Part shown: positions 1 through 37,477 of the stretch, one piece after another | Numbering within the stretch: position 1 is the stretch's first letter | Layout of the letters: every line of letters begins with the position of its first letter | Made by a program: the position numbers and the translations under genes | The notes under the pieces: model-generated | Databases searched by the model: none | Seen by the model: the letters and a program-made list of their open reading frames with translations, nothing else | Told to the model about the DNA's origin: nothing | Assembly (NCBI GenBank): GCA_947451935.1 | Contig: CANGBH010000020.1 | Coordinates: 1 to 37,477, forward strand | Source: Chitinophagaceae bacterium | GTDB lineage: Bacteria > Bacteroidota > Bacteroidia > Chitinophagales > Chitinophagaceae | DNA length: 37,477 bases | Direction: 5' to 3'

Positions 1-851
1 AAGAATTCTATCGTTCCGACACTTTCATAATTGATAGCTTGAGCTGCTTTCACTGCAGCGGCACCCATTCTTTCACGGAGTTCATCTGTCATGAAAGGAG
101 AAGGAGATTCTTCAACCAACTTTTGGTGACGTCGTTGAATTGAACAATCTCGCTCACTCATATGGCATACCGTACCATAACGATCGCCTGCCACTTGAAT
201 TTCTATATGACGAGGCTCTTCAACAAATTTCTCCATGTACACACCATCATTTTTAAATGATGCTAGGGCTTCTGCTTTAGCATTGTTATATGCCTTTTCA
301 ATTTCTGATTCTGCCCAAACAACACGCATTCCTTTACCGCCACCACCAGCAGTTGCTTTTAAAATAACAGGATACCCTATTTCTTTAGCGATTACAATTG
401 CTTCCTCGACACTTTCCAACAATCCACCAGAACCAGGAACAACAGGCACCCCTGCTTTGATCATGGTTTCTTTAGCTGTTATTTTATCCCCCATCGACCT
501 GATTTGATCAGGAGTTGGACCAATAAATTTTACACCAGATTCATTACAAATCTCAGCAAATCGAGCATTTTCAGCTAAGAATCCATATCCAGGATGCACC
601 GCATCTGCATTGGTGATTTCCATTGCTGCCATAAGGTGAGGAATATTCAAATATGAATCTGAACTGGCTGGCTTTCCAATACATACTGCTTCGTCTGCAA
701 ACCGAACATGAAGACTATCCTTGTCGGCAGTAGAATAAACAGCCACTGTTTTTATTCCCATTTCCCGGCAGGTTCTGATAATCCTAAGTGCGATTTCGCC
801 TCTGTTGGCAATCAGAATTTTATTGAAACTGAGCTTCGAATCTTTTGTCAT
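1..851 (-). CDS. accC: Biotin carboxylase subunit of acetyl-CoA carboxylase (partial, C-terminus outside window)
   Basis: ATP-dependent carboxylation of the biotin on AccB, the first half-reaction of acetyl-CoA carboxylase in fatty acid synthesis (cytoplasm). Reading the minus strand from the ATG at 851 gives an N-terminus with the biotin carboxylase signature [15 protein letters not shown], then [10 protein letters not shown], the ATP-grasp glycine-rich loop [12 protein letters not shown] and [12 protein letters not shown]. About 283 codons are present, against roughly 450 for the family, so the C-terminal part lies beyond base 1. It follows accB by 46 bases with no terminator or promoter seen between, so the two are probably co-transcribed. 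The start is the first ATG giving the family N-terminus. A biotin carboxylase of propionyl-CoA or pyruvate carboxylase is less likely beside a stand-alone accB. Confidence 0.95.
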
Positions 852-897
852 GCAATTCTATTAAATTAAAAATGAACCTGAAAAATAACGTTTGATG

Positions 898-1371
898 TTA
901 GGCAGGTTCTACAAGGAATAATGGTTGGTCGTATTCAACAGGCATTGAATCTTCTACAAGCACCTTCACTATTCGTCCAGAAATTTCACTTTCGATTTCG
1001 TTAAATAACTTCATGGCTTCAATGATGCAAACAGGCGTACCGGCTCTTACTTCATCACCCTCTTCCACAAAATTTGGCTTGCCCGGAGCAGCCTTCCTGT
1101 AAAAAGTACCAATCATAGGACTTTTTATCGTTAATAAATTATCAGTTGATTTTGCTTCAGCAGTTGCAGCCGCAGATGCTGGGGCAGCAGACAGTTGAGC
1201 AGCTGCAGGAGCTATCACCGTAGGCTGTGCAAGTTGAACAGGAGCTGCGGTTACGTATTTGTCTTCCTTTTGCTTGATGGTAATCTTGAATTCCTTTTCT
1301 TCAATGGTCAATTCGCTAATATTCGACTTGTTTACCATTTTAACGAGGTCCTGAATGTGCTTTAAATCCAT
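898..1371 (-). CDS. accB: Biotin carboxyl carrier protein of acetyl-CoA carboxylase
   Basis: Carries biotin between the carboxylase and carboxyltransferase sites of acetyl-CoA carboxylase. The 157-residue protein has an N-terminal helical segment (about 1-40), an Ala/Pro-rich flexible linker (about 42-75) and a C-terminal biotinyl domain (about 78-157). The biotinylation motif EAMK is visible with Lys121 as the acceptor, and the GTFYRKAAPG thumb region typical of AccB is at about 88-97. It lies between efp and accC, the usual Bacteroidota order. A promoter at 1405-1436 and an upstream terminator at 1461-1494 suggest that accB-accC has its own transcription start. Confidence 0.96.
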   Translation of the reverse strand: MDLKHIQDLVKMVNKSNISELTIEEKEFKITIKQKEDKYVTAAPVQLAQPTVIAPAAAQLSAAPASAAATAEAKSTDNLLTIKSPMIGTFYRKAAPGKPNFVEEGDEVRAGTPVCIIEAMKLFNEIESEISGRIVKVLVEDSMPVEYDQPLFLVEPA

Positions 1372-1404
1372 CTTTAAATATTATTTAGTGGTTTTAATGG
1401 AGGG

Positions 1405-1436
1405 TAAAGGTGGGGGAAAATTGGGTTTCAGCCAAA
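1405..1436 (-). promoter_or_regulatory. Predicted promoter of accB-accC
   Basis: On the minus strand TTTG (1436-1433) is followed after 20 bases by CACCTTTA (1412-1405), close to the Bacteroidota pattern TTTG...TAnnTTTG. The implied transcript start is about 25-30 bases before the accB ATG. The same 20-base spacing occurs in the efp promoter. Confidence 0.55.
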
Positions 1437-1460
1437 TTAAATTTGGGGCTTTTTTAAAGA

Positions 1461-1494
1461 AAATGCCCCAAAATCGGTTGAAATTGGGGCATTT
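1461..1494 (-). terminator. Rho-independent terminator after efp
   Basis: An 11-bp stem pairs 1461-1471 (AAATGCCCCAA) with 1484-1494 (TTGGGGCATTT) around a 12-base loop. On the minus strand it is followed by a T-rich stretch. It starts 33 bases after the efp stop. A second GGGGC at 1445-1449 can pair with the same GCCCC strand, giving a competing 8-bp hairpin. Confidence 0.75.
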
Positions 1495-1526
1495 TTACTT
1501 AAAAATTGAGTAAAATAGCTAAAAAA

Positions 1527-2093
1527 TCATTCTTTCACTCTCTCTATATATTCACCTGTTTTTGTATTTACTTTAATTAAATCACCTTCATTGACGAACA
1601 AAGGCACCATCACTGTTGCCCCAGTTTCAACTGTGGCGGCTTTAAGGGTCCTTGTGGCGGTGTCTCCACGAAGTCCAGGCTCTGAATACGTAACTTTTGA
1701 AACGACTTTATCAGGAAGCTCTACACTCATAGGAAGCTCTGTTTCGGTATTGATTAATACAGAAACTTCCTGTCCATCTGTTAAGAATTTTGGTGCATCG
1801 ACCATGGTTTCAGGGACTGAGATCTGTTCGAACGTTTCACTATCCATGAAACTATATCCTGTTTCGTCTTTATATAAGAACTGATACGACTTGCGCTCAA
1901 CCCTTACTGGATGGATGTTATCACCACTATTCCACGTTTTTTCGATGCTTCGTGTATTGTCAAGGCCTTTGAGTTTCGCCCAAACTTTGGCTGCAGCCCT
2001 TGCGGTCTTATTTTCACCAAATTCGATCACTGTATAAAGACTGCCGTCCAATTTAAGGATCATGCCTCTGGAGATGTCTGAAGTATTTGCCAT
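1527..2093 (-). CDS. efp: Translation elongation factor P with Arg at the loop tip
   Basis: Binds ribosomes stalled on polyproline stretches and promotes peptide bond formation. The 188-residue length is the family norm. The three-domain EF-P sequence is clear: an N-terminal KOW-like domain beginning ANTSDISRGM, the central OB domain, and a C-terminus with TLKAATVETGATVMVPLFV. The start is the ATG at 2093. The frame is open further upstream to 2141, but that extension is not EF-P-like and contains the predicted promoter. The domain I loop, usually PGKG with a modified Lys, reads KTARAAA here, with Arg32 in the tip position. That resembles the Arg-type loop of rhamnosylated proteobacterial EF-P. 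No modification enzyme is seen in the window. Confidence 0.95.
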   Translation of the reverse strand: MANTSDISRGMILKLDGSLYTVIEFGENKTARAAAKVWAKLKGLDNTRSIEKTWNSGDNIHPVRVERKSYQFLYKDETGYSFMDSETFEQISVPETMVDAPKFLTDGQEVSVLINTETELPMSVELPDKVVSKVTYSEPGLRGDTATRTLKAATVETGATVMVPLFVNEGDLIKVNTKTGEYIERVKE

Positions 2094-2110
2094 GTTATTG
2101 ATTAAGGCCG

Positions 2111-2142
2111 TAAAGGTAAACGAAATTAAAAACGAGAACAAA
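2111..2142 (-). promoter_or_regulatory. Predicted promoter of efp
   Basis: Minus-strand TTTG (2142-2139), 20 bases, then TACCTTTA (2118-2111), matching the Bacteroidota -33/-7 pattern. The -7 element ends 17 bases before the efp ATG, which supports the start at 2093 over any upstream start. Confidence 0.6.
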
Positions 2143-2223
2143 CCATCTTTTAAAAAATGCCTAGAAAATAGACATTAGTGGAAATAATTTATCCAACTAT
2201 CAACCCAAAACACATTTACGCAG

Positions 2224-2231
2224 TACCTTTG
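2224..2231 (+). promoter_or_regulatory. Predicted -7 promoter element of mdh
   Basis: TACCTTTG fits TAnnTTTG and is followed by C, 39 bases before the mdh ATG. No good -33 TTTG is present at the expected distance. The core with its flank (ACCTTTGC) recurs before gapA at 30741. Confidence 0.5.
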
Positions 2232-2270
2232 CGGCGCAAACAACATTTTATTTATCTATAAATCTTTAAC

Positions 2271-3194
2271 ATGAAAGTTACCGTTGTAGGAGCTGGAGCC
2301 GTTGGTGCTACCACAGCTGATAATATTGCCCGTGCAGGCGTATGCACAGAGTTGGTACTTCTAGACATCAAAGAAGGACTTGCTGAAGGCAAGGCACAAG
2401 ACATGCAACAAACAGCTGCATTATTAGGCTTTGATACGATCATAACTGGATCAACAAACGATTATTCTAAAACTGCACATAGTGACGTAGTTGTTATTAC
2501 ATCAGGAATACCTCGCAAGCCTGGTATGACAAGAGAAGAACTTATTGGCACCAATGCAGGTATCGTTAAAACGGTTTGTGAAAACATCCTTGCACACTCT
2601 CCAAATACTATCATCATTGTCATCAGTAATCCAATGGATACGATGACCTACTTAGCGCTTAAATCAACTGGATTGCCTAAGAATAGAATTATCGGCATGG
2701 GTGGAACACTTGATAGCAGTCGATTTAAATATCAGCTTTCTCAACATTTACAATGTAGTGCAAGCGACTTAAATGCTATTGTAATTGGCGGTCATGGTGA
2801 TACTACCATGATTCCACTGATTAGCAAAGCAACCTGGAATAGTATTCCTGTAACACAATTCCTATCTACCGAACAACAAGAAAAAATTGTTGCCGATACG
2901 ATGGTAGGCGGCGCAACACTTACTAAACTCATTGGAACATCTGCTTGGTATGCACCAGGCGCAGCAGGAGCTGCATTAGTAAGTAGCATATTAAGAGATG
3001 AGAAAAAACTATTTACCTGTTGTGTAGCATTAGAAGGAGAATATGGGCAAAAAGATATTTGTCTTGGTGTTCCAGTAACCATCGGTAAAAATGGATGGGA
3101 AAAAATCCTTCCACTCGAACTATCTGCCGCTGAACAAGAAGCATTTGAGAAAAGTGCAGCAGCAGTGCGCTCTATGAATGAAGTATTAGGATAA
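2271..3194 (+). CDS. mdh: Malate dehydrogenase (LDH-like type)
   Basis: NAD-dependent malate/oxaloacetate interconversion in the TCA cycle. The 307-residue protein has the N-terminal dinucleotide fold with GAGAVG at 7-12. Arg82 in GIPRKPGM is the residue that selects malate over lactate, with Arg88 and Arg151 as the other substrate arginines. Asn120 and the catalytic His175 (GGHGD) are present. The length matches the LDH-like bacterial MDH group. The gene is monocistronic by layout: its own -7 element lies upstream and a strong terminator follows 30 bases after the stop. Confidence 0.96.
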   Translation: MKVTVVGAGAVGATTADNIARAGVCTELVLLDIKEGLAEGKAQDMQQTAALLGFDTIITGSTNDYSKTAHSDVVVITSGIPRKPGMTREELIGTNAGIVKTVCENILAHSPNTIIIVISNPMDTMTYLALKSTGLPKNRIIGMGGTLDSSRFKYQLSQHLQCSASDLNAIVIGGHGDTTMIPLISKATWNSIPVTQFLSTEQQEKIVADTMVGGATLTKLIGTSAWYAPGAAGAALVSSILRDEKKLFTCCVALEGEYGQKDICLGVPVTIGKNGWEKILPLELSAAEQEAFEKSAAAVRSMNEVLG

Positions 3195-3224
3195 GCATCA
3201 GCCAAAGAGCTAATCAATCATATT

Positions 3225-3257
3225 AAAGGTGAGGTATATAATACCTCACCTTTTTTT
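3225..3257 (+). terminator. Rho-independent terminator after mdh
   Basis: A perfect 13-bp stem pairs 3225-3237 (AAAGGTGAGGTAT) with 3241-3253 around a 3-base loop and runs into seven T residues. Confidence 0.9.
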
Positions 3258-3370
3258 GTCTACCTAGTAATAAAAAGAAAAGCCAGTTGCTCTCAATAAT
3301 TTCAGAATTCTTGCCATAATTTATAGCAACTAGATTATATTTAAAATCAATTTTATAATAAGACATACAT

Positions 3371-4612
3371 ATGACTGAAGCAAAATACGATAAGAAAATA
3401 CTGTTGACAATACTCATTGCAGCACTAGGCTATTTTGTAGACATATATGAATTGCTTCTATTTTCTATTGTAAGAAAACCAAGTCTTATAGGGCTTGGTG
3501 TACTAGATGAAAAAATTCCATTGCTTGTGGCTAGTACCAAAGTAATCAATTGGCAGATGACAGGATTGCTTATTGGGGGAATCCTTTGGGGTGTTATGGG
3601 TGATAAAAAAGGCAGATTAAGCGTACTCTTCGGATCCATCATCTTATACTCGGTCGCAAATTTTGTAACAGGTTATGTTCAAACAGTAGACCAATATGCA
3701 TGGGCTAGATTTATCGGAGGAATTGGACTCGCAGGGGAGTTAGGTGCTGGGATAACCTTAGTTAGTGAATTACTACCAAGAAGTAAAAGAGGGCTAGGGA
3801 CTTCGTTGGTTGCAGGCGTAGGACTTCTTGGTGCAGTATTTGCCTATTTTATTTTTAAAGCGACCAATGATTGGAGGCTATGTTATAAAATTGGCGGAGT
3901 ACTAGGTGTGTTCCTCCTCATGCTCCGAGTAAGTGTTTCAGAGAGTCTGATGTATGCTAATATAAAATCAGCCAATGTTCAAAAAGGAAATTTTTTCATG
4001 TTTTTTACTAACGCAAAAAGATTCAAAAAATATGTGCTTGCCATATTAATTGGCCTTCCAACATGGTACGTTATTGGCATATTGATGAATTACAGCAATC
4101 GATTTTCTGCTGACCTTTATACAAACAGCCTAGTAGACTCCGGAAAGGCTACCATGTTTGGCTACATTGGCATTTCAGTTGGAGATGTCACCATTGGCTT
4201 AATTAGTCAATACTTCAAAAGCAGAAAGAAAGCACTATTCTTGTTTTATGGATTCACCATTATTTCATGTTTCTTGTATTTTTCGACATTTAATAATTCA
4301 GACTCCATGATGTATTTAATTTGTGGACTCCTTGGATTTAGCAGTGGGTTTTGGGCCATTTTTGTCACCATGGGTGCTGAACAATTTGGCACCAACCTTC
4401 GAGCAACTGCTGCCACAACAATTCCAAATATGGTTAGGGGTGCCTTGCCGCTAATCAACTTAATGTTTCTGGATTTATTTCAAGAGACCTGGAAATGGAA
4501 TCTCATCAAAAGTGGAATTATAACCGGTGTAATTGTCATGTGTATAGCTATAATAGCAGCCTGGTTCACAGAAGAAACCTTCAGAAAAAAAATGAACTTT
4601 CTAGAAAATTGA
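3371..4612 (+). CDS. MFS transporter, metabolite:H+ symporter-like
   Basis: A 413-residue inner-membrane carrier with about 12 hydrophobic segments. The MFS motif A appears as GDKKGR after the second membrane segment (about 77-82). ARFIGGIGLAGELGAG follows at about 112-127, resembling the sugar-porter and metabolite:H+ symporter branches. A cytoplasmic loop falls near 195-215, between the two six-helix halves. The substrate cannot be read from the sequence; the nearby malate dehydrogenase and dicarboxylate symporter make a small organic acid a weak guess. A possible -7 element, TATATTTA, lies at 3336-3343. The gene is convergent with dedA, 22 bases away. Confidence 0.8.
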   Translation: MTEAKYDKKILLTILIAALGYFVDIYELLLFSIVRKPSLIGLGVLDEKIPLLVASTKVINWQMTGLLIGGILWGVMGDKKGRLSVLFGSIILYSVANFVTGYVQTVDQYAWARFIGGIGLAGELGAGITLVSELLPRSKRGLGTSLVAGVGLLGAVFAYFIFKATNDWRLCYKIGGVLGVFLLMLRVSVSESLMYANIKSANVQKGNFFMFFTNAKRFKKYVLAILIGLPTWYVIGILMNYSNRFSADLYTNSLVDSGKATMFGYIGISVGDVTIGLISQYFKSRKKALFLFYGFTIISCFLYFSTFNNSDSMMYLICGLLGFSSGFWAIFVTMGAEQFGTNLRATAATTIPNMVRGALPLINLMFLDLFQETWKWNLIKSGIITGVIVMCIAIIAAWFTEETFRKKMNFLEN

Positions 4613-4634
4613 TACGCTAACTTAGGCTACTTGA

Positions 4635-5300
4635 TTATTTCTTTTTGCCACTAGCAACTAGTTTTATAATCACTGGAGCAGTGGTTACGAAAATGATTCC
4701 CAATACAATTATTTCAAGATGGCTTTTTAGATCAAATGAAAAACGATCTAAAAAGAATTTGTATAAGTAGTGCCCAGAAAACAACATAACCAATACCCAG
4801 GATATACACCCAACGATATTGTAAAAAGAAAAACGATGCTTGTCCATCTTCACAATACCTGCAATGATTGGTGCAAACGTTCTTATGATAGGAAGAAATC
4901 GTGCAAAAACAATAGCGCCAGCACCATGCTTTTCATAAAATTCTTGAGCTGCATATAAATGCTTCTTCTTGAAAAAGAAACTATCCTTTCGCTGAAAAAG
5001 ATATTTTCCACTTGCTGCACCAAACCAATATCCGACTGTATTACCTAGTACTCCAGCACAGAAGACGAGAGTGGATAATAAGAATAAACTTAGGACATCG
5101 TTATTGATATTGAATAATTCTGAAACGAGTTCATTACTATATATACCGGCAACAAAAAGCAATGAATCACCTGGAAGGAAAAACCCAGCAAATAATCCTG
5201 TCTCGGCAAAAACGATAAACAAAAAAAGCCACAGACCACCATGCTGAATATAAAATTCAGGGTTCAAAAAATCTTTCCACTGTATTGCAAGTTCTATCAT
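4635..5300 (-). CDS. DedA family membrane protein
   Basis: A 221-residue polytopic membrane protein of the DedA/SNARE-associated family (VTT domain). Members are linked to undecaprenyl-phosphate or phospholipid recycling and membrane homeostasis. The family marks are visible: ETGLFAGFFLPGDSLLF near 33-49, then FARFLPIIRTFAPIIAG near 131-147, with the essential Arg residues, and GCISWV near 162. The C-terminus is basic (GKKK). It follows the dicarboxylate symporter by 35 bases on the same strand, so the two may share a transcript. The individual function is not determined. Confidence 0.88.
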   Translation of the reverse strand: MIELAIQWKDFLNPEFYIQHGGLWLFLFIVFAETGLFAGFFLPGDSLLFVAGIYSNELVSELFNINNDVLSLFLLSTLVFCAGVLGNTVGYWFGAASGKYLFQRKDSFFFKKKHLYAAQEFYEKHGAGAIVFARFLPIIRTFAPIIAGIVKMDKHRFSFYNIVGCISWVLVMLFSGHYLYKFFLDRFSFDLKSHLEIIVLGIIFVTTAPVIIKLVASGKKK

Positions 5301-5335
5301 AATATAATTTAATCCGTCATCATATACCCAGCTAT

Positions 5336-6604
5336 CTATGCCATAGGCTCTATTTCTATGCCAACATCGCTTAATTCATTTTCCCATTTACTCACTGCAC
5401 TGGTAGCCAGTGCATTGCCAACAACATTGGTCATAGACCTAAACATATCGCAAAAATGATCAATAGGAATAATCAGTGCAATCCCTTCTGGTGGGATTTT
5501 AAACATAGCACATGTGGCTGTAACAACAACCAATGAAGCTCTTGGAACACCAGCAATTCCTTTACTGGTGAGCATCAAAACCAACAACATAGTCAGTTGT
5601 GTTCCCAAATCAAGATGTATGCCATACGCTTGTGCGATTGCTAAGCTGGCGAAGGTCATATACATCATACTTCCATCCAAATTAAAACTGTATCCCAGAG
5701 GAAGAATAAAAGAGACGATTTTATCTTTACACCCAAATTTTTCTAACTCTGAAGTGAGTTTAGGGAATACAGCCTCGCTACTTGTTGTACTAAACGCGAT
5801 GAGAAGTGGTTGAGAAATAGCCTTCATTAAAATAAATAATCGCTTCCTCAAAATAATATACCCAACGGTTAGCAGTACAACCCATAAAGCAGCAATACCA
5901 ATTAAAAAAGACAATAAGTATTGTCCATAAAAGGAAAATACTTCCAATCCTTTAGATGCAATGACCGCAGCAATTGCACCAAATACGCCCAGTGGCGCGA
6001 AGTTCATTACATACCCAACCATTTTCAAAATGATATGGGAAATTGAATCCATTGCTCTTACAATAATTTTCCCTTTCTCTCCAAGGGCTGCAGTACCAAC
6101 GCCAAAGAAAATACTGAACACAACAATTTGAAGTATCTCATTTGAAGCCATGGCTTCAATTACGCTTTTTGGAAATACGTGCTCAATAAATTTTTGAAAG
6201 GAAAATTCTTGTGTCTTACCGATTAAATCTTTTGCGCCATCTAGATCAGCAGTGCTTAAATTAATTGCAGTACCTGGTTTGAAAAAATTTACCAATACCA
6301 TCCCCAATAGCAAGCTAATCAGGGAAGCAGAAATAAACCATAACATGGCTTTCCCTCCAACTCGTCCGACCGATTTGAGGTCACCTAATTTGGCGATTCC
6401 AACAACAAGTGTGGTAAAAACCAATGGGGCAATAACCATCTGAACCAATCTTAAAAAAATGGTTGTCAACAACTTGATGTTTGTCGAAAACGCCTTGATG
6501 GTTTCAGGAGACGACTCAATATGCACTATATACCCTGCTAAAATGCCAAGAACCATGGCAATTAAAATATACATGGTCAATTTACCTGATCCGCTTCCTT
6601 TCAT
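5336..6604 (-). CDS. Dicarboxylate/acidic amino acid:cation symporter (DAACS family)
   Basis: A 422-residue inner-membrane importer of the GltP/DctA/GltPh family, which moves glutamate, aspartate or C4-dicarboxylates with H+ or Na+. The serine-rich re-entrant hairpin (STTSSE, 272-277), the NLDG unwound-helix motif (308-311) and the substrate-binding helix with Asp386, Arg389 and Asn393 are all present. Arg389 corresponds to the Arg that binds the side-chain carboxylate, which supports an acidic substrate. The LPLGYSFNLDG wording is closer to DctA than to GltPh. It appears to be the first gene of a unit with dedA. No clear promoter box was found. Confidence 0.92.
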   Translation of the reverse strand: MKGSGSGKLTMYILIAMVLGILAGYIVHIESSPETIKAFSTNIKLLTTIFLRLVQMVIAPLVFTTLVVGIAKLGDLKSVGRVGGKAMLWFISASLISLLLGMVLVNFFKPGTAINLSTADLDGAKDLIGKTQEFSFQKFIEHVFPKSVIEAMASNEILQIVVFSIFFGVGTAALGEKGKIIVRAMDSISHIILKMVGYVMNFAPLGVFGAIAAVIASKGLEVFSFYGQYLLSFLIGIAALWVVLLTVGYIILRKRLFILMKAISQPLLIAFSTTSSEAVFPKLTSELEKFGCKDKIVSFILPLGYSFNLDGSMMYMTFASLAIAQAYGIHLDLGTQLTMLLVLMLTSKGIAGVPRASLVVVTATCAMFKIPPEGIALIIPIDHFCDMFRSMTNVVGNALATSAVSKWENELSDVGIEIEPMA

Positions 6605-6752
6605 CTGTGATGGAGGTTTAGTTTATTGTCACGTAAAATAAACATTAAAATCCATTTGGGTATGCTAATTATGGAGACAAAATAAATATCAATGTGTTGG
6701 AATAATTATTTATTTTACAACATTCCTTCAAACAACTAACTAACTAATTGCT

Positions 6753-8246
6753 ATGAGTTTATTCAGAAGAAAATCGCTCGACTTATTGCTCTCAGAAGCA
6801 TCTAATTCAGAAAAAGGACTCAAAAGAACGCTTGGCGCTGGCAATCTCATTGCATTAGGCATTGGAGCCATCATTGGTGCAGGACTTTTTGTAAGGACTG
6901 CTGCCGCAGCAGGACAAGCTGCTGGAGCCGGCGTAACACTTTCATTTATTGTTGCAGCCGTTGGTTGTGCATTTGCAGGACTCTGTTATGCAGAATTCGC
7001 TTCTATGATTCCAATCTCTGGTAGTGCTTATGCTTACTCCTATGTAACCATGGGTGAACTTGTGGCATGGATTATAGGATGGGCGCTAATTATGGAGTAT
7101 GCACTCGGAGCTGCTACGGTTTCTATTGCATGGAGTGAGTATTTAAACAAACTGTTAGGAGGTCAGATTCCGTATGAATGGTGCCACTCTCCTTTTGAAA
7201 GTTTTACTGATTCAGCAGGTGTATTGCACGCAGGAATGATCAATGCTCCTGCTTTAGTTATTCTATTATTACTAACCTTACTCCTAATTAAGGGAACACA
7301 AGAATCTGCAACAGTGAATGCGATTATCGTATTTATAAAAGTTGCCGTGGTGTTGATTTTTATTGCCATTGGATGGCAGTATATCAAGCCTGAAAATTAT
7401 GTTCCTTATTTGATTCCAGAGAACACACCTCCAGTTTTAGATAAAGCTGGTAAAGTGATTGCTGAATATAGCCAATGGAATAAACATGGTTGGGGTGGAG
7501 TTCTTGGTGGTGCAGGAATTGTATTCTTTGCCTTCATCGGATTTGACGCTGTAAGTACCGCAGCACAAGAAGCTAAAAATCCAAAAAGAGATATGCCTAT
7601 AGGAATTCTAGGCTCATTAGTAATCTGCACCATCTTATATATTTTATTTGGTCATGTACTTACTGGTGTAGCGAACTGGAAAGATTTTGTTGACCCTGAA
7701 AAAGGCCGTGAGGCTTCTGTGGCTTATGCAATCACAACGGGCATGCCAAAATTTGGATGGCTAGCTACTGCGGTAACCGTTGCAATTTTGGCTGGGTTCT
7801 CATCAGTAATTCTTGTCATGTTGATGGGGCAAAGTAGAATCTTCTATACCATGAGTAATGATGGCTTAATACCTAAAGCGTTTGGCCAACTGCACGCTAA
7901 GTATAAAACGCCATATAAAGCAAATATTATTTTATTTGTTTTTGTAGGACTTTTCGCAGCGTTTGTTCCTGGCCACGTAGCAGGTGACTTAACTAGCTTT
8001 GGAACACTTTTTGCATTTGTACTTGTAAGTATAGGTGTATGGATACTTCGTGTTAAAGCACCAAACCTAGAAAGACCATTTAAAGCACCTCTAGCACCTG
8101 TAGTAAGTGTACTTGGAGCGGTGATTTGCCTTGCCATGATATATGGATTGGATAATGAAACCCTCAAAGTAGCATTCGGTTGGATGGCTCTTGGTTTAGT
8201 TGTTTATTTCTTATACAGCAAAAAGCACAGTAAATTAAATAAGTAA
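6753..8246 (+). CDS. APC superfamily amino acid permease
   Basis: A 497-residue inner-membrane amino acid transporter, cationic amino acid transporter-like (YfnA/CAT type). The first helix has the substrate-binding unwound segment IGAIIGAGLFV (about 36-46). Twelve or more hydrophobic segments follow. GFDAVSTAAQEAKNPKRDMP, near 263-282, is the conserved helix 6 and following loop of this family. An extracytoplasmic insertion of about 40 residues (near 217-250) precedes that helix. The start is the ATG at 6753. The gene is divergent from the dicarboxylate symporter and ends at a strong terminator, so it is probably transcribed alone. The exact substrate is unknown. Confidence 0.9.
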   Translation: MSLFRRKSLDLLLSEASNSEKGLKRTLGAGNLIALGIGAIIGAGLFVRTAAAAGQAAGAGVTLSFIVAAVGCAFAGLCYAEFASMIPISGSAYAYSYVTMGELVAWIIGWALIMEYALGAATVSIAWSEYLNKLLGGQIPYEWCHSPFESFTDSAGVLHAGMINAPALVILLLLTLLLIKGTQESATVNAIIVFIKVAVVLIFIAIGWQYIKPENYVPYLIPENTPPVLDKAGKVIAEYSQWNKHGWGGVLGGAGIVFFAFIGFDAVSTAAQEAKNPKRDMPIGILGSLVICTILYILFGHVLTGVANWKDFVDPEKGREASVAYAITTGMPKFGWLATAVTVAILAGFSSVILVMLMGQSRIFYTMSNDGLIPKAFGQLHAKYKTPYKANIILFVFVGLFAAFVPGHVAGDLTSFGTLFAFVLVSIGVWILRVKAPNLERPFKAPLAPVVSVLGAVICLAMIYGLDNETLKVAFGWMALGLVVYFLYSKKHSKLNK

Positions 8247-8261
8247 AGAGGATGATAATAG

Positions 8262-8297
8262 AAAAAACCCGGATGATCACTTATCCGGGTTTTTTTT
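8262..8297 (+). terminator. Rho-independent terminator after the APC permease
   Basis: A 13-bp stem pairs 8262-8274 (AAAAAACCCGGAT) with 8283-8295 around an 8-base loop and continues into a T-run. Confidence 0.9.
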
Positions 8298-8314
8298 ACA
8301 CCATAGAGAACCCT

Positions 8315-8322
8315 TAAATTTG
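8315..8322 (+). promoter_or_regulatory. Predicted -7 promoter element of yebC
   Basis: TAAATTTG is an exact TAnnTTTG match, 44 bases before the yebC ATG and just past the terminator of the preceding gene. The -33 region falls in the terminator T-run. Confidence 0.55.
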
Positions 8323-8366
8323 TATCCCCTTAAGAAATACTAGCATATTTAAAATCATATTGTACT

Positions 8367-9089
8367 ATGGGAAGGATTTTTGAAGTTAGAAAAGCATCGA
8401 TGTTTGCCCGTTGGGATAGAATGGCAAAGCAGTTCACACGAATTGGCAAGGAAATTGCCATTGCCGTAAAAGTTGGGGGACCGGAACCAAGTACTAACCC
8501 AGCACTTAGAAGGTGTTTTCAAAATGCCAAAAGTGTTGGGATGCCTAAAGACAGGGTTGAAGCAGCCATCAAAAGAGCAACAGGAAAAGACATTGAAAAT
8601 TTTGAAGAAATACTTTATGAGGGGTATGCTCCTCATGGCGTAGCTATTTTAGTAGAAACAGCTACAGATAATCATGTAAGAACCGTTGCCAATATTAAAT
8701 CCCATTTCAACAAAGGAAATGGGGCCATGGGAACAAGTGGCAGTGTTAGTTTTCAGTTCAAAAAAATGGGTGTCTTTAAATTAAAGCATGACAATATCAA
8801 TGCAGAGGACCTAGAACTTGAATTAATTGATTTTGGTTTAGAAGAACTTGGGGAAAGCACTACGGATTCTGGTGAAGAGGTTTTAGCGATTCGTTGTGCA
8901 TTCAACGATTTCGGAAATATGCAAAAAGCCTTGGAAGAAAAAGGATTCAGCCTAATCAGTTCTGAAGTTGAATGGATTCCGACTACACTTGTAGAGTTAG
9001 ACGAAGAGCAAGCACAAGAAGTATTGAAACTAGTGGACAAGCTTGAACAAGACGAAGACGTTCAAAAGGTATTCCACAACCTGAAATAG
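8367..9089 (+). CDS. yebC: YebC/PmpR family translational or transcriptional regulator
   Basis: A cytoplasmic YebC/TACO1 family protein. Members have been described as DNA-binding regulators and, more recently, as factors that help ribosomes at proline-rich stretches. The 240-residue length is standard. Family marks include [18 protein letters not shown] near 28-45, [21 protein letters not shown] near 47-67, and [13 protein letters not shown] near 88-100. The usual GHSKW N-terminus is replaced by [17 protein letters not shown], a variant I associate with Bacteroidota members. The DCC-family gene follows after 26 bases and is probably co-transcribed. Confidence 0.92.
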
Positions 9090-9115
9090 GTATAACACAA
9101 TGAATTAATCATTTC

Positions 9116-9517
9116 ATGGAAGACCGAAATAGAAACATTGTATTCTATGATGGAGACTGTTTGCTTTGCAGTAAGACTATAACATTTTTACTTGCTAAAG
9201 ACATTAAGCATCAGCTTTTATATTCTTCACTAAACGGAGAGACTTTTAGCAAAATAGAAAACGTAGCATCCTTAACTCAAAAAAATACTGTTGTCTTATT
9301 CAAAGACAATTCATTCCATTTCAAGTCTAGTGCAATTCTACATATCATGAAAATGCTTCCTTATCCTTGGAGGCTGCTCTATTTATTTATAATTATTCCT
9401 AAAGCATTTCGTGATTTTATCTACGATATCATCGCAAGAAATAGATACAAATGGTTCGGAAAAAACGAATACTGTTTTTCGGGAAATGCAGAGCAAGCAA
9501 AATATTTTCTTCCGTAA
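9116..9517 (+). CDS. DCC family thiol-disulfide oxidoreductase-like protein (DUF393)
   Basis: A 133-residue protein with the family-defining DGDCLLC motif near the N-terminus (Asp14, Cys15 and Cys18 form the DxxCxxC-like centre) in a thioredoxin-like context. It ends with the common Bacteroidota tail YKWFGKNEYC. A hydrophobic stretch near 80-100 (PYPWRLLYLFIIIP) suggests membrane association. The physiological partner is unknown. It is probably co-transcribed with yebC and converges on the E1 dehydrogenase gene, with 8 bases between the stops. Confidence 0.88.
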   Translation: MEDRNRNIVFYDGDCLLCSKTITFLLAKDIKHQLLYSSLNGETFSKIENVASLTQKNTVVLFKDNSFHFKSSAILHIMKMLPYPWRLLYLFIIIPKAFRDFIYDIIARNRYKWFGKNEYCFSGNAEQAKYFLP

Positions 9518-9525
9518 GAAGAAAA

Positions 9526-11916
9526 CTATTCTGCAATAATCTCCTTAATTATAGCAATGATTTCTTCTGCATTGGGCTTTGAAAAGTAATCTCCATCACT
9601 ACCATAAGCTGGACGATGAGACTTAGCACAAAGAACACGTGGTGATGCATCAAGCCAGCGATATCCTCCTTGCTTCTCTATAACTTCAGTAAACATAAAC
9701 GATGTAGCGCCTCCCGGAACATCCTCGTCGATGAATAAAATTCTATTTGTTTTTTTAAGTGACTCAAGGATTATACCATACAAATCAAAAGGCAATAAGG
9801 TTTGAACGTCAATTAACTCTACACTAATATTTAGAGCTTGCAGTGTATTGGCTGCGTCTGAAATAATTCTAAGGGTAGATCCATAAGATACTACGGTTAT
9901 ATCTTCACCACTTCGGATAACTTCAGGTTTGCCCAATGGCAATTTATACGAAATCAAATCTTCAGGAAGTCTTTCTTTCAATCGATAGCCATTCAAACAC
10001 TCAATGACAACACCTGGATTTTTTCCTTCGAGCAATGTGTTATAGAATCCTACAGCTTGTACCATATTACGGGGAACGCAGAGGTGCAATCCCTTCAATG
10101 CATTAATAAGTAGCCCCATTGGAGACCCGCTATGCCATATTCCCTCAAGACGGTGACCTCTTGTTCTCACAATCAAAGGTGCAATTTGCTGTCCTGCAGA
10201 TCTATAATGCAATGTTGCCAAATCATCACTCAACACTTGAAGTCCGAATAGCAAATAATCTAAGTATTGAATTTCAGCGATAGGCCTTAGTCCACGCATC
10301 GACAACCCTATTCCTTGTCCAAGAATGGTGAGCTCTCTAATTCCTGTATCAAAAATACGATCTACACCATGCTTTTGTTGTAGTCCAGCAAAGCCTTGGT
10401 TTACATCTCCTATTTTCCCCAAATCCTCTCCAAAGGCAACCACCAATGGGTTCTGAGTAAACAGTTGATCGAAATACCTATTTAGAATTTCATATCCATT
10501 CAAGTATGGAGAGGCGTCTGTAAAATGTAGTGAAGCCTTAAAGTCTTCTCCAATTTTTTCAAAATCGTTATGAAGTAAATGAGTATTGTAGAGTCTTTTA
10601 TTTTCCAAAAACAAATCAGAAAGATAAGCGCTTGCTGGGGCAGTAATTGAAGGCTCTCCCACCATCGCAATGGTATGCTCTAGAGCAACCATGATATCTC
10701 TCCTAAAGGGGACTGGATTGTCTGAAAGTTCTCTATGTAGCTGAAGCACTTCTTGAGATTTAGTTGTTTGTCTTGCAATCTCACTGATGACTTTTAGTGC
10801 ATGCGCCTTTTGAATTTGAATGGGCTCTTCATATAGTTTCCAAGCGTGATTCCTATAGCCCACAACAGTGGCACGAATTTCTTCTTCTATAATAGCCAAA
10901 TAAGATTCATCGGCCAGTGCATTATCAACAATCCACGCCCTCATTTTAAACAAACAATCCCATGTCTTCTCCCACTGAAGTCGTTCTGCTGTTTTATATC
11001 GTTCATGGCTTCCTGATGTGGAGTGCCCTTGTGGCTGAGTTAGTTCTTCTACATGGAATAACACTGGTATATGTTCCGCTCGTGCCCGTCCAATACCTTC
11101 CTCAAATACTTCACAAAGACTTGCATAGTCCCATCCTTTCACTTTATAGATAAGTATACCATTTGTGTATTGACTTTTTTCAAACCCAGCAAGTGCTTCA
11201 GATACTGATGACTTAACAGTTTGAAGTTCTTTAGGGACTGATATTCCATATCCATCATCCCAAACAAAAACGGCGAGTGGCACCTGGTTTACAGCAGCGG
11301 CATTCATGGTTTCCCAAAAATGTCCTTCACTTGTGGAGGCATCTCCTATTGTACAAAAGACCACTTCATTACCTTGGCTTGAATGTGCTGTATTTAAATG
11401 AAGATCTGGTATTTTTCTAAATAATTTAGATGCGAAAGCCAAGCCAAATGCTCTTGGAAAATGACCTGCAGTAGGTGCCATCCCAGCAGAGAAATTTTTG
11501 CGAACAGATAAGTCTAATGAATTGCCAAACCTATCTATAAAGGGTGAAGAAAAATGACAATTCATTTGTCTCCCTGCACTATGTGGATCATTTATCGGAT
11601 TGGGGTCAGCATAAATTTGTGAAAAAAATTCAGGGATAGTAGCTACTCCTGTTGCGAATGCAAATGTTTGGTCACGATAATAACCTGCATAAAAATCACC
11701 TGGCTGAAAAAATTTGGCCATGGCCACTTGGGGTACTTCCTTGCCATCGCCAAAAATGCCAAACTTAGCCTTGCCTGTTAAAACCTCTTTCCTTCCAATC
11801 AAACTTGCTTGCCGACTTTGAAATGCAATTTTATAATCATTAATAACAGCATCCTTAAACCCTTCAAATGAAAGTTCATCAGCTATATTTTGATCAATGA
11901 TTTCTGGACGCTCCAT
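9526..11916 (-). CDS. Fused 2-oxoacid dehydrogenase E1 (alpha and beta subunits in one chain)
   Basis: The thiamine diphosphate-dependent E1 component of a pyruvate or branched-chain 2-oxoacid dehydrogenase complex, decarboxylating the 2-oxoacid and acylating E2 lipoyl groups. The 796-residue chain holds an E1-alpha part (about 1-375), with the ThDP motif starting at Gly191-Asp192, and an E1-beta part (about 470-796), with the catalytic Glu in GED (Glu497) and the MRGLRPIAEIQYLDY region. The second half of the ThDP motif reads DDGYGIS (220-226) where NNGYAIS is usual. No E2 or E3 gene is in the window. The start at 11916 is set by the promoter element four bases upstream, which implies a leaderless mRNA. 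The choice between pyruvate and branched-chain substrate is open. Confidence 0.9.
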   Translation of the reverse strand: MERPEIIDQNIADELSFEGFKDAVINDYKIAFQSRQASLIGRKEVLTGKAKFGIFGDGKEVPQVAMAKFFQPGDFYAGYYRDQTFAFATGVATIPEFFSQIYADPNPINDPHSAGRQMNCHFSSPFIDRFGNSLDLSVRKNFSAGMAPTAGHFPRAFGLAFASKLFRKIPDLHLNTAHSSQGNEVVFCTIGDASTSEGHFWETMNAAAVNQVPLAVFVWDDGYGISVPKELQTVKSSVSEALAGFEKSQYTNGILIYKVKGWDYASLCEVFEEGIGRARAEHIPVLFHVEELTQPQGHSTSGSHERYKTAERLQWEKTWDCLFKMRAWIVDNALADESYLAIIEEEIRATVVGYRNHAWKLYEEPIQIQKAHALKVISEIARQTTKSQEVLQLHRELSDNPVPFRRDIMVALEHTIAMVGEPSITAPASAYLSDLFLENKRLYNTHLLHNDFEKIGEDFKASLHFTDASPYLNGYEILNRYFDQLFTQNPLVVAFGEDLGKIGDVNQGFAGLQQKHGVDRIFDTGIRELTILGQGIGLSMRGLRPIAEIQYLDYLLFGLQVLSDDLATLHYRSAGQQIAPLIVRTRGHRLEGIWHSGSPMGLLINALKGLHLCVPRNMVQAVGFYNTLLEGKNPGVVIECLNGYRLKERLPEDLISYKLPLGKPEVIRSGEDITVVSYGSTLRIISDAANTLQALNISVELIDVQTLLPFDLYGIILESLKKTNRILFIDEDVPGGATSFMFTEVIEKQGGYRWLDASPRVLCAKSHRPAYGSDGDYFSKPNAEEIIAIIKEIIAE

Positions 11917-11920
11917 GTAA

Positions 11921-11928
11921 CAAATCTA
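11921..11928 (-). promoter_or_regulatory. -7 element of the E1 gene, predicted leaderless promoter
   Basis: Minus-strand TAGATTTG is an exact TAnnTTTG match separated from the ATG by four bases (TTAC). A TCTG lies 18 bases further upstream (11950-11947) as a weak -33 element. The start codon would sit near +1. Confidence 0.55.
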
Positions 11929-12005
11929 CCCTAATTTTATTAAAATCAGAATATGGGATGGGCAAATAATTAAGATTCCCCTAGGTCGATAAAATAGAAG
12001 GGGGT

Positions 12006-12042
12006 AAAACAAAAAAGCGCTAGACCTAACTGGTCTAACGCT
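12006..12042 (-). terminator. Rho-independent terminator after the DUF1573 pair
   Basis: The stem pairs 12016-12026 (AGCGCTAGACC) with 12032-12042 (GGTCTAACGCT) with a single mismatch and a 5-base loop. On the minus strand it continues into TTTTTTGTTTT, 22 bases past the DUF1573 stop. Confidence 0.85.
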
Positions 12043-12063
12043 CTGATATTATTTAATTTGATA

Positions 12064-12480
12064 CTATTTCTTTGGCAACTTATCAAAATCAGCAGCAGAA
12101 AGCACTTCTCCGCTTATTTTCAACTCAAAAGGAGCGTCAACACCTTTAATTTTCACGAAGATGGTTTTTTCAAATGGACCAGGAGCGGCAGCATTAAAGC
12201 CAGCCTTTACCTTATCGTCCTTTGCGTTCATGATTGGCTGCTTTGGCCAAGTTGGAGTAGTACATCCGCATGAAGCACTAGCCGTCTCGATAATAAGTGG
12301 TTCAGTCCCAATATTGGTAAATTGAAAATCATGTGTTACCGGAACGCCTTGTTTGATTTTTCCGAAGTTGAAGCGAATTTCTTGAAATTTCACTACCTCT
12401 TCAGCTTTTTTGCTTGCATTTTGGGCAAAAGCAGTAAATCCGAATGAGAATACGACAGCTAGGAGTAAAAGTTTTTTCAT
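12064..12480 (-). CDS. Secreted DUF1573 domain protein (first copy)
   Basis: A 138-residue exported protein with a signal peptide (MKKLLLLAVVFSFGFTAFAQ, 1-20) and a single DUF1573 immunoglobulin-like domain. FNFGKIKQGVPVTHDFQFTN opens the domain, followed by the hallmark CGCTTP with Cys71 and Cys73. The domain is ASH/MSP-like and common in Bacteroidota periplasmic proteins; no enzymatic role is known. The protein is paralogous to the upstream gene, 31 bases away, and the pair shares the terminator at 12006-12042. Confidence 0.9.
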   Translation of the reverse strand: MKKLLLLAVVFSFGFTAFAQNASKKAEEVVKFQEIRFNFGKIKQGVPVTHDFQFTNIGTEPLIIETASASCGCTTPTWPKQPIMNAKDDKVKAGFNAAAPGPFEKTIFVKIKGVDAPFELKISGEVLSAADFDKLPKK

Positions 12481-12511
12481 TGTTTGTTTTTTAAAGATTG
12501 GAGTGTGTATT

Positions 12512-12970
12512 TTATTGTTTTATTGTTTTTAACGTAGCGACTGCTTGATTTAAAGGTGCTGGTCCTTCGGGTATCGGCCATACATAACCCTTAATCGAAA
12601 TCACCTCAGTTTGACCGTTATTCCCAAATTGTATAGTTATTGTTTTTTCAAAGTTACCCACATTCGCTGCATTATAGCCCACTTTAACCTCAGATTTTCC
12701 TCCGGCAGGAATTGCCTCATGACTCCATTCAGGGGTAGTGCAACCACAAGAAGCATGTACATTATTTATATTTAACTCATGATTAGTTGAATTAATCACT
12801 TGAAAACGATGCTGTACAGGCTTTCCTTGTGGAATTTTGCCAAAATCATACACTTTTTCAACAAAACCTAACCCTTGGCCAACCTCATTAGAAACACCCG
12901 TTTGCCCATACCCCATTCTAGGAATAATCGATCCACTAAAAAAAAACAGGAATAACAGGTATTTCATCAT
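12512..12970 (-). CDS. Secreted DUF1573 domain protein (second copy)
   Basis: A 152-residue protein from the ATG at 12970, with a signal peptide in the first 22 residues and one DUF1573 domain (YDFGKIPQGKPVQHRFQV, then CGCTTPEW with Cys75 and Cys77). It is the tandem paralogue of the gene downstream and probably shares its mRNA. The frame is open to a TTG at 13006, but starting at the Met-Met pair gives a proper signal peptide. A 10-bp inverted repeat (12982-13014) lies just upstream and would form a hairpin in the 5' leader. Confidence 0.87.
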   Translation of the reverse strand: MMKYLLFLFFFSGSIIPRMGYGQTGVSNEVGQGLGFVEKVYDFGKIPQGKPVQHRFQVINSTNHELNINNVHASCGCTTPEWSHEAIPAGGKSEVKVGYNAANVGNFEKTITIQFGNNGQTEVISIKGYVWPIPEGPAPLNQAVATLKTIKQ

Positions 12971-12981
12971 ACTATAACGTT

Positions 12982-13014
12982 GGATAAAATTAGTTATTGT
13001 TTTCAATTTTATCC
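12982..13014 (-). other. Inverted repeat in the predicted leader of the DUF1573 pair
   Basis: GGATAAAATT (12982-12991) pairs with AATTTTATCC (13005-13014) around a 13-base loop, 11 bases before the ATG at 12970. It has no T-run in either direction that would make it a convincing terminator. Confidence 0.5.
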
Positions 13015-13097
13015 GATGAAGTAACGTTAAAATTAAAATACCGCAGTTTTCTGGCTATGCATCTTTAATTCTAAAAAATTCATCAACAAAAATTATA

Positions 13098-13105
13098 TAA
13101 TTTTG
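13098..13105 (+). promoter_or_regulatory. -7 element of the aminotransferase, predicted leaderless promoter
   Basis: TAATTTTG matches TAnnTTTG and ends four bases (CGCC) before the ATG at 13110. No clear -33 element is seen. Confidence 0.5.
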
Positions 13106-13109
13106 CGCC

Positions 13110-14306
13110 ATGCTTAAACCATCTGAAAGAGGGGTCAATATGCCTGCCTCACCCATAAGAAAGCTGGTCCCCTTTGCAGAAATCGCAAAATCGAAGGGCA
13201 TTCATGTTCACCATTTGAATATTGGCCAACCTGATATTGAGACGCCTCCCTCTATGATTCAAGCCGTAAAAGATGCGGATGTTAAAATTCTGGCTTATAG
13301 CCATAGTGCAGGTAATGAATCCTACCGTAAAAAATTAGTCGGCTACTATAAAAAAGCGGGGATTGAAGTTGACTTTGATCAAATCATTGTTACTACCGGA
13401 GGAAGTGAAGGAATTGTATTTGGCATGATGGCCTGCATGGATTTTGGTGACGAAGTTATTATTCCAGAACCCTTCTATGCAAATTTTTCAGGATTTGCAG
13501 TTATGGCTGGCATAAAAATCATACCCATCACTTCACATATTGAAACGGGATTTGCCCTTCCTCCTATATCTGAATTTGAAAAATTAATTACGCCAAAGAC
13601 GAAGGGCATTTTGATTTGTAATCCAAATAATCCAACAGGTTACTTATATAGCAAACAAGAAATGGAAAGCCTTGAAGATATTTGTTTACGAAATAACCTT
13701 TACCTATTCTCTGATGAAGCGTATAGGGAATTTTGCTACGATGGTGTTTCAACCAGCGCGATGCAACTTAAGCGAATCCCTGATCATGTGGTACTCTTTG
13801 AAACCATTTCAAAAAGATACTCAGCATGTGGCGCCCGTATAGGGGCATTGATAACAAAAAACAAACTCGTTTACGAGTCAGTAATGAAATTTGCACAAGC
13901 CAGACTAAGTCCTCCAGGCCTTGCGCAAATACTAGCCGAAGCTGCCATAGATCTACCAGACAACTATTTTGAAATAACTAAAGCCGCCTATTTATCTAGA
14001 AGAAATCTTGTAGTTGAAAGACTTAATAAAATGCCTGGGGTCTACTGTCCAACTCCGGGTGGCGCTTTTTATGTTATCACAAAGCTTCCTATTGATGATG
14101 GCGACACATTCTGTCAATGGCTTTTGGAATCTTTTTCATTTAAAGGGCAAACGCTCATGCTTGCTCCAGCTAGCGGTTTTTATGTTACCCCTGGACTAGG
14201 GAAAAATGAAGTGCGAATAGCCTATGTGATCAACAATGAAGAAATCAATCAAGCAATGGATTGCTTAGAGGAAGCATTGAAAGTTTATCCGGGAAGGGTT
14301 GATTAA
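13110..14306 (+). CDS. PLP-dependent aminotransferase class I/II
   Basis: A cytoplasmic 398-residue fold-type I aminotransferase of the aspartate aminotransferase superfamily. The PLP lysine is Lys235 in ISKRYSACGARIG. Asp202 (SDEAYREF) would contact the pyridine nitrogen, with Tyr205 beside it. CNPNNPTGY near 171-179 supplies the Asn for the cofactor ring oxygen. The N-terminus MLKPSERG...SPIRKLVPFAE is the usual Bacteroidota form and fixes the start, which the promoter places at about +1. The amino donor cannot be told from sequence. Its stop overlaps that of the convergent EamA gene by four bases (TTAA). Confidence 0.92.
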   Translation: MLKPSERGVNMPASPIRKLVPFAEIAKSKGIHVHHLNIGQPDIETPPSMIQAVKDADVKILAYSHSAGNESYRKKLVGYYKKAGIEVDFDQIIVTTGGSEGIVFGMMACMDFGDEVIIPEPFYANFSGFAVMAGIKIIPITSHIETGFALPPISEFEKLITPKTKGILICNPNNPTGYLYSKQEMESLEDICLRNNLYLFSDEAYREFCYDGVSTSAMQLKRIPDHVVLFETISKRYSACGARIGALITKNKLVYESVMKFAQARLSPPGLAQILAEAAIDLPDNYFEITKAAYLSRRNLVVERLNKMPGVYCPTPGGAFYVITKLPIDDGDTFCQWLLESFSFKGQTLMLAPASGFYVTPGLGKNEVRIAYVINNEEINQAMDCLEEALKVYPGRVD

Positions 14307-15157
14307 AATTTATTGGTAAGGAGAACACCCAAAACAACAAATACAGATCCGTATAAGGTATGTGGCTCTAATTTTTCATGTAGTAGCAGTACAGAAAGAA
14401 TAAGAGCAAAAACAGGGATTAAGTTATTAAAAACAGCGGTACGCAAAGGCCCTATTTTACTAATCCCTTCATAGTACCAAACAGCAGCAATGACTGTTCC
14501 AAATAGTCCGAGATAAATAAGTGCAATCCAAATTTTTGAGGTAACATGGAGAGGAAACTCTTCTGTAGGCACAAAACACATTAACATTAACCAACCAGTG
14601 ATGGTGGCCCAAGTAGCGGCCTTCAACGGCTTCATTTCTTTTAGGGCATCACTTGCAAAAAATGTATATAAAGCCCACACGACCGGGCAGCCTAACATAA
14701 ATGCATCCCCCCACTGAAAACTAGAAATCAATCCAGTTATATTTCCTCGGGAGATGACAATAACAACTCCTATTATAGACAATATCGCACCTAATAACCG
14801 AATAGGATTTACCTTCTCTTTGAATCGAATCGAAGAAAGAATCATTACAAAAACAGGATTTAAGGATACCAATAAAGCGCCATGACTAGCAGGGACTAAT
14901 TTCATCCCTTTGAAGAAAAAAAAGCTATACCCAAAAATTCCAGTAAGCCCTAACAAAGCAACTTGCAAGAACTGTTTTTTTGTAAGACGAAAGGTGTTTT
15001 TGTCTTGAATAAGTGCAATTGGAATCATAAACAAAATGGCAAACGCATATCGAAATGAAGCGCCTGTAAATGGACCAAAAACTTGTGCCGCAATTCGGGT
15101 GCCAATAAATGTACCCGCCCAGATTAACGCTACTAAAACCAGTTTAAAATAAGTCAC
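14303..15157 (-). CDS. EamA family (DMT) transporter
   Basis: A 284-residue drug/metabolite transporter with two EamA repeats of five membrane segments each (about 1-135 and 145-284). Family wording includes ALIWAGTFIGTRIAA in the first segment, PASHGALLVSLNPVFVMILS in repeat 1 and RTAVFNNLIPVFALILSVLLLHE in repeat 2. It is probably an exporter of amino acids or metabolites. The start codon is GTG at 15157, preceded at four bases by the promoter element TATATTTG, so the mRNA is probably leaderless. It is convergent with the aminotransferase; the stop codons overlap. Confidence 0.9.
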   Translation of the reverse strand: MTYFKLVLVALIWAGTFIGTRIAAQVFGPFTGASFRYAFAILFMIPIALIQDKNTFRLTKKQFLQVALLGLTGIFGYSFFFFKGMKLVPASHGALLVSLNPVFVMILSSIRFKEKVNPIRLLGAILSIIGVVIVISRGNITGLISSFQWGDAFMLGCPVVWALYTFFASDALKEMKPLKAATWATITGWLMLMCFVPTEEFPLHVTSKIWIALIYLGLFGTVIAAVWYYEGISKIGPLRTAVFNNLIPVFALILSVLLLHEKLEPHTLYGSVFVVLGVLLTNKF

Positions 15158-15161
15158 ACTA

Positions 15162-15169
15162 CAAATATA
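15162..15169 (-). promoter_or_regulatory. -7 element of the EamA gene, predicted leaderless promoter
   Basis: Minus-strand TATATTTG matches TAnnTTTG and ends four bases (TAGT) before the GTG start. TCTG lies 19 bases upstream (15192-15189), as in the E1 promoter. Confidence 0.55.
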
Positions 15170-15216
15170 CCAAAGAGAAAACGATGTTCAGAACTGAATT
15201 TATAAAGCATGAAATA

Positions 15217-16230
15217 TTAATCGATACTGATTAATGCTTTAATAACATGCTGACCGGATTGAGTGAGTGATGAAAAATCAGAAACTACACTATCAAAAGC
15301 CAATTTATGTGTAATCATTGTATTAGGAATTATTGACCCATTCTTTATCGAATCGATTACTTTTTCAAAATCAACTCGTGTCGCATTCCTACTACTCATC
15401 AAAGTAGCTTCTCTTTTATGAAACTCGGGATGGCTAAAGGATATGGCTTCAAGTTGAAGTCCAACTAAAACATATTTTCCAGCATGAGCCATATAGCGAA
15501 AGCTATTGTTAATAGCTATCAAATTTCCCGTAGCATCAAAAACGATTGATGCCATAGAAGCATTTGTCATGGCGCTCAATACCTCTGAGGCATTTTGTGT
15601 TGTAACATTAATACTATCTTGAATTCCAAGTACTTCTTTTACGAAATCTAGTCGATGTGCATTACTATCCATCACAATCACCCTTGCCCCTGCCAATCGA
15701 GCATATTGAATAATTCCAATACCAATTGGTCCAGCACCAACAACCAATACATCATCACCAGGATTAATTTCAGCTCGATCGACTGCATGACAACCGATGG
15801 AAAGAGGCTCAATCAAGGCGAGTTCATCAATGGACAACCCCTGACTTTTTACTAATAACGAAGAGGGAACCAAAAAAAATTCTGCCATGGCTCCATCACT
15901 ATGAACACCAAGTACATTCAACGAACTACAACAATTTGTTTTCCCTTTTTTACAGGCAATGCAAATCCCACAGCTTACATATGGTATAACGGTAACTAAT
16001 TCTCCAATGATAAATCCATCAGCATCCCCATCGATGAATTCGGCAGCAATTTCGTGGCCTAAAATTCGAGGATAAGTAAAATAGGGTTGTGTTCCGTCGA
16101 ATGCATGCAAATCAGTTCCACACACTCCAATACGACGAACTCGAATTAAGGAAAATCCTTTCTCTACAGTGGGCTTCTCCCTCTCTTCGTATGTTAGGCT
16201 TCCCGGCGTATTGCAAACAATCACTTTCAT
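15217..16230 (-). CDS. Zinc-dependent MDR dehydrogenase, LgoD/RspB-like
   Basis: A 337-residue medium-chain dehydrogenase. Catalytic zinc residues Cys37 (CGTD) and His59-Glu60 (GHE) are present. The structural zinc cysteines are Cys87, Cys90, Cys93 and Cys101, and the nucleotide fold has GAGPIGIG. Wording such as GTQPYFTYPRILGHE, VLGVHSDG and SRNATRVDFEKV is close to my memory of E. coli L-galactonate 5-dehydrogenase (LgoD/YjjN) and RspB. A sugar-acid or polyol substrate is therefore likely (inference). The start is the ATG at 16230; the TTG at 16245 is in frame but unneeded. It is divergent from the DUF4965 gene and faces the sugar region. Confidence 0.85.
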   Translation of the reverse strand: MKVIVCNTPGSLTYEEREKPTVEKGFSLIRVRRIGVCGTDLHAFDGTQPYFTYPRILGHEIAAEFIDGDADGFIIGELVTVIPYVSCGICIACKKGKTNCCSSLNVLGVHSDGAMAEFFLVPSSLLVKSQGLSIDELALIEPLSIGCHAVDRAEINPGDDVLVVGAGPIGIGIIQYARLAGARVIVMDSNAHRLDFVKEVLGIQDSINVTTQNASEVLSAMTNASMASIVFDATGNLIAINNSFRYMAHAGKYVLVGLQLEAISFSHPEFHKREATLMSSRNATRVDFEKVIDSIKNGSIIPNTMITHKLAFDSVVSDFSSLTQSGQHVIKALISID

Positions 16231-16263
16231 CGTTAGATTATTCAAATGAAAATAACCAATTAG

Positions 16264-16277
16264 ATTGAAAATTCAAT
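16264..16277. promoter_or_regulatory. Small palindrome between divergent sugar genes
   Basis: ATTGAA and TTCAAT are separated by two A residues, in the 82-base gap between the zinc dehydrogenase and the DUF4965 gene. ATTGAAT recurs about 12 bases downstream. It could be an operator, but such AT-rich palindromes arise easily. Confidence 0.25.
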
Positions 16278-16312
16278 ATGAAACACTAAATTGAATCCCT
16301 TAAAGAACCAGT

Positions 16313-18760
16313 ATGAAAAAAAATATTTTTATTGCCTTTCAATTTCTGCTAGCACTCAATATAAATGCACAGGTAAAGAAAATGCCTGCCTATCCATTGA
16401 TTACACACGACCCTTATTTTAGCATATGGTCTTTCACAGATAATGTAAATGGGTCAGCTACCAAACATTGGACTGGAACTGAAAATTCATTAGTTGGGAT
16501 GATTAAAGTTGATGAAAAAGTATACACTTTTCTAGGGGAGATTACTCACCCAAGTGAAACAATAGTTCCAACAGGTTCAAGCATTCCAGCGAACTGTTTA
16601 TATATAGAAAAAGATCCTGGTGCAGGATGGATGAACGAAAATTACAATGATCAGCAATGGAGTAATGGAAAAATGCCATTTGGTGATGGTTGGGATGAAG
16701 CAGTGGCAACACCATGGAAAACATCAAGCATATGGGTAAGAAGAAGTTTTGAGTTGAATGATATCAATATTGAAAAACTTGTCCTTCAATTAAGACATGA
16801 CGACGATGTAGAAGTATATATCAACGGAATAAAAGCATACAGCTGCGACGATTGCTATGTTGGAAGCATTAAAGATTTTCCATTATCTGATGAAATAAAA
16901 AAATCCTTAAAAAAAGGTAAAAACATCATGGCCTTGCATTGTATCAATCCACGAGGCAACTCATGGTTAGATGCAGGACTGGGGAAGCAAAAGAAAACAA
17001 GTGGACAGTTTAAAGCAACGCAGCTCGATGTTAATGTTACAGCCACTCAAACAACCTATCGATTTGCCTGTGGCCCAACTGAACTCACTGTAAATTTCAC
17101 TTCACCACTTATTGCGTCTGATTTGGATTTACTTTCTAGACCGGTCTCCTATGTTCAGTTCAATGCGAAATCAATTGATGGGAAAGAGCATACTGCTGAA
17201 CTTACTTTTGCAGTATCAGGAGATATTAGCAAGGACGAAAAAGCTCAATCACTACATTTTGAAAAAGGACAATATGATAACGTCAATTATGTAAAATCAG
17301 GAGTCGCCAATCAAAATATTTTAGGGAAAGCAGGCGATGATGTCCGAATTGATTGGGGACATGCGTACTTAGCCACATCAAATTCAACCATAACACTTTC
17401 TTCCCTTTCTACCGATGAGTTACTGAAGAATATCGAAAATAAAAAAGGAAGCACTAATAAAACGGGCAAAGAACAATACTTAGTTAGCTCAATGAAATTA
17501 AAGGTTGGCAAAGACAAATCACCCTCTTCCATTATTATGATTGGCTATGACGATTTATACTCTATCCAATACTTCAATAAAGACTTGAAAGCATGGTGGT
17601 ATAAAATTCATGGCTCTATGGAACAATTGCTCAATACTTCTGCTAGTCAATTTGAATCTATATTGAGCACATGCGAATCATTTGATAAAAAATTATATAA
17701 TGATGCATTAATGGCAGGTGGTGAAAAATATGCTGAATTATGCATAGCGGCATATCGACAATCACTTGCAGCACACAAATTAGTAAGAGGCGAAAATGAT
17801 CAGGTGTTGTTTCCTCAAAAAGAAAACTTCAGCAATGGAAGCATTTGGACTGTAGATGTAACCTATCCATCCGCTCCGCTAACCCTAATTTATAATCCCC
17901 TTTTACTTGAAGGAATGGTTGAGCCAATTATCCAATATAGTGAAAGTGGAAAATGGACAAAGCCATTTCCTTCTCATGACCTTGGAACCTATCCACTTGC
18001 AAACGGACAAACATATCCCGAAGATATGCCTGTAGAAGAAGCAGGTAATATGATATTGCTTACTGCTGCCATTTGTAAAGCTGAGAATAATATTGCTTTT
18101 GCAAAAAAGCATTGGGAAACCTTAAGTCGATGGGTTGAGTTTTTAGTGAAAGATGGTTTTGATCCAGCTAATCAGCTTTGCACAGATGACTTCGCAGGTC
18201 ACCTTGCTCGCAACGCGAATTTATCGATGAAGGCCATCACAGGAATCGGTGCTTTTGCACAAATGGCAAGAGCAATGGGACTTAACGACAAAGCTAATTC
18301 GTACAATGCCATTGCAAAAAAATATGCTACAGATTGGATGAAACTAGCTGAGGACGGAGATCACTATACACTCACATTCGAAAACAAAGGGACTTGGAGT
18401 CAGAAGTATAATTTAGTTTGGGATAAACTGCTGAATCTTGATTTGTTTCCTCAATCGGTGTACGATAAAGAAGTTGCCTACTACATCAAAAAGCAAAATC
18501 AATTTGGATTACCATTGGATAGCAGAAAAACGTATACAAAAAGTGATTGGACAATTTGGTCGGCTACATTGGCAAACGACAAAAAAGACTTTCAACGCTT
18601 AGTAGACCCAATGTATCTTTTCCTAACCAAAACGCCTACACGCGTTCCCTTAAGTGATTGGCATGAAACACTTGATGGAAAACAAATAGGATTTCAAGCA
18701 CGAAGTGTGGTTGGTGGATATTTTATAAAAATGCTTGAATACAATTGGAGCAAGAAATAG
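16313..18760 (+). CDS. Secreted DUF4965/DUF1793 'glutaminase-like' protein with jelly-roll insertion
   Basis: An 815-residue exported protein; the signal peptide ends near NAQ (18-20). Domains in order: DUF4964-like N-terminus (about 25-75), a galactose-binding-like beta sandwich insertion (about 95-225, with WVRRSFELND and DDDVEVYINGIKAY as in glycosidase accessory domains), DUF5127 (about 235-460), then DUF4965 and DUF1793 helical domains (about 470-815, with TVDVTYPSAPLTLIYNP and DDFAGHLARNANLS). The group is named after a fungal glutaminase, but in Bacteroidota it often sits among glycosidases. The periplasmic substrate is unknown. It is the first plus-strand gene of the sugar region and is convergent with the YCF48-like gene (3 bases between stops). 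Confidence 0.85.
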   Translation: MKKNIFIAFQFLLALNINAQVKKMPAYPLITHDPYFSIWSFTDNVNGSATKHWTGTENSLVGMIKVDEKVYTFLGEITHPSETIVPTGSSIPANCLYIEKDPGAGWMNENYNDQQWSNGKMPFGDGWDEAVATPWKTSSIWVRRSFELNDINIEKLVLQLRHDDDVEVYINGIKAYSCDDCYVGSIKDFPLSDEIKKSLKKGKNIMALHCINPRGNSWLDAGLGKQKKTSGQFKATQLDVNVTATQTTYRFACGPTELTVNFTSPLIASDLDLLSRPVSYVQFNAKSIDGKEHTAELTFAVSGDISKDEKAQSLHFEKGQYDNVNYVKSGVANQNILGKAGDDVRIDWGHAYLATSNSTITLSSLSTDELLKNIENKKGSTNKTGKEQYLVSSMKLKVGKDKSPSSIIMIGYDDLYSIQYFNKDLKAWWYKIHGSMEQLLNTSASQFESILSTCESFDKKLYNDALMAGGEKYAELCIAAYRQSLAAHKLVRGENDQVLFPQKENFSNGSIWTVDVTYPSAPLTLIYNPLLLEGMVEPIIQYSESGKWTKPFPSHDLGTYPLANGQTYPEDMPVEEAGNMILLTAAICKAENNIAFAKKHWETLSRWVEFLVKDGFDPANQLCTDDFAGHLARNANLSMKAITGIGAFAQMARAMGLNDKANSYNAIAKKYATDWMKLAEDGDHYTLTFENKGTWSQKYNLVWDKLLNLDLFPQSVYDKEVAYYIKKQNQFGLPLDSRKTYTKSDWTIWSATLANDKKDFQRLVDPMYLFLTKTPTRVPLSDWHETLDGKQIGFQARSVVGGYFIKMLEYNWSKK

Positions 18761-18763
18761 ATT

Positions 18764-19777
18764 CTACTCTAATTTTCCAATCCTACCTTTTGTTCCAGCA
18801 AAAAAAATAGACGGACCAGTTTTAGACTTTTTTACAACATGGAAGCTTCCTTCATCAATAAGCTTCCATGTTTTACCTCCATCCTTGGAGTAATCAACTC
18901 CGGATGTACCACAGGCAATTATCTTTTTATTAGTTATGTAAGCAACACTGCTCTTATAGCCATGTAATGGAATTTTAGGAATAGAAAATGAAACCTGCTT
19001 TTTTAATGAGAACAACACAGCAGAGCTATCAGAAATCTTATCTCTAGCAAAATCACCACCAACTACAATACCCCTTCGATGAGAAGGAGATAAATCAAGG
19101 GCATTAGCGCCGGTCGACGAATGCCCTTGTTGCAGAGGAAGGCTATAGCAGGTTTCATCAACAAATAATCGCGAAATTTTACCACCAGAAACAAAGATAT
19201 TTTTATTTAGATTTTGCACAGTTGAATAATTCAAAATATTTGAACCACTCGATGCAAAAAAAGCTTCGCCCTCATTAAGCTTACTACATTCAATATCTTC
19301 CTTTAAAATCGTCCAGGTATTCCCTAAGTCATTTGTTTCGGCAATAAATACTTTTCCATTAATTGGATCTCCTACAACCACACCCTGGTTTCCATTAAAA
19401 TCCATAGCATCTAAAAACATACCCTTCGTATTATCCTCAAACACTTTTTTCCATGACTTACCGCCATCAGTTGTTTTTAGAATTATGGCAGGCTCGGAGA
19501 CTGCCATGATGATTGCAGTTGACGAATCGATTGCTTCAATATCCCTGAAGTCTCTCTCCTCATAACCCGCCACAAGCAACCACCTAAAACTTTGTCCCCC
19601 GTCTATGCTCTTTACCACATAACCCTTGCTGCCACTTGCCCATACCGTACTATCATTCGGAACAGATAGTCCACGGATGGATGTTGGCTGGCCTTGAGCC
19701 AATAGCTTAATGGTTTGGCCTAATGAAATACTGGCTACTGATAAAAAGAATACAAAAAATAATATACGTTTTCCCAT
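18764..19777 (-). CDS. Secreted YCF48-like/BNR-repeat beta-propeller protein
   Basis: A 337-residue protein with a signal peptide (MGKRILFFVFFLSVASISLGQ) and recurring propeller-blade motifs of the BNR/YCF48 type: SIDGGQSFRW, TTDGGKSWKKV, TNDLGNTWTI and SKDGGKTWKLI. Such periplasmic propellers serve as assembly factors or binding proteins. Sialidase active-site arginines are not evident, so I do not call it a sialidase. A minus-strand TAAATTTG at 19897-19890 could be its promoter, with a long leader containing the nested palindromes at 19788-19844. Confidence 0.8.
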   Translation of the reverse strand: MGKRILFFVFFLSVASISLGQTIKLLAQGQPTSIRGLSVPNDSTVWASGSKGYVVKSIDGGQSFRWLLVAGYEERDFRDIEAIDSSTAIIMAVSEPAIILKTTDGGKSWKKVFEDNTKGMFLDAMDFNGNQGVVVGDPINGKVFIAETNDLGNTWTILKEDIECSKLNEGEAFFASSGSNILNYSTVQNLNKNIFVSGGKISRLFVDETCYSLPLQQGHSSTGANALDLSPSHRRGIVVGGDFARDKISDSSAVLFSLKKQVSFSIPKIPLHGYKSSVAYITNKKIIACGTSGVDYSKDGGKTWKLIDEGSFHVVKKSKTGPSIFFAGTKGRIGKLE

Positions 19778-19787
19778 GCAATGAAGT

Positions 19788-19844
19788 TAAGCTAATATAT
19801 TAATTGCATTGACGAGGACCTCTGACATCAAAGCAATTAGCTTA
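19788..19844. other. Nested inverted repeats between divergent genes
   Basis: The outer arms TAAGCTAAT (19788-19796) and ATTAGCTTA (19836-19844) enclose AATTGC-A-TTGA (19802-19812) and TCAA-A-GCAATT (19828-19838). Inside is GAGG-A-CCTC (19814-19822). The outer and middle stems share three bases and are mutually exclusive. It lies between the YCF48-like and ARH-like genes. Confidence 0.5.
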
Positions 19845-19924
19845 GTGGATTTAATGAAATTTGATCGACCCAAATTTTCTAAAATATACCAAATTTAACT
19901 ACATTGATTTACCAATTTATTGAA

Positions 19925-21475
19925 ATGCAAAAAACATACACACTCCTATTTTACTTTACCATTACAATAGCATCCGTATTTGGACAGCCAAAATCATTTT
20001 CAATTAGTAAAAATGATTTGAAGGACAAAATAATGGGGGGCTGGGCAGGACAAACTATAGGCGTAACCTTCGGAAGTCCTATGGAGTTTCATTATAATGG
20101 CACCATCATTGATGCCTATCAGCTGATCCCATGGTATGATGGATATCTAAAAAAGTTAATGACAGAAAATCCAGGCATCTATGACGACCTTTATATGGAC
20201 CTGACATTTGTTGAAGTATTCAATAAGGAAGGATTGGATGCACCAATAGCATCACATGCCAATGCATTTGCCAATGCTGGATATATGTTATGGCATGCTA
20301 ATCAAGCTGCCCGGTATAATATTTTACATGGCATTATGCCACCTCAATCTGGAAACTGGAAAAATAACCCACATGCCGACTGCATAGATTATCAAATAGA
20401 ATGCGATTTCGCTGGGCTCATGTCGCCTGCTATGCCTAATGTAGCATCTAACATATCAAATCAAATTGGCCATATTATGAACTATGGTGATGGCTTTTAT
20501 GGTGGAGTTTATTTAGGAGCATGCTATAGTCTTGCTTTCAAATCAAAAGATATTCATTACATCATCAATGAAGCACTTAAAAGTATTCCTAAAGAAAGTG
20601 ATTATTATAAGTGCATTGCGGATGTGATAAAATGGAACAAAGCATATCCGACAGACTGGAAAAAAACATGGTTCGAGGTTCAGAATAAATGGGCAGAAGA
20701 TATTGGATGTCCAGATGGCGTTTTTGATCCATTCAATATTGATGCAAAAGTAAATTCTGCGTATGTAGTCATTGGACTTCTTTACGGCAATGGAGACTTC
20801 ACCAAAACACTAGAAATAGCAACACGCTGCGGACAGGATGCCGACTGCAATCCATCTTCTGCAGGAGGAATTCTTGGTGCAATGTTGGGATATAAAAATA
20901 TTCCTGCGTATTGGAAACAAGGATTAAAAGAAGCTGAGGACATTAAATTTAAATATACTTCCACTTCTTTGAATGACGTATATGGAATAAGCTACAACCA
21001 TGCTATTGAAAACATAAAACGAAATGGTGGAAAAATTCAGCCCGATTCAGTTACCATATTACAGGAAAACATAAAAACTGTTGCATTAGAAAAAAGTTTT
21101 CCTGCGCTTTATCCAATTGAAAAAGTAGATGTGTATCGCAACCTTGACAAAAACTATTCATTCGACTTCGAAGGCACTGGATTTGTAGTTCGAGGAGAAG
21201 TTGCAAAAGAAGGTACTTCCTCAAATGAGTCCCTTGACTTAGATGTATATGTTGATGGTAAATTTTACGAAAAAGCCAACCTGCCAATTTCATTTATCAC
21301 ACGTAGGCACGAGTTGACTTGGAATTATGTTTTGCCGCAAGGGAAACATCATGTTGTGATAACACTAAGCAAGGGTATACCTGACAAAGAATGCAAAATT
21401 TGGAATATCCTTATTTATTCAAATAAGCCTCTTGTAAAAACAACCGATAAACTATTTAAATTAGAGAGTAAATAA
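19925..21475 (+). CDS. Secreted ADP-ribosylglycohydrolase (ARH) family protein
   Basis: A 516-residue exported protein from the ATG at 19925, with a signal peptide ending near VFGQ. The ARH fold is marked by GGWAGQTIGVTFGSPMEF near 30-47, DDLYMDLTF near 88-96 and the C-terminal metal motif GQDADCN (303-309; Asp305 and Asp307). The classical family has GGDTDT there, so this is a divergent branch. A beta-rich C-terminal region (about 395-500, YSFDFEGTGFVVRGE...) looks like a sugar-binding module. A periplasmic location makes protein de-ADP-ribosylation unlikely; cleavage of a ribosyl or other glycosidic bond is an inference. It sits 107 bases before the heme lipoprotein gene. Confidence 0.82.
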   Translation: MQKTYTLLFYFTITIASVFGQPKSFSISKNDLKDKIMGGWAGQTIGVTFGSPMEFHYNGTIIDAYQLIPWYDGYLKKLMTENPGIYDDLYMDLTFVEVFNKEGLDAPIASHANAFANAGYMLWHANQAARYNILHGIMPPQSGNWKNNPHADCIDYQIECDFAGLMSPAMPNVASNISNQIGHIMNYGDGFYGGVYLGACYSLAFKSKDIHYIINEALKSIPKESDYYKCIADVIKWNKAYPTDWKKTWFEVQNKWAEDIGCPDGVFDPFNIDAKVNSAYVVIGLLYGNGDFTKTLEIATRCGQDADCNPSSAGGILGAMLGYKNIPAYWKQGLKEAEDIKFKYTSTSLNDVYGISYNHAIENIKRNGGKIQPDSVTILQENIKTVALEKSFPALYPIEKVDVYRNLDKNYSFDFEGTGFVVRGEVAKEGTSSNESLDLDVYVDGKFYEKANLPISFITRRHELTWNYVLPQGKHHVVITLSKGIPDKECKIWNILIYSNKPLVKTTDKLFKLESK

Positions 21476-21527
21476 GGCTATTGATCAAAATTCCCTCCTA
21501 CTCTATCTTTTAAAGTCAGATCAATTT

Positions 21528-21551
21528 TTAATAGATCTACCTATCTATTAA
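21528..21551 (+). other. Hairpin between the ARH-like gene and the heme lipoprotein gene
   Basis: TTAATAGAT (21528-21536) pairs with ATCTATTAA (21543-21551) around a 6-base loop. No T-run follows, so it is a weak terminator or possible operator. Confidence 0.35.
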
Positions 21552-21582
21552 TATCAATCTATCATTATCTTTAAGCCTAACA

Positions 21583-24500
21583 ATGTTTGCTATGACAAAT
21601 TCTAAAATCGCTTTTTACTATTGCATATTGTCTACTGCCATGCTTTTTGCCTCTTGTGAACAAAAGGAAGCTGACAGTAGAATCAATCAAATGAATCCTG
21701 CCCATGCGGCGGAACTTGCTAAAAAAATCGAATCAACCGTCACGCCAAAATTAGCAGAAGGACTTACATTAAAATTATGGGGTATTGACTCCTTAGTAGC
21801 TGATCCAGTTTCACTAGACATTGATGATCAAGGGAGAGTTTATTATACCAGAACAAACAGGCAGAAAAATTCTGAATTCGATATTCGAAGTCACCAAGAT
21901 TGGGAAATCGCATCTATCCAATTAAAAGATGTTGAAGAAAAACGTGCCTTCCTACATAAAATACTAGCGCCTGAAAATAGTGAAAAGAATAAATGGCTAG
22001 CTGATGTTAATGGCGATGGGTCTCGTGATTGGCGTGACATGACAATTGAGAAAGAACACGTATATCGTGTTGAAGATACCAATGGAGATGGTATTGCAGA
22101 CAAGTCGCAACTAGTAGTGGATGATTTCAATGATGAAACAACAGACGCAGCAGGTGGAGTTCTTAAACATGGTGATGACTTATTTGTTGCTATTGGGCCT
22201 GATGTTTGGCGTATCAAAGAAAACAAGCAAGGTATTGCAGAATCAAAAACATCCATTTCCCATGGATATGGCATTCACGTTGGATTTAGTGGCCATGGTA
22301 TGTCAGGCTTAGAAGTAGGGCCAGAAGGAAAAATTTATTGGCAGATAGGTGATATAGGATTTAATGGCACTTCTTCAGATGGCAAAAAATGGTCACACCC
22401 AAATAGTGGCGTTATTGTGAGGTCTAATCCTGATGGCAGTGATTTTGAAGTATTCGCTTACGGAAACAGAAACACCCATGAGTTTGTATTTGATGAATAC
22501 GGAAATATGATTAGTGAAGATAACGACGGTGACCATCCTGGAGAAAGTGAACGCATTGTATACGTAGTGAATGGCGCAGACATTGGATGGAGAACCAATT
22601 GGCAATTTGGGAAATACAATGACCCCAATAACAATTCATACAAAGTTTGGATGGATGAAAAAATGTATGTGCCTAGATGGGAAGGTCAAGCAGCCTATAT
22701 TTTGCCTACCATTAAAAATTTTGTCAACGGTCCAACTGGCATGCTTTATAATCCAGGAACTGCTCTTGGCAAAGAATACAACAATTCCTTCTTTATTGCA
22801 GAGTTTACCGGAAACCCAGCACGTTCAGGCATTCACAGCTTTAAGCTGAAACCAAAAGGCTCTTCGTTTGATTTTGCTGAATCGAAATTAATCTTAGGCG
22901 GTGTGCTTGCAACAGGTATTGACTTCGGACCTGATGGCGCTATGTATATTGGCGACTGGATAGATGGATGGAATACAAAAAACTATGGTCGTATCTGGAA
23001 GCTTGATGCTGCAAATCCAGACATGAATAGCAGAAAAAATACTGAAAAAGAAATCAAAGCAAATTTCAAAACATACAAAGAGGACGCCTTAAAGGAATTG
23101 CTGAAATATGCAGATATGCGTGTTAGGCAAAAAGCACAATTTGAATTGGCTACAAGAGGGGACAAAGGATTAGAAGTTTTTAAATCAACTCTTGCGAACA
23201 AAGAGCATCAACTAGCCAGAGTACATGCCATTTGGGGAATTAGTCAATTTGCTAGAATAGATGTAAAACATGCTGCGGTATTACTACCCTACTTGAAAGA
23301 TAGTGATCCGGAAATACGTGCCCAAGCAGCACGTTGGATTGGTGATGTACGCTACAAGGATGCTGGCGCTGCACTCATCCCGCTATTAAAAGATGAATAT
23401 AGTCGTGCGCGATTTTTTGCTGCAGAAGCATTGGGAAGAATTGCATATGAACCAGCAATCAACCCAATAATTGAAATGCTTCGCACAAATAATGATGAAG
23501 ATAATTATTTGCGTCATGCAGGGAGTTTAGCACTAGCTAGGATAGGCAAAGTAGATCCATTAGCTGAATTAAGCAAAGATCCTTCACGTGCAGTTCGCAT
23601 TGCAGCTGTTGTAGCACTAAGAAGAATACAAGATCCAAAAATTAAAGTATTCTTACAAGACGCTGATGAATTTGTCGTAACAGAGGCAGCTCGTGCTATT
23701 AATGATGATTTATCCATCACTGGCGCATTGCCAGATTTAGCAAATGCATTAAACGCTCATCGTTTTAGCAACGAAGCATTCATCAGAAGATCAATCAATG
23801 CAAACCTACGTGTTGGAACAACTCAGGCTATGCAAAACCTGATTGATTATATCAATTATGAAAATGCCCCTGTCGCTATGCGGAATGAAGCCATTGATGC
23901 ATTAAGCACTTGGGCAGCTCCTTCTGTATTAGATCGTGTAGATGGTCGATTCCGCGGGGAAATAAAAAGAAATATTCAGCCGGCTCATCAAAAATCATCC
24001 GCTATGCTGATGAATCTAATCTTGCATAAAGATGCATCGATTCGTGTTCATGCCGCAAAAGCACTTGGATTGCTTAACATAATTGAATCAACAGAAAAAT
24101 TGATGGCTCAATTGAAAAAAGAAACTGCTGCTGATGCGCGGATAGAAATCATAAAATCACTATCCAAATTGCAAAAAGACAATATGGACGAAGCAATCAA
24201 ATTAGCGCTTAATGATAAAGAGAAAAAAGTCCGTGTGGTTGGTTTAGACTTATTAAAGAATCTTCAGATTTCAAAAGACTTGATGATTTCTTTGCTTGAT
24301 AATGTTATTCAAACCAAAACGCCAGAAGAAAAACAAGCAGCATTAACTACCCTTGGATCATTGCCTATCGCAAAAACAGAAAAAGTGTTTACCAAGTTAC
24401 TCGACCAACTAGAAACTCATACACTACCTACAGAAGTTCAATTTGAATTAGCCGACGCCATCGATTCTAGCAAATCGAAAACACTCATGGCACGATTCAA

Positions 24501-24984
24501 AAAACTAAATAGCGCATCATCGCCCGACTCCTTAAAAGCTGTGTATGCAGGAGCCTTGATGGGTGGGGATCCGAATAGAGGTAATGAGATTTTCTGGAGT
24601 CATCCAACGGCTCAATGTATTCGATGCCATTCATTCAATGACTATGGAGGAACCGCTGGACCAAGATTAAACGGTGTTGCCAATCGATTAACCCCTGATC
24701 AAATGCTGGAAGCATTGATTGAACCAAGCGCTCGCATTGCCCCTGGCTTTGGCATTGTTACACTAGAATTAAAAAATAGTAAAAAAATAAATGGCATTCT
24801 ACAAAAAGAACAACCCGATGGCTACCTCATGAAAGTAGCAGACAAAGCAGATACATTGATTAAGAAAACTGATGTAGCCAACAAAATTAATTCTCCATCC
24901 AGTATGCCTCCAATGTATATGCTGTTGAATAAAAAAGAAATTAGAGATGTAGTGAGCTTTTTAAAAACATTAAAAGAGAATTAG
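21583..24984 (+). CDS. PVC-type heme-binding lipoprotein: dehydrogenase propeller, HEAT repeats, cytochrome c
   Basis: A 1133-residue exported lipoprotein; the signal ends in LFASC with Cys25 as the probable acylated residue. The N-terminal domain (about 50-480) is a sugar-dehydrogenase-like beta-propeller of the 'membrane-bound dehydrogenase' type. HEAT repeats follow (about 500-960), then a C-terminal class I cytochrome c with CIRCH (Cys1012, Cys1015, His1016) and a likely axial Met in SSMPPM. The architecture suggests periplasmic substrate oxidation with electrons passed to heme (inference; no substrate is known). It is followed after 22 bases by the aldo/keto reductase and may head the operon to 30459. 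Met4 is an alternative start. Confidence 0.88.
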   Translation: MFAMTNSKIAFYYCILSTAMLFASCEQKEADSRINQMNPAHAAELAKKIESTVTPKLAEGLTLKLWGIDSLVADPVSLDIDDQGRVYYTRTNRQKNSEFDIRSHQDWEIASIQLKDVEEKRAFLHKILAPENSEKNKWLADVNGDGSRDWRDMTIEKEHVYRVEDTNGDGIADKSQLVVDDFNDETTDAAGGVLKHGDDLFVAIGPDVWRIKENKQGIAESKTSISHGYGIHVGFSGHGMSGLEVGPEGKIYWQIGDIGFNGTSSDGKKWSHPNSGVIVRSNPDGSDFEVFAYGNRNTHEFVFDEYGNMISEDNDGDHPGESERIVYVVNGADIGWRTNWQFGKYNDPNNNSYKVWMDEKMYVPRWEGQAAYILPTIKNFVNGPTGMLYNPGTALGKEYNNSFFIAEFTGNPARSGIHSFKLKPKGSSFDFAESKLILGGVLATGIDFGPDGAMYIGDWIDGWNTKNYGRIWKLDAANPDMNSRKNTEKEIKANFKTYKEDALKELLKYADMRVRQKAQFELATRGDKGLEVFKSTLANKEHQLARVHAIWGISQFARIDVKHAAVLLPYLKDSDPEIRAQAARWIGDVRYKDAGAALIPLLKDEYSRARFFAAEALGRIAYEPAINPIIEMLRTNNDEDNYLRHAGSLALARIGKVDPLAELSKDPSRAVRIAAVVALRRIQDPKIKVFLQDADEFVVTEAARAINDDLSITGALPDLANALNAHRFSNEAFIRRSINANLRVGTTQAMQNLIDYINYENAPVAMRNEAIDALSTWAAPSVLDRVDGRFRGEIKRNIQPAHQKSSAMLMNLILHKDASIRVHAAKALGLLNIIESTEKLMAQLKKETAADARIEIIKSLSKLQKDNMDEAIKLALNDKEKKVRVVGLDLLKNLQISKDLMISLLDNVIQTKTPEEKQAALTTLGSLPIAKTEKVFTKLLDQLETHTLPTEVQFELADAIDSSKSKTLMARFKKLNSASSPDSLKAVYAGALMGGDPNRGNEIFWSHPTAQCIRCHSFNDYGGTAGPRLNGVANRLTPDQMLEALIEPSARIAPGFGIVTLELKNSKKINGILQKEQPDGYLMKVADKADTLIKKTDVANKINSPSSMPPMYMLLNKKEIRDVVSFLKTLKEN

Positions 24985-25006
24985 CCTCTTAGAATAAATT
25001 ATTGAT

Positions 25007-25954
25007 ATGCAATACCGGAGATTAGGTAAAACAGAATTAGAAGTATCCATTTTGGGATTTGGAGCATCCCCATTAGGAAATACATTTGATGTATGCGATG
25101 AGACGGAGGGCATTAAATCTGTTCACCTCGCAATAGACAATGGTATTAATTTCATTGATGTTGCACCATTCTACGGAGAAACGCTTGCTGAAACAAGATT
25201 AGGCAAGGCCCTCAAGGGAAAAAGAAATGAGATTATATTGGCTACTAAATGCGGCAGGTATGGACTGAGAAACTTTGACTTTTCATATCAACGAATCATA
25301 GACAGTATTGATGAATCGCTAGAAAGATTACAAACTGATTATGTAGACCTCTATCAATTGCATGACATTGAATTTGGAACCAAAGAACAAGTCCTTAATG
25401 AAGCTGTACCCGCCATTCAAAAAATAAAGCAATCTGGTAAAGCAAGGTTCATAGGCATCACCGGACTACCAGTTAATTATCTCGCAGCTATTGCAAGAGA
25501 GGTAGATGTTGATACAGTACTTTCCTGGGCACATTATAATTTGCTTGAAGATGAAATCAATGCAGAGCTTGTTCCTCTGTCAAAAGAGAAAGACTTTGGA
25601 TTAATGAATGCCGCTCCTTTGATGCAGCGCATTTTATCCGATGCCTCACTTCCTGCATGGCATAATGCACCAGACAAAGTCAAAGCTGTACAACCTCATT
25701 TAATTTCTCTCTGCAATGAATATGGCGTCAAGCTAAGCGATGTGGCGATACGCTTTGCATTAAATCATCCGGATATCTCAAGCACTATTGTTGGCATGTG
25801 CGATACAATAAATGTTACCCAAAATTTATCTGCCCTTGATTTTAACATACCAGCAGGTCTACTCGAAAAAATTGAAACCATAGTTGCCCCTGTAAAAAAT
25901 ACCATGTGGTTTGAAGGTGTAGCAGAAAATAATATCCCACGCAAACAACCCTAA
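25007..25954 (+). CDS. Aldo/keto reductase, L-galactose/L-fucose dehydrogenase-like
   Basis: A 315-residue cytoplasmic NAD(P)-dependent oxidoreductase of the AKR superfamily. The catalytic tetrad is complete: Asp51, Tyr56, Lys81 and His119. Segments such as LGFGASPLG, ATKCGRY, SIDESLERLQTDYVD, HDIEFG and ARFIGITGLP match my memory of plant L-galactose dehydrogenase and bacterial L-fucose dehydrogenase, which oxidise the sugar to its lactone. Four bases separate it from the next dehydrogenase, so they are in one operon. Which L-sugar is the substrate cannot be settled by reading. Confidence 0.88.
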   Translation: MQYRRLGKTELEVSILGFGASPLGNTFDVCDETEGIKSVHLAIDNGINFIDVAPFYGETLAETRLGKALKGKRNEIILATKCGRYGLRNFDFSYQRIIDSIDESLERLQTDYVDLYQLHDIEFGTKEQVLNEAVPAIQKIKQSGKARFIGITGLPVNYLAAIAREVDVDTVLSWAHYNLLEDEINAELVPLSKEKDFGLMNAAPLMQRILSDASLPAWHNAPDKVKAVQPHLISLCNEYGVKLSDVAIRFALNHPDISSTIVGMCDTINVTQNLSALDFNIPAGLLEKIETIVAPVKNTMWFEGVAENNIPRKQP

Positions 25955-25958
25955 CAGA

Positions 25959-26978
25959 ATGAAGGCATTATTTTTAACGGAGGTAGGTAAAACAGAACTG
26001 AGGGAAATTGAAAAGCCAATACCAAGGCCTAATCAAGTTCTGCTCAAAGTTGGGATGGTGGGCTTCTGTGGGGGAGATTTAAATGGATTCAAAGGTTTAT
26101 TTGAATTACAAGAATACCCAAACATACTTGGACATGAAGTTGGAGCTACCATTGAAGAGATTGGTGCTGAGGTACCGAGCAACTTCAAAATCGGAATGCG
26201 CGTAACCCTTTACCCTTATTTAAACTGTGGTAAATGCATATCATGTAGAAAGGGAAGAAGAAACGCTTGCCAAGACAATAAAACCATGGGGGTGAGAAGG
26301 CCAGGTGCCATGACCCGATTCATTGTTGTTTCATGGGAGGACCTCTATACATCTGAAAAATTATCACTTCGTGAATTGGCCCTAGTAGAGCCCCTTACGG
26401 TTGGCTTTCATGCTGCAGCAAGAGGAAGAATCACTAGCCAAGATCGCGTTGCTGTAATTGGATGTGGTATTGTAGGAATGGGCGCCATTGCATCAGCCGT
26501 CAACAGAGGTGCTGAAGTGATTGCAATTGATATTGATGATTCAAAAATGGAGATTGCGAAAAAAATTGGTGTAGCTCATACAATCAATACAAGCAACGTT
26601 GATCTCCATGACGCTTTGCTCAACATTACAAATGGCGATGGACCAGATGTCATCATTGAAGCTGTTGGAAATGCTTTGACATATCGAACAGCAGTAGATG
26701 AAGTAGCGTATACAGGAAGGGTTGTTTGCATTGGCTATGCGAAGTCGCCAGTAGAATTCAATACCGGAATATTTGTGCGAAAAGAAATAGAAATTCTAGG
26801 TTCACGAAATTGCACCACAGAATTTCCTGAGGTTATTGCATACCTTGAAAAAGGAATGTTTCCTGTTGATGATGTAATAAGTAAAGTGGTCAAACTAGAT
26901 CAAGCAGGGCAAGCATTGGCTGATTGGGCAACAAACACAACAGGTATTACTAAAATCATGGTTGACTTTAATGACTAA
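25959..26978 (+). CDS. Zinc-dependent MDR dehydrogenase with CGGD catalytic motif
   Basis: A 339-residue medium-chain dehydrogenase. Zinc ligands Cys37 and His59-Glu60 and the structural-zinc cysteines Cys90, Cys93, Cys96 and Cys104 are intact, and the nucleotide-binding motif is GCGIVGMG. The usual CGTD/CGSD is CGGD here (37-40), so the Ser/Thr of the proton relay is missing. It is a second member beside the LgoD/RspB-like gene at 15217 and shares the plan LVEPLTVGFHAA. It probably oxidises a sugar acid or polyol made by the preceding aldo/keto reductase (inference). Its stop overlaps the next start by 8 bases. Confidence 0.86.
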   Translation: MKALFLTEVGKTELREIEKPIPRPNQVLLKVGMVGFCGGDLNGFKGLFELQEYPNILGHEVGATIEEIGAEVPSNFKIGMRVTLYPYLNCGKCISCRKGRRNACQDNKTMGVRRPGAMTRFIVVSWEDLYTSEKLSLRELALVEPLTVGFHAAARGRITSQDRVAVIGCGIVGMGAIASAVNRGAEVIAIDIDDSKMEIAKKIGVAHTINTSNVDLHDALLNITNGDGPDVIIEAVGNALTYRTAVDEVAYTGRVVCIGYAKSPVEFNTGIFVRKEIEILGSRNCTTEFPEVIAYLEKGMFPVDDVISKVVKLDQAGQALADWATNTTGITKIMVDFND

Positions 26979-27804
26979 ACGCACCATAAAATCTGCTGTC
27001 ACCATCGCGCTTGTTTCTGAAATCAAAACAGGTCCATGGATCTATTGGGATGATCTTGATAAGAGCATGTCAAAAGCCGCTGCACTTGGTTTTGATGCGA
27101 TTGAGCTCTTCACACCATCAGGCAATGCAATTGATGATCAACTATTAACCCAGTTATTAAAAACACATTCCTTAGAACTTGCTGCGGTAGGAACAGGTGC
27201 AGGTAAAGTTATACATGGACTGACGTTGACAGATCCAAACCCCGCAATTAGAGAAGAAGCCATTTCATTTATATCGGACATGATTCTATTTGGTGCACAA
27301 TTTAATGCACCGGCTATAATCGGATCTATGCAAGGAAATGTTGTGAATGGTATAGAACGAGAACAATCCGTTGCATGGCTTGCAGAAGGACTTCGAATAC
27401 TTGAAAAAATCGCATTTGAACAAGGCGTGTTTTTAATATATGAACCCTTGAATAGGTATGAAACAAATATGTTTAATACGCTTGGCGCAGGAGTGGAATT
27501 CATACAACAGAAAAACTTAACTAATGTAAAGTTGTTGGCTGATTTATTCCACATGAATATCGAAGAGGTTGACTCGGCAAAAAGTATTCTGACTCATGGA
27601 AATCATATCGGGCATGTACACTTCGCAGACAGCAATAGAAGACCAATAGGAAATGGACAAACGAATATGACAAACATTGCCAACGCATTAAAAGAAATAA
27701 ACTATGCCGGTTATGTTTCTGCAGAAGCTTTCCCATGGCCAACGCCAGATGACGCAGCTCAACAAACCATAAATTCGTTTAATCGCTTTTTCAACGAGAA
27801 ATAA
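26971..27804 (+). CDS. Sugar phosphate isomerase/epimerase family TIM-barrel protein
   Basis: A 277-residue xylose isomerase-like TIM barrel (AP endonuclease 2 superfamily). The metal-binding set is visible as Glu158 (YEPLNRYET), Asp191 (DLFHMN), His217 (HVHFAD) and Glu252 (SAEAFPWP). This matches D-tagatose 3-epimerase and hydroxypyruvate isomerase relatives. The chosen ATG at 26971 overlaps the previous stop by 8 bases, showing translational coupling. A keto-sugar or keto-acid epimerisation step after the two dehydrogenases is plausible. The precise reaction is unknown. Confidence 0.85.
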   Translation: MTKRTIKSAVTIALVSEIKTGPWIYWDDLDKSMSKAAALGFDAIELFTPSGNAIDDQLLTQLLKTHSLELAAVGTGAGKVIHGLTLTDPNPAIREEAISFISDMILFGAQFNAPAIIGSMQGNVVNGIEREQSVAWLAEGLRILEKIAFEQGVFLIYEPLNRYETNMFNTLGAGVEFIQQKNLTNVKLLADLFHMNIEEVDSAKSILTHGNHIGHVHFADSNRRPIGNGQTNMTNIANALKEINYAGYVSAEAFPWPTPDDAAQQTINSFNRFFNEK

Positions 27805-27838
27805 ACATTCACATTAATCACCTTTCAACTAATTATTT

Positions 27839-28174
27839 ATGCAACGTTTTTGTTTAGCGCTCGACTTGATAGATGATCCTGAGTTAATCAAAGAATATGA
27901 GCAATACCATGCAAAAGGAAATGCTTGGCCAGAAGTAACTCAACATGATATTGATGCAGGTGTATTAAATATTGAAATCTTTAGAACGGGCAATCGAATG
28001 TTCATGATTTTAGAAACTGTGGATGATTTCACCTTTGAGAAAAAAGCAGCCTTCGATGCTACCAACCCTAAAATAGCAGAATGGGAAAAACTTATGTGGA
28101 AGTTTCAACTCCCACTGCCTTGGGCTAAGGATGGCGAAAAATGGATACTCATGAATCGCATATTTAAATCCTAA
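27839..28174 (+). CDS. L-rhamnose mutarotase family protein
   Basis: A 111-residue cytoplasmic RhaM-type (DUF718) protein that interconverts the anomers of an L-sugar. The family histidine is at His24 (EYEQYHAKGNAWPEV), followed by the central FRTGNRMFMILETVDDF strand region and the WEKLMWKFQLPLPWA end. The length matches the family. In gene clusters for L-fucose or L-galactose oxidation this family acts before the dehydrogenase, which agrees with the neighbours. The last base of the stop is the first base of the next start (TAATG at 28172-28176). Confidence 0.9.
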   Translation: MQRFCLALDLIDDPELIKEYEQYHAKGNAWPEVTQHDIDAGVLNIEIFRTGNRMFMILETVDDFTFEKKAAFDATNPKIAEWEKLMWKFQLPLPWAKDGEKWILMNRIFKS

Positions 28175-30459
28175 TGGCGATGAAGTTCAATGCTTTATTC
28201 ATTTTGTTGCTACTTAATCTAGCAGCAAACGCCTTTCAAAAAAACGATGTCACTCAGCAAGTCGTTAAATACAACAAGAAGGGACAGGAAGTATACCAGG
28301 ATAAGCCATATACACAAGAGTATAGCATACGATATGTTTTGACAGACGAAAAGAAAACGTCTACACTACAAACGCTTTCTGTTAATCGCGATAATCAAAT
28401 TCGGATTGTGTCAAGTCATGGATTGGTAGTCCCCGATCAAGGAAGTCTATTTTTTCCGGGAAAATTTATTACAGATAATTCCTTCCCACAACTTCTCACA
28501 AAAGAAATTATATCCATCTCCACTTACCAAGACCAAACATTTTATCTCGACAATAAGCAAGTATTCAGCAACGCATGGGCAGGAAAAATTCAAGTAGACC
28601 ATTCCCTACCCAATGCCAAGTTTTTCGCTGTTGGAAAAGATTTTCATTGTTTAATTTCAGATGGTTCGAATCTGATATACCTGGATCAATATGGCAAGAC
28701 TATCTTCTCGGGCAAATTCAACAATCTAATTCAAGTTCGATACCATGAAGCAACCAATAGCTTTTTATTAGTTTCCCCAAGTAGTGTTGCTGAATTCATT
28801 CCAAGTCAATCTATTATTGAACGCTATGCTGGATCAGACATCACTTGTGCACTTCAATACGGAAAGCAAAACAACCTGATCATTGGGACGTCAAAAGGAT
28901 ACATTATCTATTCAAATAATAGTTTAGTCTCTAAACTTCCTTGCCCTCAAATTCAAGCCATCGAAGAAATTGATCAACAACTTTGGTTTGGATCAGCAAA
29001 TGGTGCATTTAAGCTCAATGCAGATGGAAAATACAGCTACTATGCTGGACAAAGATGGCTACCAGACAATAATGTTGTTGCCATAACAAAAGGAAAAGAA
29101 AATGATATTTTAGTTCTTACCCAAAAAGGGCTTGCTAAAATTTGTTTGAAACAAATGACCTTGGAAGACAAGGCGATGTTTTATGAAAGGCAGGTCAGGG
29201 AAAAAAACATGCGTTATGGAATAAATTGCAGTGGGGTTAAACTCATAGATAATTATTCTTCAGCACAAGTGAATAATCAACCCAGTGACAACTTGTGGAC
29301 AGGTATGTATCTTGTAGGTCAGCTGTATCGCTACAAAGTAACTGGTTCGACAGATGCAAAACAAAATGCATTTGAATCATTTGAAGCACTCGAACGATTG
29401 CATACTGTAACCGGAATAAAAGGACTTTTTGCAAGAAGCTTTGAACGAGATTATAAAGTTGAAAACAATAAAGATTCAGGTTGGCAAGAAAGAGAACTCA
29501 TTACGGGTAGTCCTGCTGCACTATGGTTGTCTGCTGCAGATCATCACAACTGGACATGGCGTTCAACGGCCAGTAGTGATCAAACCGTTGGACAAGTATT
29601 TGCGTTAACAGCTATATTGGAGTTAGTGGATGATACTGCATGGAAAGCCAGAGCACTCAAATGTTTAGATGACCTAATCGGATATATTGTAGACAATAAT
29701 TTATACATCATTGATGTAGATGGAGAACCTACGATGTGGGGGAAGTGGAATCCTGATTACGTAAATAGTTTTCCTAGAAATATTGGTGATCGAAAAATCA
29801 CATCTTCCAATATCATTGCATTTCTTCAAACGGCTTATACGTTTACCAAAAAAGAAAAATACAAAAGCAAGGCTATTGAGTTGATGGAAAAATTTGACTA
29901 CTTAGAGAACCTCATGCGACCAATGAAAGAAATCGGTAGTAGCGATAATGATAAATTGAGCAAAGTACTTTCAGAAGAATGGAATCATTCTGATGATGAA
30001 ATGTATTTTTTAGCTTATTGGGGGCTTTACCCGTATGCATTGAATACAAAACTGAAGGAAGAATTTCGCAAAGCCATAAAAGATCATTGGGAAATTGAAA
30101 AACCAGAAGGAGATGCCCTTTGGAATTTTACCTATGCGATGACAGGGGCCAAAGAATTTGATTTGAAAAGATCAATCGATTTTTTAAAAGAATACCCTAT
30201 TGACCTTAGAAATTGGGGCATGCATAATTCAACCCGCCTTGATGTTGAATTGATTCCAAAAAATTTCCGCGGACAAACCACCAAAGAACGATTGCCACTT
30301 AGTGAATTGCCGATATTCCGCCATAATGGTCAAATTTTCACCTTAGATTCAGCGGGAGATGGGAATGTATTATTTAGCGCAGGTGATACCTGGCTTCTGC
30401 CTTATTGGATGGGAAGATACCTAGGTGTAATTGGTGCACCAATTAAGAGGAAAAATTAA
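28174..30459 (+). CDS. Unrecognised secreted two-domain protein (propeller plus helical barrel)
   Basis: I do not recognise this 761-residue protein as a named family. A signal peptide (FNALFILLLLNLAANA) opens it. Residues about 50-325 show short beta motifs like two-component-regulator propeller blades (LWFGSANGAFKLNADGKYSYY, DILVLTQKGLAKI). From about 335 to 750 the sequence is helical and Trp/Tyr/Asp-rich (SDNLWTGMYLVGQLYRYKVTG, WNHSDDEMYFLAYWGLYPYAL), like (alpha/alpha)6 barrel glycosidases or polysaccharide lyases. It overlaps the mutarotase stop by one base and closes the sugar operon. A periplasmic carbohydrate-active role is inference. Met3 is an alternative start. Confidence 0.8.
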   Translation: MAMKFNALFILLLLNLAANAFQKNDVTQQVVKYNKKGQEVYQDKPYTQEYSIRYVLTDEKKTSTLQTLSVNRDNQIRIVSSHGLVVPDQGSLFFPGKFITDNSFPQLLTKEIISISTYQDQTFYLDNKQVFSNAWAGKIQVDHSLPNAKFFAVGKDFHCLISDGSNLIYLDQYGKTIFSGKFNNLIQVRYHEATNSFLLVSPSSVAEFIPSQSIIERYAGSDITCALQYGKQNNLIIGTSKGYIIYSNNSLVSKLPCPQIQAIEEIDQQLWFGSANGAFKLNADGKYSYYAGQRWLPDNNVVAITKGKENDILVLTQKGLAKICLKQMTLEDKAMFYERQVREKNMRYGINCSGVKLIDNYSSAQVNNQPSDNLWTGMYLVGQLYRYKVTGSTDAKQNAFESFEALERLHTVTGIKGLFARSFERDYKVENNKDSGWQERELITGSPAALWLSAADHHNWTWRSTASSDQTVGQVFALTAILELVDDTAWKARALKCLDDLIGYIVDNNLYIIDVDGEPTMWGKWNPDYVNSFPRNIGDRKITSSNIIAFLQTAYTFTKKEKYKSKAIELMEKFDYLENLMRPMKEIGSSDNDKLSKVLSEEWNHSDDEMYFLAYWGLYPYALNTKLKEEFRKAIKDHWEIEKPEGDALWNFTYAMTGAKEFDLKRSIDFLKEYPIDLRNWGMHNSTRLDVELIPKNFRGQTTKERLPLSELPIFRHNGQIFTLDSAGDGNVLFSAGDTWLLPYWMGRYLGVIGAPIKRKN

Positions 30460-30506
30460 ACTAATATCATAATTGAGATGCAATAAAACCCTGCTTGGTA
30501 TGGCCA

Positions 30507-30538
30507 CAAAAAAAGCCTCGATTATAATCGAAGCTTTT
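30507..30538 (-). terminator. Rho-independent terminator after tRNA-Glu
   Basis: The stem pairs TCGATT with AATCGA and AAAAGC with GCTTTT around one G-T wobble and a two-base loop. On the minus strand it runs into seven T residues just past the tRNA 3' end. Confidence 0.85.
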
Positions 30539-30541
30539 CAG

Positions 30542-30613
30542 TAGCCCGTAGGGGAGTCGAACCCCTCATTCCTCCGTGAAAGGGAGGCGTCTTAACCGAT
30601 TGACCAACGGGCC
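30542..30613 (-). tRNA. tRNA-Glu (anticodon TTC)
   Basis: The minus strand folds into a full cloverleaf. The acceptor stem GGCCCGT pairs with ACGGGCT (the first pair is G-T), the anticodon stem CCTCC pairs with GGAGG, and the loop is CTTTCAC with TTC as anticodon (plus strand 30578-30580). The T arm is AGGGG/CCCCT around TTCGACT. CCA is not encoded. The tRNA with its terminator occupies most of the 319-base gap between 30459 and 30779. Confidence 0.96.
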
Positions 30614-30740
30614 GTTGTTTTTCGGGTGGCGAAGATAAGCCCTTCGACTTTTATGGCAAAAAAATTTAAGAAACTTACCACATTATATATTGTTCAAAAG
30701 AAAACAAAGGCAAAAAAGCAAGGATAAAGCAGCCGTTTCT

Positions 30741-30748
30741 TACCTTTG
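30741..30748 (+). promoter_or_regulatory. Predicted -7 promoter element of gapA
   Basis: TACCTTTG followed by CC, 30 bases before the gapA ATG, the same core as before mdh. No clear -33 element is present. Confidence 0.5.
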
Positions 30749-30778
30749 CCACAATTTTTGACAACAAAGCAATCAAAC

Positions 30779-31792
30779 ATGAGTACAGTAAAAGTAGCAA
30801 TCAACGGATTCGGAAGAATAGGACGTCTAGTATACCGTCAAATCTTCAACATGGAAGGCATCGAGATCGTTGCCATCAATGACCTTACAAGCCCACAAGT
30901 TTTAGCCCACCTTCTTAAATACGACACCGCTCAAGGCAGGTTTGAACAAGATGTTAAGGCTACAGAGAACTCAATCATAGTAAACGGAACTGAAGTAAAG
31001 ATCTACGCACAAAGAGACCCCGCTCAAATTCCTTGGGGAGCACATCAAGTTGACGTAGTACTTGAATGTACAGGTTTCTTCACTGATAAAGACAAAGCTG
31101 CAGGCCACATCACTGCTGGCGCCAAGAAAGTAGTTATTTCAGCTCCTGCCACTGGAGATTTAAAAACCGTTGTTTTTAATACCAACCACCAAATTCTTGA
31201 TGGTTCTGAAACAGTAATTAGCTGTGCTTCATGCACCACAAACTGCTTAGCCCCTATGGCGAAAGTGCTTGAAGATCAATTCGGCATCATTGCTGGATTC
31301 ATGACAACCGTTCATGCCTATACAAATGACCAAAACACGCAAGATGCTCCTCATCCTAAAGGGGATTTAAGAAGAGCTCGTGCCGCTGCTCAAAATATCG
31401 TACCAAACAGCACAGGTGCTGCAAAAGCTATCGGACTTGTCCTTCCTTCATTGAAAGGTAAGTTAGACGGAACGGCCCAACGTGTTCCAACATTAACAGG
31501 ATCACTTACTGAACTTACCTGTGTATTGAGTAAAAAGACATCAATTGAAGAAGTAAATGCTGCCATGAAAGCTGCAGCTAACGAAAGCTTTGGGTATACT
31601 GAAGATGAAATTGTTAGTGGAGATGTAGTAGGTATTCATTTCGGATCTCTATTCGATGGTACACAAACTAAAGTATTAACGGTAGGCGATCAACAATTGG
31701 TTAAAACAGTAAGTTGGTACGACAACGAAATGAGTTATGTTAGTCAACTTGTTAGAACAGTTAACTACTTCGCAAAACTGATTTCTAAATAA
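30779..31792 (+). CDS. gapA: Glyceraldehyde-3-phosphate dehydrogenase, type I
   Basis: NAD-dependent oxidation and phosphorylation of glyceraldehyde 3-phosphate in glycolysis. The 337-residue protein has INGFGRIGR at 8-16, Asp35 for NAD preference, and the active site SCTTNC with catalytic Cys152 and His in [10 protein letters not shown]. The ATG at 30779 gives the family N-terminus. The open frame back to 30746 begins inside the promoter and is rejected. pgk follows after a terminator. Confidence 0.97.
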
Positions 31793-31810
31793 AAAATAAA
31801 CCACATCATT

Positions 31811-31845
31811 AACCCGGCAGAACCCTCTGCCGGGTTTTGTTTTTT
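31811..31845 (+). terminator. Rho-independent terminator between gapA and pgk
   Basis: An 11-bp perfect stem pairs 31811-31821 (AACCCGGCAGA) with 31826-31836 around a 4-base loop and runs into TTGTTTTTT. It ends 12 bases before the pgk ATG. Confidence 0.9.
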
Positions 31846-31857
31846 AAAATTAATACT

Positions 31858-33057
31858 ATGAGCACATTTAGTCAGTTCAACTTTGGCGGCAAAAAAGCCC
31901 TTATCCGAGTTGATTTCAATGTTCCACTTAACGAGGCGTTCGAAGTGACAGACGATAACCGTATGCGTGCTGCTTTGCCAACCATCCAAAAAATATTATC
32001 CGATGGTGGTTCGGTTATTCTAATGAGTCATCTCGGCAGACCAAAAGATGGTCCAACCAATAAATATTCCCTATCACATATAACATCACATCTACGAACT
32101 CTTCTTGGAAATAATGTAGCGGTATTTTTTGCTGATGATTGCATTGGAGAATCTGCTAAAATTGCAGCAGATGAGTTACAGCCAGGACAAGTTTTACTGC
32201 TTGAAAACCTACGTTTTTATAAAGAAGAGGAAAAAGGCGATCCGGTTTTTGCTGAAAAACTAAGCAGGCTGGGCGATGTTTATGTGAATGACGCATTTGG
32301 AACAGCACATAGAGCGCATGCTTCAACAGCAATTATTGCTGACTTTTTTGATGCAGACAAAAAAATGTTTGGATTACTCATGGAAGGCGAAGTTGCTAGC
32401 GCTGAAAAAGTATTGCTTAAATCTGAAAAGCCATTCACTGCTATAATTGGTGGGGCTAAGGTTTCAGACAAAATTCTGATCATTGAGAATTTACTAGAAA
32501 GAGCAACCGATATTATTATTGGAGGTGGAATGGCCTATACCTTTTGGAAGGCACAAGGAAAACAAATCGGCAGTTCATTATGTGAGGAAGATAGACTAGA
32601 ACTTGCTTCTGAAATATTAAATAAAGCAAAAGCCAAAGGTGTAAACATTCATCTACCAATCGATAGTACTATCGCAGATAAGTTTGCAGCAGATGCAAAA
32701 ACTACAAACTGCGAAAGCTATGGCATCCCATCAGGATGGATGGGATTGGATATTGGAGTGAAAGCAAGAGAGGATTTTAAAGAGGTTATCATAAGAAGTA
32801 AAACCATACTTTGGAATGGCCCAATGGGTGTATTTGAAATGGAAAAGTTTCAACAAGGAACAAAAGCCATTGCAGAAGCAGTAGCAGAAGCAACGCAACT
32901 TGGTGCATTTTCACTTGTAGGGGGTGGCGACAGTGTGGCGGCAGTGAACCAATTCGGCTTCAACGATAAAGTAAGCTACGTATCCACCGGTGGCGGCGCA
33001 ATGCTAGAGTTTTTTGAAGGAAAAGAATTGCCTGGTATTGCTGCAATTACTAAATAG
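31858..33057 (+). CDS. pgk: Phosphoglycerate kinase
   Basis: ATP-forming step of glycolysis (1,3-bisphosphoglycerate to 3-phosphoglycerate). At 399 residues it is full length. RVDFNVPLN (17-25) is the PGK signature, followed by [11 protein letters not shown], the hinge [12 protein letters not shown] and the nucleotide-binding [13 protein letters not shown]. The ATG at 31858 fits the family N-terminus; the frame is open back to 31837 but that part lies in the terminator. No separate promoter was found, so expression may depend on read-through from gapA or on an unrecognised promoter. A 7-base repeat array starts at the base after its stop. Confidence 0.97.
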
Positions 33058-33113
33058 TTGGGAGTTGGAGGTTAGGACTTGTATTAAACCCCAAACACCC
33101 AACCCCTAACCCA
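33058..33113. repeat. Inverted pair of degenerate heptamer arrays after pgk
   Basis: Eight consecutive 7-mers fill this stretch in one phase. TTGGGAG, TTGGAGG and TTAGGAC are followed by a turn (TTGTATT), then AAACCCC, AAACACC, CAACCCC and TAACCCA. The second half is the reverse complement type of the first (TTRGGNG against CNCCYAA), so the whole can fold back. It begins at the base after the pgk stop codon. It could act as a weak terminator. Confidence 0.75.
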
Positions 33114-33162
33114 TATTTTAAATAAATTTCTGATTTCGATGCAACCACTCGATACGAAAATC

Positions 33163-33170
33163 TATCTTTA
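33163..33170 (+). promoter_or_regulatory. Possible -7 element of lemA
   Basis: TATCTTTA resembles TAnnTTTG with A in the last place, 25 bases before the lemA ATG. There is no good -33 element. Confidence 0.3.
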
Positions 33171-33195
33171 AGCACGAACAAAAATATACAAATAC

Positions 33196-33789
33196 ATGAG
33201 CACACGTAACATTGTTTTGATTTCCATCCTTGCTTTCATTTTATTACTTGGCGGATGTAGCTGCGGCGGATATAACAATTTGGTTCAACAAGACCAAAAT
33301 GTAAAAGGCAAATGGGCAAACGTAGAAAGTGATTACCAGCGTAGATCTGATCTTATACCAAATTTGGTCAATACGGTTAAAGGCGCTGCTAACTTCGAAA
33401 AAAGCACACTCGAGGCAGTGGTTAATGCAAGAGCACAAGCTACCCAAACAAAAATTGACGTAAGTAATCTAAGTCCTGAAAAAGTAGCAGAATTCCAAAA
33501 AGCCCAAGGGCAACTTTCTGGTGCAATTGGAAGATTATTGGTTACTATGGAAAAATACCCAGAGCTAAAAGCTACAGATGCTTTTCGCGACTTACAAGCA
33601 CAACTTGAAGGCACAGAAAACAGAATCAAAGTATCTAGGAATGATTTCAATACTGCGGTTCAAGAATACAACACCAGCGTGAAGAAATTCCCAATGGTTT
33701 TATTCAGTGGAATCTTTGGATTCAAAGAAAAAGGATTTTTCGCTGCTGAAGCCGGAGCTGAAAAAGCACCAACTGTAGACTTCAAATAA
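33196..33789 (+). CDS. lemA: LemA family lipoprotein
   Basis: A 197-residue LemA-type protein with a helical, N-anchored fold. The signal ends in LLGGC with Cys21 as a likely acylated residue, unusual next to the plain membrane anchor of many LemA proteins. The mature part has the conserved YNNLVQQDQNVKGKWANVES and RRSDLIPNLVNTVKGAA segments. The function is uncharacterised. LemA genes very often precede TPM-domain genes, as here, where two TPM genes follow in a probable operon. Confidence 0.92.
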   Translation: MSTRNIVLISILAFILLLGGCSCGGYNNLVQQDQNVKGKWANVESDYQRRSDLIPNLVNTVKGAANFEKSTLEAVVNARAQATQTKIDVSNLSPEKVAEFQKAQGQLSGAIGRLLVTMEKYPELKATDAFRDLQAQLEGTENRIKVSRNDFNTAVQEYNTSVKKFPMVLFSGIFGFKEKGFFAAEAGAEKAPTVDFK

Positions 33790-33798
33790 AACAACAAC

Positions 33799-34263
33799 TT
33801 GAACCTATTCAATTTATTTTCAACTAAAAAGCAATCATTCTTCAGTAGAGAAGAAGAGGAACGGATGGTGGAAGCCATCCGTTCTGCTGAATTGCAGACT
33901 TCAGGAGAGATTAGACTTTTTATTGAAAGCAAATGCAGTTTCATCAATCCAGTTGATCGAGCAATTGAATTATTTCGAGAATTGAATATGCATCAAACAC
34001 AAGACAGAAATGCTGTACTGGTTTATATAGCACTTAAAGACAGGCAATTGGCTGTCTTTGGTGATGAAGGCATACACCAGAGACTTGGACAATCCTTCTG
34101 GAATCACGAAGTAGAGAAAATCATTGCTCAATTTAACCAGAATGAAATTTCGAATGGGATTTGCAATATGATCAAAGCCATAGGAACTGCCTTAACAGAA
34201 CATTTCCCCCATTCTAAAGATGATAAAAACGAGCTATCCGACGGGATTGTATTTGGAAAATGA
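33799..34263 (+). CDS. TPM domain protein (TTG start)
   Basis: A 154-residue TPM (TLP18.3/Psb32/MOLO-1) domain protein without signal peptide or transmembrane segment. SGEIRLFIESKC and DRNAVLVYIALKDRQLAVFGDEGI are typical. The N-terminus MNLFNLFSTKKQSFFSREEEERM matches the usual start of this family, but its codon is TTG, 9 bases after the lemA stop. The next in-frame ATG would cut 22 residues. Its stop overlaps the next gene (ATGA at 34260-34263). Confidence 0.85.
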   Translation: MNLFNLFSTKKQSFFSREEEERMVEAIRSAELQTSGEIRLFIESKCSFINPVDRAIELFRELNMHQTQDRNAVLVYIALKDRQLAVFGDEGIHQRLGQSFWNHEVEKIIAQFNQNEISNGICNMIKAIGTALTEHFPHSKDDKNELSDGIVFGK

Positions 34264-35030
34264 TAAAACAACTCTTACTTAGCTTATCCTTGTTTTTTGT
34301 CTGTTCAGTCCATGCGCAGATTGAAAAAGAATTGCCTGCAAAGCCCAATCCCCCAAAACTAGTTGTTGATTATACCAATACCCTAGCGCCTGATCAACAA
34401 GAATCACTTGAACGAAAACTTACAGCATACGACGATTCAACCTCTAATCAGGTAGCTGTTGTAATCATTTCAACAACTGGCGATCGAGACATTGCCGATT
34501 ATGCTGTTGCATTGGGCAGAGCATGGGGAATTGGAAACAAAGAATTTAATAATGGAATCCTACTACTAGTTGCAAAGGATGATCGTAAGATATGGATTGC
34601 CACCGGATATGGACTTGAAGGAGCATTGCCAGACATTACAGCAAAGAGCATCATTGATAATGAGATCAAACCTAATTTCAAGGAAAATGATTTTTACAGA
34701 GGATTAGATGAAGGCACCGATGCTATAATAGCTGCAACGAAAGGAGAATACAAAGCCCCAGAAAATTATTCAAATAGAAAAGGAACTTCAGGAAAAAGAC
34801 CTGGCTTATTAATCATGATTATCATGATCCTATTCTTCATTTTTGTCAATAGGCGTGGAGGCGGAGGTGGTGGAATGTACAATAGGCGTGGTCGTAGCGG
34901 ATTAGGAGCACCATTTTTCTTCCCGTTGGGCGGAGGCGGAAGCTCTGGCTTTGGAGGAAGCAGTGGCGGTGGTTTCGGCGGATTCGGTGGTGGAAGTTTC
35001 GGAGGTGGCGGAGCTGGTGGGGATTGGTAG
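34260..35030 (+). CDS. TPM domain membrane protein with Gly-rich tail
   Basis: A 256-residue exported TPM-domain protein (YgcG type). Signal peptide 1-19, TPM domain about 34-160 (VDYTNTLAPDQQ, NGILLLVAKDDRKIWIATGYGLEGALPD), one transmembrane segment about 182-197, and a Gly/Phe/Ser-rich low-complexity C-terminus from about 199 ending GGAGGDW, as usual for this family. It is translationally coupled to the previous TPM gene by ATGA. The role is unknown; relatives are linked to photosystem II repair and envelope functions. A heptamer array begins at the base after the stop. Confidence 0.9.
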   Translation: MIKQLLLSLSLFFVCSVHAQIEKELPAKPNPPKLVVDYTNTLAPDQQESLERKLTAYDDSTSNQVAVVIISTTGDRDIADYAVALGRAWGIGNKEFNNGILLLVAKDDRKIWIATGYGLEGALPDITAKSIIDNEIKPNFKENDFYRGLDEGTDAIIAATKGEYKAPENYSNRKGTSGKRPGLLIMIIMILFFIFVNRRGGGGGGMYNRRGRSGLGAPFFFPLGGGGSSGFGGSSGGGFGGFGGGSFGGGGAGGDW

Positions 35031-35072
35031 ACGCTGAACGCTTGGCGCTGGACGCTTAACGCTGGACACTCT
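35031..35072. repeat. Heptamer repeat array, left arm
   Basis: Six 7-mers in phase: ACGCTGA, ACGCTTG, GCGCTGG, ACGCTTA, ACGCTGG, ACACTCT. The array begins at the base after the TPM gene stop. Bases 35038-35063 are the inverted repeat of 35200-35225 with one mismatch in 26. Confidence 0.85.
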
Positions 35073-35151
35073 TAGTTGTACTTTTTTGCAGTTGATTATT
35101 CAGAGTATTGAATATCTATATTGAAATTTTGATTATTACTTTGGCGGTACA

Positions 35152-35242
35152 ACCCCGAACTCAGAACTTCCAACTCATCATTCATTGCGTTCAGCGTAAA
35201 GCGTTAAGCGTCCAGCGCCCAGCGTAAAGCGCTAAGCGATCT
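35152..35242. repeat. Heptamer repeat array, right arm (two heptamer types in one phase)
   Basis: Five 7-mers of one type (ACCCCGA, ACTCAGA, ACTTCCA, ACTCATC, ATTCATT) are followed without phase change by seven of another (GCGTTCA, GCGTAAA, GCGTTAA, GCGTCCA, GCGCCCA, GCGTAAA, GCGCTAA). The second type is the reverse complement of the left arm. The array runs into the stop codon of the beta-CASP gene at 35241. The 79 bases between the arms (35073-35151) show nothing else. Confidence 0.8.
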
Positions 35243-36644
35243 ACCCCAACCCCACCTCCTGATGCAATTCAGGAACCTCAACATCAGTAAACCCCTTTCT
35301 CAATAAACGTTCCTTGAAATCGGTTTGTACATTGAATTCTCCATGTACAACAAATAATTTCTTTACCAACTTAGGGTCTTGACAAGAAAGGAATTGTGAT
35401 AAATCTTCATAATCACCATGCGCACTCATGCTTCGAATGTTTCCGATTTCAGCATGAATCTCATGACTAACACCATAGATATTAACGTCCTTTCTTCCTT
35501 GTTGAAGTCTAGCTCCTAAAGAGTGTGGCTCACAATACCCCACCATCAAAATACTATTTCTTGAGTTTTCAATATTATTACTGATATGATGCTTTACTCT
35601 GCCTGCATCTGCCATACCACTAGCTGATATGATAACGCAAGGCTCATCTCTAAAATTTAGCAACTTAGATTCTTCAACAGTTTTGATATACTCTAACCCC
35701 ATAAACTTAAATGGATCTTCGTCGTTCTTTAAAATATTTTGAATGGTATTATTAAAATACTGAGGATACTTTTTTACAATTTCAGTTGCCTCAATACTTA
35801 ATGGACTATCCACAAAATAATCAAGCTCAGGCAACCTTCTCTCTAACTCCAGTTGATTTAATGCATAGAGTATCTCCTGAGTTCTCCCCACACTAAAAGC
35901 AGGTATGATTAATTTTCCTTTTCTTTTAATACAGGTACGCTCTATCCATTCCAACAGCTGATCAGGAGTTGGCACATGCAGATCATGTAATGAGTTTCCA
36001 TAAGTAGATTCAATAAGAATATAATCTGCTTGAGAAAAAGGTTCAGGTGAGCGAAGTATGACATCCCTGTAGCGGCCAATATCGCCACTGAATGTTAACT
36101 GTTCAGTTTTACCATTATGATGAATACGCAAATGAACAGCAGCACTTCCAATGATATGTCCAACATCCGTGTACATCAATTCAATCCCTTCTTCAATTTT
36201 AAACCAATTGCCATAATCCACTACATGAAATTGATCCATTGCAACTAAAGCCTCATCGCGTGTATACAATGGCTTTAAAAATGGTTGTCCTAAGGCCTTG
36301 CGTTTCTTATTGGCATACTTTATATCATCCTCTTGAATACCTGCAGAATCTTCAAGCAATACCCCTGCCAGTTCTCTAGTAGCTGGAGTAGAAAATATTT
36401 TTCCTTTAAATCCGTCTTTAACAAGTTTTGGAATTAAACCACTGTGATCGATATGGGCATGAGAAAGTATCAAGTAATCAACTTCACTTGGAGTAAATCC
36501 CCAATTTCTATTCAAAACATCCGTTTGCTGTCCCATGCCTTGAAACATACCACAATCAAGTAAAATCTTTCTATTGTTGTCTAATGTAAGGAGGTGCTTT
36601 GACCCAGTAACACACCTTGCCGCTCCATGAAATGCTATTTTCAT
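35241..36644 (-). CDS. MBL-fold beta-CASP metallo-hydrolase (RNA-processing type)
   Basis: A 467-residue metallo-beta-lactamase fold protein of the CPSF73/Ysh1-like beta-CASP group, probably an RNA nuclease. The zinc motif HAHIDH gives His62, His64, Asp66 and His67; further ligands come from DVGHIIGSAAVHL and FSGDIGR. The beta-CASP cap includes LIESTYGNSLHD, IIPAFSVGRTQEILYAL and SASGMADAGRVKHH. SAHGDYEDL is the C-terminal zinc motif. It is full length. It lies 6 bases downstream of the DUF4442 gene, so both are probably on one mRNA. The RNA substrate is unknown. Confidence 0.92.
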   Translation of the reverse strand: MKIAFHGAARCVTGSKHLLTLDNNRKILLDCGMFQGMGQQTDVLNRNWGFTPSEVDYLILSHAHIDHSGLIPKLVKDGFKGKIFSTPATRELAGVLLEDSAGIQEDDIKYANKKRKALGQPFLKPLYTRDEALVAMDQFHVVDYGNWFKIEEGIELMYTDVGHIIGSAAVHLRIHHNGKTEQLTFSGDIGRYRDVILRSPEPFSQADYILIESTYGNSLHDLHVPTPDQLLEWIERTCIKRKGKLIIPAFSVGRTQEILYALNQLELERRLPELDYFVDSPLSIEATEIVKKYPQYFNNTIQNILKNDEDPFKFMGLEYIKTVEESKLLNFRDEPCVIISASGMADAGRVKHHISNNIENSRNSILMVGYCEPHSLGARLQQGRKDVNIYGVSHEIHAEIGNIRSMSAHGDYEDLSQFLSCQDPKLVKKLFVVHGEFNVQTDFKERLLRKGFTDVEVPELHQEVGLG

Positions 36645-36650
36645 TTTAAA

Positions 36651-37133
36651 CTATTTTATTTTTTGTTTGAATGACCAGGTAATATAAAAATCTGCTACAG
36701 AAACTCCATCCTCATTTAATCCACGTGAATGTGTTGTGATGGTTTGACCTGTTTGGGTTTGCATAGATTTTTCAATTGCAGCGTGAATCATACTTCCATC
36801 TAGGCATTCAAAATGGATTTTCCCAACGGCTTTTTTATGAAAATCAACTTTCATCCCTACCACCAACATGGATATGCTAGGCTTTATGTACTGTGAATGA
36901 ATTAATGCCAAAATACCCGAGCTCATTTCTGCAGCCATGGCTAAACAGGCGAAGTAAATTGACTTAAAGGGATTTTGAGTAAGCCAAGAAAAACGAATGC
37001 TAATTATAGCGCTTTCAGATGATAGACTATGAATTTTTATGCCTGCAAAAAAAGCGGCGGGCAATGCCTTCAATAAAAAAAATCGAAACCAAAAAGGACG
37101 TTGCAATTTTTGAATAAATATTCCTTGCTCCAT
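36651..37133 (-). CDS. DUF4442 hot-dog fold protein (thioesterase-like)
   Basis: A 160-residue protein from the ATG at 37133; an in-frame TTG at 37178 is less likely. The sequence fits DUF4442, a hot-dog fold family related to PaaI-type thioesterases: NPFKSIYFACLAMAAEMSSGILAL is the central helix region, and MLVVGMKVDFHKKAVGKIHFEC the following strands. It probably hydrolyses or binds an acyl-CoA-like ligand (inference). It is upstream of, and probably co-transcribed with, the beta-CASP gene. Confidence 0.8.
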   Translation of the reverse strand: MEQGIFIQKLQRPFWFRFFLLKALPAAFFAGIKIHSLSSESAIISIRFSWLTQNPFKSIYFACLAMAAEMSSGILALIHSQYIKPSISMLVVGMKVDFHKKAVGKIHFECLDGSMIHAAIEKSMQTQTGQTITTHSRGLNEDGVSVADFYITWSFKQKIK

Positions 37134-37231
37134 GGTTTGCCTGTTGAGTCGCTCTAATCTACGCAAGTTCTTTGGCAAAAAAGAAGATTAACATCATAGA
37201 ATAAGAAAGAAATGCCGTTTTGGCCAATTGG

Positions 37232-37477
37232 CTACTGCACCTTAATCTTGAATAGAGACTCATTTTCCAAGAATCCTTCTAACTCCTCTCCAACTACTAA
37301 TTCGCCTACTCCTGCAGGCGTTCCAGTAAAAATCATATCCCCGATGTTGAGTGAAAAATAATTTGAAATATGAGCGATAATCTTATTGAAATCATGAATC
37401 ATTTGATTTGAATTTCCTTTCTGAACAACTTCTCCATTTTTTGTCATAGAGAAATTAATATTCCCATTATCTATGGT
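37232..37477 (-). CDS. FAH family hydrolase (partial, N-terminus outside window)
   Basis: The C-terminal 81 residues of a fumarylacetoacetate hydrolase-fold protein, FAHD1/acylpyruvase type. MIFTGTPAGVGELVVGEELEG is the conserved end of the fold, and SNQMIHDFNKIIAHISNYFSLNIGD precedes it. The frame stays open to the window edge, so the gene starts beyond 37477; relatives are about 200 residues. The substrate cannot be judged from this piece. Confidence 0.9.
   Translation of the reverse strand, partial: TIDNGNINFSMTKNGEVVQKGNSNQMIHDFNKIIAHISNYFSLNIGDMIFTGTPAGVGELVVGEELEGFLENESLFKIKVQ

Follow-up and report, generated by a model that had tools for sequence, protein, structure and literature searches.

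Two inverted heptamer arrays between convergent genes

The window analyzed here, a stretch of DNA of 37,477 nucleotides, is contig C20 of the draft genome of a Chitinophagaceae bacterium (G000; 2.56 Mb, 186 contigs, 95.9% complete). With genes called as longest ORFs, a plus-strand gene for a TPM-domain protein (34260-35030; Pfam TPM_phosphatase, E 1.4e-43) and a minus-strand gene of the metallo-β-lactamase fold (35241-36644; Pfam Beta-Casp, E 6.7e-35) face each other, the product of the latter containing β-CASP, Lactamase_B and RMMBL domains. The closest named loci were found in Chitinophagaceae metagenome assemblies; the best of them has 98% identity over the β-CASP protein and the same gene coordinates as G036.

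The 210-base spacer between the two genes (35031-35240) consists of two inverted arrays of the degenerate heptamer AGCGNNN around a centre. The left arm (35031-35072) comprises six words with AGCGNNN on the minus strand; the sense strand of the TPM gene accordingly reads NNNCGCT immediately 3' of its stop codon. The centre (35070-35158) overlaps with a short run of plus-strand AACYNNN words (35151-35185: AACCCCG, AACTCAG, AACTTCC, and AACTCAT, followed by CATTCAT), which are in phase with the heptamers of the right arm. The latter (35186-35241, plus strand) begins with TGCGTTC, continues with AGCGNNN words, and extends as far as the stop of the β-CASP gene. A preliminary description of this DNA had proposed that the array is flush with both gene ends and built of six words on the left and seven in opposite orientation on the right, and our reanalysis agreed: the TPM stop codon occupies 35028-35030 and the left array starts at 35031, while the last word of the right array ends at 35241 and the β-CASP stop codon lies at 35241-35243 on the minus strand. 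Likewise, bases 35038-35063 and 35200-35225 were confirmed to be inverted copies of each other that agree at 25 of 26 positions and contain a perfect block of 20 bases (35044-35063 and 35200-35219); 136 bases lie between the two.

With up to two mismatches allowed, the pattern AGCGNNNAGCGNNNAGCG matched the window 12 times, with 11 matches located at the spacer, versus 0.54 expected and a maximum of five in 100 shuffled sequences. When arms of six and seven words were drawn at random from the same genome, at least 25 of 26 matches were obtained in 3.7% of 4000 simulations; much of the match between the arms is thus due to the words on which both draw. Folding of the RNA from 35020 to 35250 gave −86.1 kcal/mol (z −7.5). 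A second array in the window lies at pgk (33058-33115), where words such as TTGGGAG and TTGGAGG follow the pgk stop codon together with words of the AACCCC type, a related word class; the stretch 33058-33180 was 97% identical in G036.

Dispersal of the AGCGNNN family

A pattern of three consecutive AGCGNNN words matched G000 at 230 places (123 + 107), and the reversed control at none. The corresponding four-word pattern was found in 4 of 60 genomes including G000 itself, with 150 matches in G000, 100 in G036, 8 in G037, and 2 in G015; the latter two were matched through other words (AGCGAGT in G037, AGCGGGT in G015). The reversed four-word control matched in G015 (73), G037 (8), and G032 (7). 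In G015 and G032, these reversed matches were GCGANNN words. Among the first 37 genomes of the genus searched, the word type was confined to G000 and G036, and two genomes added later (G062 and G063) carry arrays at the spacer. The spacer therefore belongs, as one of many sites, to a family of degenerate heptamers that is dispersed in the genome and specific to a lineage. All genomes compared are draft assemblies, and the array sites of G000 and G036 are samples (about 100 places per genome among the matches listed, plus 32 array ends) in which longer gaps are favoured. In 293 G000 words tabulated among the matches listed, the variable positions were mostly T, C, or A, with few G.

Among the matches listed, the array-bearing gaps of G000 were convergent in 14, co-directional in 11, and divergent in three cases. 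The background, gaps of at least 20 bp in 20 stretches chosen regardless of arrays, comprised 32 convergent, 151 co-directional, and 49 divergent gaps, giving a convergent excess for G000 of 14/28 versus 32/232 (Fisher p 3e-5). The array-bearing gaps of G036 among the matches listed were seven convergent, nine co-directional, and one divergent. Family-wide, in 80 loci, the convergent excess was not significant (9/84 versus 26/460 gaps, p 0.09).

Two small contigs with paralogous genes (L180, L181) carried AGCG arrays in every convergent gap, with GGTGCGAAGCACC palindromes between the words. By eye, GTTGGGG was observed just 5' of the stop codon in several gene ends that abut arrays (L178 4450-4590; window 35241-35260). 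It is similar to the reverse complement of AAC words, and may possibly have served as a microhomology seed. A Y1 (IS200/RAYT-like) protein of about 140-155 amino acids was encoded by a single-copy gene in the same neighbourhood, which we take to be that of aroB, in 7/7 genomes (L288 1435-1857, L286, L287, and L289-L292).

Polarity at gene edges

Of 38 stop codons with an AGCG array no more than 30 nt away, 33 had CGCT on the sense strand (p 4e-6, among the matches listed), and arrays near start codons had no polarity bias (4 versus 4, among the matches listed). All 13 pairs of adjacent arrays on opposite strands that were less than 200 bp apart had the order CGCT-loop-AGCG, and the reverse order was not found among the matches listed. 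This polarity was not limited to one word: in arrays identified de novo in unrelated stretches, 18 of 19 inverted pairs had the higher purine content in the 5' arm, and only the AGCG site of G036 deviated. The sense strand of arrays beside stop codons was purine-rich in 40 cases and pyrimidine-rich in 12, and beside start codons these numbers were 4 and 15; this tally leaves out five loci of already sampled genomes and does not count 36 arrays far from an edge, nine intragenic arrays, and 12 neutral ones. The purine-rich strand thus runs outward from the gene edge on both sides of a gap.

As a consequence of this edge polarity, arrays of the same word at both edges of a gap face each other. 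The large inverted repeat between convergent genes that was emphasized in the preliminary description is indeed present; its design, however, is not special to such genes, as inverted pairs were also found in ++, --, and -+ gaps and the polarity at the edges suffices to explain it. The idea that the two arms co-evolve word for word was abandoned. It fits the window site and its counterpart in G036, where five consecutive words are identical, but not the set of 13 pairs (p 0.19 with swapped arms); the word-shuffle comparison of the same 13 pairs gave p 0.015.

In G017, the inverted heptamer pairs (L205, L206, L207, L209) were built of three word classes, AAAAGAG, AATAGGC, and AAGGCAC. Several of the loops in this genome contained AACAGCC and/or GGCTGTT, which jointly form a terminator-like hairpin.

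Dominance of period 7

In a scan of 80 Chitinophagaceae loci (902 kb) for tandem periods of 4 to 21, period 7 was represented by 44 arrays and no other period by more than five, whereas the shuffled control gave none. At a second setting, 35 intergenic and two intragenic arrays of period 7 were obtained from these loci, versus eight intergenic arrays of period 8 and 0 to 2 arrays for periods 5, 6, 9, 10, 11, and 13. Samples of 400 kb gave 25 arrays of period 7 versus seven of period 8 in G017, six versus one in G000, and five versus two in G008. The exception was G015 (149 kb), with period 8 ahead (11 versus six). Slippage alone gives no reason for a unit length of 7.

Word turnover at the orthologous spacer

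For analysis of the orthologous spacer, 41 genomes of the genus were searched. The TPM protein was found in 36, loci were obtained for 30, and a convergent β-CASP gene was present in 23; the other seven were dropped. In all eight spacers of at least 50 bp, an array of period 7 or 14 was detected (p7 ≤ 0.001 each), and these eight arrays fall into five word classes. The lengths of these spacers were 302 bp (G062), 244 bp (G036), 210 bp (G000), 190 bp (G008), 139 bp (G063), 105 bp (G017), 83 bp (G025), and 67 bp (G028). Among the 11 spacers of 20-49 bp, arrays were found in G060 and G024 (p < 0.001) and in G022 (p 0.049). No array was detected in eight spacers of 32-46 bp and four of 0-7 bp; the array is therefore dispensable for the TPM and β-CASP genes.

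AGCGNNN words occupied the spacer in G000, G036, G062, and G063. The words of the other genomes, assigned by eye, were AAAAGWG in G017, TTTTTAG-like in G028, ATCTCTC/AACTCTC-like in G008, and GTTRACW-like in G025, G060, G024, and G022. In a tree of the β-CASP protein, the four AGCG genomes formed one clade (support 100/99) that splits into G000 with G036 (92/87) and G062 with G063 (98/91); nearest outside this clade were G028, G010, which has no array, and G017. Spacer lengths of the four species (210, 302, 244, and 139) differed by a multiple of 7 in one of six comparisons, and their centres differ too. The finding of five word classes at one orthologous spacer supports the proposal of the preliminary description that a general mechanism rather than one repeat family is at work: the same design recurs with different words, it is present in 8/8 spacers of at least 50 bp, and period 7 leads by 44 to ≤5 arrays.

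Shared register and replacement of single arms

The AAC words at 35151-35178 are in phase with the right AGCG arm. The same applied to 18 of 24 comparisons of AAC[CT] words with adjacent AGCG arrays in G000 and to 27 of 35 in G036, as against one in seven expected by chance; copies within one site are non-independent in these counts. The spacer had been described as a second heptamer system beside that of pgk. This is only partly right: the pgk-like AAC class is joined to the array in one shared register and hence does not represent a separate system. Higher-order tandem repeats in which AAC words are in phase with AGCG words were observed at L192 (4370-4540), L186 (4890-5060), and L170 (2300-2450), with a unit of 56 bases (eight words) in L192 and L186.

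At another gap, flanked by genes that we take to be valS and mtaB, G000 and G063 have a left array of the AGCG class in common, and the right array is of a different heptamer class in each (assigned by eye). Arms are therefore replaced one by one. In both genomes, the two arms of this gap belong to different word classes and are not mirror images of each other, as judged by eye.

A conserved centre in two orientations

The centre (35070-35158) was present in a single copy in each of G000, G036, and G062, always at the TPM/β-CASP site. It lies on the strand of the TPM gene in G000 and on that of the β-CASP gene in the other two. Both orientations thus exist between species only, and the flip is most simply placed on the G000 branch, because G036 and G062 lie on two sides of the tree. 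No flip besides this one was found; the orthologous pair C25/G036-C12 had the same orientation. Weak matches to the centre in G060 (twice), G027, and G034 were dismissed as chance since they fell within ordinary ORFs or next to them, where no arrays are present.

Identity of the centre to that of G000 was 88% in G036 (85 nt) and 92% in G062 (72 nt), i.e., a divergence of 12% and 8%, as measured with BLAST-trimmed ends. Four-fold degenerate sites of the two flanking genes diverged by 26-36% (G036) and 25-43% (G062). Such a low divergence would be expected under purifying selection on the centre, as judged from two comparisons of 72-85 bases.

G063 has another sequence in place of the centre, a loop of 42 bases with 97.6% identity to a loop on contig C56 of G000. 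A 61-base arm-loop-arm query gave three matches in G000, all on C56, three in G063, and none in the other 39 genomes; the matches of G063 were located at the TPM site, at the orthologue of a C56 site, and at one place elsewhere. A misbinned contig C56 was rejected as the source of the shared loop, with clade-typical identities of 93% to G062 and 88% to G063. A loop common to C115 and C120 was not counted as movement because, by translations compared by eye, the genes that it adjoins are paralogous.

Weighing of alternative explanations

The fold at the spacer brings to mind a selected bidirectional terminator or 3'-end stabilizer, in which an RNA hairpin of the inverted arms would end or protect both convergent transcripts. 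The z value of −7.5 for 35020-35250, the arrays 0-30 nt after stop codons, the convergent excess of G000 among the matches listed (14/28 versus 32/232, p 3e-5), and strong loop hairpins at L206, L207b, L035b, L250, and L058 (z −4.6 to −9.4) would all fit with such a role. However, a pattern scan of 34900-35400 on either strand for a G+C-rich stem with short loop and T-run retrieved no terminator-like site, the array is absent from the eight spacers of 32-46 bp and the four of 0-7 bp, the two valS/mtaB arms differ in word class in both G000 and G063 and show no mirror symmetry (by eye), and the family-wide convergent excess is weak (9/84 versus 26/460, p 0.09). A selected terminator of this type is unlikely. 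The narrower idea that the centre itself is an intrinsic terminator was rejected, with the scan at the site empty and most of 29 folded loops lacking a strong hairpin; in other pairs, strong loop hairpins were found at the five loci above and at C120a. No Rfam family matched up to an E value of 1 in 34000-36600.

The flipped centre between sister genomes, its conservation, and the inverted arms (25/26) are also what a phase-variable inverton would present, with a recombinase acting on the arms to flip the centre and switch expression of a neighbour. The consensus for sigma-70 promoters does not cover those of Bacteroidota; a scan with it turned up nothing promoter-like between 34900 and 35400. 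The convergent layout of the two neighbours leaves no start codon near the site, only a single flip was observed among three genomes, and none of the seven annotated proteins beside the site is a recombinase, which makes this reading improbable. Similarly little credit can be given to a hairpin of the REPIN/BIME or MITE type mobilized by a transposase such as the single Y1 (IS200/RAYT-like) protein; we regard it as improbable, too. The 61-base module common to different sites of G000 and G063 and the one Y1_Tnp gene per genome (7/7 tested) are in favour of it, but no AGCG or period-7 array was detected around the Y1 gene in seven loci of 1.9-3.3 kb each, and the Y1 proteins of G000 and G036 are near-identical and that of G017 is similar to them, despite the very different words of G017. 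Moreover, arm length and word order vary, centres differ between most sites, and no Rfam match was obtained. Movement of a REPIN by the Y1 protein was consequently discarded, the surroundings of its gene being without arrays.

Proposed explanation and significance

The explanation that we favour, and consider probable, is that of a dispersed, lineage-specific set of heptamer arrays, part of the intergenic heptamer class widespread in prokaryotes, with edge polarity and turnover at the DNA level, with fold-back arms that would enable flipping and a constrained centre that would be functional at this site. It draws on features observed in the compared sequences, namely dispersal, polarity, word turnover, register sharing, the flipped centre, module sharing, and low centre divergence. 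Arrays occupy the edges of intergenic gaps with a polarity fixed by the adjacent ORF, and the same word class at both edges yields a long inverted repeat. We infer replication slippage and template switching as the processes by which arrays may grow, shrink, and exchange in units of 7, and by which words and whole arm-loop-arm modules may be copied between loci, one word class being replaced by another. Inverted arms could fold back as a hairpin or cruciform, which would let the intervening stretch flip; such a flip has occurred at the TPM/β-CASP spacer.

According to this explanation, the centre of roughly 85 nt would be the constrained part and most likely the functional part of the site, and the arms would be fast-changing repeat DNA with a possible use as a stem; any role in RNA is putative. 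As a guess, the centre would most plausibly act as an orientation-independent 3'-end signal common to both genes. A more far-reaching view has the arrays as the recombination arms of self-rearranging intergenic modules, the constrained core of which would flip or be swapped via these inverted arms; the word would be rewritten per lineage, period 7, edge polarity, and core positions would persist, and the copying machinery would set the number 7. We consider this view rather unlikely.

Heptamer arrays are reported to be the commonest intergenic tandem repeat of prokaryotes, with no hint at what they do (PMC6344855). With one gene boundary at which at least five heptamer words, the same polarity, and a flipping core occur, the heptamer question becomes a comparative and experimental one. 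This genus allows asking what preserves the unit of 7 and the polarity as words turn over.

Comparison with known repeat systems

REP, BIME, and REPIN elements with RAYT transposases are dispersed intergenic inverted pairs that can fold, and the RAYT gene is flanked by such repeats. The arrays studied here are similar in being dispersed, foldable inverted pairs in genomes with a single Y1 protein; they differ in that the arms are tandem heptamers of changing word and that no array lies beside the Y1 gene. Intergenic heptamer tandem repeats of prokaryotes were reportedly described by Mrazek et al. in 2007. In the SPADE survey, as far as covered by the sections consulted, intergenic heptamers are the commonest tandem repeat in prokaryotes, and their unexplained cause is discussed with the idea of a polymerase footprint (PMC6344855). 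The likeness to these arrays lies in the dominance of period 7 (44 versus ≤5) and in the intergenic position (35 versus two in genes). The same sections of the survey deal with the tandem period and contain no mention of inverted geometry, polarity, or turnover (PMC6344855).

TAACTGA repeats form intergenic heptamer arrays, also in Bacteroidetes, that are mixed with other heptamers, and indels in 7-nt steps were observed between two Cyanothece strains (MacGregor 2015, PMC4679880; parts consulted). They differ from the arrays described here in having one fixed word that, in the main genome of that study, is mostly located just 5' of start codons, with related heptamers rarely repeated there (PMC4679880). 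Hairpin-associated small inversions of chloroplast genomes share with the TPM/β-CASP spacer an inverted-repeat stem and a loop flipped between related genomes (PMC5492656). Their stems measure 8-18 bp and their loops 2-31 bp, compared with about 26 bp and 136 bases at the spacer, and the sections consulted do not describe these stems as heptamer arrays (PMC5492656).

Close parallels were found with the GGGANTN heptamers of Xanthomonas and Nostoc, which are degenerate with some fixed positions and mostly intergenic (Rehm et al. 2015, PMC4692102; parts consulted). They form close inverted pairs (70 and 75 cases), and their arrays adjoin an ORF that lies 5' on the repeat strand, whichever way this ORF is read, and are located on the coding strand within 50 bp of stop codons (PMC4692102). 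AGCG arrays are alike in both respects, edge-set polarity and inverted pairs. In contrast to the G-rich GGGANTN words, which can form G-quadruplexes (PMC4692102), AGCGNNN words cannot, because they have no runs of three G. GGGANTN repeats are fewer between divergent ORFs and prefer aligned ones (PMC4692102), whereas in G000 convergent gaps are enriched among the matches listed. The sections consulted mention no centre flip, word turnover at orthologous sites, or register sharing for GGGANTN repeats (PMC4692102); centre flip and register sharing were also not found in those parts of the literature covered by our search. What the present site adds to these systems is a further word type, the turnover of words at one orthologous boundary, two word classes in one register, a centre that is both flipped and conserved, and a loop module that occupies different sites in sister genomes.
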